A stretch of 64,000 nucleotides of DNA from a virus. Within the stretch, counting starts at the first letter, position 1; every line of letters begins with the position of its first letter. Location of the stretch: positions 28,962 through 92,961 of IMG/VR virus record IMGVR_UViG_3300005264_000001; one strand, given 5' to 3'. Below the pieces are notes generated by a model. The model made no database searches, was not told the DNA's origin, and worked only from the letters and a program-made list of their open reading frames with translations. Positions 1 through 64,000 of this stretch are shown in pieces. A program made the translations under genes and the position numbers.

Positions 1-3
1 TTT

Positions 4-1752
4 TTATTTAACCCTCATAATCCAAGTCATAGATATTGCTTGGAAAGGTGTACCTGAAGTTTTAGACCCTGTGTTTGAGTATTGAGTTGTTCCATGAACA
101 CCACTACTACCTGATGTTTTATAAGTATAACTATGATTATGATTTGGTAGATAATCTTCTGTTCTATTTATACCACTAGTTCCTCCTCCATAAATAATTC
201 TAGCGTCTCCATTTAAATTTCTAATTGTTTTTCCATTAAAAGGACTTTCAATATCATCCAAAACTTGACCATTACACTCTACAAAATTATTGTAGGGTAA
301 AATTCCTGTAGCACTTTTAAAAACTACATCTTGATATGTAGAATATCCTGTGTAACTTCCTCCTGGGTCACTTTCACCAAATAGTTTAAATGTCGTTGAA
401 GCATCCCAAACACCATTATAATTATAAACAATGTTGTAATCATTAGCATCTTCATCTAAATCACAATTTACTAATGTTACTCCATTTATTACTAAAGACC
501 CACTTAAAGATACTTCCTGATTATCTCCTGTCACTAAAAAAGATATATTTATTGAATTACCAACAGTAAACCCTAAATTTATAAAATCTTGCCCTGTTTT
601 ATTTAGCAAATCATGACTACCCTCAGATAAACCTGATGCTGTTAAAGTGTTAAAAGAATGTTCAACACCTCCCACAAGATTTTTATCCCAAGGTAAAATA
701 CAACCAATAGGAACCATAGGACTATATATTTGATTTCTATTCATAGTTTCCCAATCATTAGTTCCTTTTACAATAAAATCTCCTTGATTACCATCAGGTA
801 AAGATTCTCCGTATTCATAACCATCTTCAGTTACATTAATTTTTACAACTTTTCCAGCATCTCCTTCTACAATTACAGGTAATTTTGTTCCTGAAGAACT
901 AACTCCTCCTACACAAATAATTGAACCACTTTCTACAAGTCCAAAAGTAACAATAGCAGACTCTTCATCAATTCTTTGTATATCTGTTGGTATAATATCA
1001 TATCCATTCACATCTAAAACTTGTATTAAAACTTCTTTATTTCCTAATTTGTGATTCACTGTTACAGAAATTTCATTCTCAAATGTTGTCTTATGATAAC
1101 CATTATTCATACCTACACCACCTATTACAATAACTCTTCCACTTGTTAAAGCACTAAAATGAATATTTACAGAGTTTGCGTCAACACTTGTCACTCTATC
1201 AGGTTCAATTAATTCATTGTTACTATCATATACTTGAATAATTGGTTGTTCATCTCCTAAATTGTGAGTTACAAGAATAGATGTTTCGTTTGTAAAATCT
1301 AATACTTTTCTACCAAATGTACTACCTCCTGAACCTGCTCCACCAATATTTAATACTCTAATATCTTTTAAAGAACTCGTTATATTTGTTGATGTTGTAT
1401 TCCAAATTAATAGACCAACACAATAATAATTTGTACTGTCATATTCAGGTGGTATACCTAAAATACTTAATGTTCCTTGAATGTATGATACAACTCCTGT
1501 ATTACTTATAAGTAATAAGTCTGTTCTTGCATTTACTCCACCATAAATATTATATTCTATTCCTGTTTGTTCCTCTACTTCAACCAACTCCTTCCCGAAG
1601 AATAATTGACCAGCTTTTACTTTTAGAGTTCCTCCTGTGATTTCTATCTCACAACCATTTAGAACACCAATAGAATTTCCTTTCGCCATATTGTTTAATT
1701 CTGGTGAAAATAATTTTTCTTGTTGTCCTCCTTTGAATTTTAATCCTGTCAT
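4..1752 (-). CDS. tail fibre / collar protein
   Basis: A 582-residue protein, the last gene of the leftward virion module. Two tandem fibre repeats are visible around residues 150-215 and 222-290, each with a V-x-HxLG...IQVxD pattern and a closing G(V)IxxGGVG. The C-terminal ~110 residues resemble a phage tail collar domain: a Gly-Gly-Gly turn, then an NHNH histidine cluster near residue 535 and a final W-x-MR-x-K. Fibre tips of this type bind host surfaces and often coordinate metal through the His cluster. A late box (1775-1790) lies directly upstream. The receptor cannot be inferred. Confidence 0.8.
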   Translation of the reverse strand: MTGLKFKGGQQEKLFSPELNNMAKGNSIGVLNGCEIEITGGTLKVKAGQLFFGKELVEVEEQTGIEYNIYGGVNARTDLLLISNTGVVSYIQGTLSILGIPPEYDSTNYYCVGLLIWNTTSTNITSSLKDIRVLNIGGAGSGGSTFGRKVLDFTNETSILVTHNLGDEQPIIQVYDSNNELIEPDRVTSVDANSVNIHFSALTSGRVIVIGGVGMNNGYHKTTFENEISVTVNHKLGNKEVLIQVLDVNGYDIIPTDIQRIDEESAIVTFGLVESGSIICVGGVSSSGTKLPVIVEGDAGKVVKINVTEDGYEYGESLPDGNQGDFIVKGTNDWETMNRNQIYSPMVPIGCILPWDKNLVGGVEHSFNTLTASGLSEGSHDLLNKTGQDFINLGFTVGNSINISFLVTGDNQEVSLSGSLVINGVTLVNCDLDEDANDYNIVYNYNGVWDASTTFKLFGESDPGGSYTGYSTYQDVVFKSATGILPYNNFVECNGQVLDDIESPFNGKTIRNLNGDARIIYGGGTSGINRTEDYLPNHNHSYTYKTSGSSGVHGTTQYSNTGSKTSGTPFQAISMTWIMRVK

Positions 1753-1774
1753 ATTAATAAATAATAAAAATTAG

Positions 1775-1790
1775 TTTTTAAATATATTTT
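1775..1790 (-). promoter_or_regulatory. late TATA box for the tail fibre gene
   Basis: On the minus strand this reads AAAATATATTTAAAAA and ends 22 nt before the fibre ATG. The following 40 bp are identical to the sequence upstream of the baseplate J gene at 4371-4410. Confidence 0.7.
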
Positions 1791-1792
1791 AA

Positions 1793-2326
1793 TTAAAGTA
1801 AAAAATCTGGTCCATTTACATAACTTAAATTTGATGTAACTACTGAGAACTTAGCAAAAAAGTCTACTGTTTTCACAAGAACACCAGCTGCTTTTGTTGA
1901 ATCAATTATACTCCTTATCTTTACTTCACTTAAATCTATTAAAGGAGTGATGTAAATATCTACATTAAACACAAGATTTCTAATCTCATTAAATAAAATA
2001 TCATCCTCATCAACATCAATCTCTTTTCTAATATTATTCATAATGGCTTGTTCTGTACCACTTAATACAGTTTCATTTCCACTTAATGAAAGTAATCTTA
2101 CTTTATAATCTTCATCTAGTTCATCTTTTTTTCTATCTAACCCAAACAATAAACCTAATTTATCTAAATAAATTCCTGTAGAACTCTCAATGAAAACATA
2201 ATCTAAATCTATCAATGCTAATTCTCTAACATTGTGTAAAGCTATCTCAATCGCATCAAATAAATATTTATTATTTGAACCCTCTTCTTTATTAAAAGAT
2301 GTTGGAAAATTATCTAACATTTCCAT
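1793..2326 (-). CDS. baseplate protein, P2 gpI-like (putative)
   Basis: A 177-residue protein placed between the baseplate-J protein and the tail fibre, the place of P2 gpI or DUF2313-type proteins that connect baseplate and fibre. The N-terminal half carries a DxxxGxxLDxLGxxFGLxR pattern around residues 44-70. A similar 'DxATGxYLDKLGxxxGIxR' element occurs at the start of the neighbouring J-like protein, supporting a shared baseplate wedge fold. Its start codon overlaps the end of the J-like gene within the same mRNA. Assignment rests on order and this motif. Confidence 0.6.
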   Translation of the reverse strand: MEMLDNFPTSFNKEEGSNNKYLFDAIEIALHNVRELALIDLDYVFIESSTGIYLDKLGLLFGLDRKKDELDEDYKVRLLSLSGNETVLSGTEQAIMNNIRKEIDVDEDDILFNEIRNLVFNVDIYITPLIDLSEVKIRSIIDSTKAAGVLVKTVDFFAKFSVVTSNLSYVNGPDFLL

Positions 2327-2327
2327 T

Positions 2328-4370
2328 TTAATTCACCAGTACAATATGAGTTCCATTAACTGCTGCATCCGTATCAGGTATAGATAAATCACTCATAACA
2401 CCATTAATACTATTAACAACAATATTATCTAGTCCATCTGTAGACATACCAATCTTGTAAATCTCAGCTAATAAAACATTTTCACCTAATTTTAAGTTTC
2501 CTATGTATGTATTAATTCCTGCTATTAAAGAATCTCTAACAACTGAAGCCAAATAATTTTCATTAACATCAATATTACAAGATACGACAACACTAATATA
2601 AGTAGGTTCTACAACATTATAATACACTCCCAAACTCTTAACAGTATCAACAACTTCCTTTACTCCTGTTAATTGTACAGGTGATAAAGTTCCAGTGATT
2701 CCTATAACATTTAAATTAAACCAACCTATTTTATTTGCTTCATAATCTACTAAAAAATTATCTCCGTTTGTTGGTTTTGTTCCAGCAATTAACCATACTA
2801 ATGTATTATTACTTGTTAACTCATAATCTGTATTTTCAATGTATGTTGTTGCTCCACTTGTTACAGTTGTAACACCACCTTGAATACTCTCGAATTTAAG
2901 TGTATAAGTATCTACTCCTGTATCATACACAAATGTTTCGTCTACAACATTAATTTTTGGTGTATCAATAATACTTGAACCTAAAACATAAGATAATGAA
3001 TCAACTCTACTTGTAATAGAATTTATATTATTAATATCAGAAATATTTTTAGTGTTTACAATTCTAGCTCTATAAATTTCATCTGATTCTAAATCAAGAC
3101 CATCTTTATATCCTTCATAATTAGATATAAAATCAATCTCCGGAATACTTGAAACTTTATAAATTACTTTCTCACTTGCTACATTACCATTAATTCCTAT
3201 TTGAGTTGCTTCTACATTTACATCAACTGATGTTGGAATTAGAGTATACTCCATATTAGTCTCATTGTCTGGAAAATTGTTAAAACTTGTAGGTGCTAAA
3301 TTAATGTATTTTCCATGATATGGTGTTAAATCTCCTTGTAATAAACCACCAAACATAATTTCTTTTTCTGCAATAATATCAGTAATGTTATTTGTTACAA
3401 CTTTCATGTAATAATAATTTAATTTTGTCCAGTCAATAGTTCCATATAGACTTAAATCTTTACTCTCTGATGTTGCTGATAAAAAGTTCCATCCAATTTT
3501 TAATGGTTTTGTTAATTCTGCTCTATCACTAACACTTGTTCCTAAAGATACAGTTAAACTTTTAATTTTATCTAGAGTTGATTGGTCTTTAACTTTAATA
3601 TAAAATCCTGCTCCTTGTAATTCACTAGTTACTAAAGAACCTGTCTTACTGTAACTTATTGTATCTACTGTTGTATTATTCTTTAATAGACTGAATGTAT
3701 TCTCACTTGTGATACCTTCATCTGTTTCTATGTTCATATCTTGTGTATTTGCTCCTGATATCCAAATCCCGTCAGTACAATCATCTAACATATCAAAATT
3801 ATCAATAAAGTTCATTTCTCCTTCATCTATTTTATACTCAATATCTTTTGTATACGTTACAGGACTTCCTGCTCTTGTAATACTCATATTATCTAAACCA
3901 TTAAAGAATCTTTGTCCGGGAGCATAGAATATTTTTCCTGTTTCATAATTTGCTTCACTTGGTAATGTTGTTGAAAATACAACATCATCTAAAGTTACAA
4001 ATGAAATCTGTCCATTATCAAGTGTTGGTTGTGTTGATACAACTAATCCAGCAGGTAAACTAAAATTTGAAGTTGTTGGTTCATTTCTTAAAAATGTAAC
4101 TATACCTTTTGACTTCTCACCTTGGATTCTGTTTATTCCTACATAACTTCCTAACTTGTCTATGTACTCACCTGTTGCTGTGTCAATAAAACATTGATTA
4201 TTTAAATACTCAGCGTATGTTTGTACGTCTTCAATTCCTGTTGCAACACTTGTTGAAAAAACATCGATAACACTTCCTGTATTTACGTCGTTTATATCAT
4301 CAGAATTACTTGAGAAATCCCATTTTATATCAGCTGCATACTCTTCAACTGATTTCTTTATAATTACCAT
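2328..4370 (-). CDS. baseplate wedge protein, J family
   Basis: A 680-residue protein, longer than P2 gpJ (about 300 residues), with an internal insertion of roughly 300 residues of beta-rich sequence. The N-terminal part has the IDTATGEYIDKLG element (residues ~60-75) seen in baseplate J and T4 gp6-like proteins. The C-terminal part has the typical IxxxINxYIxxLxLGExxLxAEIYKIGM segment (residues ~615-650), also characteristic of this family. It forms the wedge that links the hub to the fibres. A late box at 4393-4408 drives it. Confidence 0.8.
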   Translation of the reverse strand: MVIIKKSVEEYAADIKWDFSSNSDDINDVNTGSVIDVFSTSVATGIEDVQTYAEYLNNQCFIDTATGEYIDKLGSYVGINRIQGEKSKGIVTFLRNEPTTSNFSLPAGLVVSTQPTLDNGQISFVTLDDVVFSTTLPSEANYETGKIFYAPGQRFFNGLDNMSITRAGSPVTYTKDIEYKIDEGEMNFIDNFDMLDDCTDGIWISGANTQDMNIETDEGITSENTFSLLKNNTTVDTISYSKTGSLVTSELQGAGFYIKVKDQSTLDKIKSLTVSLGTSVSDRAELTKPLKIGWNFLSATSESKDLSLYGTIDWTKLNYYYMKVVTNNITDIIAEKEIMFGGLLQGDLTPYHGKYINLAPTSFNNFPDNETNMEYTLIPTSVDVNVEATQIGINGNVASEKVIYKVSSIPEIDFISNYEGYKDGLDLESDEIYRARIVNTKNISDINNINSITSRVDSLSYVLGSSIIDTPKINVVDETFVYDTGVDTYTLKFESIQGGVTTVTSGATTYIENTDYELTSNNTLVWLIAGTKPTNGDNFLVDYEANKIGWFNLNVIGITGTLSPVQLTGVKEVVDTVKSLGVYYNVVEPTYISVVVSCNIDVNENYLASVVRDSLIAGINTYIGNLKLGENVLLAEIYKIGMSTDGLDNIVVNSINGVMSDLSIPDTDAAVNGTHIVLVN

Positions 4371-4392
4371 ATTAATAAATAATAAAAATTAG

Positions 4393-4408
4393 TTTTTAAA
4401 TATATTTT
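4393..4408 (-). promoter_or_regulatory. late TATA box for the baseplate J operon
   Basis: Minus-strand AAAATATATTTAAAAA ending 22 nt before the ATG at 4370. No Shine-Dalgarno sequence is visible between the box and the start. Confidence 0.7.
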
Positions 4409-4409
4409 A

Positions 4410-4766
4410 TTATAATGTTATTGTAATCGTATCATTATTTATTGATATAATGGAAATAACTATATTTAACTTGTCTCCTACTTGTTCAGTTTTAATTGAT
4501 TCAATAGTTTTAATTCTTGCTTCTTGTCTCAAACTTTCTGCTATTAAACCTTTTGCTCTTATCTCATTATTCTTACCACCTAATACTTTGTGTAATTCAC
4601 TACCGTATTGTTGCATAAAATATGAACCTATACTACATAACAATCTTAACTTAATTGCTTGTGCTAGATTTTCTTTATCACTAATTGTTGAGATTTCACC
4701 TAAACTATTAAAACTAATGTCTCCATCTTCATTTAAAGCAATATCTGTTCCTAAATCTTCTGTCAT
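4410..4766 (-). CDS. baseplate wedge protein, gp25/GPW family
   Basis: A 118-residue protein of the usual size for T4 gp25 / P2 gpW-like wedge proteins. It shows the family pattern: an acidic N-terminus, then ExLxQAIKLRLLxxxGSYxxxxxYGSxLHxxLG around residues 33-65, and a C-terminal beta-rich arm. Its position upstream of the J-like protein matches contractile-tail gene order. A late-type box (TTTTTTAAACTTATT at 4787-4801 on the plus strand) lies upstream, back to back with the early promoter of the rightward gene at 4841. Confidence 0.75.
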   Translation of the reverse strand: MTEDLGTDIALNEDGDISFNSLGEISTISDKENLAQAIKLRLLCSIGSYFMQQYGSELHKVLGGKNNEIRAKGLIAESLRQEARIKTIESIKTEQVGDKLNIVISIISINNDTITITL

Positions 4767-4805
4767 ACTATTAATAATAAAAAATGTTTTTTAAACTTAT
4801 TTATA

Positions 4806-4819
4806 CAAAGACTTATAAA
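4806..4819 (+). promoter_or_regulatory. early promoter (TATA box)
   Basis: CAAAGACTTATAAA ends 21 nt before the ATG at 4841. It faces away from the late promoter of the gp25-like gene, so a 74-bp spacer holds one early and one late promoter back to back. Confidence 0.75.
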
Positions 4820-4840
4820 GACTAGAACATTAATAATATT

Positions 4841-5101
4841 ATGGTAAGAGAAAACAACCAAAAGAGACAAGAACTGATAAACTTCTTTACAGAAGAAAAC
4901 TTATTTACTAAAGAAGAAATCACAAATATTTTAGATTATGATAACTTAACACTTGAAAAAATAGAAGAATACAAAGAATTATGTATGACAAGACATTTAA
5001 ATCATTTAGATGCTGGTAACAAGAAAGAGAGTGAAGCATATTATGATGTATGGTCAAATTTATACACTTTAGATAAAAAGAATTTTGGAGGTAGTGAATA
5101 A
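4841..5101 (+). CDS. small early protein, unknown
   Basis: An 86-residue charged protein starting MVRENNQKRQ, first gene of a four-gene rightward early unit set inside the tail module. I recognise no family. The start is fixed by the TATA box 21 nt upstream (leaderless). The first 12 coding bases, ATGGTAAGAGAA, are shared with three other early genes (6771, 40749 on the minus strand, 63599), so promoter and start appear to have been copied as one piece. Confidence 0.75.
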   Translation: MVRENNQKRQELINFFTEENLFTKEEITNILDYDNLTLEKIEEYKELCMTRHLNHLDAGNKKESEAYYDVWSNLYTLDKKNFGGSE

Positions 5102-5102
5102 A

Positions 5103-5495
5103 ATGAAAGCTAAAACAGAATTACAAAAGAAAATTGAAAAGATGCATAAAAAAGATTTAGACTTATACAAAGAAATAGTAAGTACTTCGTACGAAGCAGC
5201 AAAAGAATTTGTAATTGAGAACTACGGTAAGTGGTTTAAATCAGGACCAGTATATTTTATGATACCAAAAGAAGGTAGAGGATTAATAACAAGATTCGTT
5301 GTAGAAATGAAAGAAGGTAAATACATAGCTAAAATTGTAACAGATTGTGATTACAAATTATTTGCTATTATGTTTTATGAAAAATTTAGTTTTGATAAAA
5401 TGGAAGAGATTTCACAAGAGGAATACTTAGAAGCACAAGATATTTTTCAAAACATTAGAAATTTAGAAAAAAGAATGGAGAAATTTAACAAATGA
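5103..5495 (+). CDS. unknown early protein
   Basis: A 130-residue lysine-rich protein with a charged helical N-terminus and no recognisable family. A strong Shine-Dalgarno GGAGGT (5087-5092) lies 10 nt before the ATG, inside the end of the preceding gene. That favours this ATG over an in-frame TTG at 5085. It overlaps the next gene by 4 nt, showing an operon with coupled translation. Confidence 0.75.
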   Translation: MKAKTELQKKIEKMHKKDLDLYKEIVSTSYEAAKEFVIENYGKWFKSGPVYFMIPKEGRGLITRFVVEMKEGKYIAKIVTDCDYKLFAIMFYEKFSFDKMEEISQEEYLEAQDIFQNIRNLEKRMEKFNK

Positions 5496-5950
5496 ATGAG
5501 AAAAAAGATTGTATAATTATGGACATCGATGGATGTTTAGCAGATAACACAGAAGTTTTTGAAACTTGTTGTAAAGAAGATGGTTCATTTGATTATAAGA
5601 AACATATAGAATTGTTACCAAATATGAAAGTAAACGATTGGTGTGTAGAATTAAATCAAATCTACTATCATAAACATACAAGTATAATTGTTACAGCACG
5701 TAAGGAAAGTCGTCGAGAATTGACCGAGAAGTGGCTTAAAGATAATTGTATTTGTTATGATAGACTTGTAATGCATCCCGGCCGTGATATGAAAGATGAG
5801 GATTACAAAGTAAGTGCAGTTAATAAATTAGCTGAACAATATAATATTTTACTTTGTGTTGAAGATTCACCTAAAAATGTTGATGCTTTAAGAAGTAATG
5901 GTTATTTAGTTTTACAACCTAATCACTTATATGAGGTAAATAAAGAATGA
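5492..5950 (+). CDS. HAD-family phosphatase, polynucleotide 3'-phosphatase-like
   Basis: A 152-residue protein with the haloacid dehalogenase motifs in order: DxDGxLAD (motif I, residues ~11-18, nucleophile Asp), VTAR (motif II, ~68), a conserved Lys region (~108) and VEDSPKNVD (motif IV, ~126). Size and motif spacing resemble the phosphatase half of T4 polynucleotide kinase, which removes 3'-phosphates from RNA or DNA ends; there is no kinase half. With RtcB and an Rnl2-type ligase encoded in the same window, a role in RNA end healing is plausible. A nucleotidase or other small-molecule HAD role is the alternative. Confidence 0.75.
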   Translation: MNEKKDCIIMDIDGCLADNTEVFETCCKEDGSFDYKKHIELLPNMKVNDWCVELNQIYYHKHTSIIVTARKESRRELTEKWLKDNCICYDRLVMHPGRDMKDEDYKVSAVNKLAEQYNILLCVEDSPKNVDALRSNGYLVLQPNHLYEVNKE

Positions 5951-6144
5951 AACCAACTTTAACAAAATCAATGATAGTACCTTATCTTATTATATTTTAT
6001 TCTATGATGACTATATTTTTTGTTGATGTAACAGTGTTTATTAAGATACTTTGGGGTGTTGTAATCGCATTAAATATTCACACAATCTTAAAAGAATATG
6101 AACACTTAGAAATAATGAACAATATAAGAAATGGTAAGTTTTAA
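5947..6144 (+). CDS. small membrane protein, unknown
   Basis: 65 residues. Residues ~10-45 form one or two hydrophobic segments (PYLIIFYSMMTIFF and IKILWGVVIALNI) followed by a charged tail. It overlaps the HAD phosphatase gene by an ATGA junction and is the last gene of this early unit. Function is unknown. Confidence 0.6.
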   Translation: MKPTLTKSMIVPYLIIFYSMMTIFFVDVTVFIKILWGVVIALNIHTILKEYEHLEIMNNIRNGKF

Positions 6145-6151
6145 AGAATGA

Positions 6152-6676
6152 TTATTTAGAATCATTAATAGTGATTCTTGCTTCGTGGTCTGCTAGTGTG
6201 GCTTCAATTTGTTCTAATTTAGTTTTACTAAATGAAGGACTTCCGTCCATATTAATAAATCTATAATCACTACATCTAAAAGTAATAGAATTATCGTCTT
6301 TTAGATGCATATAAGTACCATTTTCTTTTGCTGATACAATATATTCACCTTGTTTTATAGGGAGAACATTATCCGGTGAGCTTGTAAAGTCATCATACAA
6401 ATTACCTAATACAATCGGAGTTGTATTATCTACAAATCCAACTAATACAATATCATTAATTTTAGGTAACATAATTTGACCTTTTAAATTACCCATACCT
6501 AATCCAGCACATTGTACATTATCATATTGTAAATTAAAATTAAGTCTTTTGATATTGACATTTCCTGTTGTAACATTAACACCTGTAACTACATATTTAT
6601 CTAAAGATTTAGTTGATTTGATTTCTTCTTTAATTAGTTCTTTTAGAACTTCTTTAAATGATTTAATAAATTTCAT
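6152..6676 (-). CDS. baseplate spike protein, gpV/gp45-like
   Basis: A 174-residue protein. After a basic coiled N-terminus (1-28) comes a beta-rich OB-fold-like region (residues ~45-110) containing GQxxLPxINDxVLVGFVDNTTPIVLGxLYD, the signature of phage spike proteins such as P2 gpV and Mu gp45. These form the central needle under the tail tube. The C-terminal ~30 residues look coiled-coil. It is separated from the hub gene by a rightward early unit. A late box of the TTTTTTAAACTTATTTA type lies at 6697-6713. Confidence 0.8.
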   Translation of the reverse strand: MKFIKSFKEVLKELIKEEIKSTKSLDKYVVTGVNVTTGNVNIKRLNFNLQYDNVQCAGLGMGNLKGQIMLPKINDIVLVGFVDNTTPIVLGNLYDDFTSSPDNVLPIKQGEYIVSAKENGTYMHLKDDNSITFRCSDYRFINMDGSPSFSKTKLEQIEATLADHEARITINDSK

Positions 6677-6734
6677 AATAAGATTAATAAAAAATGTTTT
6701 TTAAACTTATTTATAAGTCTTTGTATTGAGAAAA

Positions 6735-6749
6735 GCAAAGACTTATAAA
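6735..6749 (+). promoter_or_regulatory. early promoter, member of a duplicated cassette
   Basis: GCAAAGACTTATAAA ends 21 nt before the ATG at 6771. The stretch 6727-6780, including the start of the gene, is nearly identical to the reverse complement of 40741-40796. Confidence 0.75.
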
Positions 6750-6770
6750 GGTTCAATCATTACTATTAGT

Positions 6771-7157
6771 ATGGTAAGAGAAAATCACTTTAAGAGTCAA
6801 AAAGTAAGCGAGAGAACAATAAAAATGATGAAAGAATTGTTAAATACAGATATGATTTGGTATGATACAAAAGTTCCAACATACACACAAATCTTTGCAT
6901 GGATTACAGAATTCAGAAAAGATATCGAATTACAATCATTTAGTAAATTTAGAGCAGAACACGATACTCATAATGCATCAGGTAAGATAATAATGAAAAC
7001 AACTAGATGTGATGCTTTTAGATTCACTTTACATATGGGAAATAGATTATTTGTAGAATTTAATAGTGATAAGTGTGATGATGTAACTAGAGCACTCGTT
7101 AGTTTTTTAGCTGGACATAAATCTATGTCTAATTGTTATGAAAAGAGACAATACTAA
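6771..7157 (+). CDS. unknown early protein
   Basis: A 128-residue protein beginning MVRENHFKSQK. I recognise no family. The region around residues 60-115 is mixed alpha/beta with several Cys and aromatic residues (TTRCDAFRFTLHMG). A longer frame opens upstream at a TTG but runs through the TATA box, so the ATG at 6771 is the better start. Confidence 0.7.
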   Translation: MVRENHFKSQKVSERTIKMMKELLNTDMIWYDTKVPTYTQIFAWITEFRKDIELQSFSKFRAEHDTHNASGKIIMKTTRCDAFRFTLHMGNRLFVEFNSDKCDDVTRALVSFLAGHKSMSNCYEKRQY

Positions 7158-7162
7158 ATAAA

Positions 7163-7170
7163 TTTATAAA
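7163..7170 (+). promoter_or_regulatory. early TATA box
   Basis: TTTATAAA ending 24 nt before the ATG at 7195, with no Shine-Dalgarno sequence. Confidence 0.6.
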
Positions 7171-7194
7171 TGATTACAAATTAATAATATTAAA

Positions 7195-7761
7195 ATGGTT
7201 AAATTAATAAAAACATATAAAGGTTTTGAGGTGTATGCATCTCGAGTAGAACAAGATGAAGGAGAGAAAGGTAATGTGTACTTTTTATCGAGCATAAGTA
7301 TACCTAAGAAGCACCCTAGGTATAACACTAAGAATCCATATTTTACAGATGCTGATTTTAATAATGAAGAATATGAGATTGATACATATAGAATTGGGGA
7401 TGTTTGGGGACAAGCAAAGAAATACATTAATAAATTCTTATTAACAAATAAAACAACTACTAAAGAAAGATTGGAAATGTTAAGTGAGAGATTAAATTCA
7501 AATGATTTTAAATTTAAACTTGAATTATCAAGAGAAGGAAAAGATATCTTAAATAAAAAGATTAGTGCTGTTAAAGAACCTGAAGTATTTAAAAAGATAT
7601 CAAATATGAGTAAAGCTATATTTAAAGATGAAGAATCAATCAAGAAGATACCAAATCTAGTATCAGCTTATTTGAAAGGTTCTAGAAAAATGATTGTATT
7701 AGAATTTTTCACAAAAGACAAGAAAAGATATCCAATAACTTATAATATTAAAGAATTATAA
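7195..7761 (+). CDS. unknown early protein
   Basis: A 188-residue basic protein with its own TATA box. N-terminal residues 1-70 are beta-rich; residues 80-150 are Lys/Glu-rich and probably helical. I recognise no family. It ends IKEL-stop, and its TAA is followed at once by TATA-like sequence serving the next gene. Confidence 0.7.
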   Translation: MVKLIKTYKGFEVYASRVEQDEGEKGNVYFLSSISIPKKHPRYNTKNPYFTDADFNNEEYEIDTYRIGDVWGQAKKYINKFLLTNKTTTKERLEMLSERLNSNDFKFKLELSREGKDILNKKISAVKEPEVFKKISNMSKAIFKDEESIKKIPNLVSAYLKGSRKMIVLEFFTKDKKRYPITYNIKEL

Positions 7762-7795
7762 TTTATAAATCTTTATAAACAACAACTAATTTTAT

Positions 7796-7810
7796 CGAAA
7801 GACTTATAAA
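7796..7810 (+). promoter_or_regulatory. early promoter, copy 1 of a ~62-bp cassette
   Basis: CGAAAGACTTATAAA ends 21 nt before the ATG at 7832. The whole segment 7771-7832 is identical to the reverse complement of about 28508-28570, upstream of a different gene. Confidence 0.8.
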
Positions 7811-7831
7811 GGAGTAAGTATTACTATTATT

Positions 7832-8194
7832 ATGGTAAAAAGACAATTAAAAATAAATGACAGTAATAACAAGGAAAACCCAAATCAAAATGTTTGTGCT
7901 ATGATGGTAGCTAAAAGAATCGGTGTTGCTGACCATTCAAGATATTTACATACAATTCAAGATTTAGTGAAAGCATCAAGAAAATTTTTCACTGTTAGAA
8001 GTAGATTGAGTTCTTTAAAAGTTAAGTCTGTTGGTGGTAGTAGAAAACATTGTAAAGCAATCGGAGCAAGATTATACATAGCACATGTTAAAGGTCACGT
8101 TTTACTATTAAATAATGAAGGTAAAACTATTGTTGATACAGCTCCTAGAAAAATTGATAAAAGAAAATTAATTAGCTTTTATGCTATTTTCTAA
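7832..8194 (+). CDS. putative papain-like cysteine peptidase-fold protein
   Basis: A 120-residue basic protein. It has a Cys at residue ~22 (NVCAMMVAKRIG), and the C-terminal half carries ARLYIAHVKGHVLLL followed by IVDTAPRK. This Cys ... GH-V ... D order matches small phage proteins with a papain-like fold, in which Cys, His and Asp form the catalytic triad. Which substrate it would cut, or whether it is active, cannot be told. It converges on the tail hub gene with a 4-nt overlap of the two 3' ends. Confidence 0.5.
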   Translation: MVKRQLKINDSNNKENPNQNVCAMMVAKRIGVADHSRYLHTIQDLVKASRKFFTVRSRLSSLKVKSVGGSRKHCKAIGARLYIAHVKGHVLLLNNEGKTIVDTAPRKIDKRKLISFYAIF

Positions 8195-9360
8195 AACTCA
8201 TAAGCTAATTGAGTTTTTTCTTCACCAGCTAATAATTCTGTATTCCACACTCCGTTCTCATCATCGAGTAAAACGTCTTCTGGAAAGTCATTTGCTGAGT
8301 TACTATATCCTGTAATACTACAAGTTACAGCATCACTACCACTTATTTTTATATCTAAAGTTTTGATAATCCAAACTTGACTAGCTGAAATTTTTGGATG
8401 GTCGTGTACTACAAATGTATCACCAACTTGAAAGTTCTTGTCAAAATTGTTTACATCGAACGATACAGTATAATTTTTAGCCATTTCTAACAGCTTAGCA
8501 CGTGCTATTTCACGACATTCCTCCTCTGAGAATACATCTCTTCTAAAGATTGGTAATATGTGTAATCTCTCGATGATTGGTTTAAATCCACCAATTAATT
8601 CAGATTCACGAGCTCCATTTTTAAGTTGATACGCTATTGGGTCAAATGCCAAACCTGTACAATTATTTCCTATAACTTGCACAGCATCATAACTATTTGA
8701 TAAATTTCCTGTGTTTATTTTTTCAATATTTGTATAAGGACTAAATACCCAAGCATCGACACTCTCAGCATTTAAATATTTTGGAAATTGTATCTTTAGG
8801 ACACCTTCTCCTGTTTGAAATATTTGTATTGCGTACTTCTCTTTAATGTTATTTAGTACTTCTCCAAAGTTATCATTATCATCAATCTTTAATTCAACGT
8901 TAGGTGAGATATTATCATCTATTGTATATTTTGGAATGAATCCTTTTAAATCAATATCCTTTTCAGCTTTAGACATTATTGTATCAATACTTCCTGTAAC
9001 ATATTCAACAGGTGCTGGTCTTTCAAAACAAATACCACTTGTAGATTTACAATTAATTGAGTAATGATAACCACTATTATCTTGCCTTAACTCAGGATAT
9101 TCAACATAACCATAAAATACAACTGGCATATTTCTTTCATTATACAACGCCAAATTAGTTTCGTCTATTGTTGTATCAAAATATAATTTAACTAAATCAT
9201 ATTTTTGTATGTTAGTTGTATCTACTTTTCCTTGTTTAAAGAAAGGTAAACTAAAAGATAATGTGTTGATTACATTATTCAAATCAAAACTTGCTGTGAA
9301 GTCATCACCAAAGTTAAAAACTTGGTCACCGATTTGTATTAAATGTTTCGTATATCTCAT
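8191..9360 (-). CDS. baseplate hub protein, gpD/gp27-like
   Basis: A 389-residue protein in the position of the late-control gpD / hub protein, between the tape measure region and the spike. It has a beta-rich N-terminus, a central part around residues 130-200 with IDTIMSKAEKDID and LNNIKEKYAIQIF, typical of hub proteins, and a C-terminal barrel (residues ~295-370) with FQVGDTFVVHDHP. Trimers of such proteins form the hub on which the spike sits. The stop codon is TAG. Confidence 0.7.
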   Translation of the reverse strand: MRYTKHLIQIGDQVFNFGDDFTASFDLNNVINTLSFSLPFFKQGKVDTTNIQKYDLVKLYFDTTIDETNLALYNERNMPVVFYGYVEYPELRQDNSGYHYSINCKSTSGICFERPAPVEYVTGSIDTIMSKAEKDIDLKGFIPKYTIDDNISPNVELKIDDNDNFGEVLNNIKEKYAIQIFQTGEGVLKIQFPKYLNAESVDAWVFSPYTNIEKINTGNLSNSYDAVQVIGNNCTGLAFDPIAYQLKNGARESELIGGFKPIIERLHILPIFRRDVFSEEECREIARAKLLEMAKNYTVSFDVNNFDKNFQVGDTFVVHDHPKISASQVWIIKTLDIKISGSDAVTCSITGYSNSANDFPEDVLLDDENGVWNTELLAGEEKTQLAYEF

Positions 9361-9968
9361 TTGTTAACTCTCTCATCTTGTTCAGTAAAACTCTTATATG
9401 CGTTTGTAAAGAATCCTGTTACACTTGAAATTAATCCTGATTTCTCAGCTCCACCTGTTTGTTCAATTAAATTACCTGTTCTATTATTATAAGTATTCAA
9501 GAATGCTCTTTTACTTGCGAAGTTAATTAAATTAATTGTCAGTATTTTACTTACAACATCTTTTGCTTCGATAAGTGTTAAACTTCCTATTTTCTCATAA
9601 GGATTAGGTTGATTAGTCACAAATACAGGTTTACTAATAAAGTACCTATTTGACGACGTGGGATTGTTATACGGTGATAAAAACTCTACAGTTTCTCCAC
9701 TTTTAACTAAGTCAAATAAAAGATTTTTCTTTCTTTCTAAATCGTCAATATCATCACCAATTAATTTTACATCGATTGGTATTTGTATTGTTTCGATTCC
9801 ATTGTTGTAAACTACAGATGAGTTCCCACTTGCAGCTTCTCTTATGATTATTCTATTATTTACAGACTCTGTAAAAGATTGAACATATCCCATTTCAATA
9901 AATTCATCATCTTTCTTAGTATTTATATCATGTGTTCTCACTAATTTAAATTTACTTTCTACTACCAT
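9357..9968 (-). CDS. tail/baseplate protein (putative tube-hub connector)
   Basis: A 203-residue protein between the tape measure and the hub, matching the order in many contractile tails. It is beta-rich up to residue ~130, with FxESVNNRIIIREAASGNSSVVY and PNPYEKIGSLTLIEA segments. Its start overlaps the tape-measure stop and its stop overlaps the hub start, so the three are translationally coupled. No specific family match. Confidence 0.5.
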   Translation of the reverse strand: MVVESKFKLVRTHDINTKKDDEFIEMGYVQSFTESVNNRIIIREAASGNSSVVYNNGIETIQIPIDVKLIGDDIDDLERKKNLLFDLVKSGETVEFLSPYNNPTSSNRYFISKPVFVTNQPNPYEKIGSLTLIEAKDVVSKILTINLINFASKRAFLNTYNNRTGNLIEQTGGAEKSGLISSVTGFFTNAYKSFTEQDERVNK

Positions 9969-11215
9969 TATCTAACACCACTTAAATCTCTAGCCATTAC
10001 ATCAGCAAATCCTGCTGCTCCTGCTCCACTTATTTCTCTTGAAGTGTGAACATTCACATTATTTACGTGTGAGACAGCTTGTCTCTCTCTTGCTGAACTT
10101 CTAAGACTACTCTTTGAATCTTCATCCACGTTTTTCTCTTCTCTTACAGTTATCGTTTTATCATCACTTCCACCAAATATTTTATCAAACCACTCCCCTA
10201 CTTGTTTAATAGGTTCCCATAGAGCCCAAACAATAGCCACAAGTGCTGCAACTCCCATAATTACCATTCCTAAAGGATTAGCATTTAAAGCAAAGTTTAA
10301 CAACCATTGAGCAGCTGTCCAAGCATGAGTCATAGCAATTATTCCTAAACCTACAGTTTTGTAAATTGCTAATGGAACTAATACAACACCTAAGATTTTT
10401 CCGAAGTTTTTCATTACATCTATTCCATTTTTAGTTGTTCCAAATAAGTCTTGTAACACTTCACCAACTGCTTGACCGATGTCTAAGATTGGACCTAATC
10501 CTATCATGAATCCTTCAGCAATTCCTGAAGCTAAATCTACAATTCCATTTAGTATACTAAATATTGGTCGTAATACAATATCAATTAATGGACTTATCTT
10601 TCTTAATGCTTTTGACATTATCGTCCCAAATCTCGACATACTACCTTTTAAATTACCCATGAACCCGTTCCATTTAGTTTGAATTCCTCCAACATTGACG
10701 TCCCAAGCTTTCTTTAATGATTTAAAAGCAATAACTCCAACAGCTGCAATTCCTGCAATCACTGTTCCCATCATTAAAAGTTTTGGTAAAACTGTTTTTA
10801 CTTTTAAAAGTAGACTTGAAAAATTCATATTTACAAGTCTAGAACCGTCATCAGCAATTATGAAAGCATCAGCTGCCCCTGCTAAACTAGTAGCAAAACC
10901 TACTCCATTTTCTCTCATAGCTTTAAAATTTTCAGAAGCATTTTTACTTCTATCACTAACACTAGATAAAAATCCTTTTGTGTCTTTATTTAGTAATGTA
11001 TTCAATGCTGTTACTTTTGCTCCCATACTTTCTAATTTATATATAATATTAGAAGCAGGCGATGATAAATCGGATAATGCACTTTTAGTTTTATCTAAAT
11101 TCTTTGTAAAATCTGAATTTTGTCTTGCTTGTGATATTTTATCATTTAAACTACCAACTTTACTAGACAAAGCTCCAAATCCTTTTTCTCCAAATACTAT
11201 TTCAAACATTCCCAT
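9968..11215 (-). CDS. tail tape measure protein
   Basis: A 415-residue protein directly after the tail assembly chaperones. N-terminal ~110 residues are coiled-coil-like; residues ~140-330 alternate hydrophobic stretches (VIAGIAAVGVIAF, GVVLVPLAIYKTVG, MVIMGVAALVAIVWAL). The C-terminus is charged. Such proteins set tail length; by the usual relation of about 0.15 nm per residue this one fits a short tail of roughly 60 nm (inference). Confidence 0.85.
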   Translation of the reverse strand: MGMFEIVFGEKGFGALSSKVGSLNDKISQARQNSDFTKNLDKTKSALSDLSSPASNIIYKLESMGAKVTALNTLLNKDTKGFLSSVSDRSKNASENFKAMRENGVGFATSLAGAADAFIIADDGSRLVNMNFSSLLLKVKTVLPKLLMMGTVIAGIAAVGVIAFKSLKKAWDVNVGGIQTKWNGFMGNLKGSMSRFGTIMSKALRKISPLIDIVLRPIFSILNGIVDLASGIAEGFMIGLGPILDIGQAVGEVLQDLFGTTKNGIDVMKNFGKILGVVLVPLAIYKTVGLGIIAMTHAWTAAQWLLNFALNANPLGMVIMGVAALVAIVWALWEPIKQVGEWFDKIFGGSDDKTITVREEKNVDEDSKSSLRSSARERQAVSHVNNVNVHTSREISGAGAAGFADVMARDLSGVR

Positions 11216-11216
11216 T

Positions 11217-11722
11217 TTATTCTTTATTTTCCTCCCTTTGTATCAATAACCAATCTGCAAATAATTCGTATATTTCTGACCACGTATGATTTTCTAAAAT
11301 TTCAAAACGTGTTTTTTGATATGCTATTGCAACTCTAGCTAAGATATATTCTTTGTAACTTCTCCTTTTATCTAAATGTGGTTGAAAAGTTTTGAGGATG
11401 TCAACATCCCCTGAACCACTTAATCTAAAAAATCTATATCCTCAGTAACTACATTATAAGCTAATGCTAATCTACTAATGATACCTTCACCTAATTCATA
11501 AAATTCATCTTCTTTTAATGTTGAATCTTTAAGTGCCCAAAATAATTTAACTAACTCTGGTGATTCTTTAATTTCAGCTGCTCTTGTTTTTACTTGAGCT
11601 GCTAATTTTCCTGATAATTCTTTAAGAGTATATTCTACTCCTCTAATAGTCGCTGTAACACTTCCATCACTATTTACTTTTGTAAATTCTTTAACCTTTG
11701 ATTTTAAATTTGTAACTTCCAT
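11217..11722 (-). CDS. tail assembly chaperone, -1 frameshift product
   Basis: Reading the first chaperone frame to the slippery heptamer at 11426-11432 and then shifting by -1 gives an open frame with no stop until TAA at 11217-11219, just 1 nt before the tape-measure ATG. The product is about 168 residues: 100 from the first frame and a ~69-residue charged, aromatic C-terminus (SGSGDVDILKTFQPHL... to EENKE). This G/GT architecture is the standard arrangement for tail chaperones of long-tailed phages. Without a shift the downstream 200 bp has no other gene. Confidence 0.85.
11420..11722 (-). CDS. tail assembly chaperone, unshifted form
   Basis: A 100-residue protein between tube and tape measure genes, the G-type chaperone that coats the tape measure during tail assembly. 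The C-terminus ends TEDIDFLD, with the last codons TTT TTA forming the slip site. It lies 5 nt after the tube gene stop and belongs to the same late operon. Confidence 0.8.
   Translation of the reverse strand: MEVTNLKSKVKEFTKVNSDGSVTATIRGVEYTLKELSGKLAAQVKTRAAEIKESPELVKLFWALKDSTLKEDEFYELGEGIISRLALAYNVVTEDIDFLD
11426..11432 (-). promoter_or_regulatory. programmed -1 ribosomal frameshift site
   Basis: On the minus strand the sequence is T TTT TTA in the zero frame, a classic X-XXY-YYZ heptamer, two codons before the TAA. The -1 frame is open for the next 69 codons and ends beside the next gene. A GC-richer hairpin-capable stretch (GGTTCAGGGGATG) follows within 10 nt. Confidence 0.85.
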
Positions 11723-11727
11723 TTTAT

Positions 11728-12144
11728 TTATTCTGTTTCTCTAAAGTCTAATGCATCAAATGGCATACTTGACTTTGCTTCATCTGCTAATCCTACGGAC
11801 CATGTATAGTTCTTAAATACTGCTGATTTAATACTAATTCTTACAGGTCTTCCATTCTTTGAAACTACTCCCATTAAATTAAATTCTGGATTATCTCCTT
11901 CATCTAAATCTAGTAAATGTTTTACTGGTTCTAAGTCTAAACTTGAAATATCACAACTTCCACTTACTGACATTACACCTTTATTATGTGCTACGTTTTT
12001 CTTACTTCCTGCTTCTCCGATAAGTTTATTATCCCAAGCAACTTCACAAGAAAGAGAATTAATTCCTCCTACTCTTATGTCTCCTTTATCTTTTGTTTCA
12101 AAAGTGATAGTCATGTCTGTTAAATTATATGCTTTTTTACTCAT
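11728..12144 (-). CDS. tail tube protein
   Basis: A 138-residue protein right after the sheath gene, the invariant place for the tube. It has a beta-sandwich-type sequence with GGINSLSCEVAWDNK and VMSVSGSCDISSLDLEPVKHLL. Hexameric rings of this protein form the inner tube through which DNA passes. The start follows the sheath stop by 1 nt. Confidence 0.8.
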   Translation of the reverse strand: MSKKAYNLTDMTITFETKDKGDIRVGGINSLSCEVAWDNKLIGEAGSKKNVAHNKGVMSVSGSCDISSLDLEPVKHLLDLDEGDNPEFNLMGVVSKNGRPVRISIKSAVFKNYTWSVGLADEAKSSMPFDALDFRETE

Positions 12145-12145
12145 T

Positions 12146-13492
12146 TTAGTTTACCTCCAATGTAATATATGATTTGTTTACAGCGTAAAATGGTGCAATC
12201 TTTACAATCCATTTAACTGCGTCTGCTCCGTCAACATCTTCTGATTGTGTTGGTAAGAACGCTTTTAGTAATTCGTTACTAACTAAACCACTTAGAATGT
12301 TATCCATTGACATAGCGTGTTTAATTCTATTTTTTGTACTATCAGGACTTCCTAAGATTTGTTCATCTGAATAATTTTGTAATAGTTGTTTAACTGAATA
12401 TACAATATCTGTAATTACTTGTTCAAATGCTGGACTTGTCTTATCACTAAAACTTGTTATAGCTCTTGATACTTTAAATACATTTTGATATTTTCCAAAT
12501 GGGATTAATCCAATACTTAAATAATTATCTTGTTCTAACTTAGTTAATGATTTTTCAATTCCTTCATTTTTAAATTCTTTCATTGTTGTACTTACACCTA
12601 AACCATAAAATGTTACCATTCCAGCGTAACCACAAGCAGAATATGAAGCATCTAAATGTTCAACAGCATTTGAGTTACTTTTATTTGTGTAATCACACCC
12701 AAGTGCTAATCTTGAAATCATTTCACCATTAGCTGTTCTTGCTTCAGATACTGAAAAGTCTTCTGCTAATGTAATTCCTGTATAGTATTGTGAAAATTTC
12801 TTCTCTAAATCAGCTCTCACTATTAATTTTCCTACGATTGTATTATGAAAGGCATCTGTTGTTTGTCCTGGAATCAATAATACATCATAATCAACTAAAT
12901 TTAAACTATCAACTGCTGTTAAAATTTCAGTTTCTGATGGTGCTCTATCTGTTCCTCCTGCTAATTGAGTAGTTGTGAAAGGTCTTACAAGATTATCTAC
13001 TGCACCACTTCTCACAGTTACATTAACCCATTTACTAACACTTAATTTAGTTACAAGGTCTGAATTTTTAACAACTCCTGTATAAATTTCAACTGAATTT
13101 CCAAACTTCACTGTTACGATTCCACTTACTGCGTCAATCTCAACTGTATATTTATTTCCTAATGTTCCCTCAGTAATTGCATCAAATACAACATCTCCGG
13201 ATTCCACTGATAATGTAGCTTTTGTACTTCCTGAACCGGCTACTCTTTTAAATTGTAATCCTGAACCAAAGTTACTAAAGAATTGTTTCACAGCTTTTAC
13301 TCCTGTTAAACCTCCTGTATTATCATCACTTCCAAATTTATTAGCAAAATCACTTTCTCCAGTGATTGGTGTTAATTCATCTATAATTCCTGAATTAGCA
13401 GTTCCTAACATAATTGTTTTTCTTGTACTAACTCCTTGCGCCAGACTTTGTAAAAAGACTGTACTTATTTTTGTTTCTGGTAAATATTCCAT
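12146..13492 (-). CDS. tail sheath protein
   Basis: A 448-residue protein with the usual sheath layout. The N-terminal strand domain is followed by TVFLQSLAQGVSTRKTIMLGTANSG (start of the sheath fold), a mid insertion (~95-190), and a C-terminal region with INxILSGLVSNELLKAFLP and KWIVKIAPFYAVNKSYITLEVN. The C-terminus is the strand exchanged between neighbouring subunits during contraction. It identifies the virion as a contractile-tail type. Confidence 0.85.
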   Translation of the reverse strand: MEYLPETKISTVFLQSLAQGVSTRKTIMLGTANSGIIDELTPITGESDFANKFGSDDNTGGLTGVKAVKQFFSNFGSGLQFKRVAGSGSTKATLSVESGDVVFDAITEGTLGNKYTVEIDAVSGIVTVKFGNSVEIYTGVVKNSDLVTKLSVSKWVNVTVRSGAVDNLVRPFTTTQLAGGTDRAPSETEILTAVDSLNLVDYDVLLIPGQTTDAFHNTIVGKLIVRADLEKKFSQYYTGITLAEDFSVSEARTANGEMISRLALGCDYTNKSNSNAVEHLDASYSACGYAGMVTFYGLGVSTTMKEFKNEGIEKSLTKLEQDNYLSIGLIPFGKYQNVFKVSRAITSFSDKTSPAFEQVITDIVYSVKQLLQNYSDEQILGSPDSTKNRIKHAMSMDNILSGLVSNELLKAFLPTQSEDVDGADAVKWIVKIAPFYAVNKSYITLEVN

Positions 13493-13495
13493 TTT

Positions 13496-14107
13496 TTAAT
13501 TTTCTGTTTTTACTTCGATTCTAGAATCTGTTATTAGTTTTCCAGCAATTCCTGTAATAGGGTCTGCTTTTCCGTAAACTCTTTTCCACGTTTCCATGTA
13601 TTCAACTCTATATTGTAATCTTGATGTCCAAAAATATTTCCCGTCATCAAATGATTTCTCTTCATTAATTAAATCAAAATCATAAAAGATATCTTTCCAC
13701 TCATCTAATGTTGAATTTACAAGATAACTTACAATTCCTTTTACATATTCATTTGCTGCTTTTCCGTATATTGTGTGAACACTTTCATCTGGTAGAGTTA
13801 CAGTAACAACTTTATCTTTATTTCTATGAGTATATACCCATAGATTCATTTTTGTTCTATATCTACGTCCGTATGTTTCTTCTATGGTACCGTCTGTATT
13901 GTGTACAATACATAAAAAATTATCATCACCTACTGGAACATACTCTCCATCTTCTGAAAGTTCATATGTTACTTGTGGTAAGTTTGCCTTAGTCTCTGGA
14001 TATGTCGGATAAAACCATCTAGACCCTATATTAAAAGGGTTTGCATATTCTTTTACTAAGTCTTCCATCTTGAAGACTACATCTACATTTGTTATTCCTG
14101 TTTCCAT
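13496..14107 (-). CDS. putative tail terminator / tail completion protein
   Basis: A 203-residue protein directly upstream of the sheath, the usual location of tail terminator or neck proteins. It is rich in aromatic residues and beta strands, with the central segment RRYRTKMNLWVYTHRNKDK and a C-terminal SRLQYRVEYMETWKRVYGKAD. I see no diagnostic family motif; assignment is by position. A late box lies at 14187-14203, back to back with an early promoter. Confidence 0.45.
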   Translation of the reverse strand: METGITNVDVVFKMEDLVKEYANPFNIGSRWFYPTYPETKANLPQVTYELSEDGEYVPVGDDNFLCIVHNTDGTIEETYGRRYRTKMNLWVYTHRNKDKVVTVTLPDESVHTIYGKAANEYVKGIVSYLVNSTLDEWKDIFYDFDLINEEKSFDDGKYFWTSRLQYRVEYMETWKRVYGKADPITGIAGKLITDSRIEVKTEN

Positions 14108-14186
14108 TTTTTCCAGAGACTGAGTTGTTACAATCTAAAATCAAAGTAAGGTAGTAATTAACCTTAATATTAATAAATTAATTTTC

Positions 14187-14203
14187 TTTTTTAAATATAT
14201 TTT
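14187..14203 (-). promoter_or_regulatory. late TATA box of the sheath-tube-tape measure operon
   Basis: Minus-strand AAAATATATTTAAAAAA. It is about 80 nt upstream of the ATG at 14107, longer than for other late genes, so this mRNA should have a leader. The early box for the rightward gene (TTTATAAA at 14214-14221) starts only 10 bp away. Confidence 0.6.
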
Positions 14204-14213
14204 AAAAGATAGA

Positions 14214-14221
14214 TTTATAAA
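14214..14221 (+). promoter_or_regulatory. early TATA box
   Basis: TTTATAAA ending 21 nt before the ATG at 14243; no Shine-Dalgarno sequence. Confidence 0.6.
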
Positions 14222-14242
14222 GACGTATCTATTCTTTTTAAT

Positions 14243-14674
14243 ATGTTAAATAAAAAACTACTTAAATCACAAAAAGTCACATTGAAGAATGTGAAAAAGA
14301 TAGAGGAACATATGGAGACATCTAAAGATTTGATGTTAAAGATAAATGAAGGACTATACACTATGAGTGATAATTCAATATTGGAGTATATTGTAGATAC
14401 TTGGAAATTAAATGAAAGAATAATACAAAACTTATGGAATTTTGAATCTAATGAATTGTATGTTGTTCATAAACTTATATCGTCGATTGAACACGATATC
14501 ACTCATTCTAAGATGAGATTATTACTAGGTAATAACATTTATCACAAAGTAATAGAAACACCTCAAATGATGGCTAATACGTGTACAATGATAAATGGAG
14601 AAATAGCAATATATCCTTGTGATATTAAGAATGCTATAAATGGTTTGTTAGGTAATTATACTTATTTTGATTAA
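14243..14674 (+). CDS. unknown early protein
   Basis: A 143-residue, mostly helical protein (LKNVKKIEEHMETSKDLMLKINEGL at 15-40) with no recognised family. It is an isolated early gene between two late units, with its own TATA box. Confidence 0.65.
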   Translation: MLNKKLLKSQKVTLKNVKKIEEHMETSKDLMLKINEGLYTMSDNSILEYIVDTWKLNERIIQNLWNFESNELYVVHKLISSIEHDITHSKMRLLLGNNIYHKVIETPQMMANTCTMINGEIAIYPCDIKNAINGLLGNYTYFD

Positions 14675-14675
14675 A

Positions 14676-14732
14676 ATGGATGATTCACAAGTATTTGTAA
14701 TTATAATGATTATTTTATGGTTATTATTCTAA
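14676..14732 (+). CDS. possible membrane micropeptide (18 aa)
   Basis: An ATG two bases after the preceding stop opens MDDSQVFVIIMIILWLLF, two acids followed by a continuous hydrophobic run, ending exactly where the converging late gene begins. The hydrophobicity and exact fit suggest a real single-span peptide, but the frame is too short to be sure. Confidence 0.35.
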   Translation: MDDSQVFVIIMIILWLLF

Positions 14733-15158
14733 TTATTTAACATTGAAAAATTCATATTTCTTGTATAGTATTTTCATAAATTCTATATCGATTAAATTAT
14801 CAAATCCTTTTTCTAGATTTTTATCGTTTAATATCTTATCAATAAATTTAAGTGCTTTTGTTCCGGGATGATTTACTTCCGTAGCAAAACCTGTTTGACC
14901 GTTTCCAGCATTCCAAGCTAATACTCCACCCGGTTTAGCTTTAATCTTGTGAGCCTTGGTTCCATCATTTAAAAATGTTATAATATCTCCAAACGGATTT
15001 TGTAATATTACATCGTTTCCAACTATATTAACTTCCCAACCGTCTGCTGTATCTCCTGTCTTGTGTGGTGTCTTCTCAATAAATACAGGTAAATAAATTC
15101 TACTAACAGCTATCATAATTGCTTTGTTTATCTCATCTTTACTTACTTCATATGCCAT
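14733..15158 (-). CDS. neck protein, HK97 gp10-like
   Basis: 141 residues. HK97-gp10-type features: TPHKTGDTADGWEVN near residue 35-50, an FLNDGTKAHKIKAKPGGVLAW core (the family's GTxPHxI/LxP motif), then HPGTKALKFID. Proteins of this family join head and tail. The ATG at 15158 follows the upstream stop directly; an ATG 30 nt earlier is inside the previous gene. Confidence 0.75.
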   Translation of the reverse strand: MAYEVSKDEINKAIMIAVSRIYLPVFIEKTPHKTGDTADGWEVNIVGNDVILQNPFGDIITFLNDGTKAHKIKAKPGGVLAWNAGNGQTGFATEVNHPGTKALKFIDKILNDKNLEKGFDNLIDIEFMKILYKKYEFFNVK

Positions 15159-15159
15159 T

Positions 15160-15585
15160 TTATTCTTTACTTGTTGATATAATATCAAATCTTACAAATG
15201 AGTCATCATAACCCAACTGTGATTGGTCAATGTCAGCAACTCTAAATCTTTTTCCATTAGTAAACTCTATTGTATTGTCTTTCATTAAATTTACTCCTAC
15301 TTTCATTATTGCACTATAAAGTACTTCACCTGCTTGGATATATCCTTCTTTTTCTAATTTCCATCTATTCTTTTTACTAGAATGAATACTAATCTCAATC
15401 TCAGTTCTATTTTCTACTTCTTTACTTTCATCTGTTGTTTTCCAACCTGTGTATGTCCCAGGTGCTTGTACTTGATTTGGAATTCTAATTAATACAGCAT
15501 TAACTTTATTCGAGTTAAATAAATATTCAAATTCTTTATTAAAAAGATTAATTGAAAATTCCTTATCTTCTCCGAATAATCCCAT
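15160..15585 (-). CDS. head-tail joining protein (putative)
   Basis: A 141-residue beta-rich protein beginning MGLFGEDKEF, between the connector and gp10-like genes. The start is set by a perfect Shine-Dalgarno GGAGGT four bases before the ATG, inside the end of the upstream gene. No family motif; the position suggests a neck or tail-terminator component. Confidence 0.5.
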   Translation of the reverse strand: MGLFGEDKEFSINLFNKEFEYLFNSNKVNAVLIRIPNQVQAPGTYTGWKTTDESKEVENRTEIEISIHSSKKNRWKLEKEGYIQAGEVLYSAIMKVGVNLMKDNTIEFTNGKRFRVADIDQSQLGYDDSFVRFDIISTSKE

Positions 15586-16252
15586 TGTGACCTCCGTTTG
15601 AGTAATCATGATTAATATTTACATCCATTACATCTACTCCCTTAATATTTATAGATTTTATTGAGATATCATCTTCTGTTTCATTTATGTATTCGTCAAC
15701 ACTTTGTTTATCGAATACAATATCAATTCCATTAATTTGTTTAGTTGTCATTCCTTGTTGTAATTTGAATGGTGATAATGTTCTGAATAAATAAATAATA
15801 ACATACAACTCTTCAATTTCTTTAACAAGTAAATCTAACTTAGAAAAATCCTCAATCATATATTTGTATTGAATACTCAGTGTATGATTTGAAGGAATTA
15901 CAAATTCAGGTTTAAATGTTAAGTAACTTTTACCATTAGGATGCCCAGGTAAAAAACTTTGTATGTTAGTAACAGGTACATTATTTACAGTAAAGGGTGG
16001 TTCACTCATATAAGTAGTTATATTTATATCATCAATGTCTATTAATTTATCAAAATTAACATCCGCAATGTATTGTTTTAATTCATAATATTCTTTAACT
16101 GTTGTTGATTTGATTTCATCAGGTAAAAATATTGTCTCTAATAATCTTTTTCTAGAATAATTTAAAGCATCAATCATAATTGTATCATTATAGATAAAAT
16201 CATATTTTGTTTTAATTTCTAGTACTCTTGTTGTATCATCTAATACTCCCAT
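15563..16252 (-). CDS. head-tail connector/adaptor (putative)
   Basis: A 229-residue protein heading the neck operon under a late box (TTTTTAAACTTATTTT at 16275-16290). An N-terminal helical domain (residues 1-65) is followed by beta-rich sequence and a helical segment with LYVIIYLFRTLSPFKLQQGMT (~150-170). It overlaps the next gene by 23 nt. Adaptor role inferred from place. Confidence 0.45.
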   Translation of the reverse strand: MGVLDDTTRVLEIKTKYDFIYNDTIMIDALNYSRKRLLETIFLPDEIKSTTVKEYYELKQYIADVNFDKLIDIDDINITTYMSEPPFTVNNVPVTNIQSFLPGHPNGKSYLTFKPEFVIPSNHTLSIQYKYMIEDFSKLDLLVKEIEELYVIIYLFRTLSPFKLQQGMTTKQINGIDIVFDKQSVDEYINETEDDISIKSINIKGVDVMDVNINHDYSNGGHNGIIRRR

Positions 16253-16283
16253 AATAATAAATAATAAAAATTAGTTTTTAAAC

Positions 16284-16538
16284 TTATTTTAAATAAGCAA
16301 TATACCCGATTAAACTTCCTACCATTGTTAGTAAGGTTGTTATAAATAACCACATTAATGTATTTAATCTAGTTTCTGTTGTTTTACTAGCATATTTATT
16401 AGGTAAATTTTCTAAAGCTAGGAGTACTTTTGCTTCAAATCCTTTCCTTTCTTCTCTATCTTTTTCCTGCGACTCCTTCATATATTCTATGTCCTTTTTC
16501 ATTATAGTCACATCCTCTTCTAGTTTATCCATTTTCAT
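16284..16538 (-). CDS. coiled-coil plus C-terminal membrane anchor (XhlA-like)
   Basis: 84 residues. Residues 1-50 form an amphipathic charged coiled coil; residues ~60-82 form a single membrane span (LMWLFITTLLTMVGSLIGYIAYL). This layout matches the haemolysin XhlA family associated with phage lysis, but similar small proteins serve other roles. A late box lies at 16581-16596. Confidence 0.55.
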   Translation of the reverse strand: MKMDKLEEDVTIMKKDIEYMKESQEKDREERKGFEAKVLLALENLPNKYASKTTETRLNTLMWLFITTLLTMVGSLIGYIAYLK

Positions 16539-16594
16539 TTTGTTTTATCTTTTAGTCTAATAAAGTCTAAAAATATATTGTTTTTAAATATATT

Positions 16595-17122
16595 TTAAAC
16601 ATTTATTTCTTGAATCTCTTCTTTTTTTATTTGATTGTGATATTCTGACTTAGTAAGAACCTTATCTACTCCAAAGTAATTAATCCATTGTCTCAATTCT
16701 TCATCAGATAAAACAGAATGTCTGTTCCCGTTTGAATCTCTTGCTCCAATACTTAATAAGATATTTCTATCTTCTGAGTCATGAGAAATACTATATTCAC
16801 TCCATGATTTTTGTTCAGTAATAACATCCCCTTCTTTATCTAGACTAGGAATCATTCTATAAGCATCGACTTCAATTTCGTTACCATCTTTGTCAATGCC
16901 AGGAACTTTATACCTTTCTTGAATCATTATAGGTTTACTTGAATTGATAAAATCTACAGGTACGAGACTGTTGAGCTTCTTGTTATCTATTTTAACTGCA
17001 CCAATAAATCCAATAATTGCTACTTCGCTTCTATAAGCGTCTATAAATTCTTGATGAGAAATAGAAGGTTTGATTATCTCTATTCTCTCTTTTGTTAAAT
17101 CTATTATATTTGTTTCTTCCAT
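16595..17122 (-). CDS. virion-operon protein, unknown
   Basis: 175 residues, unknown. It contains short polar repeats of Gly/Asp/Asn and an acidic C-terminus. GGAG lies 9 nt before this ATG. An ATG five codons earlier overlaps the previous stop and is less likely. Co-transcribed with the two long presumptive surface proteins upstream. Confidence 0.55.
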   Translation of the reverse strand: MEETNIIDLTKERIEIIKPSISHQEFIDAYRSEVAIIGFIGAVKIDNKKLNSLVPVDFINSSKPIMIQERYKVPGIDKDGNEIEVDAYRMIPSLDKEGDVITEQKSWSEYSISHDSEDRNILLSIGARDSNGNRHSVLSDEELRQWINYFGVDKVLTKSEYHNQIKKEEIQEINV

Positions 17123-17124
17123 TT

Positions 17125-18486
17125 TTAAGGTCTCCAAAAGTAACCATCTACTTTCACGTTTGTAATAACAGCACTTCCTGATAAAGTGTCTTCTGGGTCG
17201 TTACCTAGTCTATAAAAACTTATTATAATTTCTTCTCCAGGAACTAATGTGTTAACGGGAATTAAAAAACTTGCTGTCCTTCTTGTATTTTGATTTCCTG
17301 CTTCAAATGTATCTATAGCGGTACTTGTAAAGTCAGGAGTGTTTGACGTCGAGTAAACAAAACCATCTTTAACATGAATTGCATCTATTCCAAACTTGAC
17401 AGCACCAGCATTATCTGATGTTGGGTAACCAGTAATATTTAAGGTCATGGGGATACTTGTATCTAATCCCTCAGGAATGGTTATCGGAATAATAAAGCCA
17501 TCTTCGGTATTATCTACGAATTTATTGTCATTAATATCTCCAACCATACCATTAGCATAGTTTATGTTTTGACTTCCTGGGTTTTTTGATATGTTTTGTA
17601 ATGTGTTACTCACTCCTGCAAATAATGTTTTTTGGTATCTACTTTTCCCAAAATATTCTGTTGAACCATCTGCATTAATTTCAAATCTATTAGTATGCAT
17701 TTTTAATTGTTCTATAGTTATATCGGTTGTGATGTCAGATGTTATTAAAAATCTTGCCCAATATTTAGTATAATCTGTTCCATTAATATTTAAAGTAACC
17801 TTGTTCCATGGAACTGGTAGGTTTGACGGATTGAATCCAAATCTCCATTGTTCAGAAGAACTATTCAAAGCACCAAGAACGTTTCCTCGTTGTGTATAAG
17901 GATAATTTGCATCAGTAGCCATAAAATTTGCAGTTGCCCAGGTCGTGTCGTTTTCTAAATATTCACCAATAACATTTTCTGGTTCAACATCACCTGCAAT
18001 GTCAATCTTAGCCTTAACACCACTAAATGTATAATCACTTCCAACAAGAACATATTTTCCAGTAGTTGTCCCATTAAATAATCCGACTGTAGAACCTGTA
18101 TCGCTTGACAATTCGGTAGTTACATCTGTTGCTCCTGTTATGGTTAATCCAGTAGTGTTTGATATGTCACAATGCCACGCACTACCAACCTTAGGAACAC
18201 CTTCTGGTGTAGTGTCTTCCTTTCCAACACCATATGAATCCCCTTCTCCAAATACTGATTCTTTTGAATTACTAGGTTTTCCAACTGAAAATTGTTCAGT
18301 ACAAATAATTCCTTTATCGTCTCCTATATTAACTGCTTCTAAATAAGGAACAGCTGTTCCCTCTCCAAGATAAGTTTTCATAGCAGAGTTAGGAACTGTA
18401 ACTGAGTTCCCTTCTTCACTTACTCCACGTGTAAAATCGTTATCATCTACACTTGTTTTTATTGTTAAATTTTTTTCTTTTACCAT
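17125..18486 (-). CDS. virion surface protein, unknown
   Basis: A 453-residue Gly/Thr/Asn-rich, almost Cys-free beta protein. The C-terminal ~150 residues (from IPITIPEGLDTSIPMTLNITGYPT) look like a jelly-roll or carbohydrate-binding sandwich, with IDTFEAGNQNTRRTASFLIP and DGYFWRP near the end. It lies 3 nt after the LamG-array gene stop. A head fibre or decoration protein is likely; no family is recognised. Confidence 0.55.
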   Translation of the reverse strand: MVKEKNLTIKTSVDDNDFTRGVSEEGNSVTVPNSAMKTYLGEGTAVPYLEAVNIGDDKGIICTEQFSVGKPSNSKESVFGEGDSYGVGKEDTTPEGVPKVGSAWHCDISNTTGLTITGATDVTTELSSDTGSTVGLFNGTTTGKYVLVGSDYTFSGVKAKIDIAGDVEPENVIGEYLENDTTWATANFMATDANYPYTQRGNVLGALNSSSEQWRFGFNPSNLPVPWNKVTLNINGTDYTKYWARFLITSDITTDITIEQLKMHTNRFEINADGSTEYFGKSRYQKTLFAGVSNTLQNISKNPGSQNINYANGMVGDINDNKFVDNTEDGFIIPITIPEGLDTSIPMTLNITGYPTSDNAGAVKFGIDAIHVKDGFVYSTSNTPDFTSTAIDTFEAGNQNTRRTASFLIPVNTLVPGEEIIISFYRLGNDPEDTLSGSAVITNVKVDGYFWRP

Positions 18487-18488
18487 TT

Positions 18489-21400
18489 TTAATTGTTTAA
18501 TATATAATCTCCATTTTCATCTAATATAAAGTCATAGTTTTCATCTTTTAAATAAGGGTCATTAATAAATTTAAGAACCTTGTCAGTTTCATCATCTGTT
18601 AATGTATCTTCATAAACTAAAAAGTTCTTGATTTGTTGTTGCTCAGCCTTTGATACATCCATAAATATATTATGATTGTTATAAACATCTCCCAATGAGT
18701 CTTGCATATTTTTGAATGAAATCTTGTTTGGAACTTCTGCTGTATATAAAAAGTCAAGTCCCGCATCAGCCTTAATCAGTGCAGGTGCTACTGGTTCTTG
18801 AATTAATGTTTCAGCGTTGTTGTGAAACTTCCCGCTAGGGTTACTTAAGGTGTTTCCTAAAGCGTCAAGCCCTGTATTGCCTAGTTGTGCTGGAATGCAT
18901 AAAGTATCACAACCATAAATAATTCCATTCTCTCCATCAACGGTATCAATATATTTATTCCCATTAACTCTTCTCCAATCACCTAATACTACACCTGTAG
19001 GTCCTCTTGCACTTAATGTATGGACAATACCTTTTACATATCCACCAGCTTGAAGACCTAAAGTAGGATTAACTGAACTTAAATTAGGAGTAACTGACGG
19101 AATAGTTCCTATAAAAGTTAAAGTCTGAGTAACTCCATTAATACTTAATTGCAACCTGTTTGCATTGCTTGTTTCATTACCTTGGAATACTAAAGTTGCT
19201 TTAATTCTTCCTGTATCACTGAACTCAACATAACCGTAGCTTAGTGAGTCATCTCTAATAACCGCGTAAATTCTACCATTGGTATGCCATAATAATTGAA
19301 TATAAGAATCATTATCTAAAAACTGTTGAAAACAAACACTGTCAGTTGTGTTGTGTTTTTCTATATCCATACTGATATGAAGATATGATGAATTACTTAT
19401 ATCAATTGTAGGGAACTCCACATAATCATCAACTCCGTCAAACATTAAAGATGTACTAAATCCATCAAGTAAATTATGAGGTCTTTGATTATCTTTAGCA
19501 TGAAATGTACTTAAATCAGCATCAATAATAGTACCATTAGCAGTTTTTGATATTATTTCGTTTATGGTAATATTATCTATAACTCCATCAAAATAACCTC
19601 TAGTTGTAAATTGTATATAAACATCTCCAGAATCATCTAACTCAAAATCAACAGAAATTTTTCCAGTTGTTTCTGTATTTGTTATCAATTTTAAAAATGT
19701 TCCACCAAGTGTTCTTCTTAAGGAAATATCCCAGTCATCAGTTCCAGAGTTTTTTATAACATCAGCCTCAAATCTATATTTTTTTGAGTGGTCTATATAA
19801 AACGGCATTGATGTCCCACCATATTTATTAGAAACATTATCACCAGTAATATGTAATTTTCCATTATCTATTTCAAATGTATTCAAATCATTATTAACCC
19901 AACCATTTAATTCATTGTCAAAATTACCATTAGTGACTAATTCATCACCAAAGTTAATCGGAACTGTATCATAAACTGTATCTCCAGCACCTTCTGCAAA
20001 GTTCCAGTTGTTAATAATTGCTCCAGCTCTGTTTCTTCTAGTTACATTATACATCTTACCATCTGAAACTAAAGAACTAAGTTTACCAATTCTGAACTCT
20101 TGTGCAAATCCTGGCATTGTTGCTGGAAAATCTCCTGAATAATCAAGAGACACTTCTGAATCATTGATATATAATTTTACTCTATCATTACCAGTTAATG
20201 TTCCGTCATAGACTGCTCTAATACTAGCTGGGTTATCGTATTCGTTAAAGAAATATGACGCACTACTTGTAGTGTCATATTTTGCATACACTGAAATATA
20301 TCCATTTGAGTACCACATAATTCCTGCTGAATTAGTAGCACCACCGTATTGTGAAAGATTTATAATACCAGAAGAATCTTTCATAGCCTTCATTTCGAAA
20401 TCAAAATAATCCACTCTACTTAAATCTATATTTTCTTTATCGAATCTAATATATGAAGAACCATCGAACTGCGTACAATTACTTTCAACTAAGTCAGCAT
20501 TATATCTGACAAGTCCTTTGTATGTTGGTGTGTTACCTAATACGTCTTTACCATCTGTTCTGATTGGTATGTTTAATATTTCACATCCATCAATAATTCC
20601 ATTATTGTTATTATTACTTGAATCAGGTAATGTTGAACTAGTTACATTTTTAAAGTCAGCATTATATAATAAATCAGCATCACTTACTTTTATATTATTA
20701 GTTAAGTGTTCAACTTCTATTTGTGTTAATGCTCTACCCCACAATTTACTATCAAGTAGTAAACCTGACATAAATCCTACATCTGTGTTAGCTCCTAATG
20801 TTACAATAGATGTTTCAACACTTATACTTCCAGTAGAACCTCCTGATTGGTTTAATATTCCATCAACATATAATTTTCCAATTGTACCATCGTATGTAGC
20901 AACAATATCATGAACTTTTCCATCAGCAATATTGATACTCCCAAGATGAGTCACTAAATCCCAAATGTTACCATCACCAGAAACACTAAAATCTATTACG
21001 TTATTATTAGTTTCTAATGCCCAGCATCTACCTCCTTTGAACTTTATAGCTAAGCTTCTATAACCAGTACCAAAATCTTCTGATTTTACTCTAGAGTAAA
21101 TAGTAAGTGCATTAGTTGCATCTAGTGAAGTATCATTTCCTAAATTTACATAATCATTATATCCATTAAATTTTAAAGATGTAGTATATCCTTCTTCATT
21201 TTGGAATGAATCAAAACTGTTATCAGTAGCGTGGAACGTAGATAAATCAGCGTTCTTGATTTCTCCATTAACTGGGATTGTACTACATTTATAATTTTTA
21301 TAAGTTGCTGTTTCTGCTCCTGTTGAACCCAATACTAGATATGTTGTTGGTGATGTCGCAGTAAATTCAAAACTTTGAAATCCTGTGATGTCGTCACTTT

Positions 21401-22442
21401 GTAATAAAGTGCTTCCATAATTTGAACCATTGGGTGGTGCATTTCCCCAACCTGATTTAAATATACCAGCACCTGAATCTATTGCTTCATATGTGATTTT
21501 ATATTTAGTTCCAATTACTGTACTAATTGATGTATAAGTAGAAGAGAAATCTCCATCATCTGTAACTAGTAGCTCATTATCAACAGTACTAATTAGAGCA
21601 TTTACAATATTCCAATCATCTGTATTATTAAACTCGCTATTTGATACATAATTAACAGGTGTTACACTATCATAAGTGATGTCTCCAACTCCTTCGTCCA
21701 TTTTCCATTGATGAACTAAATTCTCATTTTCATCATAAAATTCTAAATTATTCATACTAAATGAATCCGAATACTCTGGTGTTGGATTTCTAGCAAAAAG
21801 TCTATTAACATATAATACAGCATTGTGTGTAAGTGTTTGTGTTTCTATGTCTACTCCATCTATAACCAACGTAACACTAGTATTGACTCTGACGAACTCA
21901 TATGTATGAATCTTATCATCAGGAGTGTACGTAAAAGAAACAGCTGAACCTGATATGTTTTGGTAAGCAATTCTTGGAATACTTGGTTGTATTCTTATTG
22001 CTGAATATATTTCTCCAGTATCTGCTGTAATAACACAATCAGAGGTTAATGGTATTTTCGCATTGAATTTAATTCTATGGCTTGAACCTAATGATATTCT
22101 TTCAAAATCAATAATATCGTTTGCTCCATCGGTTTTATAACATCTACCTGGTTGAACAGGTCCGTTTCTAGCACCTACACTATCTACAAGTTCATACTTT
22201 CCTGTAACACTATTAAGTGTAGTATTCATCTTTAAGAATTGAATCATATCTAATTGAGGTATGTTTATTCCCTCTCTAAGTTTACCTAATATTTTATCAT
22301 AGTAAACACCATTCATGATATTATTTTTATCTAGATTACTATCTGTATCTCTTGTCTCTTCTAGAATAATGTCATATTTTGCTCCATAGGATTCAGATGT
22401 TTCTGAATCTCTTACATTGTCTAAAAATTTATCTACTTTCAT
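18489..22442 (-). CDS. giant LamG/concanavalin-like repeat protein (head fibre or adhesin)
   Basis: 1317 residues, the largest gene in the window, next to the capsid gene. At least four laminin-G/concanavalin-like sandwiches are visible, at about 90-275, 415-590, 660-840 and 1010-1165. Each has the FDGxxDYVxF type strand, a later R(I/L)xxxINGV-type strand, and the W(K/N)xxEGxGDxxYDS(V/T)P linker (residues ~260, ~825). Such domains bind glycans. Its position between capsid and neck genes argues for a protein on the capsid. The C-terminus repeats NYDFILDENGDYILNN. Confidence 0.7.
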   Translation of the reverse strand: MKVDKFLDNVRDSETSESYGAKYDIILEETRDTDSNLDKNNIMNGVYYDKILGKLREGINIPQLDMIQFLKMNTTLNSVTGKYELVDSVGARNGPVQPGRCYKTDGANDIIDFERISLGSSHRIKFNAKIPLTSDCVITADTGEIYSAIRIQPSIPRIAYQNISGSAVSFTYTPDDKIHTYEFVRVNTSVTLVIDGVDIETQTLTHNAVLYVNRLFARNPTPEYSDSFSMNNLEFYDENENLVHQWKMDEGVGDITYDSVTPVNYVSNSEFNNTDDWNIVNALISTVDNELLVTDDGDFSSTYTSISTVIGTKYKITYEAIDSGAGIFKSGWGNAPPNGSNYGSTLLQSDDITGFQSFEFTATSPTTYLVLGSTGAETATYKNYKCSTIPVNGEIKNADLSTFHATDNSFDSFQNEEGYTTSLKFNGYNDYVNLGNDTSLDATNALTIYSRVKSEDFGTGYRSLAIKFKGGRCWALETNNNVIDFSVSGDGNIWDLVTHLGSINIADGKVHDIVATYDGTIGKLYVDGILNQSGGSTGSISVETSIVTLGANTDVGFMSGLLLDSKLWGRALTQIEVEHLTNNIKVSDADLLYNADFKNVTSSTLPDSSNNNNNGIIDGCEILNIPIRTDGKDVLGNTPTYKGLVRYNADLVESNCTQFDGSSYIRFDKENIDLSRVDYFDFEMKAMKDSSGIINLSQYGGATNSAGIMWYSNGYISVYAKYDTTSSASYFFNEYDNPASIRAVYDGTLTGNDRVKLYINDSEVSLDYSGDFPATMPGFAQEFRIGKLSSLVSDGKMYNVTRRNRAGAIINNWNFAEGAGDTVYDTVPINFGDELVTNGNFDNELNGWVNNDLNTFEIDNGKLHITGDNVSNKYGGTSMPFYIDHSKKYRFEADVIKNSGTDDWDISLRRTLGGTFLKLITNTETTGKISVDFELDDSGDVYIQFTTRGYFDGVIDNITINEIISKTANGTIIDADLSTFHAKDNQRPHNLLDGFSTSLMFDGVDDYVEFPTIDISNSSYLHISMDIEKHNTTDSVCFQQFLDNDSYIQLLWHTNGRIYAVIRDDSLSYGYVEFSDTGRIKATLVFQGNETSNANRLQLSINGVTQTLTFIGTIPSVTPNLSSVNPTLGLQAGGYVKGIVHTLSARGPTGVVLGDWRRVNGNKYIDTVDGENGIIYGCDTLCIPAQLGNTGLDALGNTLSNPSGKFHNNAETLIQEPVAPALIKADAGLDFLYTAEVPNKISFKNMQDSLGDVYNNHNIFMDVSKAEQQQIKNFLVYEDTLTDDETDKVLKFINDPYLKDENYDFILDENGDYILNN

Positions 22443-22453
22443 TTGATAAACCT

Positions 22454-22660
22454 CTATTTATATTCTAATGTTGCTTTATCATCCCAAACGGAGTAAATAA
22501 CATTATCGATTCCCTTTACAGATTCTATTTTAGTTTCATCTGAACTAACTTCTGTAATTCTTTTTATAACCCATATTTTGGCACTAGTTAACTTTGATGA
22601 GTTAAGTTTAGCTTCTCCAATATATGTAACAGTTCCAATTTTTTCAATTAATCTTGTCAT
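22454..22660 (-). CDS. small virion-operon protein, unknown
   Basis: 68 residues, beta-rich and lysine-rich (SSKLTSAKIWVIKRITEVSSDETKIE). First gene of the surface-protein operon, with a late box at 22683-22698. Could be a capsid decoration protein; no family recognised. Confidence 0.55.
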   Translation of the reverse strand: MTRLIEKIGTVTYIGEAKLNSSKLTSAKIWVIKRITEVSSDETKIESVKGIDNVIYSVWDDKATLEYK

Positions 22661-22682
22661 AATAAAATAATATTAACTTTTG

Positions 22683-22698
22683 TTTTTAAATATATTTT
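22683..22698 (-). promoter_or_regulatory. late TATA box
   Basis: Minus-strand AAAATATATTTAAAAA ending 22 nt before the ATG at 22660. It lies just after the major capsid gene. Confidence 0.7.
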
Positions 22699-22763
22699 AA
22701 GAATTGTACCTACGTACTTGAGAATTAGTTTATTTGTGTATAAAAATATAATATTAATTATAT

Positions 22764-23756
22764 TTATGCTGCTGTAATAATTACACCGGCTGTGTCAGCT
22801 GCGATAGCCATTCCAACATCGATTGCGAAAATGTGTTCGTAATCTCCTGCTGTTTGAGGTAATCTACCTGAGTAAATATCCATTCCACCTTCTTGTACAA
22901 TTTGTAAGAAGTATCTGTTATCAACAGCGATTGCATGAATCGCTTTTGCGTTTGAAACTTTTCCTTCTAAGATATCCCATTCAGTAATTGCTGTTCCATT
23001 AAAGTTTACCATTTCTGTGTTAACATTTTGTAAACTTCCAATGTTGTAAGCAGCCATTGCTCTAAATTGTTCATCTAATTGTAGAGTTTCCCAACCTGTA
23101 GGTGACATTGCTACGTTAGTACATTTGAATGTTTGTAATACACCGTTAGTATCTTTTTGACCCTTGAAGTATTTTTTAGCTTTTACTAAGTTAGCCCAAG
23201 TTAATCCACCAGTAATATCTGTTGCAGATTTTACACCAGCAATCATTTTATCAATTACAGCATCGAACTTAGCTCTATGAATAGCAGCTGAATTTTCTTC
23301 CATAATTTGTTTAACTACACCAGGAGCTCCTGTTTTAGCCAATCTTCTATTAACTCTTAATGCTGAGTAATATGTAAAACAACTTACAGTCATTTCTGTT
23401 ACAGTAGCTGTTTGGTAAGTTACAGTGTTATCGTTATCGTTATCAAACTTAGCACCAGTCATACCAGCTACTTTAGGAACTTTATATACTCCTGCTCCAT
23501 CGATTCCACCTAACTCTGCTGGAGTCCATGTTCTAATTGCTGCAGCGTAATTTGAAAAATCTTTTTCTGCAAATGCAAATACACTTCTTGCAATTTTTGT
23601 TGTTAGAGCTGAACCTGTATTACCTACATTTTGTCCTGCTTCTGTAAACGCTTCATTAAATTTTGCGTTTTCCTTTACTTCTTTTTCGAAAGCTTCAGTT
23701 AAGTAGTCTCCTACAATACTTCTTGCTCCATCCATTGTTTTTACTTCAAATGCCAT
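22764..23756 (-). CDS. major capsid protein, HK97 fold
   Basis: A 330-residue protein preceded by scaffold and protease genes. Features fitting the HK97 fold: N-terminal arm; LTTKIARSVFAFAEKDFSNYAAAIRTW segment; long E-loop-like stretch with TVTEMTVSCFTYYSALRVNRRLAKTG; spine-helix region IMEENSAAIHRAKFDAVIDKMIAG (~150-175); and an A-domain ending GGMDIYSGRLPQTAGDYEHIFAIDVGMAIAADTAGV. This is the most Ala/Gly-rich, least AT-biased coding stretch, as expected for a highly expressed protein. It starts 3 nt after the scaffold stop. Confidence 0.85.
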   Translation of the reverse strand: MAFEVKTMDGARSIVGDYLTEAFEKEVKENAKFNEAFTEAGQNVGNTGSALTTKIARSVFAFAEKDFSNYAAAIRTWTPAELGGIDGAGVYKVPKVAGMTGAKFDNDNDNTVTYQTATVTEMTVSCFTYYSALRVNRRLAKTGAPGVVKQIMEENSAAIHRAKFDAVIDKMIAGVKSATDITGGLTWANLVKAKKYFKGQKDTNGVLQTFKCTNVAMSPTGWETLQLDEQFRAMAAYNIGSLQNVNTEMVNFNGTAITEWDILEGKVSNAKAIHAIAVDNRYFLQIVQEGGMDIYSGRLPQTAGDYEHIFAIDVGMAIAADTAGVIITAA

Positions 23757-23759
23757 TTT

Positions 23760-24326
23760 TTAGTTAAATGAGTTTCTCAACATTTCAGCCAAGTTTAATT
23801 TTTTTTCAACTTTTGTTTCAACCTTAGTTTCTACAAATGTTCCAGCTCCAGTTACTTCCTTTGCTTCTTTTTTCTCTTTTTCGTCCTCTTTACTAGAGTC
23901 CTTAGATTTAGACGTATCTTCATCTTCTGAATCATTAGCTGCTGCATCCTCTTCTTTTTCAGTAATTTCTTCTTCCTTTTTAGGAACTTCTTTTACTTCA
24001 GATTTAGCTTCAGTACTAACTTCCTCTTTTTCATCTTCTGATTCAACGGATTCTTTAGTTTCCTTTGATTCATCTTCTGATTCAGATTCTTTAGCTTCTT
24101 GTAATGTATTCAGTTTCTCTTTTAATTCTGCGTTTTCATTAGATAATTCTTCTAACTTAACAGTCATTGCTTCAAGTGATGAAGTAACTAATACTAAGTT
24201 TTCTTTATTTTCTTCTACAGACTTAACGGAGTTTTCTAATGTTTCATTCATTTCAGAAAACTTATTAGCGTTTCCTTCAGTAAATTCATTCATTTTTGTT
24301 TCAAAATTTTCAATAATTTTTTCCAT
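23760..24326 (-). CDS. capsid scaffold protein
   Basis: 188 residues. The N-terminal ~80 residues are coiled-coil; residues ~80-165 are almost entirely Glu/Lys/Asp/Ser; the end (VETKVEKKLNLAEMLRNSF) could be the capsid-binding tip. High acidity and placement between protease and capsid genes are typical of scaffolds. Late box at 24361-24375. Confidence 0.75.
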   Translation of the reverse strand: MEKIIENFETKMNEFTEGNANKFSEMNETLENSVKSVEENKENLVLVTSSLEAMTVKLEELSNENAELKEKLNTLQEAKESESEDESKETKESVESEDEKEEVSTEAKSEVKEVPKKEEEITEKEEDAAANDSEDEDTSKSKDSSKEDEKEKKEAKEVTGAGTFVETKVETKVEKKLNLAEMLRNSFN

Positions 24327-24360
24327 TTTTTAACTGATAATAAACAATAAAATATATTTG

Positions 24361-24375
24361 TTTTTAAATATATTT
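24361..24375 (-). promoter_or_regulatory. late TATA box for scaffold-capsid operon
   Basis: Minus-strand AAATATATTTAAAAA, 34 nt before the scaffold ATG. Confidence 0.7.
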
Positions 24376-24951
24376 AATATTGTTAATAATTTCGTTCATT
24401 TTTTCCATGAACTCTTCTTTTTTCTTAGATTCTTCTGTGTTTAATTGCTCAACTGCTGACCCCTCAAAACTTTCTGCGAATACAACTTTAGCTTCTTCAA
24501 ATCCTTCACATGAGACTATCGAACATTCATTCCACGACTTTACAGTTGCTTCTCTATATGATTCTCCAGACTCTGTTTGTTTATTTAATGCTTGACCGTT
24601 AATGTTAAGACTAACTCTTAACTCACTTGCGTTTCTTAAATACTCAATTAAACTCTCGTTATATTTTGTATCATAAATCTTTGCTGTACCATATAATCCG
24701 TCTTCCTTACCCTCAACAGATAACCAATGCCCTACTGGTAATGAATGGTCTGAAGTTTTGTGATTGTACATAACATTCTTACCGATTAACTCATTAGCTT
24801 TTTCTAAGATTGACTCTTTATTATACAATACACCGTTTCTTGAAGTTTTATGAAAAGGAACAATCATACCTGAGATTGTCTTATCTTTTGCTTCATTAGC
24901 TTCAGAAAATACTGTATCTATACTAAGGTTTTTGTTTTTAATATCAACCAT
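24364..24951 (-). CDS. prohead protease
   Basis: 195 residues with the S78/U35-type prohead protease layout: TISGMIVPFHKTSRNGVLYNKESI near residues 26-50, the catalytic-type His in IGKNVMYNHKTSDHSLPVGHW (~58-76), and a second motif with LRVSLNINGQALN (~115-125), the usual Ser position. It matures scaffold and capsid proteins. Downstream neighbours are scaffold and capsid. Late box at 24974-24988. Confidence 0.8.
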   Translation of the reverse strand: MVDIKNKNLSIDTVFSEANEAKDKTISGMIVPFHKTSRNGVLYNKESILEKANELIGKNVMYNHKTSDHSLPVGHWLSVEGKEDGLYGTAKIYDTKYNESLIEYLRNASELRVSLNINGQALNKQTESGESYREATVKSWNECSIVSCEGFEEAKVVFAESFEGSAVEQLNTEESKKKEEFMEKMNEIINNIKYI

Positions 24952-24973
24952 AGAATAATATTATTATTATTTG

Positions 24974-24988
24974 TTTTTAAATATATTT
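24974..24988 (-). promoter_or_regulatory. late TATA box for prohead protease
   Basis: Minus-strand AAATATATTTAAAAA, 22 nt before the ATG at 24951. Confidence 0.7.
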
Positions 24989-24992
24989 AGAA

Positions 24993-25997
24993 TTAGTAAA
25001 TGACCTTCTGGTCATCATTTATAATTACAAATCCACAATTAAGTTCTTTAATTATATTATTCATTCTTATTTCATCTTTCTTCATTTGCTTCTCACTACT
25101 TCTGTGATAACACTCATTAACTTCATATACAACATTATTAACTTCATCATAACCATCTACGAAATATCGTAATACTTGATATTGTCTTGTAATGTTTATA
25201 TCTAGTTTATATTCAATCATATCTAAAGCAGCTGTTTCGTTCCTACCAATCATTGGAGAAAAAGAAACACTCTTTAAACCATACTTTCTTATATGTTCAG
25301 TAATAGCTTTACTTCTCCTTAAAGAAGTCAATTCTTTTTGTTCTTTAGTTCTGTTTTTTAAAGTTTCTTTAAACTTTCTAACTCTAGATAATTCTTGTTT
25401 TATAGTTAAACTTTTTCTATGCTGTCTCATAAATATACTTTGTCTTTTAGACATTTGTTGTCTTGTCTCATCAGACATATTCTCATTGACTTTCTTTCTA
25501 GCCTCACTTTGATTTTTAAAAACATCAGCTTTCTTTTCATCACTCCAATTTTTCATAGTTTCTTTTCTTTTATTAGCAATTTCTTTCTTTTGTTCAGGAG
25601 TTAAACTGTTAAGCCAAGCATTATGTGTTACTCTATATCTTTCCCTCATTTCTTTAGTATGTACTCTATTCCTTAATAATTCACTTCTATCAGCACTCAT
25701 CTTTTCCTTAGCTTCGTGTGACATATTTTCAAGACCTACAAACAATCTATCTATTTTTGCTTGTCTTTCCTCATCAGAAATAGTTTTATTATAGGCTGTC
25801 ATACCTTTACTTTGACTACTTTTGAATTCTTTTGAGTTACAGAATGCTCTTCTTTTTTCACTCATTATATCTATGTTTGGAAAATTAATTATATACTCTG
25901 GTACACTTGTATTATGTGTTTTTAGGTGTCTAGTAGTAATTTGTTTAAATTCTCTATTACAAATCTCACATGTAACTTTATCTTTTAACTCTTTCAT
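24993..25997 (-). CDS. free-standing homing endonuclease, VSR/EDxHD-like, copy 1
   Basis: 334 residues. N-terminal zinc finger (CEICNREFKQITTRHLKTH, residues 8-26) of the type seen in MucR-like and intron-homing proteins. It is followed by Lys/Arg-rich short repeats with (S/T)-xx-x(K/R) patterns like NUMOD3, and a C-terminal nuclease-like domain: ALDMIE ... INITRQYQVLRYFVDGYDEVNNVVYEV ... YHR ... KDEIRMNNI ... GFVIINDD. The D-G-Y, E and YH elements match very-short-patch-repair (EDxHD) homing nucleases. It sits in a virion operon as a mobile insertion; an early-type TATA (TTTATAAA, 26011-26018) precedes it. Confidence 0.75.
   Translation of the reverse strand: MKELKDKVTCEICNREFKQITTRHLKTHNTSVPEYIINFPNIDIMSEKRRAFCNSKEFKSSQSKGMTAYNKTISDEERQAKIDRLFVGLENMSHEAKEKMSADRSELLRNRVHTKEMRERYRVTHNAWLNSLTPEQKKEIANKRKETMKNWSDEKKADVFKNQSEARKKVNENMSDETRQQMSKRQSIFMRQHRKSLTIKQELSRVRKFKETLKNRTKEQKELTSLRRSKAITEHIRKYGLKSVSFSPMIGRNETAALDMIEYKLDINITRQYQVLRYFVDGYDEVNNVVYEVNECYHRSSEKQMKKDEIRMNNIIKELNCGFVIINDDQKVIY
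24998..25085. repeat. 88-bp repeat shared by two homing endonuclease 3' ends, copy 1
   Basis: Identical to 28867-28954. It encodes the C-terminal ~28 residues of each endonuclease and includes the small inverted repeat ATGACC-TTCT-GGTCAT. Confidence 0.85.
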
Positions 25998-26059
25998 ATA
26001 ATTAAAAATAGATATAAGTTTATAAATCTTTTTATATTTTAAAAAATTAGTTTGTTTAA

Positions 26060-26572
26060 TTAAAAAGGTAATGTGTAAGGTTTATCTAAGTTAATAGATA
26101 AAAATAATTCAAATGCTCTTTTTTGAAATGTAAAATGTTTACCATTAAATAATTTAATCATTTCATCTTTAATAGGTTTAGATAAACAATTAATCATTAA
26201 TTGAATAAATTCTTCTTTTGATTTTTTAATACCCTCATGAAACTCGCTGTCTATTGTGTACTCATAACCACCTTTAACATGAAAGATTTTACTTCTTTTT
26301 TCATGAACTAGTTTTAAATATGTTGTGTGGTCTTCTGTACTCATATTGTAAGCTTCACTTGGTTCTGTAATTCTCAAATGTTCTTCACCTTCAAATGCAG
26401 ACATATAAACATTATCTTTTAGAATTTGTAATTTGTATTCATTCTCTCTTTCAACTATAGCATCTCTGACACTTGATTGATTAAGATAAGAATCTCTTGC
26501 GTTTCTTAATTTTATACTTGCTGTTTGAACTCCTTCTTTTAATTGGCTTATCATTTCGTTTTTAGTTACCAT
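26060..26572 (-). CDS. unknown early protein
   Basis: 170 residues, helical, charged, no family recognised. An early box (plus strand TTTATAAGTCTTTCG at 26594-26608) gives a leaderless start. The 31 bp from the TATA box to the ATG match those of the DNA ligase gene at 63570-63601. It is an early gene lodged among late genes. Confidence 0.65.
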   Translation of the reverse strand: MVTKNEMISQLKEGVQTASIKLRNARDSYLNQSSVRDAIVERENEYKLQILKDNVYMSAFEGEEHLRITEPSEAYNMSTEDHTTYLKLVHEKRSKIFHVKGGYEYTIDSEFHEGIKKSKEEFIQLMINCLSKPIKDEMIKLFNGKHFTFQKRAFELFLSINLDKPYTLPF

Positions 26573-26593
26573 ACTAATAGTAATACTCTTTAG

Positions 26594-26608
26594 TTTATAA
26601 GTCTTTCG
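26594..26608 (-). promoter_or_regulatory. early promoter
   Basis: Minus-strand CGAAAGACTTATAAA, 21 nt before the ATG at 26572. Confidence 0.75.
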
Positions 26609-26638
26609 ATAATTTAGAATAGTGTTTATAAAGATAAA

Positions 26639-27688
26639 TTATTTTATTAATACTAAGAACTCTTTTCTTACATTAATACTAAATTCTTCTCCTTTTTCCA
26701 AAGAGTCAAACTTTGATTCATATTTTGAGAATACTTTTTCGACTGAGCGTTTGATATCTCTCAATTTATAATCCTTTTGAAATTCTTGGGCTAAACTTTG
26801 ATAACATACAGCGACTAGTTCAGATAAAGATTTGCTATGCATAGCAAATCCAGAGTACTTAAAAAAATATTTCTTACCTGGTGCATCTTTTCTTTTTATA
26901 GACACAGTATTTATAGTAGATAATTTTTCTTTAAATCCATCTTGTAATCTTTCGATTAAATTTTTAAGTCTTTCGTTTGTTTCTTTATAACTCAAATTAT
27001 GTTGGTCAAATACAGATTTTAATTTCTTATCAAATCCTTTAACTTTAACATTATTTCTCTTTTTCCATAATCCGTTTAATACACCTGCTCTCTTAGTCTT
27101 TTTTAAACTTCCTATATGTTTGTTTAGTGACTTAAAGAAGAGTCTTATAAACGTCTTAGAAACGGGTCTAAATGAACTATTAGCACCATTACTAACGAAT
27201 GTAGCAAAGTCTGCAATATCTTTTGTTAATTCTTTCTTTTGTTTGTCATTTAGTTCAGCACCTGGGACTGGTTTATATAAATAATCATGTGATAGTTCAT
27301 AAGCCACAGTATGTAAGAATGTTCTTACTTGTACTTCTACTTGTCCTAAATTGTGTTGAACAACTCCTGCGTAGTCAGGTCTAGGATTTACAATGTAATC
27401 TGATGTAGTTGTAATTAAGTCTTTGAATATCTCTTTAATTCGACCGGCAATCACTTTATATCTACTCATGTTATCAATGTGAATTCTAAATCCAAATAAA
27501 TCTCCTAAATCTTCTAATTTTCTATATTTATCAGGTTTGGTTTTAATTTTGTTTAATGCTGAGTTTAAATCTTTTGCTCTATAAGTATAAGTAGTACCGT
27601 CTAATTTTCCTAATCTTTTTCTAATCTCTGGAATAATTGTAGAGTTTAGATTTTTCATCAATTTATCATAATCCTTCTTATTCGCCAT
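26639..27688 (-). CDS. RelA/SpoT-type (p)ppGpp synthetase
   Basis: 349 residues with a nucleotidyltransferase domain of the RelA/SpoT kind at residues ~30-140. It has YTYRAKDLNSALNKI (R37, K39, ATP-binding RxKS region), KLEDLGDLFGFRI (D60/D63, metal-binding E/DLxGxR motif), DYIVNPRPDYAGVVQH (Y106, guanine-stacking Tyr region), VEVQVRT (E118) and the AYELSHDYLYK tail. All canonical synthetase residues appear to be kept. The C-terminal ~200 residues are helical and not a TGS/ACT regulatory region. No HD hydrolase half is present. It overlaps the upstream 95-residue gene by 11 nt under a late promoter. Confidence 0.8.
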   Translation of the reverse strand: MANKKDYDKLMKNLNSTIIPEIRKRLGKLDGTTYTYRAKDLNSALNKIKTKPDKYRKLEDLGDLFGFRIHIDNMSRYKVIAGRIKEIFKDLITTTSDYIVNPRPDYAGVVQHNLGQVEVQVRTFLHTVAYELSHDYLYKPVPGAELNDKQKKELTKDIADFATFVSNGANSSFRPVSKTFIRLFFKSLNKHIGSLKKTKRAGVLNGLWKKRNNVKVKGFDKKLKSVFDQHNLSYKETNERLKNLIERLQDGFKEKLSTINTVSIKRKDAPGKKYFFKYSGFAMHSKSLSELVAVCYQSLAQEFQKDYKLRDIKRSVEKVFSKYESKFDSLEKGEEFSINVRKEFLVLIK

Positions 27689-27965
27689 CTTTACAACATT
27701 CTATATATTCTTTTATTAACTCTTGACTATCACTAGCAAATTCTGGGTAGATTGTACTAATAGTAGCAATAGCTTCCTCTTTTGTAAATGCTGAAGTAGT
27801 TAATACTTCACTATTACAATCATCTTTGTTTTCCAAAGTTTCTTTAAACACACCAGCGTTATTGTAATCCATTGCTTCCTCAAATGAGTCGAATGATTCA
27901 CAACTTACTAATTCTCCTGTTTTCATATTCTTAGTGAATACAAAACTAAATTCTTTCTTTTCCAT
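27678..27965 (-). CDS. small partner of the (p)ppGpp synthetase operon, unknown
   Basis: A 95-residue acidic protein; starts MEKKEFSFVFTKNMKTGE and has a compact alpha/beta look. It overlaps the synthetase gene by 11 nt, so both are translated from one late mRNA (box at 28000-28015). Whether it is a regulator or inhibitor of the synthetase cannot be told. Confidence 0.6.
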   Translation of the reverse strand: MEKKEFSFVFTKNMKTGELVSCESFDSFEEAMDYNNAGVFKETLENKDDCNSEVLTTSAFTKEEAIATISTIYPEFASDSQELIKEYIECCKDGE

Positions 27966-27999
27966 TTTATTTAATATAGTAAAGTAATATAAATATTAC

Positions 28000-28015
28000 T
28001 TTTTAAATATATTTT
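28000..28015 (-). promoter_or_regulatory. late TATA box of the (p)ppGpp synthetase operon
   Basis: Minus-strand AAAATATATTTAAAAA, 34 nt upstream of the ATG at 27965, same class as capsid and tail gene promoters. Confidence 0.7.
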
Positions 28016-28044
28016 ACATACTTAATCGTTTCTTGTTGAAATAC

Positions 28045-28305
28045 TTAACAAAACTTTAAAGCTTGTTCATAGTATTTATCTCCTTTACAAATTTTAAGTC
28101 TATCTTTTTCAAAGTAATCTGTCATCATATCAGACTCATTTGTATAATTTAGTTCTTTAGGGAAGTGTTCATACTCTCTATTATATACAGTAATTGTATC
28201 TTCACTTAGTCCACTTTCTTTTGTATAGTTACCAATACTATAAAATACTTTCCATTTCTTGTCACCTTGCTTAATACAACTTTTTAAAAATCTTACTTCT
28301 GACAT
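28045..28305 (-). CDS. unknown small early protein
   Basis: 86 residues, mixed alpha/beta, one Cys at each end region; no family recognised. The start lies 1 nt after the stop of the upstream gene; GGAG precedes it (on the minus strand TGGAGGAATACTAAAATG). Confidence 0.6.
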   Translation of the reverse strand: MSEVRFLKSCIKQGDKKWKVFYSIGNYTKESGLSEDTITVYNREYEHFPKELNYTNESDMMTDYFEKDRLKICKGDKYYEQALKFC

Positions 28306-28306
28306 T

Positions 28307-28504
28307 TTAGTATTCCTCCATAATTTTTATATGTTCTTTTGATTTTAAAATTGAGATTTTATTTTCTTTAATAACCCATTCATATTCTTTAATTTCCCAT
28401 TGTTGACAAACTTCAATTTGTTCTTCACAATATTTAATTGAATTATTAAATGATTCTATTTCTTCCTTAACTTCTTCTATCTTGTTTTTTATTTGGCTTT
28501 CCAT
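28307..28504 (-). CDS. small coiled-coil early protein
   Basis: 65 residues, Glu/Lys-rich, entirely helical (KNKIEEVKEEIESFNNSIKYCEEQIE). First gene of a two-gene early unit under the duplicated 62-bp promoter cassette. Confidence 0.6.
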   Translation of the reverse strand: MESQIKNKIEEVKEEIESFNNSIKYCEEQIEVCQQWEIKEYEWVIKENKISILKSKEHIKIMEEY

Positions 28505-28507
28505 CTT

Positions 28508-28570
28508 ATAATAATAGTAATACTTACTCCTTTATAAGTCTTTCGATAAAATTAGTTGTTGTTTATAAAG
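28508..28570 (-). repeat. early promoter cassette, copy 2
   Basis: The reverse complement is identical to 7771-7832, including the box CGAAAGACTTATAAA (28531-28545 here). The two copies drive unrelated genes on opposite strands. Confidence 0.85.
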
Positions 28571-28572
28571 AG

Positions 28573-28854
28573 TTATAAATTTCTTTCGAATTCTATCTCT
28601 TCCAATGTAGATTGTTTTGTTTTATATTCGAGTGCTCGTGCTGTTAAGCCTCTTCCTTTTCTTGTTTCTACATCACTGTAATATGTTTTTAATAGTTTTG
28701 CAGCATTTGCTGACATTTGAGAAGTTAAATTAAAGTGTTTTGCTATATCCTCTCTTCTTGTCCAATCTTTACAGAATAGAAGTAAATTATTTATACTTCC
28801 AATTCTTTCAGTCCATGACCCACCCTCAGGATTAGGTTGTTTTATCTTTTCCAT
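28573..28854 (-). CDS. winged-helix DNA-binding protein (putative)
   Basis: 93 residues. INNLLLFCKDWTRREDIAKHFNLTSQMSANAAKLLKTY looks like a helix-turn-helix, followed by a basic RKGRGLTARALEYKTK wing. The ATG at 28854 lies just after the endonuclease stop (28859). Longer upstream starts would run into the repeat shared with the other endonuclease. A late-phase regulator is possible. Confidence 0.5.
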   Translation of the reverse strand: MEKIKQPNPEGGSWTERIGSINNLLLFCKDWTRREDIAKHFNLTSQMSANAAKLLKTYYSDVETRKGRGLTARALEYKTKQSTLEEIEFERNL

Positions 28855-28858
28855 TTTA

Positions 28859-29812
28859 TTATTCATAAATGACCTTCTGGTCATCATTTATAATTACAAA
28901 TCCACAATTAAGTTCTTTAATTATATTATTCATTCTTATTTCATCTTTCTTCATATTCTTAGGTCTCCTATGATGATTTTCATATACTTCATATACAACA
29001 TTGTTAATCTCATCATAGCCATCTACAAAATACTGTAAAATAGGAAATTGTCTTGTAATGTTTATATTAAGTTTACTTTCCATCATATCTAAAGCTTTTG
29101 TTTCATTCTTACCAATATTTGGCAAGAACTCTTTTCCATTTATTTTTCTATGTTTTTTAAAATATTCTATTGCAGATTTTCTAATTTTTTCTTTCCATTC
29201 ACTTTTTACTTCTGGTGTCATCTGATTGTGAACATTTTTTGAATGTTCTGAAAAATCAAAAGTAGACTTAGCCAATGCTTCTTTTGTTTGTTTAGCCAAC
29301 TCTCTTCTTCTTTCTACTGGTGTGTTTTCCCAAGCTTTCTTTTGTGACTTACTCAACTTTTTCAAAGACTCTTCACTCCACTCATATCCCATGTGTACTT
29401 TAGACATATGTTCTCTATGCCCTGGTCTTTTCCATACCTCTAATTGTCCTTTTGACATAGACTTTTTCCATGCTCCAATATCTTTTGGTTTATTCCATAT
29501 ACCTTTCATAGTTATACTTTTCTTCTCACCGGCTATTCTGAGACTTTCACAAGTCTCTTTAGTTAGTCCTTTATGCCAAGCACACTTCTTTTTTAGTTCC
29601 TTGGCTTTTTTCTTTCCATGTATTTCTTCAAAAGTTTTACCCTTAATGGTGTTTCCATAACAATTTTCGGATAATAATTTTCTAGTGTTATCACTAAGTA
29701 AATTAGAGTTTGGAAATTTTTCTTTATAATATTCTATTGTAGTGTTGTGTCTTTTTAAGTGAGTATTTGTAATACTCTTAAATTCTTTACCACAAATTTT
29801 ACATTCTACCAT
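28859..29812 (-). CDS. free-standing homing endonuclease, VSR/EDxHD-like, copy 2
   Basis: 317 residues, same plan as the protein at 24993-25997. N-terminal zinc finger CKICGKEFKSITNTHLKRH, NUMOD-like middle with repeated W-(S/K)xx and KAW segments, and nuclease domain ending FVDGYDEINNVVYEVYENHHR...KDEIRMNNI. The last ~28 codons are identical at the DNA level to copy 1, whereas the middles differ, showing recent recombination. It has its own late-class box (29834-29848). Confidence 0.75.
   Translation of the reverse strand: MVECKICGKEFKSITNTHLKRHNTTIEYYKEKFPNSNLLSDNTRKLLSENCYGNTIKGKTFEEIHGKKKAKELKKKCAWHKGLTKETCESLRIAGEKKSITMKGIWNKPKDIGAWKKSMSKGQLEVWKRPGHREHMSKVHMGYEWSEESLKKLSKSQKKAWENTPVERRRELAKQTKEALAKSTFDFSEHSKNVHNQMTPEVKSEWKEKIRKSAIEYFKKHRKINGKEFLPNIGKNETKALDMMESKLNINITRQFPILQYFVDGYDEINNVVYEVYENHHRRPKNMKKDEIRMNNIIKELNCGFVIINDDQKVIYE
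28867..28954. repeat. 88-bp repeat shared by two homing endonuclease 3' ends, copy 2
   Basis: Identical to 24998-25085; carries the hairpin ATGACC-TTCT-GGTCAT. Confidence 0.85.
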
Positions 29813-29871
29813 ATTAATTATAAAGTTTATCCATTTTTAAATATATTGTGTTTCTCTTACTCTTTAGTCAA

Positions 29872-32316
29872 TCACTCATAAGGAATCCAAGAACACCTAC
29901 ATCCCCACTCATCAGTGATTAAAGGTTTTTTACCACTTAATAAGTCATCAATTAAAAACACATGTTTGTTAAGTTTCCTGTGGGAATTCCTAACTTTTTC
30001 GTCACGCCTCGTTCTGAGCTGTGCTCGAGTTAAGCCCAAATTTTTCCACTTTCTAAGTTTAATGATTGAACCAGCTGTTCTTGCTCCTTTCTTTATTACA
30101 ACATCAAATCTATTTACAATTCCACTCTTGTAATCATACTTTGTTCTAATCTGGTTTTTAATATCTTTAACATCAACACCACGTCCAACCATATCAGCTA
30201 TATCAGACATTACCATCTGTGAAACATTGTTTTTTGTTTGTTCTACACTTTGTAGTATAACGTCTTGCATGAGTCTCTGCTTGTCTGAGATGGTCTTTTC
30301 TCCTTTCTTGATAACTTTGTCGTGAGCTTCATTATCTACTCTAGGAATCGTTCCTACTTCGTTATTTACTATGATGTTGTGTTTAGTTAAGGCTCTCCCA
30401 ACACTTCTGTTTATTCTACTACCAAATATATTAAATTTCTTCTTTAATCCAGGGAAAAATGTATCACTCAAAAATCCTTCAGTTAAACATACAGGTATTT
30501 CTGTATTTAGACTTTCTTTTATTTTCTCTTTTTTATCTAACATAGAAATTATATCATCAATAAGAGTATTCCAATCTTTTTCAACATCATCTCCTACTCC
30601 ATCTAAAAGTTTGTCCTCTTCTGATTCTTCATCATCAAAGATTTCTTGTTCATCTAAAAGATGTTTAATTAAAGCATCATAAGTTTCTTTAGCTTGACTT
30701 ACACCTTCATCTACTCTTTCTACTTTATGTAATAGTAGGGATTGAAAAATTAAATAAGAATTTTCATCTTTAATTAATCTAACTACTATTCCTCCAATGT
30801 CCCTCTTACTGAGTTCTTTTGACTTGGAGGATAAACTAAAACCTGTTTTGTTATTTAGTTTATTTACTCTTTTACTAAATTCTTCATATGATTCATTACC
30901 ACCTAAACTTTCTGAAAATCCTTTTAAACTTTCTGTTTCATTAGTTTCTTTAGGAAGGTTTTTAGTATCTAATTCGATACCTTCAAACACTCCTAATTTA
31001 TTATAATAATCTACAATTTGCTCTCTTGTAATTACTCCTTGATTAATTAAACTATCAACTAAACTTGTATAGTCTTGAACGTTTCCACTTAATTGAGGTG
31101 TGTCAAATACAAATGTAGCATTAAATGGTACATTTTCTTTACCAAAATCTTTTCTTAATCTAGATAAGATAATTTCATTTAGATATTTTACAAGTGCTCC
31201 TTGTCTACTTTTCAATCTTAACATAAAAGCCGGCATTGCTTGTTCACTTCCCATTGTTGTAGCACTATCTGACCAAGGTGTTAAGTGTTGTGGTAATAAA
31301 CTCATAACAAGCATTCTTCTAACTAAATCAAACACTCCTTCCAATGTATCATAATTTCCACTTACTTTAATATCTTGTTCTAACATCTTTAGTGGGTAAG
31401 GTAAAATCTTAAAGGAACTTCCAGTATCAGCTAATTTGTCTTCAATATCTTCTTGAACTGGTTTACTCATTTGAAAACCTTTTCCATCTTTATCAAGTGT
31501 CATAATCTTTTGGTCAATAGCTTTATTTCTTGCGATTGTATCCCATGCTCCTATAATAGATGAATATACATTGAATGCATCAATTCCTGAAGCTAAAATA
31601 CTTCTACCATAAACATTATCACTTGAAAATCCTGTTGTTCTTAAATCCATTTCACCGTCTGAGATGTATACACCATATATTGTAAATCTCATAAATACAT
31701 TATTCTTAATATATCCTACTTGTATTTGTGTTGGTGTTTTAACTTTACCAGCGAACTTAAAACTAGTTTGTCCTTGTGGTGTCATTAAAATATATTTTTT
31801 TGAACCATCTTCATCTTCTAAATTTACAAATATACGAGACATATCATTATATGTTCCAATACCATTAAAGTATGTTTTACCATCATCTCCTTTCTTATAG
31901 AAGAATTGAACAGGTGCATTTCCAAAAATAGTGTTAGCTGTTTCCATTTGTTTAACTTCCTCAAGTAACCAACCTCTAGCATCTAACCAATCATTGATAA
32001 AATCTTCTGCCTTATCATTACCCTCAACAACAACTCTTAAATTATCATTTGAAATCAACATATCATTATACTGATTGATACCAGTTGATACAAGTGGACA
32101 AGTATTATACATTTCTAATTGTCTAATAAACTCATAATGAGGTGTTCTATCTTCTCCTTTATCTGTAACTCCTGGAGAGAATGTAAACGCACCTAAATCT
32201 GCTAGGTTTGTTATTTTAGTCTCCATGTTATTATTTTCCTTTATTGCTTCACTTATAAATACATCTCTATAAGTTAACGGTGCGGATTCTTTTATATCTT
32301 CTTTTATTGTTTCCAT
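29872..32316 (-). CDS. portal protein fused to a MuF-like head morphogenesis domain
   Basis: 814 residues. Residues ~50-460 match a portal protein: LEMYNTCPLVSTGINQYNDM, FINDWLDARGWL, YGRSILASGIDAFNVY, then the SLLPQHLTPWSD / MPAFMLRLKSRQGALVKYLNEII wing-stem region. Residues ~690-814 carry a MuF-like domain ending RTRRDEKVRNSHRKLNKHVF ... DEWGCRCSWIPYE, whose W-GCRC and R..H motifs are diagnostic. The stretch in between is acidic and low complexity. Portal-MuF fusions occur in several phage groups. TerL lies two genes upstream. Confidence 0.85.
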   Translation of the reverse strand: METIKEDIKESAPLTYRDVFISEAIKENNNMETKITNLADLGAFTFSPGVTDKGEDRTPHYEFIRQLEMYNTCPLVSTGINQYNDMLISNDNLRVVVEGNDKAEDFINDWLDARGWLLEEVKQMETANTIFGNAPVQFFYKKGDDGKTYFNGIGTYNDMSRIFVNLEDEDGSKKYILMTPQGQTSFKFAGKVKTPTQIQVGYIKNNVFMRFTIYGVYISDGEMDLRTTGFSSDNVYGRSILASGIDAFNVYSSIIGAWDTIARNKAIDQKIMTLDKDGKGFQMSKPVQEDIEDKLADTGSSFKILPYPLKMLEQDIKVSGNYDTLEGVFDLVRRMLVMSLLPQHLTPWSDSATTMGSEQAMPAFMLRLKSRQGALVKYLNEIILSRLRKDFGKENVPFNATFVFDTPQLSGNVQDYTSLVDSLINQGVITREQIVDYYNKLGVFEGIELDTKNLPKETNETESLKGFSESLGGNESYEEFSKRVNKLNNKTGFSLSSKSKELSKRDIGGIVVRLIKDENSYLIFQSLLLHKVERVDEGVSQAKETYDALIKHLLDEQEIFDDEESEEDKLLDGVGDDVEKDWNTLIDDIISMLDKKEKIKESLNTEIPVCLTEGFLSDTFFPGLKKKFNIFGSRINRSVGRALTKHNIIVNNEVGTIPRVDNEAHDKVIKKGEKTISDKQRLMQDVILQSVEQTKNNVSQMVMSDIADMVGRGVDVKDIKNQIRTKYDYKSGIVNRFDVVIKKGARTAGSIIKLRKWKNLGLTRAQLRTRRDEKVRNSHRKLNKHVFLIDDLLSGKKPLITDEWGCRCSWIPYE

Positions 32317-32317
32317 T

Positions 32318-32713
32318 TTATTTTATCTTGTTTTTTATATCTTTAAGGTAGTCTGGTAACTCTCTTAATAAGAGAACTATTCCAACACAACACAAAAAGT
32401 TCCATATGTCAAAAATTCCTACTCTAAGGTTAAGTACACCAAGTAAAGCAAGACTTAATAATAAATCATATGTTATCTTTAATAAATATATTTTAAATAT
32501 TTTCTTTAATTTATCAGTTTTATCATTTTTAAAGTTTCTTAAATATAATTGAAACCAATATTTTTTATTAAAAATATATCTACTGCTTAGTTCTTTCCAA
32601 AATGCTTTCGTATTTAGAAAGGATATCTGTATCTCTTGTAAGCTGTTTTTTGAACGGAGCAACCATTTCTTTGATTCTCTTTTCAAAAGCTTCTTTAAAT
32701 TTATCTTCACCAT
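32318..32713 (-). CDS. small membrane protein, start uncertain
   Basis: The frame ends LLLSLALLGVLNLRVGIFDIWNFLCCVGIVLLLRELPDYLKDIKNKIK, with two hydrophobic spans after a basic segment, a holin-like layout. The first usable ATGs (32752, 32713) lie 170 or 134 nt inside the upstream gene in another frame, and no ATG follows that gene's stop. Either the overlap is real, or translation begins at a non-ATG codon near 32590, or it is produced by frameshifting. Confidence 0.4.
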   Translation of the reverse strand: MVKINLKKLLKRESKKWLLRSKNSLQEIQISFLNTKAFWKELSSRYIFNKKYWFQLYLRNFKNDKTDKLKKIFKIYLLKITYDLLLSLALLGVLNLRVGIFDIWNFLCCVGIVLLLRELPDYLKDIKNKIK

Positions 32714-33098
32714 TTTTTTCAATAACTTCAATATTTTTTTTAACAGTTTCAATCATTGCTTGAATCTCTGTTACTTCTTTAAAAAAGAATTCCTCAACTT
32801 GCTCATTAACACTTAAATTATACAAATCTTTCATTTCTTGTTCTTGTTTTTCTAGTTCAATTATTTGATTTTTGTATTCTTCTTTTTGTTGTTCAAATGC
32901 TTCAGAAGTATATTCTAATTCATAACCTTTAATACTATTTTGTAAACTCTCAATTTGTGCTTTTACAATTTTAGCATACTTCTTTAATTGTGTTCTACTT
33001 GTGAATTGTTTAAATCCATTTGTTAACTCAATGTTACCTTCTTTATCTACTTTTAATTCGTAGATGTCTTCATGTTTAATATCTCTTTCAGTTTTCAT
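32580..33098 (-). CDS. coiled-coil virion-region protein, unknown
   Basis: 172 residues, Glu/Lys/Gln-rich with long coiled-coil predictions from ~38 to 130. Lies between terminase and portal genes, overlapping the upstream gene by an ATGA junction. Ends with TAG. No family recognised. Confidence 0.55.
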   Translation of the reverse strand: MKTERDIKHEDIYELKVDKEGNIELTNGFKQFTSRTQLKKYAKIVKAQIESLQNSIKGYELEYTSEAFEQQKEEYKNQIIELEKQEQEMKDLYNLSVNEQVEEFFFKEVTEIQAMIETVKKNIEVIEKNGEDKFKEAFEKRIKEMVAPFKKQLTRDTDILSKYESILERTKQ

Positions 33099-33415
33099 TT
33101 TTCATCTGCTCCGTGATTACAAACCACTGTATAGTATCTTCCACACTCTTTACAAGTATACATACCATAATCTTTACTGTATAATGAGTTCTTCATTACA
33201 ATACCATAATAAGAAACCTTATCTACAACTACAAATTCATCAGATTCTAATACATTAATTGCATCTTTAAGTTTATTAACTTGTATATTCAACTTATCTT
33301 TAGAAGCTAATTGTATTTTAGTATTCTTTATTCTGTTGTACTTTTCTTCGAATGAATACAACTCTTCTTTTAATTTGGAGACAGTCTTGTCCCACTCAGA
33401 AATATCTTTCTTCAT
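33095..33415 (-). CDS. coiled-coil zinc-binding protein, unknown
   Basis: 106 residues. N-terminal coiled coil, then a C-terminal mini zinc motif CKECGRYYTVVCNH (Cys4/His-type). A TATA box (TTTATAAA at 33438-33445) lies 22 nt upstream of the ATG at 33415, which is why an ATG five codons earlier is not used. Confidence 0.55.
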   Translation of the reverse strand: MKKDISEWDKTVSKLKEELYSFEEKYNRIKNTKIQLASKDKLNIQVNKLKDAINVLESDEFVVVDKVSYYGIVMKNSLYSKDYGMYTCKECGRYYTVVCNHGADEK

Positions 33416-33540
33416 AAAATTAATATACACTAATCCTTTATAAACTTTTGCAAAAATTTCTAGAAATCCCTCTCATAGGACGTGTTCAAACTGATAATAA
33501 GAATTAATTTGTATTTATAAAGTTATTGATTCAAGAAAAG

Positions 33541-33597
33541 AAAGACTTATAAATAGATTCTAATTCATCTATTCTTACGAAAGAATTTTATTCTTTC
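33541..33597 (+). promoter_or_regulatory. orphan early promoter and hairpin, antisense to terminase 3' end
   Basis: Plus-strand AAAGACTTATAAATAG (33541-33556) has the full early box, but no rightward gene follows. About 22 nt downstream is the perfect hairpin GAAAGAAT-TTT-ATTCTTTC (33579-33597) inside the last codons of the terminase gene. A short antisense RNA or 3' processing signal is possible. Confidence 0.4.
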
Positions 33598-35403
33598 TCT
33601 AATGTTTTCAGGTTTGTTGAACTCTTTAATCTTTTCAACAGCTTGTTCTTCTGTGTCCTCTTCTTTCTTCTTGTATTTTCTAGCTATTGTAATCTCACCA
33701 GCGTGTTTTAAATCTTCAGGTAACAAAGCATACATTGTAGCCATACAACTATCTCCGTGACCGTTACTTGTTTTAAGTGGTTGAAAATCTCTTCCTGAAA
33801 TTGCCTGAAAGTGTTCTAAGTGAATCATGTCCTCAATAAGATTTAATTGTGTTCCTCTATCATCTAAACCATTTAACATTAACATTGTTAAAGTGTGACC
33901 ATATTCGTTTAATTTATACTTTAATCCACTATACGTTTCTATCGTATTCCCACCTTGAATTCCTCTAATGTGTTCAGTTCCATAGGTTGCTTCAAAATAT
34001 TGTGTCATTTGCCTTCCTATAGGTGTTGCATCGAATGTTGCTCTCCAATTAGAGTTACAAGAATCAATGTAATCAAACATAGGTTGTAATTTAGTTTGCA
34101 TCTCAGGTAATGGCATATTCTTGACATTCATTAAAAACAATTCATCTTTAATATTTCCATAGTGGCCAATCACACTCATGGAGAAAAAGTCTGATACAGT
34201 TGCTGGGTCTAATCCGATAGTTATTTTATCGTATTTCTCAAACTCAATGTATTTAAATTGTTCCTCTTCAACAAATTCTCTTATCATTCTTTCAATCATC
34301 AATGGTGTTTTATAGAACTGGTAATCATCATCAACTTGAATTCCCATCATCTCTTCCATGAACTTTTCAGGAGAAATACAAAAAGCTGTCCACAACATAT
34401 CTTTTTTATGCCATGGTACAATAGAGATTAAATCATCTCTATCTTGAAATGGTATTTTACAATCTCCACTTCTATATTCTTCAAATAAATCACGTCTAAA
34501 TACAGGCCAATCGAATATCTTAAAACCTTTATTACCTTTCTTTATGTTGTCTCTAATCTTACCTAACCAAGAAGCAAATACAGTATTACCTTTTAGTGTA
34601 GTACCAATTTCAAATTGTTTATAATCTCTTCCTTTAGAATCTGCTCCTTTATACGCTTTATCTAATGCTTCGAATAAATCCTCAAATGTTCTCATGAAGT
34701 TTGCCTCATCTAACATTCCCATATTACCTTGGATTCTCAATCCTCTCACATTCTCAGCTGCTGATGCTCCAGCAGGATATGCTTCCCAAATTACACCATT
34801 AGGAAATATAATTTTTGACTCAGCTTTCATATCACATTCAGCTGGATTAAACGGATAATATTCTAGTTTCTCGAATCTCTCAACTAAACCCTTATTCTCT
34901 AAACTTGTAATATCTCCTTCAAAATTATCTAAAGAACATTCTTTACCTGTTACTAAATCTCTTACATAGATTTCTTTTTCTATAATTGGATTCATGTGTT
35001 TAATAATATCTTTAGCCTGTTTTAATAACTTATTTGCTCCTTGTTTACCCATTCTGATAAAAGGAACTGTAACATTATGAAATTCAATAGTAGCCATTAT
35101 TTCACGTATAATACTAGATACAGTAAAACTTGTATTACGTGATTTAATTACAATAGAAGATTCTGCAAGTTCACCTAACAATGCAATATCGTTTAAGTGA
35201 TATTCTATTTGGTGATTAGTCATTTTATAATTATCCCAAATACCACTTCCTACATCTACTAAAAAGATTTCTTGTAATGTCCATAAGTAATAATCTGATT
35301 TCTCATCAGGAATTACCGGAGCTTCATACCATGATTCAAATGCTGATTCGTACGTAGAAATATATGTATTTTGTAAAATATTCGTTGATTGTGTCTTATT
35401 CAT
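33565..35403 (-). CDS. terL: terminase large subunit
   Basis: 612 residues, ATPase plus nuclease. A deviant Walker A (KSRNTSFT, 87-94), Walker B GMLDEA (229-234), and RNase H-like nuclease acidic residues D399 (TIGLDPATVSDF), D458 (ATFDATPIG) and D551 (NGHGDSC). It packages DNA through the portal encoded two genes downstream. Late box at 35426-35440. No small terminase is recognised nearby. Confidence 0.9.
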   Translation of the reverse strand: MNKTQSTNILQNTYISTYESAFESWYEAPVIPDEKSDYYLWTLQEIFLVDVGSGIWDNYKMTNHQIEYHLNDIALLGELAESSIVIKSRNTSFTVSSIIREIMATIEFHNVTVPFIRMGKQGANKLLKQAKDIIKHMNPIIEKEIYVRDLVTGKECSLDNFEGDITSLENKGLVERFEKLEYYPFNPAECDMKAESKIIFPNGVIWEAYPAGASAAENVRGLRIQGNMGMLDEANFMRTFEDLFEALDKAYKGADSKGRDYKQFEIGTTLKGNTVFASWLGKIRDNIKKGNKGFKIFDWPVFRRDLFEEYRSGDCKIPFQDRDDLISIVPWHKKDMLWTAFCISPEKFMEEMMGIQVDDDYQFYKTPLMIERMIREFVEEEQFKYIEFEKYDKITIGLDPATVSDFFSMSVIGHYGNIKDELFLMNVKNMPLPEMQTKLQPMFDYIDSCNSNWRATFDATPIGRQMTQYFEATYGTEHIRGIQGGNTIETYSGLKYKLNEYGHTLTMLMLNGLDDRGTQLNLIEDMIHLEHFQAISGRDFQPLKTSNGHGDSCMATMYALLPEDLKHAGEITIARKYKKKEEDTEEQAVEKIKEFNKPENIRERIKFFRKNR

Positions 35404-35425
35404 AACAAATAAAACTAAAAATTAG

Positions 35426-35440
35426 TTTTTAAATATATTT
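35426..35440 (-). promoter_or_regulatory. late TATA box for terminase
   Basis: Minus-strand AAATATATTTAAAAA, 22 nt before the ATG at 35403. Confidence 0.7.
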
Positions 35441-35446
35441 AAATAT

Positions 35447-36043
35447 TTAGTTATTATCTTGCTTTTCATATGTCTTAATAACATAATCAGTAGCGTCCTT
35501 AACAGATAACTTTTTTGTTGGTTTCATTTTTCCTGGTGCTCCTTTAAATAGATACCAACCCTCATTTTTAATGTTGTCAACCAATCTACCTTGTGAATCT
35601 CTTTTACCTGTATATTTATTTGATAAGTGAATCATAACAGCTTCATTTTTACCTGTCCAGTAAACACTATTTTCGTCGAGTGTGTCTTTTGCTTCTGTTA
35701 GATTATCAGATTCATCTAAACTTTCTTTAGACCACTTACTTTTGTTCTTTTTCAAATAATCTTTAGCATATTTATGTAAAACAGCTTCTGCTTTCTTTTC
35801 ATCAAAAATATCATATTGTTCAGGTGTTAATTTATCAGTAAATAGTGATATGTATTTGTCAGTATCTAATACAATACCATTTTTTCCACCATCTTCAAAA
35901 TGAGCAGCTTCTGCTGAATGTTGCAGATGTCTAATAACATCTGATACTTTTAAGATGTCTTTATAGTTAATACCTTTACTTTCTGTAAATTCTACAGCTT
36001 CAATTCTTTCTTCAATTCTTTCTAATCTTTCTTTTATTTCCAT
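35447..36043 (-). CDS. unknown, possible virion-internal protein
   Basis: 198 residues, highly charged. The N-terminus MEIKERLERIEERIEAVEF shares a KERLxxIxE pattern with two other proteins (36081 and 45673). The middle has HKYAKDYLKKNKSKW, resembling KTYAKDWLKK in its neighbour at 36081. The C-terminus (EGWYLFKGAPGKMKPTKKLSVKDA) is basic. A TATA-like box at 36068-36075 (TTTATAAA) precedes it. Confidence 0.5.
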   Translation of the reverse strand: MEIKERLERIEERIEAVEFTESKGINYKDILKVSDVIRHLQHSAEAAHFEDGGKNGIVLDTDKYISLFTDKLTPEQYDIFDEKKAEAVLHKYAKDYLKKNKSKWSKESLDESDNLTEAKDTLDENSVYWTGKNEAVMIHLSNKYTGKRDSQGRLVDNIKNEGWYLFKGAPGKMKPTKKLSVKDATDYVIKTYEKQDNN

Positions 36044-36080
36044 TCTAATAATATAAATATATAGTCATTTATAAACTTTT

Positions 36081-36332
36081 CTATCCAAGAGTTGTTTTTC
36101 TTTTCTTTTTTGGTTCAACACCAAATCCGTAATCATCAAACTTGTCAAAGATTTGCTCAATCTTCTTTAACCAATCTTTTGCATAAGTCTTAACTTTTGT
36201 TTCATTCTCGAAATCTTTTACAAGTTTCTTAAATTGTGGTTCAAACTTAAATTTAAAAGTGGCTTCATTATCTGTAGCTTTCTTAGTATCAAATGTTTCT
36301 AAAATTGCATTTAACCTTTCCTTTGTCTCCAT
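36081..36332 (-). CDS. small basic protein, unknown
   Basis: 83 residues ending with EPKKKRKTTLG, a DNA-binding-like basic tail. The N-terminus METKERLNAILE matches the shared KERL pattern; KTYAKDWLKK links it to the gene at 35447. The late-class box TTTTTAAAGTTATTT (36356-36370, plus strand) suggests packaging time. Stop codon TAG. Confidence 0.5.
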   Translation of the reverse strand: METKERLNAILETFDTKKATDNEATFKFKFEPQFKKLVKDFENETKVKTYAKDWLKKIEQIFDKFDDYGFGVEPKKKRKTTLG

Positions 36333-36364
36333 AAAATAAAAATAAATGATAATTGTTTTTAAAG

Positions 36365-37663
36365 TTATTTGAACAAGTCACTTACTTTTCTATATTGAGT
36401 TGTAGTGTGTCCTTTAATTGTTTTAGTTTCATACTTAAATCCTTTAAAACTCAAATCTTGATTAAACTTTCTTTGACTTAGAGATTCACCACTCCATTCT
36501 TTATAGATATTATATAACTCTTTATTACTTATAAATGTTAAACTTTTATCTATATAATTTGTTAGTATATCACCTTTTAAATCATAAGTCTTACAATAAT
36601 CAATAAACTGAGTTATTTCGTCTTTAGAGTTCTCTAATAATTGTCTTCTTGCTAAATTATCAAAAGGTTTATCTATCTCATCTCTTGTGACTTCTAAATT
36701 TAGTAGATAAGAATAAAAATGAGCACATTCTAATTCAAAAGCCTTAGTATCTTTCTTACTCAACCATTTACTTAAACCATTAAGAACTAGAACTTTATTT
36801 TCAAATACAGTATATCTTCTATCTGTTGAGTCTAGAATAACAGGCATATCATCATTCGTTGCTATAAAATAATTAATATAATTATCCGTTGTGTACTCTT
36901 GCACTCCTTTCTTATTAATAAGAATTGTTTCACTACCTATTAGATTTTTAAGTTTTGCTAAATCTTTTTCTTGTTTTATTTTAGCTTCATCTAATAATAT
37001 GATAAGTTTATTTTCTTGAACTTGTGTGAAACTACCACTTATATAATCACCATTAATTACGGTACATAGATTATTAAATATGTGTTTTAATATTTTGTCA
37101 AACAATAAACCTTTACCAGCCCCTTGTTCTCCTTTAAATATAATACTTCCAACTATTCTATCATCTGGATTAATAGTAATCCACGAGAATCTTTTATATA
37201 AGAAGTCTGTTTGTCTTTCAACATTACCACAAACATTAGTAGCAATAGCGTGTATCATAGGAAAGTCTTCTTTACTACTATCTTTATTAATTTTATGATG
37301 TTTCATAAAATAAGAATGTCTGTATGTATTTAAATATAAATTTCTATCGTTGTCTTCGAAATATAACTTATCAACTGGGTAAAACCCAACATTTTTAACT
37401 TCTTTAAAATTATCTTTAATATTAATATTTAACTTTTTTCTTAAACTATCAGATGTGTATGTAGGATTAACTACTTTCATTGCTACTACAACTTTATCAC
37501 AATCTTTCTTGAAATTTGTATATATCTTACTAGCGAGTGTTGTGGTCTTACCACGAACAATGTCACCTGTATTTGATAATAACACGTACCCATTATCACT
37601 TATATCGTCATTAATATCTACAAAAGTATATTTATTATTAATCTTTTCTAATAGATTATTCAT
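36365..37663 (-). CDS. superfamily 3 (D5/phage primase-type) helicase
   Basis: 432 residues. A helicase core lies at ~155-270: Walker A GEQGAGKG, Walker B LIILLDEAK and the sensor motif YFIATNDDMP, then the DSTDRRYTVFE arginine-finger region. The C-terminal ~90 residues look like a winged helix (SGESLSQRKFNQDLSFKGFKYE). It unwinds DNA at the origin. The start follows AGGAGGT (10 nt before the ATG); an upstream ATG would lack this. It lies beside an AT-rich spacer that may contain an origin. Confidence 0.8.
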   Translation of the reverse strand: MNNLLEKINNKYTFVDINDDISDNGYVLLSNTGDIVRGKTTTLASKIYTNFKKDCDKVVVAMKVVNPTYTSDSLRKKLNINIKDNFKEVKNVGFYPVDKLYFEDNDRNLYLNTYRHSYFMKHHKINKDSSKEDFPMIHAIATNVCGNVERQTDFLYKRFSWITINPDDRIVGSIIFKGEQGAGKGLLFDKILKHIFNNLCTVINGDYISGSFTQVQENKLIILLDEAKIKQEKDLAKLKNLIGSETILINKKGVQEYTTDNYINYFIATNDDMPVILDSTDRRYTVFENKVLVLNGLSKWLSKKDTKAFELECAHFYSYLLNLEVTRDEIDKPFDNLARRQLLENSKDEITQFIDYCKTYDLKGDILTNYIDKSLTFISNKELYNIYKEWSGESLSQRKFNQDLSFKGFKYETKTIKGHTTTQYRKVSDLFK

Positions 37664-37720
37664 AGTAAAATACCTCCTAATATAAATGATTGTAAACAAC
37701 CCATTATAATTATCAATAGT

Positions 37721-37800
37721 TTTATAAATAGAAGTTGATTCTTATATATTAAAGATGATAAAGAATTGGCGTTCTTATTATTATTTATCTTTTTAATCAT
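37721..37800 (+). ncRNA. candidate short RNA between helicase and HTH genes
   Basis: The plus strand has TTTATAAATAGAAG at 37721-37734, followed by a sequence nearly identical to the promoter of the tRNA-Leu unit at 63095-63125. No rightward gene follows. The presumed transcript (from ~37752) can fold: AAAGATGATAAAGAA with TTCTTATTATTATTTATCTTT, loop TTGGCG. It runs antisense to the end of the HTH gene. Confidence 0.35.
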
Positions 37801-38014
37801 TGTTATTATTCTCCAACTTTACATAAACTTTACAATTCTCTGTATATTCTAGTTTATTTAATTCAACTAGTCCATCTAAAATATTCTTAACTGTTGGTAC
37901 TGACACATCAGTTCTTTCAGAAACATCTTTAACTACAAATACAGTTTCTGCACTTTCTTTTACAAACTTTAAAATAGTTTCAAAGTTTTCTTTTTTAGTC
38001 TTTTTAATTACCAT
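37793..38014 (-). CDS. winged helix-turn-helix protein
   Basis: 73 residues beginning MVIKKTKKENF. KDVSERTDVSVPTVKNILDGLVELNKLEYTENCKVYVKLE is a helix-turn-helix with a beta wing, MarR/ArsR-like. The late-class box TTTTTAAATATATTG (38036-38050, plus strand) precedes it. It lies next to the helicase and the putative origin spacer, so a transcription or replication switch is plausible. Confidence 0.6.
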   Translation of the reverse strand: MVIKKTKKENFETILKFVKESAETVFVVKDVSERTDVSVPTVKNILDGLVELNKLEYTENCKVYVKLENNNND

Positions 38015-38029
38015 ATTAATAAGAATCAT

Positions 38030-38394
38030 TAATCCTTTTTAAATATATTGTCATTTTTCAATATAAATCATTATTTTACAATAAAATTAATTAAGTCAAT
38101 AAAATTAATTAAGTTAATAAAAATATATAACTTAATAAAAATATATAAGTTTAAAAAGTTATATATTTAATAATTATGTAGTATTGACGTTCTACTACTT
38201 AAATTCTTTATTTTATTATATTAAATATTTAAATATATAAATAAATAGAGTTAACACAAAAATATCATAAAATAAATAAACACAAAAATTTTATATATTT
38301 AAATATTTAATAGTTAAATCTAAGAATTCGTATGTTACAGCTTGTGTATTATCATATATAAATTATATATGATAAATATTTTAAAGTTATTTAT
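38030..38394. other. very AT-rich 365-bp spacer, candidate origin
   Basis: No gene. It holds direct repeats (ATAAAATTAATTAAGT twice at 38080-38120; CTTAATAAAAATATATAA twice at 38112-38150), the inverted repeat ATCATATA-AA-TTATATATGAT-like element near 38351-38373 and GTAGTATTGACGTTCTACTAC (38180-38200). Neighbouring helicase and HTH genes fit an origin or its control region. Confidence 0.4.
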
Positions 38395-38922
38395 CTAAAA
38401 TTTGTGTTTTACTTGTATGTCTGCAATTATCTTACTATTAACATTAAGTTCATTATAAACTTTAATTGTGTTTTGTAAATATCCTACGATATCAAGTAAA
38501 TTTAACTTACTTACAAATTCTTTTTCTTCGTATTTCATCATTTCACCATTAAAATTTAAAACTTCTTGGGCTAATTTAGAATGATGTTTTATAAGCATCA
38601 TATCATAGTTAGGACAATGCATGTCTAAAATTTCATCTCTAATTTCTGACATAATATCGTGTGTTTCATTATATTCATCTGTACTTATACTATTTGAAAA
38701 GTAAATAGGGCAAGATTGATACCAATAACCCATTGCCGTTTTTCTTGCATAAGACATAGTGACCAATCTTACAAATAAAGCTCTATCTTCTAGTAAACTA
38801 TTAACTACTTTATGTTGAGCTAACAAAACATTTACTCTATTAAATTTCTCGTAACAATATGTTTTAAATTTAACTTCCCTATCTTCCAAATCTCGTTTAA
38901 ATTCTTCTTTATTATATGTCAT
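38395..38922 (-). CDS. unknown early protein
   Basis: 175 residues, helical, with several Cys and Met residues and no family recognised (NVLLAQHKVVNSLLEDRALFVRLVTMSYARKTAMGYW). Starts 2 nt after the upstream gene stop. Stop codon TAG. Confidence 0.6.
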   Translation of the reverse strand: MTYNKEEFKRDLEDREVKFKTYCYEKFNRVNVLLAQHKVVNSLLEDRALFVRLVTMSYARKTAMGYWYQSCPIYFSNSISTDEYNETHDIMSEIRDEILDMHCPNYDMMLIKHHSKLAQEVLNFNGEMMKYEEKEFVSKLNLLDIVGYLQNTIKVYNELNVNSKIIADIQVKHKF

Positions 38923-38924
38923 TT

Positions 38925-39098
38925 TTAATCACAACTCCTTAATCTTTGAAATGTGATGATAAAGTTTTTATCATCATTATCAATCTTATGAACAGAAGTA
39001 TCATATTGACTCATTGTGTATTTTTCTTCATATTCATCAATAGTTAAATCTAAATCTGCATCTTTACTTACTTTTATTATTTCTTTTATCTTTGTCAT
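38925..39098 (-). CDS. small early protein, unknown
   Basis: 57 residues starting MTKIKEIIKVSKDADLDL, acidic middle. Its TATA box (39121-39128) is embedded in the stop region of the upstream gene, so the ATG at 39098 is preferred over earlier in-frame ATGs. Confidence 0.55.
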   Translation of the reverse strand: MTKIKEIIKVSKDADLDLTIDEYEEKYTMSQYDTSVHKIDNDDKNFIITFQRLRSCD

Positions 39099-39120
39099 AA
39101 TAATAGTAATACTCTTACCT

Positions 39121-39420
39121 TTATAAAGATTTGTATTTAAACCCATAAATATATTTAGATGAACTCTTTGAATTTTCCCAATTATCACAAGTACGATATT
39201 GTCTTACTTTGCTAATATTATTTGCTTTATTAAATTCCTCAATCTTGTCTTCAGGAAGTGTTATTTTTCTCTTATGTGAAATTACAATTAAATATCTACA
39301 TCCCATTATCACCTCAAAATTAAAATATAATCTTTCAAAAAATGTATAGTTGATATTAAAATACTTACATATATCTTCAGGAGTTATTTCAACAATTTCC
39401 TCTATCTTAATCTTAGCCAT
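39121..39420 (-). CDS. unknown early protein
   Basis: 99 residues; ends YKSL-stop where the codons form the TATA box of the next gene. TAATG overlap with rtcB upstream shows operon membership. No family recognised. Confidence 0.55.
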   Translation of the reverse strand: MAKIKIEEIVEITPEDICKYFNINYTFFERLYFNFEVIMGCRYLIVISHKRKITLPEDKIEEFNKANNISKVRQYRTCDNWENSKSSSKYIYGFKYKSL

Positions 39421-40538
39421 TATGCTTTTATATTAAGCACAGGCTTAACCCTCCTTAAAATAGTCGCTGTTGGTTCAATAGCGTCTTCAATTACTTTTGC
39501 ATCTTTATAAGCATTAGGTGCCTCGTCAAGAGTACTTTGTGATATACTTGTACTATACACATTAGCATCTTTCATTTGAGTTTGAAATTCTTCTAAACTT
39601 AATTCTCTCTTAGCTTTTGCTCTTGAATACAATCTACCAGCTCCATGTGGTGCTGAATTATTCCAATCAGGATTACTTTTACCTTCACAAATTAAAAGAC
39701 CATCCTTCATATTAAAAGGTATAACCATTTTCTCACCTACGTATGAACGAATAGCTCCCTTTCTAATAATACCATCTCTAAAATCCATAAAGTTATGAAC
39801 TGAGGATATACGTTCTGTTTCATGTACAACTTTAAAATCAAACACTTCTTTTAACATAATATTTATCATTTCTACTCTATTTAAATCAGCATATTCTTGA
39901 GCGATTGACATATCATACAAATAATCTGAACTATCTTCCTCAGATAAGAACGCTAACTCTTTACAAGTTTGAGTTTTATCTGTTTCAATAGCTATCTTTT
40001 GCCAATAGTCACAAACTTCTTTACCAAATCTTCTACTTCCTGAATGTACAGTCAACCAATAGTCACCAGTCTCATCTTTACCTAACTCAATAAAGTGATT
40101 ACCACCTCCAAGTGTTCCAATTTGTTTTAGTACATTACTTGTCTCTAATTTATTAATCTTCTTACAAATTAAATCAATTTGTCCATAAGTTCCCATATTT
40201 ACATTTGTTTCTTTTTCCTTACTCTTAAATCCAAGTGGTACATATTTTCTAATTAAAATATCTGTGTCTTTTAAGGTCAATGGTATATGTTTACCTATAT
40301 TTACAGATAGAACCCCACATCCGATATCTACAGATATCACGTTGGGACAAACTCTCTTTCCTATTGGACAAGTAAATCCAATAACACTACCTTTCCCCAA
40401 ATGACAGTCAGGCATTACTTTAATAGGAACATCTTTGAAATGTTCTACATTACAGAGACTTTGTATTTGTGAGTAAGTCGCTGCGTCAATATCTTCTGTC
40501 ATTACTTTTGCTGTGTTGTATTTTCCTTTAATTTCCAT
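39420..40538 (-). CDS. rtcB: RNA-splicing ligase RtcB
   Basis: 372 residues, a compact RtcB. Motifs: MPDCHLGKGS (42-51), SVDIGCG (D71, C74, metal ligands), LGGGNHFIE (H147), HSGSRRFG (H165), VHNFMD (H248) and SAPHGAGR with H298 as the nucleotidyl-accepting histidine. RtcB joins 2',3'-cyclic phosphate and 5'-OH RNA ends and is the tRNA-splicing ligase of archaea. It lies in the same leftward operon as a CCA-adding enzyme. No Archease gene is seen. Confidence 0.9.
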   Translation of the reverse strand: MEIKGKYNTAKVMTEDIDAATYSQIQSLCNVEHFKDVPIKVMPDCHLGKGSVIGFTCPIGKRVCPNVISVDIGCGVLSVNIGKHIPLTLKDTDILIRKYVPLGFKSKEKETNVNMGTYGQIDLICKKINKLETSNVLKQIGTLGGGNHFIELGKDETGDYWLTVHSGSRRFGKEVCDYWQKIAIETDKTQTCKELAFLSEEDSSDYLYDMSIAQEYADLNRVEMINIMLKEVFDFKVVHETERISSVHNFMDFRDGIIRKGAIRSYVGEKMVIPFNMKDGLLICEGKSNPDWNNSAPHGAGRLYSRAKAKRELSLEEFQTQMKDANVYSTSISQSTLDEAPNAYKDAKVIEDAIEPTATILRRVKPVLNIKA

Positions 40539-41025
40539 TTTTCATAAATTCCTCCATATATTCAATTGCTTCCTTTTCAGTAGGAAATATATAACTTGTA
40601 AATTTACCTGTTTTGTAAATATATAATGTAACAATATATTCATCAATACCTTCTTCTAATTCAAATGTATCGTTTACTCTTTGATAACAATCTTTATAGA
40701 TTGTGTTTTCAGTTCTCTTTTGTTCCCATTTTATGATTTCTCTTACCATAATAATAGTAATGATTGAACCTTTATAAGTCTTTGCTTTTCTCAACTCCAC
40801 GAAACCATGAATTGAACTTAAATCATTTACTACTTCAAACTTATTACATCCACCATGAGCATTTATACTAAGTTGTCTTTCTTCTCCTGTATGTTTAAGA
40901 TGCTTATAAGTAAATATACTACATACACCCCAATCATCTTTTAACTTACTGTGTTTACAGAACTTACAACATTTAAACATTGTGTAATCTACACTTTTCA
41001 AAACTTCTAATTTATTTAAGTCCAT
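40528..41025 (-). CDS. zinc-binding N-terminal protein continuous with a second start at 40749
   Basis: 165 residues if read whole. Residues 18-65 contain CCKFCKH...CSIF...GGC, a zinc-type cluster. The frame then runs through an early promoter, which it translates as RKAKTYKGSIITIIM, and continues as MVREIIKWEQ, identical in style to other leaderless early gene starts. The 73-residue segment 40528-40749 should therefore also be made from its own promoter. Whether the long form is a true fusion or a lost stop codon is open. Confidence 0.6.
   Translation of the reverse strand: MDLNKLEVLKSVDYTMFKCCKFCKHSKLKDDWGVCSIFTYKHLKHTGEERQLSINAHGGCNKFEVVNDLSSIHGFVELRKAKTYKGSIITIIMVREIIKWEQKRTENTIYKDCYQRVNDTFELEEGIDEYIVTLYIYKTGKFTSYIFPTEKEAIEYMEEFMKNGN
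40741..40796 (-). repeat. early promoter cassette, second pair
   Basis: The reverse complement is nearly identical to 6727-6780 (one or two differences over about 55 bp) and includes GCAAAGACTTATAAA (40771-40785 here) plus the first codons ATGGTAAGAGAA. Confidence 0.8.
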
Positions 41026-41212
41026 TATTCAAATCACTAACTGACAACTTAACGTGCGTCCATTTTATAGTCTTTACTTTTATAGTATGACAATTCTTAC
41101 ATAAATATGTTATACTACAGCAAGGAATTTTACATCCGTAACTTGTATCAATAAAATTAAATGTTTTGATTGGTTCATAATTATGAAAACCAAATATACA
41201 ACTTAATTTCAT
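41012..41212 (-). CDS. small zinc-ribbon protein
   Basis: 66 residues with CKIPCCSITYLCKNC, an approximate CxxxCC...CxxC cluster. Overlaps both neighbours by a few bases (ATGA junction upstream). Confidence 0.55.
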   Translation of the reverse strand: MKLSCIFGFHNYEPIKTFNFIDTSYGCKIPCCSITYLCKNCHTIKVKTIKWTHVKLSVSDLNNGLK

Positions 41213-41358
41213 TTTGACACACCATTTTTATATAAGTCACTCTTTAAGAATAGTTGGAATTTCAAACTTTCGTTTTCGTCCCACAACTCTTTACATCTCT
41301 TTTCTAGAAACTCGTTTCTAATACTTAAACGTTTATTTTGTGCTTCTGTTTGATTCAT
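41209..41358 (-). CDS. micro-protein, unknown (49 aa)
   Basis: 49 residues, MNQTEAQNKRLSIRNEFLEK and onward, helical and charged. Its ATG overlaps the stop of 41355 and its TGA overlaps the next ATG, so it fits exactly between two genes. The exact joints at both ends are the evidence for it. Confidence 0.6.
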   Translation of the reverse strand: MNQTEAQNKRLSIRNEFLEKRCKELWDENESLKFQLFLKSDLYKNGVSK

Positions 41359-41975
41359 TTGTTAACCTCAGGATAACCAATACATAATAAATCATCTTTC
41401 TTTACTTCACAATCAATTCCATTATTTTTTATATCGTCTATCAACTCTCTTGTATCACAAGGTTTAAATAATATATGATAACCATTTTGAGTTTCAATCT
41501 TGAAATTAGCTTGAATATTTCTATTTGTTAACATACACAAAACAACTTCATCATTTTCTTTTTCATCTAAGTCTAACATAAAGTAATCTTTCTTACAAGG
41601 ATTTCTCGCTAAACACGAAATCCATTCTTTATCTACATTTACAATTTTAGTCATAATGTTTGGGTCATTTGAAATCTCATAATCCCAATTAGCCATTTTC
41701 TCTTTAAGATTCTTATATGCTTTCTTAACATTACGAGCATTGTAATTAACATATAATTTGTAATTATGTTTATCATCTAACTCAATTAATCCTGTAATCT
41801 CTTTATGAGCTCTTTCTAAACTCAACTCATTAGTTACAAGTCTTCTATATACAATTTCTTTTGCATGTGTAATATCATCGTTATCTTTCTTACGGCTTAT
41901 ACCTAAAATAAAGTATGAACCTTTATTAAAGTCAATTATTTCTTTTACCTTATCTATACTTATATATTTCATCAT
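41355..41975 (-). CDS. unknown, possibly primase-like
   Basis: 206 residues. Contains DYFMLDLDEKENDEVV (~143-158) and ETQNGYHILFKP (~175-186). An acidic D-x-D patch followed by a T-x-NG-x-H strand recalls archaeo-eukaryotic primase-fold proteins, but the remainder does not match a known primase. A conserved phage protein of unknown function is the safer statement. Confidence 0.4.
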   Translation of the reverse strand: MMKYISIDKVKEIIDFNKGSYFILGISRKKDNDDITHAKEIVYRRLVTNELSLERAHKEITGLIELDDKHNYKLYVNYNARNVKKAYKNLKEKMANWDYEISNDPNIMTKIVNVDKEWISCLARNPCKKDYFMLDLDEKENDEVVLCMLTNRNIQANFKIETQNGYHILFKPCDTRELIDDIKNNGIDCEVKKDDLLCIGYPEVNK

Positions 41976-42115
41976 TTTTTAAACTCACAACCAACACAAG
42001 ATATATCTTTATCTTCTACAATTTCTCCATTTTTATATTTCAAAATTTCATCATCTTCTCCTCTACATTTGGAACAAAGTCCAACAGCTTTTACACTAAT
42101 TATTTCTACACTCAT
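41972..42115 (-). CDS. zinc-ribbon micro-protein (47 aa)
   Basis: 47 residues with two Cys pairs, CSKC (14-17) and CVGC (40-43), a minimal zinc ribbon. ATGA overlaps on both sides. Confidence 0.6.
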   Translation of the reverse strand: MSVEIISVKAVGLCSKCRGEDDEILKYKNGEIVEDKDISCVGCEFKK

Positions 42116-42291
42116 TTGTCTTCATCTCCACCTAACTGAATTATTTTTTCAGAATAACCAATATCTGTAATCTCAATATTCTCAAAACTTCTAACACTCA
42201 AAAACATGTCAGTAACACCATCAGTAAATGTAAACTGGATATCAAAATCCTCATAATCTTTTAACTCTTCTATTAATTCTTTCACTTTCAT
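42112..42291 (-). CDS. micro-protein, unknown (59 aa)
   Basis: 59 residues: MKVKELIEELKDYEDFDIQF then a beta-rich end. The N-terminal 'ELIEELKxYxxD' pattern is common in small phage proteins. ATGA overlaps on both sides. Confidence 0.6.
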   Translation of the reverse strand: MKVKELIEELKDYEDFDIQFTFTDGVTDMFLSVRSFENIEITDIGYSEKIIQLGGDEDK

Positions 42292-42698
42292 TCTTCTTTA
42301 TCCTCTTTGTTATGATATAAATCTATATTTTTAATGTTCTTACTTTTTAACCAATCATCATGTGCTTTCCAAAACAATTCCTCGTTTAATTTTAATGCTA
42401 CTTGTATTGCTCCATTATTAAGTGCGTGATTTTTATTAGATATTCTTTGTTCTTCATCTATTCTCTTTTTCCACTTTTCCTCAAATGTTAAATCATCTTC
42501 TTTATCTACTAAATTTTCTTTTACAAATTGACCTAATTCAAAAGCCTTTTCTGCAATCCTTCTTATATAAAAGTCCTCATCTTCTTTAAATTGGAATGAA
42601 CTTCCAAATAGATATTTTTTAAAACCAAATAAACCTTTAGTTTCAAATAAATCATTGTTTGTTAATTCAAATATCTCGTCTTTATTTAATTTTCTCAT
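42288..42698 (-). CDS. unknown early protein
   Basis: 136 residues, charged and helical; LFGFKKYLFGSSFQFKEDEDFYIRRIAEKAFELGQF. No family recognised. Overlaps the CCA enzyme stop. Confidence 0.55.
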   Translation of the reverse strand: MRKLNKDEIFELTNNDLFETKGLFGFKKYLFGSSFQFKEDEDFYIRRIAEKAFELGQFVKENLVDKEDDLTFEEKWKKRIDEEQRISNKNHALNNGAIQVALKLNEELFWKAHDDWLKSKNIKNIDLYHNKEDKEE

Positions 42699-44089
42699 TC
42701 GTCTAACCCTCTATGAATAGTAACAAATTCTTTTAATTTTTCAAATTCATTCTCAATTTCACCATCACAAACCATTTCAAATAATGGTTCTAAGATTTCT
42801 TTAAACTCTGGACCTGGTTTCATACCCAGCGCAATTAAATCTTTACCTCCAAATTTCATATCCCCAATTTTAAAAGGTGTTTCTTTTTCTTTCAATTCGT
42901 AAAACTTCTTAATTATTTTGTTACCGGCATTAAATATTTCTAAACCTGTAACTTTCTCAAAAACTTTAACTACACTTTCACTTAGTTTAATTGGATTCTT
43001 CTTTTTATTTCCATGACAATCACAAAAGATAAGACTTCCTAATTCTTCAACAGTTACACCATTTTCTTCTAGTTCATTAAATAATTTAATATAAGTATTG
43101 GTTTTAATTGGATTACCTTCAATCATATATCCAAACATATGTCTTCTAATTAAACAATGAACATAATTAATTTCTTCAGTACTTGCTCCAAGATGTTTCA
43201 ACATATATTTCTTCATCAAACTTGCACCTTCTTTTTCATGACCATAAAAATGTGTACCTGTAACAAAATCATGTGTTCTAGTTCTAGCTTTTCCAATATC
43301 ATGAAATAAAGCACTCATAATAAATAAAGGATTATTTGAAATCTTTTGAGCTTCTTGCATTGTATAAATACAGTGTTCTCTTGGTGTTTCGTCATGAAAA
43401 TCTCCACCATCCATTTCCATTTCAGTTCTAAACCAAGTTAAAGGAAACATCTCACTAGCCCAGTATTTAATATGTTTCTCTTTTAAATAAGGTAATACTT
43501 TTTTAAATGAAATCCAAGTTCTTTCTTTTGCAACTCCACTAGTGTCAAACTCTTCAATAGCTTTTAATGTTTCTTCTTCAATATCAAAGCCTAATCTATC
43601 AGCTTGTTCTAAGTATCTGAAATATCTCCCATCATCTTCATTTAATCTATCTCTGGGTTCTCCAACAGCTCTTACAATTTTATCTCTAATATCTTCTAAC
43701 CCTTGGTAATTAAACGCATTACTAGAATGTATAATTCCATCACTTTTACAACATATACAATTCATAAACGCGTCGCAGGTTGCTTGATGTTCAAAAATAT
43801 CATTTCCAACTTCTTTTCTATCACCACTATTTCTATATTGAGAAATTTCTGTATCATCTACGATTACAGTTAGAATCTTTTCTTGTCTTTCTTCTCCACC
43901 AATAACTTTACCTTGTGGAAATACTTTTAGAATATCTGAACAATTTGTAAAGAGGTCAAAATCATGTGGTTCTATCTCTAATAAACTATCACGAATTGCA
44001 CCACCTATCAAAAATACCTCGAAACCTTCAGCTTCAAGTGTCTTCATCATGTCTTTAACTTTGTTTGGTATTACGATTTTTTTCATCAT
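42695..44089 (-). CDS. CCA-adding / poly(A) polymerase-type tRNA nucleotidyltransferase with HD domain
   Basis: 464 residues. N-terminal nucleotidyltransferase: GGAIRDSLLEIEPHDFDLFT (GG and D-x-D). RYFRYLEQADRLGFDIEEET is the family's RRD/flexible neck region (~155-175), and ERTWISFKKVL follows. Then an HD domain: EHCIYTMQEA ... ALFHDIGKARTR ... HEKEGASLMKKYM. This is the bacterial class II architecture; archaea normally use class I enzymes. It adds or repairs the CCA end of tRNAs. The tRNA genes in this window do not encode CCA. Early box at 44111-44125. Confidence 0.8.
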   Translation of the reverse strand: MMKKIVIPNKVKDMMKTLEAEGFEVFLIGGAIRDSLLEIEPHDFDLFTNCSDILKVFPQGKVIGGEERQEKILTVIVDDTEISQYRNSGDRKEVGNDIFEHQATCDAFMNCICCKSDGIIHSSNAFNYQGLEDIRDKIVRAVGEPRDRLNEDDGRYFRYLEQADRLGFDIEEETLKAIEEFDTSGVAKERTWISFKKVLPYLKEKHIKYWASEMFPLTWFRTEMEMDGGDFHDETPREHCIYTMQEAQKISNNPLFIMSALFHDIGKARTRTHDFVTGTHFYGHEKEGASLMKKYMLKHLGASTEEINYVHCLIRRHMFGYMIEGNPIKTNTYIKLFNELEENGVTVEELGSLIFCDCHGNKKKNPIKLSESVVKVFEKVTGLEIFNAGNKIIKKFYELKEKETPFKIGDMKFGGKDLIALGMKPGPEFKEILEPLFEMVCDGEIENEFEKLKEFVTIHRGLDE

Positions 44090-44104
44090 AATAATAATAA
44101 TGTT

Positions 44105-44278
44105 CTATTGTTTATAAGTCTTTGCTTTTCTAATCTTATCACAACTAATACACTTATATTTTACAGGTACTTCATGTTGTGGTCTAACACCACCCCAATA
44201 AACAACTCTGAACTCTCCACACGTACACAGAGTATCTAAATTAATTATCTCTTTCCCGATTAATTCACTTTTCATCAT
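44105..44278 (-). CDS. zinc-ribbon micro-protein (57 aa)
   Basis: 57 residues with CTCG (18-21) and CISC (43-46). Its last codons, RKAKTYKQ-stop, are the early promoter of the CCA enzyme gene (box at 44111-44125). ATGA overlap with the upstream gene. Confidence 0.6.
   Translation of the reverse strand: MMKSELIGKEIINLDTLCTCGEFRVVYWGGVRPQHEVPVKYKCISCDKIRKAKTYKQ
44111..44125 (-). promoter_or_regulatory. early promoter of CCA-rtcB operon, inside coding sequence
   Basis: Minus-strand GCAAAGACTTATAAA, 21 nt before the ATG at 44089; overlaps the last codons of the upstream gene. Confidence 0.75.
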
Positions 44279-44658
44279 TTTGTTTTCCTCTTAATAATAT
44301 CCATACATCTCTTAATTTCTAAACTTAATTCATTATAATCAGAACTTTTTATATTCATTGTACTATTATGAGGTAAATCAACTCTAAATTTATTTAAACT
44401 TCTGGATGCTTTACTTAAATAAAATCTTGTTTCTTCTAATAATTTAAAATCTTTATCTTTGTGAAATTTAATAATACAACATGCTATGTAGTCTAACATT
44501 CCACTTGTATTATAAAAACTATCTGTATCTAATACATACTTCTTATTTCGATAACACAATACAATTTCATCTTTCTCATTAATAGCAAAATCTATACTCT
44601 TAATTTTTTGTTTATAGAATTTCATAAGTTTCTGAATCCTAGTATTTTTATGTATCAT
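44275..44658 (-). CDS. unknown early protein
   Basis: 127 residues, basic, helical; no family recognised. TATA box TTTATAA at 44680-44686. Confidence 0.55.
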   Translation of the reverse strand: MIHKNTRIQKLMKFYKQKIKSIDFAINEKDEIVLCYRNKKYVLDTDSFYNTSGMLDYIACCIIKFHKDKDFKLLEETRFYLSKASRSLNKFRVDLPHNSTMNIKSSDYNELSLEIKRCMDIIKRKTK

Positions 44659-44719
44659 AGAATAAGTAATGTGTATGTGTTTATAAGTTTTTTGTAATAG
44701 ATGCCCAGTCTTATATCGT

Positions 44720-44755
44720 CACAATATGTTTTTATCTTTTTATTGACATCTATTG
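44720..44755. repeat. palindromic operator-like element, copy 1
   Basis: The reverse complement contains AAAAGATAAAAACATATTG and then TGACGATATA. It is a near copy of 47808-47842, where the core is the perfect palindrome TATTGT-T-ACAATA. Confidence 0.4.
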
Positions 44756-44829
44756 TATATAGTAAAATAAGATATGTTTATAAACATATGTGTAGAAACA
44801 GAATCTTTTATATATGACTTGTTGTCACT

Positions 44830-45174
44830 CTACAAGAACAACGAAATAACAATACTTCCAATAATTGATGTTATTAGGTATTGTTTCCACTCTTTCTTTA
44901 CAAATACAACAACATCTCTAAATGTAATTACAAGTCCACTATATTTAACTTTTACTTTTGTTTGTGAGAATTTCCAACCAAATCTTACATCAAATGATAC
45001 AAAACTAATTAGTAACCATAATCCAACTACCCAATCTAAACTAGGCAATGGAAAGAATATATTTTTAACTCTACTAAGTTGATTAAGAGGTTTAATTGTT
45101 GAGTGACTATAGTAACATCCAAGCTCATTCATTCTCTTATTTTCAAGTGTCTTAATTTCGTTTTTGTTAAACAT
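44830..45174 (-). CDS. membrane protein, unknown
   Basis: 114 residues with hydrophobic spans WVVGLWLLISFVSF (~48-61) and YLITSIIGSIVISLFL at the very end. A short polar N-terminus. Early box TTTATAAATCTTTG (45196-45209, plus strand). Stop TAG, followed by a further 30 sense codons. Confidence 0.55.
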   Translation of the reverse strand: MFNKNEIKTLENKRMNELGCYYSHSTIKPLNQLSRVKNIFFPLPSLDWVVGLWLLISFVSFDVRFGWKFSQTKVKVKYSGLVITFRDVVVFVKKEWKQYLITSIIGSIVISLFL

Positions 45175-45213
45175 ACTAATAGTAATACGTTATTATTTAT
45201 AAATCTTTGTATT

Positions 45214-45549
45214 TTAATAAATCCATTTTTCGTCACCGTTAGAATCATAATCATAAACTCTAGTCTTTACAGCTCTTTTATCAACTGCTACTTCATACCC
45301 TTGATATGTAAAGTGTTTTGATATTTCATTAAATGCATCAGCCAATCCTTCAGGTTTTGATGAATATTTGTATATTTCCCCTGTTGACATTTCTACTAAG
45401 AAGTTTCCTCCTTGTAATTTGATTATTACATCATCAGGTATCTTATTAATTGGGTTCATTCTTTCCCATCTAGGTGTTAGTTCAGAACTTCCAAAACAAT
45501 TCGTAGCATTCCATTTTTGTGATAATGGGTCACCTTTTTTGACTAACAT
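45214..45549 (-). CDS. unknown early protein
   Basis: 111 residues, beta-rich; no family recognised. Follows a possible 18-codon leader frame whose stop overlaps this ATG. Confidence 0.55.
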   Translation of the reverse strand: MLVKKGDPLSQKWNATNCFGSSELTPRWERMNPINKIPDDVIIKLQGGNFLVEMSTGEIYKYSSKPEGLADAFNEISKHFTYQGYEVAVDKRAVKTRVYDYDSNGDEKWIY

Positions 45550-45599
45550 TTATTCACCTTATCCAGTTCATTTTTTATACTTTTATCTAGAAATTTCAT
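45543..45599 (-). CDS. possible leader peptide (18 aa)
   Basis: MKFLDKSIKNELDKVNKC starts at the leaderless distance from a TATA box (TTTATAAAC at 45624-45632), and its TAG overlaps the next ATG. It could couple translation of the following gene. Confidence 0.35.
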   Translation of the reverse strand: MKFLDKSIKNELDKVNKC

Positions 45600-45672
45600 C
45601 GTAGAAATAGAACTACATTTGTATTTATAAACTTATTGTGTGTGAGAATTATTTGTATAAAAAGAAATATAT

Positions 45673-45927
45673 TTATTTCATTCCGTTCTTATGGTTTTTA
45701 TAAACCCAAGCAGCGAATGCTTCTTTATTCTTTTCATCAGACCAATCTTTGTTTGTAGCTTTCTTAAACATTTTACCTAATTTAGTCATACCTTCAGATG
45801 ATGTTTTATCACCTAATAGAATCTTCCAACCTTTTTGTGCATCTTCGGACCAGTCTTTATATCCTTCTTTAATTGAGTTATTCTCAATTACACTTTCTAA
45901 TCTTTCTTTTATTGTTTTATCAACCAT
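45673..45927 (-). CDS. small protein with shared KERL N-terminus
   Basis: 84 residues: MVDKTIKERLESVIENNS then two DWS(D/E) repeats (DWSEDAQKGW, DWSDEKNKEAF). The N-terminus matches proteins at 35447 and 36081. Early TATA box at 45950-45957. Confidence 0.55.
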   Translation of the reverse strand: MVDKTIKERLESVIENNSIKEGYKDWSEDAQKGWKILLGDKTSSEGMTKLGKMFKKATNKDWSDEKNKEAFAAWVYKNHKNGMK

Positions 45928-45967
45928 AGAATAATAAAATAAGTTTGTATTTATAAACTTATTTGTT

Positions 45968-47143
45968 CTAGATTACAATTTTAAGAATCGTAACACCTTG
46001 TTCTTTAGGTACATTTATATAAGCAGGGTCTCCTTTAACGTCATATCCAACAATTCCATCAGTGTTTTGTAAATCTACTCTCATTCCTTCAACATCATTT
46101 CCAATGATAAACATATTTTGTGATGCACGAGAAGATAAGTTCAAACCTTTATCAGCATATGGATTACTTCCAACAAGACTACCAGCACGAGCAAAGAAGT
46201 CACTAATTAAACAACTATGGATATGTCCAAATAAAATATAATCTATTTTAATTCCTTGTATACTGTATTTAGCTATAATCTTTTGAATTGAACCCTCAGG
46301 ATTCTTTTGTATACTTGTACCATGAGTTAGTAGAATATTATGACCATTAATACAAATAACTTTCTCAGATAACCCACCTTTGATAAAATTTACTCTATCA
46401 TCTTTTACAAATAAGTGTTCCAACATATTATCTAAACAATAATCTAAATTGTTTGAAAGTAAAATATCACTATGACCCATTTCTTTATCAATTCTTGATT
46501 CATTACCACAAACACTTACAACATCAACCATAAATCCACGTGAAGTTAAATCATTTATAATTTGACTAATCATAGAAGTACCTAACAACAATGATTGCAT
46601 AATATTGTGAGAATTAGTCAAAAGTTCATCAGTTCTACGTGGAGAATTAAACATATCACCAGTCATAGCAATTACAATTTTTTCGACTCCTGACTCTAAA
46701 AACTTCTCTCTTGATTTACTTACAAATTTCTTTAATCTCTTTCCAGCTACTTCCCAATCGTATGTGTTCATATCACTCTTCACACACTCACCAAAGTGTA
46801 AATCACTTAATTGTATAATACCAATCTTACAGTCTTGTTTTCTCTTGAATCTGACGTCCTTAGGTAGCTTAAAATCGAAATAGTCACCACCAATAGCATC
46901 TAATTTTTTAATTAAGGAAGAATTCATCTCAATCAAAGCATTATCTTTTCTAAATGCTTCTCGTGAAATTTTATTTGCGACTCTGTTTTTATCCATAAGT
47001 CCTTGTCTACTTTTAGCTAATTTAACTAAATCCAAGTCAACTGACCATTGAAAATTACATTCTTTACAAAGATATCGTTGCTTATTATTTCTTGTTCCTC
47101 TTTTGATAACATGATGTCCAAAACATCTATTACATTCATTCAT
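45968..47143 (-). CDS. metallophosphoesterase with N-terminal zinc ribbon
   Basis: 391 residues. Residues 1-36 form a Cys4 ribbon (CNRC...CKEC, InsA/transposase type) likely to bind nucleic acid. The calcineurin-like phosphoesterase motifs follow: DLHFGE (~113), GDMFN (~157), GNES (~210), LLTHG (~270) and GHIHS (~300). Such enzymes act on phosphodiesters, e.g. RNA, DNA or nucleotides. The ribbon fusion suggests a nucleic-acid substrate. Box TTTATAAATCTTTG at 47165-47178. Confidence 0.75.
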   Translation of the reverse strand: MNECNRCFGHHVIKRGTRNNKQRYLCKECNFQWSVDLDLVKLAKSRQGLMDKNRVANKISREAFRKDNALIEMNSSLIKKLDAIGGDYFDFKLPKDVRFKRKQDCKIGIIQLSDLHFGECVKSDMNTYDWEVAGKRLKKFVSKSREKFLESGVEKIVIAMTGDMFNSPRRTDELLTNSHNIMQSLLLGTSMISQIINDLTSRGFMVDVVSVCGNESRIDKEMGHSDILLSNNLDYCLDNMLEHLFVKDDRVNFIKGGLSEKVICINGHNILLTHGTSIQKNPEGSIQKIIAKYSIQGIKIDYILFGHIHSCLISDFFARAGSLVGSNPYADKGLNLSSRASQNMFIIGNDVEGMRVDLQNTDGIVGYDVKGDPAYINVPKEQGVTILKIVI

Positions 47144-47165
47144 AATAAAAAGAATTATAAAGTAT

Positions 47166-47705
47166 TTATAAATCTTTGTGTTTATAAGTTCTTACAATTT
47201 CAGTTTGTACTCCAATAATGTGTGATTGTTTCTCACTCATTCCATGTTCCATATGAATTCTTTTAATTTCATGACAATAACCATTATTTAAATCATTAGC
47301 AACAACATTGTTTAAAGTATTCAACTTCATTACAAATTCTTCAGTAAACTTTTCTTTTAATTCATATTCTTTAATCTTAGTTTTTTGATTTCCTAAAATA
47401 CCTTTAAGACTTTTAATATCTTTTTTTAACTTCTTAACCAGTAAATAATCATCTACACCTTCACGAGCATCAGCTTTTTCTAACTCTTCTTGAGGTCCCT
47501 CATTTTTAAACATACAATCTTCCCACATCCAAGAATTACCTCTAACTTTATAAAAGTCACCATTACATTCTTCTATGATTAATTTAGTGTTACAAAAATC
47601 AAACATTTCACTTCCCAAACCATGTGTACTAGTTTTCTCTACACTATTTAGTTGTGCTCTACTCTTAATTGTAACTTCGTCTCCTGGTTTATATTTTAAT
47701 ACCAT
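47166..47705 (-). CDS. SH3-like plus coiled-coil protein, unknown
   Basis: 179 residues. The start MVLKYKPGDEVTIKSRAQ resembles a KOW/SH3 barrel, also seen at the start of the protein at 48766. A coiled coil follows (~85-135). It ends YKHKDL-stop, codons that form the TATA box of the phosphoesterase gene. Confidence 0.55.
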   Translation of the reverse strand: MVLKYKPGDEVTIKSRAQLNSVEKTSTHGLGSEMFDFCNTKLIIEECNGDFYKVRGNSWMWEDCMFKNEGPQEELEKADAREGVDDYLLVKKLKKDIKSLKGILGNQKTKIKEYELKEKFTEEFVMKLNTLNNVVANDLNNGYCHEIKRIHMEHGMSEKQSHIIGVQTEIVRTYKHKDL

Positions 47706-47761
47706 AATAATATAGAATCAATTTGTATTTATAAGTGTTTGTATAGAATATGTATTGTTAA

Positions 47762-47880
47762 AATTAGTGGGTTGACTAGACCCACATGAATATTTATTAA
47801 AATACCCAAAAAGATAAAAACGTATTGTTACAATATATAACAATAATATAATAGAATTAAAATCTCTTTTTAAATATATT
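47762..47880 (-). ncRNA. possible late non-coding transcript with hairpin
   Basis: A late box AAATATATTTAAAAA (minus strand, 47867-47881) has no gene start at the expected distance. The region contains the palindrome TATTGTTACAATA (~47823-47835) and the hairpin GTGGGT-CTAGTCA-ACCCAC (47768-47786). It could be a late small RNA or a leader into 47166-47705. Confidence 0.35.
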
Positions 47881-47988
47881 TAGAATAAACAAAATTATTA
47901 ATAAGTTTGTCCGAACTTCTGCTCCCACCTCATCGGGCTACTAACAAACGAACGCACAAACATGTCAAAGTTTGTTGCAACAAACCTC
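47881..47988 (-). ncRNA. structured 3' part of tRNA transcript
   Basis: After the last tRNA the transcript can form GTTTGTTG/CAACAAAC (47968-47983, perfect palindrome). It can also form GTTTGT ... CCGA ... TCGG ... ACAAAC (47905-47950), enclosing GATGAGGTGGGAGCAGAAG. A terminator or a further structured RNA is possible. Confidence 0.35.
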
Positions 47989-48075
47989 TACCTTGTACGG
48001 GATTTGAACCCGTGACCTCTCCGCAACATTAGCTAAATGTCTATGGGATGCTCTACCAAACTAAGCTAACAAGAC
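47989..48075 (-). tRNA. tRNA gene with interrupted anticodon arm (identity uncertain)
   Basis: 87 nt. Acceptor GTCTTGT/ACAAGGT (two G-U pairs), D stem GCTT/GAGC, T arm ACGGG-TTCAAAT-CCCGT, discriminator A, no encoded CCA. The anticodon region is 12-13 nt too long. TCC ... GGA closes it, and removing CATAGACATTTA would give TCCGC/GCGGA; a second hairpin GACAT-TTAGCTA-ATGTT is also possible. An intron is inferred; the anticodon is not decided. Confidence 0.65.
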
Positions 48076-48083
48076 AATATAAA

Positions 48084-48161
48084 AGTACCCGACAGGAATT
48101 GAACCTACACATCTTCCACAACACAAAGGTGGATGCTTTACCTTAATTAAGCTACGGGCAC
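48084..48161 (-). tRNA. tRNA gene with 9-nt anticodon loop (Gln, Thr or His)
   Basis: 78 nt. Acceptor GTGCCCG/CGGGTAC, D stem GCTT/AAGC, anticodon stem TCCAC/GTGGA, T arm GTAGG-TTCAATT-CCTGT. The anticodon loop CTTTGTGTT has nine bases, so the triplet may read TTG, TGT or GTG depending on how the loop is processed. No CCA encoded. Confidence 0.7.
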
Positions 48162-48165
48162 AAAA

Positions 48166-48270
48166 CACGAGGGTTAGGAGTTTAACCTAACTCGGATAAC
48201 TAGTATGTCCTTAAAATCAAACACAACTACTCAGCTAATTACTTCCTTTTGTTGCTGAAATTCCTCTCAC
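48166..48270 (-). tRNA. intron-like tRNA gene (Lys-type loop, uncertain)
   Basis: 105 nt. Acceptor GTGAGAG/CCCTCGT (one mismatch), D stem TTTC/GGAA, T arm TTAGG-TTAAACT-CCTAA. The anticodon stem TAATTAG/CTAGTTA encloses ~31 nt containing a second stem TGTTT/GGACA with loop GATTTTAA. About 30 nt more than a normal tRNA, fitting an intron. The TTT in the inner loop may be the anticodon. Confidence 0.45.
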
Positions 48271-48378
48271 CATAAATGAGAGTTTAAGGTACTCTCAAAC
48301 CTTTGTATTTTAAACCCAAGACGAGTGTGATTCTGGCTAAACTTATCAATAACAAATCACAAATTATTGAAGCACATT
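48271..48378 (-). other. spacer within tRNA cluster
   Basis: 108 nt without a clear tRNA. One strong hairpin, TGAGAGT-ACCTTAA-ACTCTCA (48278-48298), a 7-bp stem with a 7-base loop resembling a lone anticodon arm. Confidence 0.4.
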
Positions 48379-48455
48379 TTAAAAGAGTGAGAATCGAACT
48401 CACGTCTACAAAGATTTTCCATCCCTGCCACATTTCCATAGTATGCTACCTTTTC
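48379..48455 (-). tRNA. tRNA gene with enlarged anticodon arm (Phe-like, uncertain)
   Basis: 77 nt. Acceptor GAAAAGG/TCTTTTA (end pair mismatched), D stem GCAT/ATGT with GG in the loop, T arm GTGAG-TTCGATT-CTCAC. The anticodon arm GCAGGGAT-GGAAA-ATCTTTGT is an 8-bp hairpin instead of 5 bp plus 7-base loop. The GAA triplet would be Phe but lacks U33. Confidence 0.55.
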
Positions 48456-48470
48456 ATTATATTATTTTAT

Positions 48471-48581
48471 CGAAGTCGGGTAGATTACGAACTACCATCT
48501 TGGCTTAACCCCAAAGTCTTTAAGTACTAATTATCACTTTGTTGATGTTAAGTTGCTCTACGTATATTGAGCTACGTCCCC
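48471..48581 (-). tRNA. tRNA gene with ~32-35-nt insertion in the anticodon arm
   Basis: 111 nt. Acceptor GGGGACG/CGACTTC (one A-A mismatch), D stem GCTC/GAGC, T arm GGTAG-TTCGTAAT-CTACC with an 8-base loop. The anticodon stem CTTAAC/GTTAAG encloses 38 nt with an inner stem CAAAGT/ACTTTG. Shape recalls an archaeal pre-tRNA with an intron next to the anticodon. Anticodon possibly CAA (Leu) if U33 is the T of CATCAA. Confidence 0.55.
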
Positions 48582-48745
48582 ATTATAAAGTTAAGTTTAA
48601 GGTTCTTCAACCGTCGAAATCTTTGTCTATTTTCAAAATGATTGAGTATAAAGGTCTCCACCTTATTTAGCGTAATTCATATTGGCAAATATACATACAC
48701 ACAAGTTGAGAAGTTCTGGCTAGAGAACGTTTTCTCATCTCATAC
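48582..48745 (-). ncRNA. 5' part of the tRNA cluster transcript
   Basis: Begins with ATGAGATGA (48735-48743) at the leaderless distance from an early box, followed by the hairpin GAGAA-AACG-TTCTC (48724-48737). The next ~130 nt hold GGTT-GAAG-AACC (48601-48612), with no tRNA seen and no open frame. Confidence 0.45.
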
Positions 48746-48764
48746 TAATAAGAATGATTAACCA

Positions 48765-48780
48765 TTTATAAGTCTTTCGA
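48765..48780 (-). promoter_or_regulatory. early promoter of the tRNA cluster
   Basis: Minus-strand TCGAAAGACTTATAAA ends 22 nt before the ATGAGATGA at 48743. It also encodes the final SKDL-stop of the upstream gene. Confidence 0.75.
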
Positions 48781-49416
48781 TATATTCAATGTTTCTAGCA
48801 TATAAGCGTTACAATTAAATTTTATACTATTTAAACAATCTTCCTCTGTGATTCTTTTTAAGTTTTCACTTTTATCTGTAGTAATAACTTCAGTTAATTC
48901 GTCTTCATTTCTAAGATAATGTTTAAATACTTGACCCTCGTGTCTTTCTTCATATACAACATAACCACAATAAATAGCTCTCAAATCTTCTGTATGTCTG
49001 ACTAAACTTTGAATTACAGTGTCTTTACCAAATCCACCAAACCAATTATTAGCACTACGAAGTGTACCGTCTGGCATTTTTCTATGTGAATGCATATAAT
49101 CAGCAAATGATTTCTCTATTACAGGATGTTGAAAACCAACATAATCTAATTTACCTTCTGAGGTGTCTCTAATAGCTCCTCCTGTAAATGTTCTAATTTC
49201 TGATTTAGTTTCTTCATCCTTTATCATCTCATCACACAAAAACATTTCAATCCCTGAAGATATTACAGTTCCAGAATATAAATCAGAACTTACTGAATCT
49301 ATTCTTACAAGTTTACCACTTGATTCTTCTTGAATTTTTGATATTTTAATACAACCAACAACATCATGTCTTATCAATTTAGCTAACAATACAATATCAT
49401 TTACTTTATATTTCAT
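48766..49416 (-). CDS. MazZ-like dATP/dGTP diphosphohydrolase (DUF5664)
   Basis: 216 residues. Residues ~1-70 are SH3-like (MKYKVNDIVLLAKL). Residues ~80-155 carry GGAIRDTSEGKLDYVGFQHPVIEKSFADYMHSHR ... LRSANNWFGG ... VIQSLVRHTEDLRAIYCGY, the pattern of DUF5664. Characterised members are MazG-fold hydrolases of dATP/dGTP in phages with modified or 2-aminoadenine DNA. No PurZ is seen here. Ends SKDL-stop, overlapping the tRNA promoter. Confidence 0.7.
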   Translation of the reverse strand: MKYKVNDIVLLAKLIRHDVVGCIKISKIQEESSGKLVRIDSVSSDLYSGTVISSGIEMFLCDEMIKDEETKSEIRTFTGGAIRDTSEGKLDYVGFQHPVIEKSFADYMHSHRKMPDGTLRSANNWFGGFGKDTVIQSLVRHTEDLRAIYCGYVVYEERHEGQVFKHYLRNEDELTEVITTDKSENLKRITEEDCLNSIKFNCNAYMLETLNISKDL

Positions 49417-49970
49417 TTTTCTTTACCCTCATCTGGTTTAATTAATAGTGTTATCTTACTAGCATTATTAATTTTGGCATCCTCAACTAACCCTTCTAAA
49501 TATTCTACATTAAATGTTTGCATATTATTTCTAGTAACTAGAATATTTACACTTAAATTTTTACTAGTATCTTTTAAAACACTTACTATTTCTTTAATTT
49601 GTCTAGTACTAAATCTACAACCTCTTAATTGTTCAATTATAGTATTCTTTTGATGGCTAGACATAGACATTCTTTGAATATACTCTTCTGATATTACTTT
49701 TGTGTCTTCTTTATCTACTACAATATTATAGTAAACATAATCATCTTCTTTACCAAAGTTGGAAATAATTTCTATTTTCTCTAATGGGTAGTCGTGAGTT
49801 TTATTATATATTACACTAATTTGTGAATGTGGTGTATAATTTGACATAACTTCTACAATACAATTCTTATAAACTTGTTCACGATTTATATCTTCTCTTT
49901 TCCATATAAAAGAAATCATATAATTAATTTCTTCTTGTACATCTTTTGAATATTTATTTAAATCAATCAT
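49413..49970 (-). CDS. unknown early protein
   Basis: 185 residues, alpha/beta; no family recognised. A C-terminal segment LEGLVEDAKINNASKITLLI recalls a Rossmann-like end. ATGA overlaps with both neighbours. Confidence 0.55.
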   Translation of the reverse strand: MIDLNKYSKDVQEEINYMISFIWKREDINREQVYKNCIVEVMSNYTPHSQISVIYNKTHDYPLEKIEIISNFGKEDDYVYYNIVVDKEDTKVISEEYIQRMSMSSHQKNTIIEQLRGCRFSTRQIKEIVSVLKDTSKNLSVNILVTRNNMQTFNVEYLEGLVEDAKINNASKITLLIKPDEGKEK

Positions 49971-50290
49971 TTTTCTAATTCCTCAACAAAATCTTTACAT
50001 TCTTCCTCAAAACTATTTTGTAAATCTACGAAGTAACTATAATCGTCATCTTCCTCATCAAAATCCTCGATACTAGTAGTAAATCCAAATTCCCATTTAC
50101 CTTCAACGTTTTCATACCAACCAAATTCATCAGTATCAAATACAATCTTACCTTCATGAATAATTTCTCCAGTCTTTGCAACAAAACTTAAATACTCATT
50201 TTCTCCCTCTTCGTTTACATAATCAACTCTTAATAATTGACTATATTTACTATAATTAAATTCTTCACAAAATTTTTTGTAATTATTCAT
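49967..50290 (-). CDS. acidic protein, unknown
   Basis: 107 residues, strongly acidic C-terminal half (EDFDEEDDDYSYFVD, EEECKDFVEELEK). Possible nucleic-acid mimic or host-protein binder; no evidence beyond charge. Overlaps both neighbours. Confidence 0.55.
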   Translation of the reverse strand: MNNYKKFCEEFNYSKYSQLLRVDYVNEEGENEYLSFVAKTGEIIHEGKIVFDTDEFGWYENVEGKWEFGFTTSIEDFDEEDDDYSYFVDLQNSFEEECKDFVEELEK

Positions 50291-50453
50291 TTTCTATAAA
50301 TTCCTCCAAATCATTAACTAAAGAGTAAGCATCGGATGACAAATTCTCTAAATGTTCTCGTAAACTTTCATAATCAATATCTTCTTTATTATAGGGTAAA
50401 CCTAACTCATCGTAAAAACTCTCAATCTTTTTATCTAATTCTTGTTTATTCAT
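50283..50453 (-). CDS. acidic micro-protein (56 aa)
   Basis: 56 residues, MNKQELDKKIESFYDELGLP onward, helical and acidic. The start overlaps the stop of the gene at 50450 and the stop overlaps the next ATG, filling a gap exactly. Confidence 0.6.
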   Translation of the reverse strand: MNKQELDKKIESFYDELGLPYNKEDIDYESLREHLENLSSDAYSLVNDLEEFIENE

Positions 50454-50698
50454 TTTTCTGTTACCTCGTAATCATTCTCTAATACTTGTTCATAAGTTCT
50501 CTCTACCCCTTTGTGAGTCCAAGTTATCTTTGTTAATATATCATAATTTAATTCAAAAAATTCTATATATTCTTTGATTATTTTAATTTCCTCGTCAAAC
50601 ATTTCACGAGTTGTAGTTACAAGACAAATACTTGCATCTCTTATCAGATACTTTACAGCATGAGACCTGAATTTATTTACTTTTATTTCTTCATTCAT
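50450..50698 (-). CDS. small early protein, unknown
   Basis: 82 residues ending DYEVTEK. The same VTEK ending with identical DNA occurs in the 19-residue frame at 50981, suggesting duplication. No family recognised. Confidence 0.55.
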   Translation of the reverse strand: MNEEIKVNKFRSHAVKYLIRDASICLVTTTREMFDEEIKIIKEYIEFFELNYDILTKITWTHKGVERTYEQVLENDYEVTEK

Positions 50699-50984
50699 TT
50701 TTCATAACCTCAGCACTTAATTTAATTTTGTAGTCTTCTAGTGTTTCCCATTGTTCAATATAAAAGTTTTCTAATTCACCTTCACATAATGACTCTTCAA
50801 TATTTTCAGTTACATCTTCTAAGTCTGTAAACTTTCTTACAATAGCTTTATGTAAGTCTTCTGAGTATTCTTTTTGAAATTTAGATAATTCTTCTTCAGT
50901 ATAATCTTCTTGTGCTTTTTCACAATCGGACCAAACACAATAATTATCTGGTGTTTCTACCTCTATAATAATTTTAGTTTTCAT
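50691..50984 (-). CDS. acidic early protein, unknown
   Basis: 97 residues with high Glu/Asp content; starts MKTKIIIEVETPDNYCVWSD. Overlaps the next gene by 8 nt. No family recognised. Confidence 0.55.
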   Translation of the reverse strand: MKTKIIIEVETPDNYCVWSDCEKAQEDYTEEELSKFQKEYSEDLHKAIVRKFTDLEDVTENIEESLCEGELENFYIEQWETLEDYKIKLSAEVMKNE

Positions 50985-51040
50985 TTTTCTGTTACCTCAA
51001 TTTCTACTCCACAAGCATCTAATGTTTCCCAATCTTCCAT
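50981..51040 (-). CDS. micro-frame MEDWETLDACGVEIEVTEK (possible remnant)
   Basis: 19 codons between two genes, with TAAATG and ATGA junctions. The end EVTEK matches the gene at 50450, so it may be a leftover of a duplication or a true micro-protein. Confidence 0.35.
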   Translation of the reverse strand: MEDWETLDACGVEIEVTEK

Positions 51041-51268
51041 TTAATCTTCCTCCAGTAAGAAATTTCTCAGTTCTTTAAAATCAGAGCAACTTTCTTCTCC
51101 TTTGAATACAGTCGGAAGTACTGATACTCCTTTAGAAATAGCTTCTTTCATTATTTCAGCATCATCACAGCTTCTAAACTCGACTTCTACCTTTCCCTTA
51201 ATCATCATCTTTAATTGTTTACAATTAGGACAATGTGACTTTGTATAACATATTCTGGTTTTATCCAT
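51041..51268 (-). CDS. glutaredoxin/thioredoxin-like protein
   Basis: 75 residues, short for the family. CPNC at residues ~12-15 is the redox motif. GVSVLPTVF carries the cis-Pro (residue ~50). It probably reduces disulfides, for example in ribonucleotide reductase (none in this window). Start from the TATA box TTTATAAGTCTTTTG (51290-51304, plus strand). Confidence 0.75.
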   Translation of the reverse strand: MDKTRICYTKSHCPNCKQLKMMIKGKVEVEFRSCDDAEIMKEAISKGVSVLPTVFKGEESCSDFKELRNFLLEED

Positions 51269-51290
51269 ATAAATAAGAATTAATTTGTAT

Positions 51291-51614
51291 TTATAAGTCT
51301 TTTGTTTCATACCAAGAATCATATACAATTAAAAATCCTCGAATGTTCTTACTATCAACATATTTACAGAATAATTTACAATATAATTTACGCAACCACG
51401 AACCAGAATATATAATTTTAATTTTTTGAATAGAAGTACTTCTGAATCTATTTCCAAGTCTATTCAAGAATAGTGTCTCATTATCAATAAACTCTTCTTG
51501 AATCTCTTTAAAAACGACTTTAAAAGAGAATAAGGTCTTTATAATACCTAACATTTCTCCTTTTATTTGTATAAGTTCTTTAAACTTATTTTTACTTAGT
51601 ATTATCTTTTTCAT
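51291..51614 (-). CDS. unknown early protein
   Basis: 107 residues, basic and aromatic-rich; possibly beta-barrel. Ends TKDL-stop, whose codons form the TATA box of the glutaredoxin gene. Box at 51637-51644 for itself. Confidence 0.55.
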   Translation of the reverse strand: MKKIILSKNKFKELIQIKGEMLGIIKTLFSFKVVFKEIQEEFIDNETLFLNRLGNRFRSTSIQKIKIIYSGSWLRKLYCKLFCKYVDSKNIRGFLIVYDSWYETKDL

Positions 51615-51619
51615 AATAA

Positions 51620-51985
51620 CTAAACTCGTGTACTCTTTATAAACTTATTCGTTCTCATGTTATAATAAGTTTTAAAAATCATACCATTTACAACAATACC
51701 AAGAAGAGCATACCACCAAGGATATGGTCCAGCAAACAACATTACAAATCCTGTTAAAAAGATTAATCTTTGTAATAAAGAAGCAATAGGAAATTGTGTG
51801 TAAATATCTTCTAAAGGATTAGGTTCATATTGACACTCTTCCCAAATCTCTTCTAGAGTTTTACTCTTAGTAGGTTTGTTTAGTTCTTCAAACTTTTTAA
51901 GTTCTTTCTTTAATTGCTTATTATCTTTCGCTAGTGTACTATCAACTAGTACACTACATTTTTTATTATTTGTTTTATTTTTCAT
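51620..51985 (-). CDS. membrane protein, unknown
   Basis: 121 residues: N-terminal coiled half, then two membrane spans (LLQRLIFLTGFVMLFAGPYPWWYALLGIVVNGMIF, ~70-105). GAGGAATAA upstream supports the ATG at 51985 over an earlier one in the preceding gene. Stop TAG. Confidence 0.55.
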   Translation of the reverse strand: MKNKTNNKKCSVLVDSTLAKDNKQLKKELKKFEELNKPTKSKTLEEIWEECQYEPNPLEDIYTQFPIASLLQRLIFLTGFVMLFAGPYPWWYALLGIVVNGMIFKTYYNMRTNKFIKSTRV

Positions 51986-51986
51986 T

Positions 51987-52664
51987 TTATTCCTCATTCA
52001 ATGCTTTAATCTCAGCATCTAAGTCTTCAATATCTAAATCATCTAAACTTGAGTTAAACTTATCATCAATTAAATCATGTGCACTTGTTACCTCACTGAT
52101 TATTAAATTACCTTTATCATCTTTTAAACCTAAGTCTTCACAACTAACATATGGTTTAGGTTTATTAATCATTTCTTTATGACTATCATCATCAATCTTA
52201 TCTAAACCATATTTCTTATCAATATCTTCAAGTTTTTTCTTTCCTACTTCACTAAGTTTAATTACACTAGGGAAACAAACAGATGGTTCTTTAATAATAG
52301 TCACAAACTCTAATTCTTCAAGTTCAGCATATTTCTTAAATTTAACTTTATCAAGAGATTCTTTAATACATCTACCATTTTCTTTACCCCATTTCATAGC
52401 CTTAACTTCGTCGTAATCAAACTTTTTCATCTCTTTGATAAATACACCACCATCAAACTTTTTAGTAGACTTATTGGACTCATTATATTCTTCAATACAT
52501 TCTTCTGTAATACATTGTTTAATACTACTCAATGTTGCAGATAAATTGTCTCTCTCATCTAATAATACAGAATTATTTTCCTCCCATTCTTTTCTGGAAG
52601 CTTCAATCTTTTCACAAACCAAATCTAGTTCGTCTTTTGTCTCTTTGTAATCTCTTATACTCAT
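51987..52664 (-). CDS. unknown early protein
   Basis: 225 residues, charged, helical, with a strongly acidic C-terminal ~60 residues (DDLDIEDLDAEIKALNEE). No family recognised. TATA box at 52689-52696. Confidence 0.55.
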   Translation of the reverse strand: MSIRDYKETKDELDLVCEKIEASRKEWEENNSVLLDERDNLSATLSSIKQCITEECIEEYNESNKSTKKFDGGVFIKEMKKFDYDEVKAMKWGKENGRCIKESLDKVKFKKYAELEELEFVTIIKEPSVCFPSVIKLSEVGKKKLEDIDKKYGLDKIDDDSHKEMINKPKPYVSCEDLGLKDDKGNLIISEVTSAHDLIDDKFNSSLDDLDIEDLDAEIKALNEE

Positions 52665-52704
52665 TGTAATAATATAAATGATTAATCATTTATAAATGTT
52701 TGTA

Positions 52705-53484
52705 TTAATCAAACACCTTCTTATATTTATTTATGTTCTCACAATATTCTTCATAACTAATCTCTTCTAAATTAGACCTATCCCAACGATTATAGCTTAT
52801 TTCTACTTGTCCATCATATTTTTTATGACCATACTTACTAAAACTAAACATAGATGAATATACACTCCAAGTATCAAACTGAATTCTATCAATTTTACAT
52901 ACTCCTAAAATGTCAGCACATTCCTCTTCCTCATAATACTCATCATCTTTATCAACTAAAACTCTAAAATATTTACCATAGTATTTCTCATTTAGTTTTT
53001 CAAATTTTTCTTTCTTTTCAATAATAAAATATTGATTACTTCTACTCAATTTCTCTACATCAACTGTAACGTCATCCAGAGAACCACATTTCTCTAAAAT
53101 CTTTTCAAAACAAATCTTTTTCTTAGTTTCAAATTCTTCAGGTTCTATAACTTTTCCTTGTCTTACATTACCATCTCTTAGACTAGTATTCTCAGAATTA
53201 CTAAAATCAAAGTTGTCTCCTCTAACATCTAATCTCTCACAATCACATCTTACAGTATCACTGTCAAAAGAAGCCTCAGGTTTAAAATATAATTTAGTAA
53301 TCTTAATAATACTACCTGAACCATCATTGAACACATTCTTATAATAGAACGGTAATTTAGTATTTTCCCATCTTTCTATCATACGTTTACAATCAGCTTT
53401 TCTTCTTAAATCACTATCATTTCTTTCTGCTGCTTTCTCTTCTTGTAATCTTACCTTTGTTTTTTCTATATTTTTAAATTCCAT
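52705..53484 (-). CDS. unknown early protein
   Basis: 259 residues, many aromatic and charged residues, mixed fold. No family recognised. Its start overlaps the stop of the HD hydrolase by 1 nt. Confidence 0.55.
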   Translation of the reverse strand: MEFKNIEKTKVRLQEEKAAERNDSDLRRKADCKRMIERWENTKLPFYYKNVFNDGSGSIIKITKLYFKPEASFDSDTVRCDCERLDVRGDNFDFSNSENTSLRDGNVRQGKVIEPEEFETKKKICFEKILEKCGSLDDVTVDVEKLSRSNQYFIIEKKEKFEKLNEKYYGKYFRVLVDKDDEYYEEEECADILGVCKIDRIQFDTWSVYSSMFSFSKYGHKKYDGQVEISYNRWDRSNLEEISYEEYCENINKYKKVFD

Positions 53485-53921
53485 TATTCACTCCTCCAGA
53501 ATTTACTTTTAGTTAAATAAGCATCTTGTCTTTTTTCATCCCAAACACTCATTGTACTTAGATTTTGAGCTCTATCACAAAATTTAATCATAATAGCTTC
53601 AGGTGATTCAAGTCTAGGAAATGTTTTCTCTCCATTTTCATTCTTATCTTTAGTCAATTCTAAAACAAGATTTCTAACTCTTAACCCAAACATTTGAAAT
53701 AACTGTAAAGGAGTTACATCACAATCTTCTAATACGTCATGTAAATAAGCCGCAGCAATTATATTTTCATTATCAGTTAATCCAGCAACCATATCTCCAA
53801 CTACTTTTACATGGGTCTCATAATAACTTTGCCCACCGTCTCTTAATTGTCCTTTATGCATCTCTTGTGCAAAATCTTGTGCTTTCTCAACCATACTTTG
53901 TGTTATAATCATACTTTCCAT
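53484..53921 (-). CDS. HD-type (p)ppGpp hydrolase (MESH1/SpoT-like)
   Basis: 145 residues, close to the size of small alarmone hydrolases. Motifs: HKGQLRDGGQSYYETHVKVVG (H37), IIAAAYLHDVLEDCDV (H61, D62, E65, D66), FGLRVRNLVLELT and IKFCDRAQNLST (D116, N120). These are the metal and substrate residues of the RelA/SpoT hydrolase domain. Early-region operon, opposite in class to the late synthetase at 26639. A related HD nucleotide hydrolase is the alternative. Confidence 0.75.
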   Translation of the reverse strand: MESMIITQSMVEKAQDFAQEMHKGQLRDGGQSYYETHVKVVGDMVAGLTDNENIIAAAYLHDVLEDCDVTPLQLFQMFGLRVRNLVLELTKDKNENGEKTFPRLESPEAIMIKFCDRAQNLSTMSVWDEKRQDAYLTKSKFWRSE

Positions 53922-53923
53922 TC

Positions 53924-54199
53924 TTATTTATTTTCTCCTTTTACATCAGTAAAGTTAATAATCTCATAATTATTATCTTCAAACCATTCTTTTTGTTCAT
54001 AATAGATACAACCTAAACCACCGCAAATGTTATCAATTTCGTAACAAGTGTTTGCTTCGTATTCTTCCCATAGTGATTTAGTACGTCTTAAAGACCATTC
54101 AATACCTAGTTCTTTACACATACTAATAAATTGTTCTGCTTCTTCTTTTGTTTTGCAGTTAACTGCAATCTTTGCTTTTATAATTTGTTTCATTTCCAT
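53924..54199 (-). CDS. small repeat-family protein (IAVxC family)
   Basis: 91 residues. KAKIAVNCKTKEEAEQFISMCKELGI and later CYEID resemble the start of the proteins at 55347 and 56353. These are a paralogous phage family of unknown role. Box at 54227-54240. Confidence 0.55.
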   Translation of the reverse strand: MEMKQIIKAKIAVNCKTKEEAEQFISMCKELGIEWSLRRTKSLWEEYEANTCYEIDNICGGLGCIYYEQKEWFEDNNYEIINFTDVKGENK

Positions 54200-54270
54200 C
54201 TTATAATAATACTAATACTTAATCCTTTATAAGTGTTTGTATAGAATAAAACATAGATTTATAAATAAAT

Positions 54271-54606
54271 CTATTTACTTACTATTTTAATAATGTTTCT
54301 ATAAGAACTAAATAAACCAATTCTCCATCCAACTACTTTAACTTTATATGTTTCACCAACTTTAAGTTGCCTGTATACATCTGAACTATCGAATTTCATA
54401 AACAATAGTGTGTCAACATTCTCAAATGTTTCAAACTCTGATGCAATTAAATATTTTTGTTTGTTGTTTTGGTACTTAACCCATTTATCATCAATAGTAA
54501 TATCTATCGTTGTTTCAGTAGACAAGTACATTGGAATATAAATAAACAACGCAAGAATAATCAACAACACACAAATAAACGCACCAATATTTCCTTTCAT
54601 ATTCAT
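54271..54606 (-). CDS. membrane-anchored small protein
   Basis: 111 residues; one N-terminal membrane span (IGAFICVLLIILALFIYIPMYLS, 6-28), then a beta-rich outside domain. Ends IVSK. Function unknown; could be an envelope or receptor-blocking protein. Confidence 0.55.
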   Translation of the reverse strand: MNMKGNIGAFICVLLIILALFIYIPMYLSTETTIDITIDDKWVKYQNNKQKYLIASEFETFENVDTLLFMKFDSSDVYRQLKVGETYKVKVVGWRIGLFSSYRNIIKIVSK

Positions 54607-55049
54607 TTTAAAGCCTCAGCTCTAGTTAATAAGTCATCTCCTCTTTTTATAGAGTCATAAACCATTAATTGACCATCTAAACTTAATCTTTCATAACTAT
54701 TAGGTAATTTACTAAATCCTCTAGGTTTATATAAAAGATTATTCTTTATGTTAGCTGCTATATTATAACTCAACAATTTACATTCATCTAAATCTTCAAG
54801 ATGATACATCTTAGTAGAATCTTTATGTCCATATTTTCCTAACTTATCAGTAAATACAAGGTAAGTTGGGACTTCTCTATAATTCTCTTGTATTCCATTA
54901 AATTGTTCTATCTCGAACTTTTTCATATTAAAACTATCTTCTAGTTTATTTTGTAAATCAGTATTAACTAATTTACCACTTAGTATTATTTCATCCAATC
55001 TCGCTTGTTCTTCACTCATATTTATCATGTTTAATATACTTTTTTTCAT
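54603..55049 (-). CDS. unknown early protein
   Basis: 148 residues, helical; overlaps both neighbours (ATGA). No family recognised. Confidence 0.5.
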   Translation of the reverse strand: MKKSILNMINMSEEQARLDEIILSGKLVNTDLQNKLEDSFNMKKFEIEQFNGIQENYREVPTYLVFTDKLGKYGHKDSTKMYHLEDLDECKLLSYNIAANIKNNLLYKPRGFSKLPNSYERLSLDGQLMVYDSIKRGDDLLTRAEALK

Positions 55050-55282
55050 TCTTCTCTTCTCACAATGGCTACTATTTCTATCGTAGTTTTTGATTCAAAC
55101 TCTGTGTCACATTTAGGACAACAAAAATGTATATTTTCTTTTCCATTTGGATAACTTATATATTCATTATTAAAATCTACTTCACACAAAGTATCACAAT
55201 CAGGACATTTCATTTCCTCTTTAAAAGGGAGATAAAATCTTTTAACTTCTATCTCTTCTAACTCAATTATTTCTTCTTTCAT
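55046..55282 (-). CDS. zinc-ribbon protein
   Basis: 78 residues with CPDC and CPKC pairs ~30 apart, a standard zinc ribbon, preceded by an acidic N-terminus. Confidence 0.6.
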   Translation of the reverse strand: MKEEIIELEEIEVKRFYLPFKEEMKCPDCDTLCEVDFNNEYISYPNGKENIHFCCPKCDTEFESKTTIEIVAIVRREE

Positions 55283-55350
55283 TCTTCAACATCTTCACCA
55301 TCAGAAACATAAGTATCTAAATCTAAGTCATTACAACTACAATTAATCAT
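55279..55350 (-). CDS. micro-protein (23 aa)
   Basis: MINCSCNDLDLDTYVSDGED and three more residues; ATGA overlaps at both ends. A CSC motif and acidic tail are the only features. Confidence 0.4.
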   Translation of the reverse strand: MINCSCNDLDLDTYVSDGEDVEE

Positions 55351-56036
55351 TCTTTCATCTCACAATTAAATAACAAAAGTTCTCTAACAGTTAAATTATT
55401 CTTACTCATAAACTCAATAATTTCTTCTTGGGTTGTCTCAGAAGAAACTTTTAAGTTTACAATCTCAGACCAACCAGTTAATAACTCACCAATACTATGT
55501 GAATCTTCAATACAACACCATTCATTTTTAGTAGGTTTATTTGGGGCAGTATCTTCATGAACTTCTTGTAAAACACAAAATTCATTATCAACTTTTAAAT
55601 CATTCCACATCATAAACTCTACACCATTATCAAACTTAGTTTTAGCCCATTGAATTGAACCAATCTTCTCACCACTTTCATATTGTTTAATAAAGTTATC
55701 AGCTTCTTTAACATACGTATGTAAATTCTCATTCTCTTCTTTAACTCTCATCAGTTCTTTTACATAAGATTGAAAAACATCTATATCACATTCAAAAGTG
55801 CTCTCTTCATAAATATCATCAGACTCAACAATAGCAAATCCTTTATCAACATCTTTTAATTGTCTAACTCTCCAACTACCTTCATTATCACCATCAAAGA
55901 TATAACAAGTTTCATTACTAACCCAATCTCTAATACTTGAACTAGATTCACAATGTAACTCACAAATTCTAATCGCTTCTTTGTCTGTTCTACAACGAAC
56001 AGCTGTGTCTTTTCCTATTACATCATTTATATTCAT
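55347..56036 (-). CDS. IAVxC-family protein with extended C-terminus
   Basis: 229 residues. The N-terminus (GKDTAVRCRTDKEAIRICELH ... ETCYIFDGDNEG) belongs to the family at 53924 and 56353. A short coiled coil follows (~95-120), and the C-terminal part has EFMMWNDLKVDNEFCVLQEV. Function unknown. Confidence 0.55.
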   Translation of the reverse strand: MNINDVIGKDTAVRCRTDKEAIRICELHCESSSSIRDWVSNETCYIFDGDNEGSWRVRQLKDVDKGFAIVESDDIYEESTFECDIDVFQSYVKELMRVKEENENLHTYVKEADNFIKQYESGEKIGSIQWAKTKFDNGVEFMMWNDLKVDNEFCVLQEVHEDTAPNKPTKNEWCCIEDSHSIGELLTGWSEIVNLKVSSETTQEEIIEFMSKNNLTVRELLLFNCEMKE

Positions 56037-56356
56037 TTTTTACTTACCTCTCTAAATTCAAACATCACACTATCAGATACAGTACCAACATATACTTCTT
56101 TTGAAAATAAACCAAACATATACTTTTTTGTTTTGTATATACTTCTATATATGTGATTACATCTTACAAGTTCACCTTTCATTTTTAATTTCTTTACAAT
56201 CTCTTTACTCGTAAATGTGATTTCTTCTGAGTGGTCTTTTGATGAAAATGTCAATGTTCCAAATAAAGCACCAACACTAAAAGATTTATCAATCTTAAAT
56301 ATTATCTTTAGTTGAGTATCTGTAAACTTCTTATGAGTAGTAACGGTTTTAATCAT
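56033..56356 (-). CDS. unknown early protein
   Basis: 107 residues, basic and beta-rich; no family recognised. ATGA junctions on both sides. Confidence 0.5.
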   Translation of the reverse strand: MIKTVTTHKKFTDTQLKIIFKIDKSFSVGALFGTLTFSSKDHSEEITFTSKEIVKKLKMKGELVRCNHIYRSIYKTKKYMFGLFSKEVYVGTVSDSVMFEFREVSKK

Positions 56357-56664
56357 TCTAGTTCTACCTCTTCAAACTCAAGAATCCTATCATAACTTAC
56401 AATTAAAGATTTAGTTCCATTGTAATAACTTAGTTTCGAATAATCCCAAGTAGTTACTCCTCTCGACTCATAACTTTTAATATCATAACAAGTTTCTTCT
56501 TTGTATTCATTAAATTCAGCAAAATCTTTTTTAATACAAAGTTTTGAATCTGCAAATTTAAATTTAATACCTTTAGTTTCCACAGCTTTAATGAACTTCT
56601 CAGCTTTTTCTCTTGTATCACAGTGAACTGCAATCTTTTTATCTATAATATCTTCAATCTTCAT
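56353..56664 (-). CDS. small repeat-family protein (IAVxC family)
   Basis: 103 residues: DKKIAVHCDTREKAEKFIKAVETKGI ... EETCYDIKSYES. Paralog of 53924 and of the 55347 N-terminus. Confidence 0.55.
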   Translation of the reverse strand: MKIEDIIDKKIAVHCDTREKAEKFIKAVETKGIKFKFADSKLCIKKDFAEFNEYKEETCYDIKSYESRGVTTWDYSKLSYYNGTKSLIVSYDRILEFEEVELE

Positions 56665-56945
56665 TCTTCTCTTTCCTCTTCAAAACCAGCTGTTGCTACT
56701 GCTTCATCACACCAACCTTGTATTGTTTCGATTTCTTTTTCTAATCCATTAGTCTCAGCATTATACGAGATAACTTTATCTAATACAGTTTTAATCATGA
56801 TTAAACGTATAAGAGAATTAGCTCCAGCAATATCATCTGATATAATTTCATTAGCTTCTTGCATTGCATCAGCCATAACAGAACCTGTCTCTTCCATTTT
56901 CTTCATCATGTCTTTATGTTCACTCTCTAATAACTTTTTACTCAT
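56661..56945 (-). CDS. helical early protein, unknown
   Basis: 94 residues starting MSKKLLESEHKD, helical. TATA box TTTATAAGTCTTTG (56970-56983, plus strand) fixes this start rather than a TTG 45 nt upstream. Confidence 0.55.
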   Translation of the reverse strand: MSKKLLESEHKDMMKKMEETGSVMADAMQEANEIISDDIAGANSLIRLIMIKTVLDKVISYNAETNGLEKEIETIQGWCDEAVATAGFEEEREE

Positions 56946-57098
56946 TGTAATAATAGAAATGATTAAGAGTTTATAAGTCTTTGTATTCAATAAGAATAAT
57001 CGTTCACATCGATTCTGAGAAGACTTTTTATTTTTTGTGACAAAGTTTACACAAAGTTGATAAACTCTTCTAGAATCAAATGATATAGAGATTAAAAT

Positions 57099-57614
57099 CT
57101 ATAACATACACTTAGTATACTTCTTTAAAACATCATTATGAAAAGATAATCTTTTCATTGGTGTGTAATCTACATGATGTATATATGTTGCATTATGAAG
57201 TGCTTTACATATTACGATGATATTGTCACGTTCTAAATCATCAGTCACATCACAAAATATAGAGGTAACATCAAGTTTATTATATTTTGAGAAGTAATGA
57301 ATAAGATAGTTTTTTAATCTTGTGTAACCTATGTTTTTGTATTGTTCTATTTTATTGATTACTTCTACACGCATTAATTTACTCATTGTATCTTTATTAA
57401 GAGTTTGTTCTTGTTCTTTAGTTTCTTTATTATCTATTCTTCTAATTAATCTATTATTTTCTTTTGTAAGAAATTTAATTAACATACTTTGTTCTACTAT
57501 TCTTTCCTTGAGTGTCATATTTTCTTTATTGATAAAATTAATTAATTCACTTTGAGATTCATCATCTAATCTTAAACTAATTTTTTCGTTATGGTTATTT
57601 TCTTTTTCTTCCAT
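57099..57614 (-). CDS. coiled-coil protein, possible ribbon-helix-helix N-terminus
   Basis: 171 residues; residues ~11-30 (KISLRLDDESQSELINFI) resemble a ribbon-helix-helix DNA-binding start, followed by a coiled coil. First gene on the left side of the divergent repeat region; may regulate it. Stop TAG, after which the frame stays open for 36 codons into the next gene. Confidence 0.5.
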   Translation of the reverse strand: MEEKENNHNEKISLRLDDESQSELINFINKENMTLKERIVEQSMLIKFLTKENNRLIRRIDNKETKEQEQTLNKDTMSKLMRVEVINKIEQYKNIGYTRLKNYLIHYFSKYNKLDVTSIFCDVTDDLERDNIIVICKALHNATYIHHVDYTPMKRLSFHNDVLKKYTKCML

Positions 57615-58260
57615 GATAATAAGAATTGATATAAACTTATAAAACTATGTAAAATCACGACAAAACACGTAGAACAGTTTTTCAAGATGTCTAGTCATCA
57701 AATTCGACGTTTAAGACGTTAAAATTAAAATTTAAATCGTTAAATTGACTCAGAATTGTCAACGTGTACTCAAAAAATTGGTTTTTATGACACTCTCAAA
57801 AACCCAAAGCCTCCAGATTTGATAGGTACACGTCTTGTACTACTCAAATTCGAGAAAAAGATGCTCAACCTTTACCTAATGACAATACACGTCTTCTACC
57901 TATCAAATTCGACATATGAGTGTTTGGTTTTTTGCTTTTAAACTCCCTTATACATATATACATATACATATAGAAAGATATATATTTAAAAAATCTTCTT
58001 TTAGAAGGGATGAGATATATGTATAAGCACAAAATAAAAACTAAAAAACTGATTACTCATTCAAAGAATTTGATAGGTACACACTCTCTATCATACGTAT
58101 GCAAAGTTTTTACACGAAACACGTCTTAAACGTCATATACATACTCCTCACGTCGTCTCTGTTGGTTTCGTAGTTTTTAAATCGGCTTTTTAATTTAACG
58201 TTTTGGGTACACGTTGAAATGACATTACTTAAAAGTTACTATCAAAACTACTATTTTTTA
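57615..58260. repeat. divergent spacer with iteron-like repeats
   Basis: No convincing gene. Direct repeats of TTTGATAGGTACAC (57818-57831, 58070-58083) with inverted relatives CTACCTATCAAATTCGAC (57896-57913) and ATCAAATTCGACG (57697-57709). ACACGTCTT recurs at 57829, 57887 and 58120. A TATA-rich stretch ACATATATACATATACATAT lies at 57952-57971. It separates leftward from rightward early genes; candidate origin or control region. Confidence 0.5.
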
Positions 58261-58279
58261 GTAAAATAAAAAAAAATAA

Positions 58280-58445
58280 TTTGAGGATTACGTTTTTAAA
58301 TTTAAAATCCTCGTTTATATTTTTAAATTTAAAAACGTAATCCTACTTTTATTTTTAAATTTAAAAACGTAATCCTCACGTTTATGGGTTATTTTTAAAA
58401 ACGTCAAACCACGATTACGTTTTTAAATTTAAAAACGTAAATCTA
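58280..58445. repeat. palindrome array TTTTTAAATTTAAAAA
   Basis: Four spaced copies of a palindromic core (near 58293-58306, 58320-58335, 58352-58367, 58420-58435). Most are flanked by ACGTAATC(C), so single copies form perfect hairpins such as GATTACG...CGTAAATC. The first copy is closed by GAGGATT/AATCCTC. Confidence 0.75.
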
Positions 58446-58493
58446 TATTTTAAGATTTTTAAGATTTTTAGGATTTTTAATAAAAACAATAAC

Positions 58494-58532
58494 TTTATAA
58501 ATAGTAGTTAATTCTATTATATTATGAGTTGA
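58494..58532 (+). promoter_or_regulatory. early promoter with mini-frame AUG AGU UGA
   Basis: TTTATAAA (58494-58501), then ATG AGT TGA at 58524-58532, 22 nt downstream where a leaderless start would be. The first real gene begins 22 nt later. Confidence 0.5.
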
Positions 58533-58554
58533 AAATGACTCGATTTAGATAAAA

Positions 58555-58932
58555 ATGAATGAAATTATAGAAAACTTGGAAAGAAAAATAGATGAAAACT
58601 CTGCAAGAATAGAGATTTTAGAGGAAGAAAATAAGACATTAAAGACACAAAATACAAAAATATTGACACAAAATAATACTGTAAATGTTCGATTTTCTCG
58701 ATTATATGGAGAGTCCGTAGCTACATTAAGAATAAAAAGTGAGCTCGAAAAACTCGGAAAAGATTCTCTTACTTTAAAAGAATTGAACAAATATTTTGGT
58801 GTTTATGTCAAAAAATCACTTGGATTTGGTGTAAATAAGACTAGATTATATATGGATTATGTAATGAATGAGTTCGGATATAATAAAATTATGAAAGACA
58901 GGTCAGTTTTATATGTGAGGAAAAATAAATGA
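58555..58932 (+). CDS. coiled-coil protein with C-terminal HTH-like domain, copy 1
   Basis: 125 residues: coiled coil 1-45, then LTLKELNKYFGVYVKKSLGFGVNKTRLYMDYVMNEFGYN..., also seen in the next protein (KRELKCGTNKARKYIEYIM). Tandem paralogs at the head of the rightward operon; likely DNA-binding regulators of the adjacent repeat region. Confidence 0.55.
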   Translation: MNEIIENLERKIDENSARIEILEEENKTLKTQNTKILTQNNTVNVRFSRLYGESVATLRIKSELEKLGKDSLTLKELNKYFGVYVKKSLGFGVNKTRLYMDYVMNEFGYNKIMKDRSVLYVRKNK

Positions 58933-59261
58933 ATATAGAAGATAGATTAAAAACAGTAGAAGATAGATTACTTTCTATTGATTTAAGAGTATATTCTGAT
59001 ATTAATAAGTTAAAAGACAAAGTATTAGAATTAGAAGGTATACGAATATATTCAGAGTATAAAGAGTTTACGGCTAAATTAAGAAGTGAGAACACAAAGA
59101 ATACTATTTTATTGAAAGACTTATTAATAAAGTACTTAGATTTAATTAAACGTGAGTTAAAATGTGGTACTAACAAAGCTAGAAAATATATTGAGTATAT
59201 TATGTCTGATTCACACACAAAATCAAGAACAAAAGAAGGAGTTATATATACTAAAAAATGA
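58929..59261 (+). CDS. coiled-coil protein with C-terminal HTH-like domain, copy 2
   Basis: 110 residues, paralog of the preceding gene (ATGA overlap). Shares ...YLDLIKRELKCGTNKARKYIEYIMSD and the final GVIYTKK (RSVLYVRK in copy 1). Confidence 0.55.
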   Translation: MNIEDRLKTVEDRLLSIDLRVYSDINKLKDKVLELEGIRIYSEYKEFTAKLRSENTKNTILLKDLLIKYLDLIKRELKCGTNKARKYIEYIMSDSHTKSRTKEGVIYTKK

Positions 59262-59917
59262 AGACAAGCGAGTTAATAAACATTAGAAACTTCTTATATG
59301 AGACTGATGCTCCACATCATTTAACCACGACACTAACTAAAGAAATCAATAAAAAGTATCTCAAATTAAGTGATTTCACGTCAAATAAGAAGAAATTGTA
59401 TACTGCATTGATTAATTGGTACATAAATAAGTATAATATGACTCAACATATAACTAATATACGTCTAGATGTAGAGTATTTGAGTCTAAAAGATTTAACA
59501 CAAGGTTATATTAAAAGAAATCCTTATGAAAATAGGTTTGATATTAAAATGAAACCTAACTCTAATATAATAGAGGAGATTGATACTTTAATACATGAAC
59601 TAACACATTATAAACAATATATAAGTGGTAGTATGAAAGATTTACAGGATAAAACTATACAATTCAATGAGATATCCTATAAATTATCAGACACTCCTTA
59701 TGAGGAGCAACCATAGGAGATTGAAGCAGAGAAAACAGCAAAAGAGTTAACAATAGACTTCTTATTATATATAAGGTTCACATATCCAATCAAAAAGAGT
59801 TTGGAATTGTTTAATATATTAAGAGAAGAAATGGAATCACTCGCTGGATATCTAGATATATTAGAACACACAGACAGTGAATTAAGATATATGAAATTAT
59901 ACGACACATTATATTAA
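59258..59917 (+). CDS. zinc metallopeptidase-like protein with in-frame UAG
   Basis: 219 codons with a TAG at 59714-59716. The front 152 residues contain IDTLIHELTHYKQYISG, an HExxH zinc motif (~115-130), ending YEEQP. After the TAG the same frame continues EIEAEKTAKELTIDFLLY for 66 codons to TAA at 59915, one base before the next ATG. The joined motif Y-xxQP-x-EIEA is the usual third zinc-ligand region of phage HExxH proteins, so the part after UAG belongs to the protein. Confidence 0.65.
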
Positions 59918-59918
59918 A

Positions 59919-60431
59919 ATGGAAAGAAACGAAAAAATAGCACAATTAAAAGAAGAATTACAGACTCTTGAAAAAGAAGAAATGATAAATAATAATTATT
60001 TAGAAGACCATAAAGATGAGTTAAATTTATTTGAACTTAATTTGAGAAATAAATTACTAGAAGTAGAAAAGTATCATAAAAAGATAGTTGAACTAAAAGA
60101 CAAACATATAAAATATTCTTATACATTTGTTAATTCAATAGAACATTACAAAAGATTATTAATGTTTGTAGTAGAACGAGATGAAAAATATATCGATAAT
60201 TATTATAAATATATACACAGTCAACATTTCGAAGAGGATTTGTATATTAATGGTAAAGATTTGACTGAATTATCAATGTGTTATGATGAGGATGATGAGG
60301 ATGATATTTATGAAAATTGTTTTGAATTAAACAAAAATAACATTGTAACAATAAAGAAACTATCCTTAGAACAATACTTCAATAAATTAAATTTACATTC
60401 AACAAGTATTTTACAAAATAATAAACAATAA
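59919..60431 (+). CDS. coiled-coil acidic protein, unknown
   Basis: 170 residues: coiled coil 1-70, acidic patch CYDEDDEDDIYENC (~125-138). One base after the preceding gene's TAA. No family recognised. Confidence 0.55.
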   Translation: MERNEKIAQLKEELQTLEKEEMINNNYLEDHKDELNLFELNLRNKLLEVEKYHKKIVELKDKHIKYSYTFVNSIEHYKRLLMFVVERDEKYIDNYYKYIHSQHFEEDLYINGKDLTELSMCYDEDDEDDIYENCFELNKNNIVTIKKLSLEQYFNKLNLHSTSILQNNKQ

Positions 60432-60461
60432 GTTTATAAACACTTAACTTATTTAATTTTT

Positions 60462-60890
60462 ATGAGTCTTGAAAAGATACTCCATGAGCAACCTTTCGAA
60501 CCATCAAAACACGATGTTATCGTCAAGAATATAGACAAAAGATTAAAACGACTAAATAACCCGTACACAAAAGTGTTACACAACGCAGAATACTACAAAA
60601 CGGATGTAAACACACGTAAACAAACGTACAATACAAGATATCCATTACAAGCAGTTAGTGATGCAGATAACTTCGCAACACATGTAAATAAACACTCAAA
60701 ACGTATAATATACATTGAGGTTAAGAGTTCTATGTCAAAAAATTTAAACCAAAAGGCTAAGAAGCAATTAATAAGAGCAAAACAATATTTCTCACGTCAC
60801 CCAGAAACAAAAGATTATCAATTTTATGGTTTTATACTCAGAACACCTACTACTGACCCTAAAGATTATATTATAAAGAGATATAACTAA
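60462..60890 (+). CDS. PD-(D/E)XK-type nuclease-like protein
   Basis: 142 residues, basic. DADNFATHVNKHSKRIIYIEVKSSMSKNLNQKAKKQLIRAKQYF (~65-108) fits the D...(E)xK core of PD-(D/E)XK nucleases (D near 65-67, E93, K95) with the following helix. Could be a resolvase or restriction-like nuclease. TATA box TTTATAAA at 60433-60440. Confidence 0.55.
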   Translation: MSLEKILHEQPFEPSKHDVIVKNIDKRLKRLNNPYTKVLHNAEYYKTDVNTRKQTYNTRYPLQAVSDADNFATHVNKHSKRIIYIEVKSSMSKNLNQKAKKQLIRAKQYFSRHPETKDYQFYGFILRTPTTDPKDYIIKRYN

Positions 60891-60925
60891 CAAAACGAAA
60901 ACACACAACACACAACACACAAAAA

Positions 60926-60940
60926 CGAAATACTTATAAA
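60926..60940 (+). promoter_or_regulatory. early promoter of RNA ligase
   Basis: CGAAATACTTATAAA, 21 nt before the ATG at 60962. Confidence 0.7.
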
Positions 60941-60961
60941 TACATAAGTATTTTTTATTCT

Positions 60962-61906
60962 ATGGAAGAATCAATTCATAAATTTGACAAGATAAAAAGA
61001 GAAGGAGCACAAAAAGCTAGTAACTTTACTCCTGATGAAGATATTTACAAAACTGAAAAAGTAGATGGGGCAAACGCAAGATTCTTTAAAGGAACAGACC
61101 CAGTTGAAATAAGATTTGCTACAAGAAATACTGTATTTGTTTCATCTAAACATACTGATTATAAAGCAGATGGTTATGGAAGTTTTCAAGTAGCAGTAGA
61201 TTATATTAATAATCATTTAACAGTTGATGACTTAGAAGATGATAAAATTTACTTTGGTGAATGTATGACTAAACATTCTATTAATTATGATTGGTTAAAT
61301 TCTCCTCGATTCATTCTATTTGATATTTATGATACAACAAACAAAACATATTTACGATTAGATAAACTTAGAGAATTTACATCAAAACATGATATGGAAC
61401 TTATACCTGTATTATTTGAAGGTAAATATAAAGATATGCCTACAGATATTCCACAATCTAAATATGGAAATGTACAAGCAGAAGGTTTTGTAATCAAACC
61501 ACAAGAGTGTTCTTATGATGTTACAGGAAATATTCACAGAGCAAAAGTAGTAGGTGAACAATTCAAAGAAGCAAAGAAAGAAGCATGGGGTTCTAGTGGA
61601 AATCCAGTAGAAAGATTTTGTAATAAGTTCTGTACAGTTGCGAGAATTGACAAACTATTACACAAGTTAGTAGATTATGGTGCATTAGAAGATTTAGAAG
61701 AAATGTCTATCTTAAAAAAGATTGGTTTAATTGAATATGAATTATCAAAAGATATTTGTACAGAAGAGTTCAAAGCATTAAGAAAATTAGGAGTAATTAA
61801 TTTCGCTGAAATCAAAAGAGAAGTTATCATAAGAATTAAAAGATTTATTTCATACGTTCCACCTGAAAATAAGATTGAATTAAACACACAAACGAAAGAC
61901 TTATAA
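60962..61906 (+). CDS. Rnl2-type RNA ligase
   Basis: 314 residues, near T4 Rnl2 size. Nucleotidyltransferase motifs: KVDGAN (I, Lys ~33), RNTVF (Ia region), FGEC (III), FILFDIY (IIIa), AEGFVIKP (IV), RAKVVG (V). The C-terminal ~90 residues are helical. It seals 3'-OH/5'-phosphate RNA nicks. Together with RtcB and the HAD phosphatase it completes both end chemistries. Ends TKDL-stop, which is part of the next promoter. Confidence 0.85.
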   Translation: MEESIHKFDKIKREGAQKASNFTPDEDIYKTEKVDGANARFFKGTDPVEIRFATRNTVFVSSKHTDYKADGYGSFQVAVDYINNHLTVDDLEDDKIYFGECMTKHSINYDWLNSPRFILFDIYDTTNKTYLRLDKLREFTSKHDMELIPVLFEGKYKDMPTDIPQSKYGNVQAEGFVIKPQECSYDVTGNIHRAKVVGEQFKEAKKEAWGSSGNPVERFCNKFCTVARIDKLLHKLVDYGALEDLEEMSILKKIGLIEYELSKDICTEEFKALRKLGVINFAEIKREVIIRIKRFISYVPPENKIELNTQTKDL

Positions 61907-61907
61907 A
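61893..61907 (+). promoter_or_regulatory. early promoter overlapping the RNA ligase stop
   Basis: CGAAAGACTTATAAA; the TAA inside the TATA box is the stop codon of the ligase. ATG at 61930. Confidence 0.75.
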
Positions 61908-61929
61908 TATAAACATATTTATATTTATT

Positions 61930-62295
61930 ATGTATGAAAGAAAACAAACATATGACATGAAAGAAGTATTTGACTTCTTGAAAGAAAATCAAGGCTCTCC
62001 TAAAAGAAAAAACGATAGATGTAATTTTAACGGTGAGATGATTAAAACTTATTCTTTAAGATATCTTACATTTCAACAATCAGGAACAATTTGTACTAAA
62101 TGTGGATTGAAAGGAGAATATTTTGCTATGGAAAGAGACCAAGGTACAACCTATCATTTTAATTTATATGGACATGATAATACAAATAAAGAAGTTATGT
62201 TATGTAAACAACTTGTTGGAAAAGAAGATAGTGGTAAGAAAATTTACACTACTATGTGTTATAATTGTATTTGTACAAAATCGAAAGACTTATAA
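61930..62295 (+). CDS. HNH-like zinc protein lacking the catalytic DHI core
   Basis: 121 residues. It keeps the CTKCG ... YHFNLYG ... CYNC scaffold of phage HNH endonucleases. The segment where DHI-x-PxSxGG should lie is replaced by a short CKQLVGKEDSGKK loop. Probably an inactivated or repurposed HNH domain. Ends SKDL-stop within the next promoter. Confidence 0.6.
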   Translation: MYERKQTYDMKEVFDFLKENQGSPKRKNDRCNFNGEMIKTYSLRYLTFQQSGTICTKCGLKGEYFAMERDQGTTYHFNLYGHDNTNKEVMLCKQLVGKEDSGKKIYTTMCYNCICTKSKDL

Positions 62296-62296
62296 A
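62282..62296 (+). promoter_or_regulatory. early promoter of a non-coding RNA / tRNA-Gln unit
   Basis: CGAAAGACTTATAAA; the TAA is the stop of the preceding gene. ATG AGT TGA follows at 62318-62326. Confidence 0.75.
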
Positions 62297-62317
62297 GAGT
62301 AAACGATTCTTATTATT

Positions 62318-62500
62318 ATGAGTTGAGAGACACGATAAAGTGAGTACCTCCAACTAGTCTAAAAGACAATGAGTTTGATATTGAATACTCGCACAAAATG
62401 TATTCCGAGGACTGAGAAGCAGCGACTCGTAAGTGATAAGTCATTATCATATGTAACTTCATTGTAATCCTCTGAATAGAGGTAGTTACTCTTATATAAC
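62318..62500 (+). ncRNA. structured RNA ahead of tRNA-Gln
   Basis: Starts ATGAGTTGA, then no open frame. Hairpins: GTCT-AAA-AGAC (62369-62379 region), GAATAC ... GTATTC (62381-62403), TGATAA-GTCA-TTATCA (62432-62447), CCTCT-GAAT-AGAGG (62469-62482). GTGAGTA/TACTCGC could form an acceptor-like 7-bp stem. Possibly tRNA-like remnants or an independent RNA. Confidence 0.45.
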
Positions 62501-62572
62501 AGTCCTTTGGTGTATCAGGAAACACGTAGGTCTTTGGAACCTTCACGGGGAGTTCGAGACTCTCAGGGACTA
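62501..62572 (+). tRNA. tRNA-Gln (TTG)
   Basis: 72 nt, canonical. Acceptor AGTCCTT/AGGGACT, D stem GTGT/ACAC, anticodon arm TAGGT-CTTTGGA-ACCTT with anticodon TTG, variable loop CACG, T arm GGGAG-TTCGAGA-CTCTC, discriminator A, no encoded CCA. Confidence 0.85.
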
Positions 62573-62654
62573 TTTCTTTAATTCTAATAAACTGATTTCG
62601 AAATAAACACAAAAGTTCGAATACATTTAAAAGAGAATATTGACAATACTTATT

Positions 62655-63101
62655 ATGGATAAATTTAAAAAATGCACTAAGTGTAGTGAAATAAAATCTA
62701 TTGAGGAATTTAGTTGGAAAAATAAACCAAAAAATAAAAGACAATCTCAGTGTAAGAGCTGTCAGAAAATTAGTCACAAAGCTAGTTATGAGAAAAATAA
62801 AGAACATTACATAAAGAAAAGTAGTGCAAGTAATAAAAAGAGAAGAGAAGATATGCATAATTATTTGAGAGATTACACAAAAGATGGGTGTGTAGATTGT
62901 GGTGAAAAAGATTATGTTTGTCTGGATTTTGACCATATACTTGAAAGAGGAGAAAAGAGTTTTGAAATTTCCTATGGATTACAAGCATATTCACTAAGTA
63001 AGATAAAAGAAGAGTTGAAAAAATGTGATGTTGTATGTTCAAACTGTCATAGAAAGAGAACCGCTAACCGAGGAAATTGGTATAAAACGAAAACTTTATA
63101 A
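62655..63101 (+). CDS. HNH endonuclease
   Basis: 148 residues. Two zinc knuckles, CTKC ... CKSC at the N-terminus and CVDCG ... CSNCHRKRT at the C-terminus, with LDFDHIL (~95) as the HNH core and KSFEISYGLQAYSLSKIKEELKKCDVVCSNCH typical of phage HNH proteins. Likely mobile; it sits between two tRNA units. Starts at ATG 62655, not at a TTG five codons earlier. Ends KTL-stop in a TATA box. Confidence 0.8.
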   Translation: MDKFKKCTKCSEIKSIEEFSWKNKPKNKRQSQCKSCQKISHKASYEKNKEHYIKKSSASNKKRREDMHNYLRDYTKDGCVDCGEKDYVCLDFDHILERGEKSFEISYGLQAYSLSKIKEELKKCDVVCSNCHRKRTANRGNWYKTKTL

Positions 63102-63102
63102 A
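63094..63102 (+). promoter_or_regulatory. early promoter of the tRNA-Leu unit
   Basis: CTTTATAAA overlapping the TAA of the HNH gene. ATAAGTTGA follows at 63125-63133. Confidence 0.6.
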
Positions 63103-63135
63103 TAGAAGTCAATTCTTATATATTATAAGTTGAAG

Positions 63136-63205
63136 ATTGTGGGTTCAAGTCTCATCTGATGCTCTTTAAAGGGAATGTGATGCCTTTTCAATCCAAACCA
63201 CAATA
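63136..63205 (+). ncRNA. tRNA-like element before tRNA-Leu
   Basis: Perfect 7-bp acceptor-type stem ATTGTGG/CCACAAT with a following A, 70 nt in all, and a possible D stem TCA/TGA. It contains a T-loop-like GTGGG-TTCAAGT-CTCAT at the wrong end; the T arm proper is missing. Degenerate tRNA or tRNA mimic. Confidence 0.35.
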
Positions 63206-63207
63206 TT

Positions 63208-63289
63208 GAAAATGTAACAAAGTGGCCAAATGTGGCTGGTTTAGAACCAGTTCCTTATAGGTTCACAGGTTCGAATCCTGTCATTTTCA
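63208..63289 (+). tRNA. tRNA-Leu (TAG)
   Basis: 82 nt. Acceptor GAAAATG/CATTTTC, D stem ACA/TGT, anticodon arm GCTGG-TTTAGAA-CCAGT with TAG, long variable arm with CCT/AGG stem as in class II tRNAs, T arm ACAGG-TTCGAAT-CCTGT, discriminator A. No encoded CCA. Confidence 0.9.
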
Positions 63290-63562
63290 TTAAATCCTCC
63301 CCTTTCATATATAATGCCCTTCGTCGGACTAATTATCCAATGTTGCGCTAAAAAGTGTGGTGATTCGCACTAATTAAATGTTCAACTGTTTATGGTTGTT
63401 ATGTATATAAGCTTTATTTAATTTGCTTGTGTCTTAGATTCTCTATTTGGGATTTGTTTTTTATTATTGTCGTTTTTATGGCATTACTTGGTATTTTGAA
63501 CGGAATTTATATAGGTATGCATGCCAATATATAGATTCCAACATATTTTAATTCTATTAAAT
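63290..63562. other. spacer downstream of tRNA-Leu
   Basis: No gene recognised. Contains T-rich stretches and CATGCCAATATATAG near 63519, with no clear repeat. May include the 3' end of the tRNA transcript. Confidence 0.4.
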
Positions 63563-63563
63563 A

Positions 63564-63577
63564 CAAAGATTTATAAA
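63564..63577 (+). promoter_or_regulatory. early promoter of DNA ligase
   Basis: CAAAGATTTATAAA, 21 nt before the ATG at 63599. The 31 bp after the box match the promoter of the gene ending at 26572 on the other strand. Confidence 0.75.
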
Positions 63578-63598
63578 CTAAAGAGTATTACTATTAGT

Positions 63599-64000
63599 AT
63601 GGTAAGAGAAATCATAAATAAAATAAATAAAGAGAATGGCTCAACTTATAAGTTGAATGTTTTAAAAGAACACAAAGACAACGAATTATTACAAAGAGTT
63701 CTTAAAATGACATACGATATTGTCACTTATTCTTATGGAATTACTTTAAAGAATATTGAATACACAAGTTCAGTTAAAGCTTTCCCAAGTCTTGAACTTG
63801 CTTTAAATATATTAGAAACAGAATTTTGCACAAGAATTGTTACAGGAAATAAGGCAAAAGAACTATTACAAAATGTGTTAAATACCTTAAATGAAGAAGA
63901 CGGAAAGATTATTGTAGGGATTATTGAAAGAGACCAACATTTAGGAATTGGTAAATCAACTATCAACAAAGTCTGGAAGAATCTAGTTGTTAAACCACCT
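63599..64000 (+). CDS. ATP-dependent DNA ligase, T4 gp30-like, N-terminal part
   Basis: 134 residues before the window ends. LKEHKDNELLQRVLKMTYD, TRIVTGNKAKELLQNVL and IERDQHLGIGKSTINKVW follow the N-terminal domain of T4 gene 30 ligase closely. The catalytic KxDG lies beyond the window. It joins Okazaki fragments and repairs viral DNA. Starts MVRE like three other early genes. Confidence 0.85.
   Translation, partial: MVREIINKINKENGSTYKLNVLKEHKDNELLQRVLKMTYDIVTYSYGITLKNIEYTSSVKAFPSLELALNILETEFCTRIVTGNKAKELLQNVLNTLNEEDGKIIVGIIERDQHLGIGKSTINKVWKNLVVKPP

What the first reader, a model, noticed from the sequence alone, without database searches (positions are those of the whole stretch)
26639..27965. 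A complete-looking (p)ppGpp synthetase in a late operon of a putative archaeal virus
The RelA/SpoT synthetase residues R37, K39, D60/D63, Y106 and E118 are all present, in a 349-residue protein co-transcribed with an unknown 95-residue partner. Archaea are not generally known to use (p)ppGpp. Being late and beside capsid genes, it may poison or reprogram the host near the end of infection, resist competing viruses, or be packaged. The 95-residue partner could be an antitoxin-like control.
Basis: partly seen in the sequence, partly recalled or inferred. Interest (0 to 1): 0.8.

Follow-up and report, generated by a model that had tools for sequence, protein, structure and literature searches.

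The report
Alarmone synthetase-like gene in archaeal virus
A virus of archaea carries, among its shell-building genes, a gene for an enzyme resembling the makers of the bacterial stress signal ppGpp, and elsewhere in its genome a second gene resembling the enzymes that destroy that signal, so it may switch such a signal or tRNA-modifying toxin on and off during infection.

Summary
The gene is real: 26639-27688(-), 349 aa, RelA_SpoT domain (Pfam E=1e-10). The ATP-side and metal residues of RelA/SpoT synthetases are intact. The acceptor side is not complete: the guanosine-binding S-x-H is G-V-V, the loop is shorter, and the R/K of RXKD are absent. "(p)ppGpp synthetase" is therefore unproven; the acceptor could be an adenine nucleotide or tRNA. 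The archaeal-virus call holds: 28 ORFs have TTATAAA 27-31 nt before ATG (0.67 expected), without Shine-Dalgarno sites. "Late" is supported: the operon has an ATATATTTAAAAA(C/G) element shared with terminase-like, protease, scaffold and tail genes. The gene lies between portal-MuF and protease genes, where the archaeal provirus Nvie-Pro1 also has a Rel-like gene, in a cassette bracketed by two paralogous nuclease-like genes sharing a 271-nt repeat. I read the pair as effector and antidote/counter-enzyme, a new variant of phage-head RelA/SpoT effectors. RelA/SpoT homologs are not rare in archaea: 133 of 327 genomes in the Woesearchaeota phylum sample. Activity, acceptor, packaging, host and the 95-aa partner's role are untested.

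The parts
26639..27688 (-). 349-aa RelA/SpoT-type pyrophosphokinase-like protein; synthetase domain about residues 20-150; basic C-terminal extension (residues 166-349, pI 10.1) of unknown fold
   Evidence: PF04607 E=1e-10; TIGR00691 positions 180-327; residue table; charge
27678..27965 (-). 95-aa acidic protein, upstream partner overlapping the Rel start by 11 nt; possible antitoxin/immunity protein (inferred)
   Evidence: no family in Pfam, PHROGs, NCBIfam or PADLOC; pI 4.24
27999..28012 (-). late-class promoter element ATATATTTAAAAAG upstream of the 95-aa/Rel operon
   Evidence: 10 matches in window vs 0.04 expected; same motif upstream of terminase-like, protease, scaffold, baseplate and tail-fibre-like genes
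53484..53921 (-). 145-aa stand-alone RSH-type HD hydrolase (small alarmone hydrolase-like); H37, HD 61-62, ED 65-66, D116, R117, N120 retained
   Evidence: PF13328 HD_4 E=5e-12; PDB matches to Rel HD domains, Mesh1 and a (p)ppApp hydrolase; TIGR00691 positions 2-131 E=4e-18; 35% identity to an archaeal long RSH
53924..54199 (-). 91-aa first gene of the hydrolase operon, with a TTATAAA promoter about 33 nt before its ATG
24986..25256 (.). left copy of the direct repeat bracketing the Rel cassette (3' end of the nuclease-like gene 24993-25997)
   Evidence: 106 nt at 94% plus 167 nt at 78%; 271 nt at 84%, only two copies in the record
28855..29122 (.). right copy of the direct repeat (3' end of the nuclease-like gene 28859-29812)
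   Evidence: the two proteins are 38% identical overall
29872..32316 (-). portal-like protein with C-terminal MuF domain (814 aa), upstream in transcription order
   Evidence: MuF E=1.6e-5, slightly below Pfam cut-off; head morphogenesis E=8e-8 and weak portal matches
24364..24951 (-). prohead protease (S78), downstream of the cassette
   Evidence: PF04586 E=6e-5, above cut-off; PHROG E=4e-12
22764..23756 (-). probable major capsid protein (330 aa)
   Evidence: position after protease and scaffold-like gene; only a weak PHROG match, E=0.09
26060..26572 (-). 170-aa protein directly downstream of Rel with its own TTATAAA promoter; unknown

Best explanation
This is an accessory effector of an archaeal head-tail virus: a stand-alone RelA/SpoT-family 3'-pyrophosphokinase carried as a mobile cassette in the capsid gene module and transcribed with the structural genes. 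Most likely it moves pyrophosphate from ATP onto the 3'-OH of a purine nucleotide or of the terminal adenosine of tRNA, lowering host nucleotide pools or translation. It acts late in infection or after delivery with the virion, as proposed for RelA-type MuF toxins. The virus also makes a RelA/SpoT-type HD hydrolase from the other promoter class, which could reverse that product (antidote) or destroy host-made alarmones. The 95-aa acidic protein may hold the enzyme in check until needed. Shown by sequence: domain families, donor-site and HD motifs, promoter classes, repeat-bracketed cassette, position beside the portal. Inferred: activity, acceptor, timing, delivery, target, functional link to the hydrolase and the 95-aa protein.
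For: RelA_SpoT domain well above cut-off. R37, K39, S43, K47, D63, R68, E118, Q120, R122 and T123 kept where nearly all of 58 archaeal and viral homologs keep them. Late-class element shared with structural genes. Position between portal and protease matches Nvie-Pro1 gene 6, between portal and protease/MCP, while a close relative of Nvie-Pro1 (L266: terminase 42%, portal 47%, MCP 56% identity) lacks the gene, so it is cargo there. Cassette bracketed by a 271-nt direct repeat in two nuclease-like genes. Stand-alone hydrolase with intact motifs. Gly at the syn3 Ser position occurs in only 2 of 58 homologs, this protein and Nvie-Pro1-6; phage Apk2 (p)ppApp synthetases have G-x-N there instead of S-x-H (PMC12226406), and apk2 is followed by iapK and an aph1 hydrolase gene (same source).
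Against: The acceptor loop is degenerate, so the enzyme may be inactive or have another substrate. The hydrolase gene lies about 26 kb away, under a different promoter class, so the pair may be unrelated. No signal, MuF fusion or other sequence mark shows packaging of this protein. The single-sequence AlphaFold model failed (mean pLDDT 48), so the pocket was not confirmed by structure. No relative of this exact protein was found in IMG/VR.
Confidence: 0.5

Rival explanations
1. Two unrelated accessory genes. The hydrolase is an early counter-defence enzyme against host toxSAS or stringent-response alarmones; the synthetase-like protein separately excludes competing viruses or shuts the host down late.
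For: Different promoter classes and 26 kb distance. HD-type alarmone phosphodiesterases in jumbo phages are proposed as counter-defence (PMC7824862). RSHs, including small SYNTH and adjacent SYNTH-HD pairs, exist in archaeal genomes.
Against: Two genes covering successive parts of one family, SYNTH and HD, in one viral genome suggest a link, and phage apk2/aph1 modules show such pairing (PMC12226406).
Confidence: 0.27
2. A canonical (p)ppGpp synthetase that reprogrammes the host through the stringent response.
For: syn2 and syn4 look RSH-like (DLFGFRI, EVQVRT). The closest solved structures by sequence are long-RSH synthetases. Possible hosts such as DPANN carry long RSHs.
Against: S-x-H of the guanosine-binding motif is G-V-V and RXKD is TTSD. 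The host is unknown and ppGpp use in archaea is not established by these data.
Confidence: 0.12
3. A catalytically dead RelA/SpoT-fold protein with a structural or nucleic-acid-binding role in the head, using its basic C-terminal half.
For: Degenerate acceptor loop, strongly basic C-terminal half (pI 10.1), capsid-module position, late-class promoter.
Against: All donor and metal residues are conserved, which is hard to explain without selection for ATP use. The relative of Nvie-Pro1 lacks this gene beside portal and MCP, so it is not generally needed for heads.
Confidence: 0.11

Closest known systems
Nvie-Pro1 gene 6 (FR725450, provirus of Nitrososphaera viennensis), 'protein with N-terminal Rel_Spo-like domain'
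   Same: Archaeal head-tail virus; gene between portal and protease/MCP genes; shared Gly at the syn3 Ser position; 22% identity over 164 residues, E=6e-5 in the local set
   Different: 210 aa as annotated, SAS-like (best solved match RelQ/YjbM, E=1e-13), keeps the His of syn3, lacks the 180-aa basic C-terminal extension; tree placement of both is unresolved
MuF-Apk2 polymorphic toxins of temperate phages, (p)ppApp synthetases with IapK and Aph1 immunity (PMC12226406, PMC5576092, PMC3482391)
   Same: RelA/SpoT synthetase domain in a phage head module beside the portal; Gly in syn3; hydrolase present in the same genome
   Different: Not fused to MuF (here MuF is fused to the portal-like protein); syn3 is GVV, not GxN; syn2 and syn4 look RSH-like; hydrolase not adjacent; archaeal virus
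toxSAS toxin-antitoxin modules (FaRel, FaRel2, CapRel)
   Same: SYNTH domain next to a small partner; HD hydrolase antitoxins (ATfaRel) known (PMC11782079)
   Different: The 95-aa partner matches no antitoxin family; TA behaviour untested
Long RSH (Rel/RelA/SpoT), including those of Woesearchaeota-type archaea
   Same: The two viral genes match TIGR00691 positions 2-131 and 180-327, together the HD-SYNTH half
   Different: Two separate genes, no TGS/ACT regulatory half, altered acceptor motifs

Membership tests
RelA/SpoT synthetase (PF04607) superfamily | Profile match above curated cut-off | tested here: met
   42.3 bits against 27, E=1e-10
RelA/SpoT synthetase (PF04607) superfamily | ATP/Mg residues R, K, S, K, D, E, Q, R | tested here: met
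   R37 K39 S43 K47 D63 E118 Q120 R122
(p)ppGpp synthetase (guanosine 3'-pyrophosphokinase) | syn3 Y-x-S-x-H guanosine-binding motif | tested here: not met
   Y106-A-G-V-V; S in 42 of 58, H in 46 of 58 homologs
(p)ppGpp synthetase (guanosine 3'-pyrophosphokinase) | RXKD/EXDD motif | tested here: not met
   T-T-S-D at that place in the alignment to 1VJ7
(p)ppGpp synthetase (guanosine 3'-pyrophosphokinase) | Pyrophosphate transfer to GDP/GTP | not testable with these tools
   needs enzyme assay
Long RSH (Rel) | HD-SYNTH-TGS-ACT in one chain | tested here: not met
   SYNTH and HD are separate genes 26 kb apart
MuF-Apk2 polymorphic toxin | N-terminal MuF domain fused to the toxin domain | tested here: not met
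   no MuF match in the 349-aa protein; MuF is on the 814-aa portal-like protein
MuF-Apk2 polymorphic toxin | syn3 G-x-N | tested here: inconclusive
   G present, N absent (GVV); motif from PMC12226406
MuF-Apk2 polymorphic toxin | Linked immunity genes iapK and aph1 | tested here: inconclusive
   RSH-type hydrolase encoded but 26 kb away; no IapK family match for the 95-aa protein
toxSAS toxin-antitoxin module | Toxicity neutralised by the neighbouring gene product | not testable with these tools
   only operon layout and opposite charge known
Small alarmone hydrolase (53484-53921) | HD_4 domain with His/HD/ED/Asp metal and catalytic motifs | tested here: met
   PF13328 E=5e-12 above cut-off; motifs read
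Virus of archaea | TATA-box, leaderless transcripts for first genes | tested here: met
   TTATAAA 27-31 nt before ATG in 28 ORFs vs 0.67 in shuffles; 0 of 37 TATA ORFs have an SD-like site, 34 of 77 others do
Virus of archaea | Identified archaeal host | tested here: inconclusive
   terminase-like protein not found in 193 genomes of the Woesearchaeota phylum; other phyla not searched with it; no CRISPR spacer search

The most novel reading that the evidence does not exclude
An archaeal virus runs a two-enzyme pyrophosphate switch: a hydrolase made from one promoter class and a synthetase made with the capsid genes and delivered in the virion. The switch acts on an adenine acceptor (nucleotide or tRNA 3' end) rather than on GDP/GTP, and may sit alongside the virus's own tRNA-related genes (CCA-adding enzyme, RtcB, RNA ligase, tRNAs).
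Probability: 0.17. Interest if true: 0.85.

Novelty: new variant of a known kind. Interest (0 to 1): 0.6.

Why it matters
RelA/SpoT-type effectors in phage heads are known from bacteria, and one archaeal provirus carries a relative. A stand-alone synthetase-like gene plus a separate hydrolase in one archaeal virus, under different promoter classes, makes it directly testable whether archaeal viruses use alarmone-type or tRNA-pyrophosphorylation chemistry against their hosts. It also bears on whether archaea with RelA/SpoT genes use such signals.

Tried and rejected
Homolog searches in IMG/VR with the protein, with Nvie-Pro1-6, with a two-sequence alignment, and with the portal, capsid and DNA polymerase proteins found nothing; they need short near-exact peptides, so this is weak negative evidence. 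Only the Nvie-Pro1 terminase found a relative, L266. Most 'Bacteriophage sp.' hits are unannotated faecal contigs; the one examined closely (L005) is bacterial chromosome with a long RSH. The domain tree leaves the protein unresolved. Small RSH genes inspected in Woesearchaeota-type genomes sit in chromosomal contexts, not beside portal or capsid genes. The PADLOC PtuA hit lies on the C-terminal half and is weak. Pfam GSCFA and other C-terminal hits are below cut-off. Host search with the terminase-like protein was empty.

Full report
Observation. The minus-strand ORF 26639-27688 encodes 349 aa and overlaps the stop of a 95-aa ORF (27678-27965) by 11 nt. It matches Pfam RelA_SpoT with E=1e-10, above the curated cut-off, and NCBIfam's RelA/SpoT model at positions 180-327, the synthetase domain. 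Against solved structures it aligns best to long-RSH synthetase domains, weakly (best E=0.004). The match is far beyond chance.

Active site. Aligned with 57 archaeal and viral homologs, the protein keeps all donor and metal positions: R37, K39, S43, K47, D63, R68, E118, Q120, R122, T123. The acceptor side differs. Rel_Seq has RFKDYIAAPKANGYQSIHT; the window has TTSDYIVNPRPD-YAGVV. The conserved Ser is Gly (only here and in Nvie-Pro1-6 among 58), the His is missing, and the loop is shorter. A study of phage MuF toxins states that S-x-H recognises guanosine in RSHs and that the (p)ppApp synthetase Apk2 has G-x-N there (PMC12226406). The window's GVV fits neither. The acceptor is therefore open, and 'complete' (p)ppGpp synthetase is not justified.

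Virus and expression. The window lies in a 92,961-base virus record. TTATAAA starts 27-31 nt before the ATG in 28 ORFs (0.67 expected in shuffles), with a sharp peak at 28; none of the 37 TATA-type ORFs has a Shine-Dalgarno-like site, while 34 of 77 others do. This is the archaeal leaderless pattern. Some replication genes are phage-like (DNA polymerase A and a clamp loader similar to T4-type loaders), so the archaeal call rests mainly on promoters. A second element, ATATATTTAAAAA(C/G), occurs 10 times (0.04 expected). A slightly looser form of it is absent from the first 20 kb of the record. It precedes the terminase-like, protease, scaffold-like, baseplate-J and tail-fibre-like genes and the 95-aa/Rel operon. 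I call it late-class by the genes it serves; timing itself is inferred.

Neighbourhood. Transcription order is terminase-like, portal-MuF, nuclease-like gene, small ORFs, 95 aa, Rel, 170 aa, nuclease-like gene, S78 protease, scaffold-like, probable MCP. The two nuclease-like genes are paralogs (38% identity) with an N-terminal zinc-finger-like match in both and a weak C-terminal DUF559-like match in one. Their 3' ends form a 271-nt direct repeat found nowhere else in the record, which brackets the Rel cassette and suggests an inserted mobile cassette. Nvie-Pro1 has a Rel-like gene at the equivalent place, and its relative L266 has portal followed directly by protease/MCP. The slot thus takes accessory genes.

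The second gene. Comparing the viral proteins with archaeal RSH loci revealed a 145-aa protein at 53484-53921(-) that matches the HD hydrolase domain of archaeal long RSHs (35% identity, E=2e-15), Pfam HD_4, many solved RSH hydrolases and model positions 2-131 of the same RelA/SpoT model. Its metal and catalytic motifs are present. Its operon uses the TTATAAA promoter class. Synthetase and hydrolase of one family in one virus suggest an effector with an antidote or counter-enzyme, but a functional link is not shown.

Archaeal background. PF04607 hits over cut-off: 133 of 327 genomes in the phylum of a Woesearchaeota genome, mostly about 640-aa long RSHs; 18 of 228 in the Lokiarchaeota phylum; 12 of 345 in the Methanosarcina phylum; 8 of 398 in the Nitrosopumilus phylum; 7 of 243 in a Thermoplasmatota phylum; 1 of 36 in the Methanocaldococcus phylum. 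Metagenome bins may include contamination. A published DPANN survey reports RelA/SpoT in 41.7% of Woesearchaeota (PMC8407392), and an earlier one lists archaeal RSHs (PMC3153485). Adjacent HD and SYNTH genes occur in archaeal loci L219, L225 and L226.

Judgement. RelA/SpoT effectors in phage heads and a Rel-like gene in an archaeal provirus are already known, so I rate it a new variant of a known kind. Activity, acceptor, packaging, host and partner role all need experiments.

Noticed in passing
window 53484-53921 (-): Stand-alone RSH-type HD hydrolase encoded by the same virus; included in the main report because it changes the interpretation.
   Followed up: yes
window 39420-40538, 42695-44089, 60962-61906; tRNAs at 48084, 62501, 63207: RtcB-like RNA ligase, CCA-adding-enzyme-like protein with HD domain, RNA ligase and three tRNA genes: a possible tRNA repair set in an archaeal virus.
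   Followed up: partly
window 24986-25256 and 28855-29122: 271-nt direct repeat at the 3' ends of two paralogous nuclease-like genes bracketing about 3.6 kb.
   Followed up: yes
L219, L225, L226: Adjacent small HD and SYNTH genes in three genomes of the Woesearchaeota phylum sample, resembling split RSH or toxSAS/SAH pairs.
   Followed up: no
L220:2217-6713: 1498-aa protein with C-terminal RelA_SpoT domain and hydrophobic N-terminus in a genome of the Woesearchaeota phylum sample, next to an HD_4 gene; possible exported alarmone-synthetase effector.
   Followed up: no
window, whole: Two sharply spaced promoter classes (TTATAAA at 28 nt; ATATATTTAAAAAC with its ATTTAAAAAC at 31 nt before ATG) that may allow early/late genes of this virus to be predicted.
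   Followed up: partly
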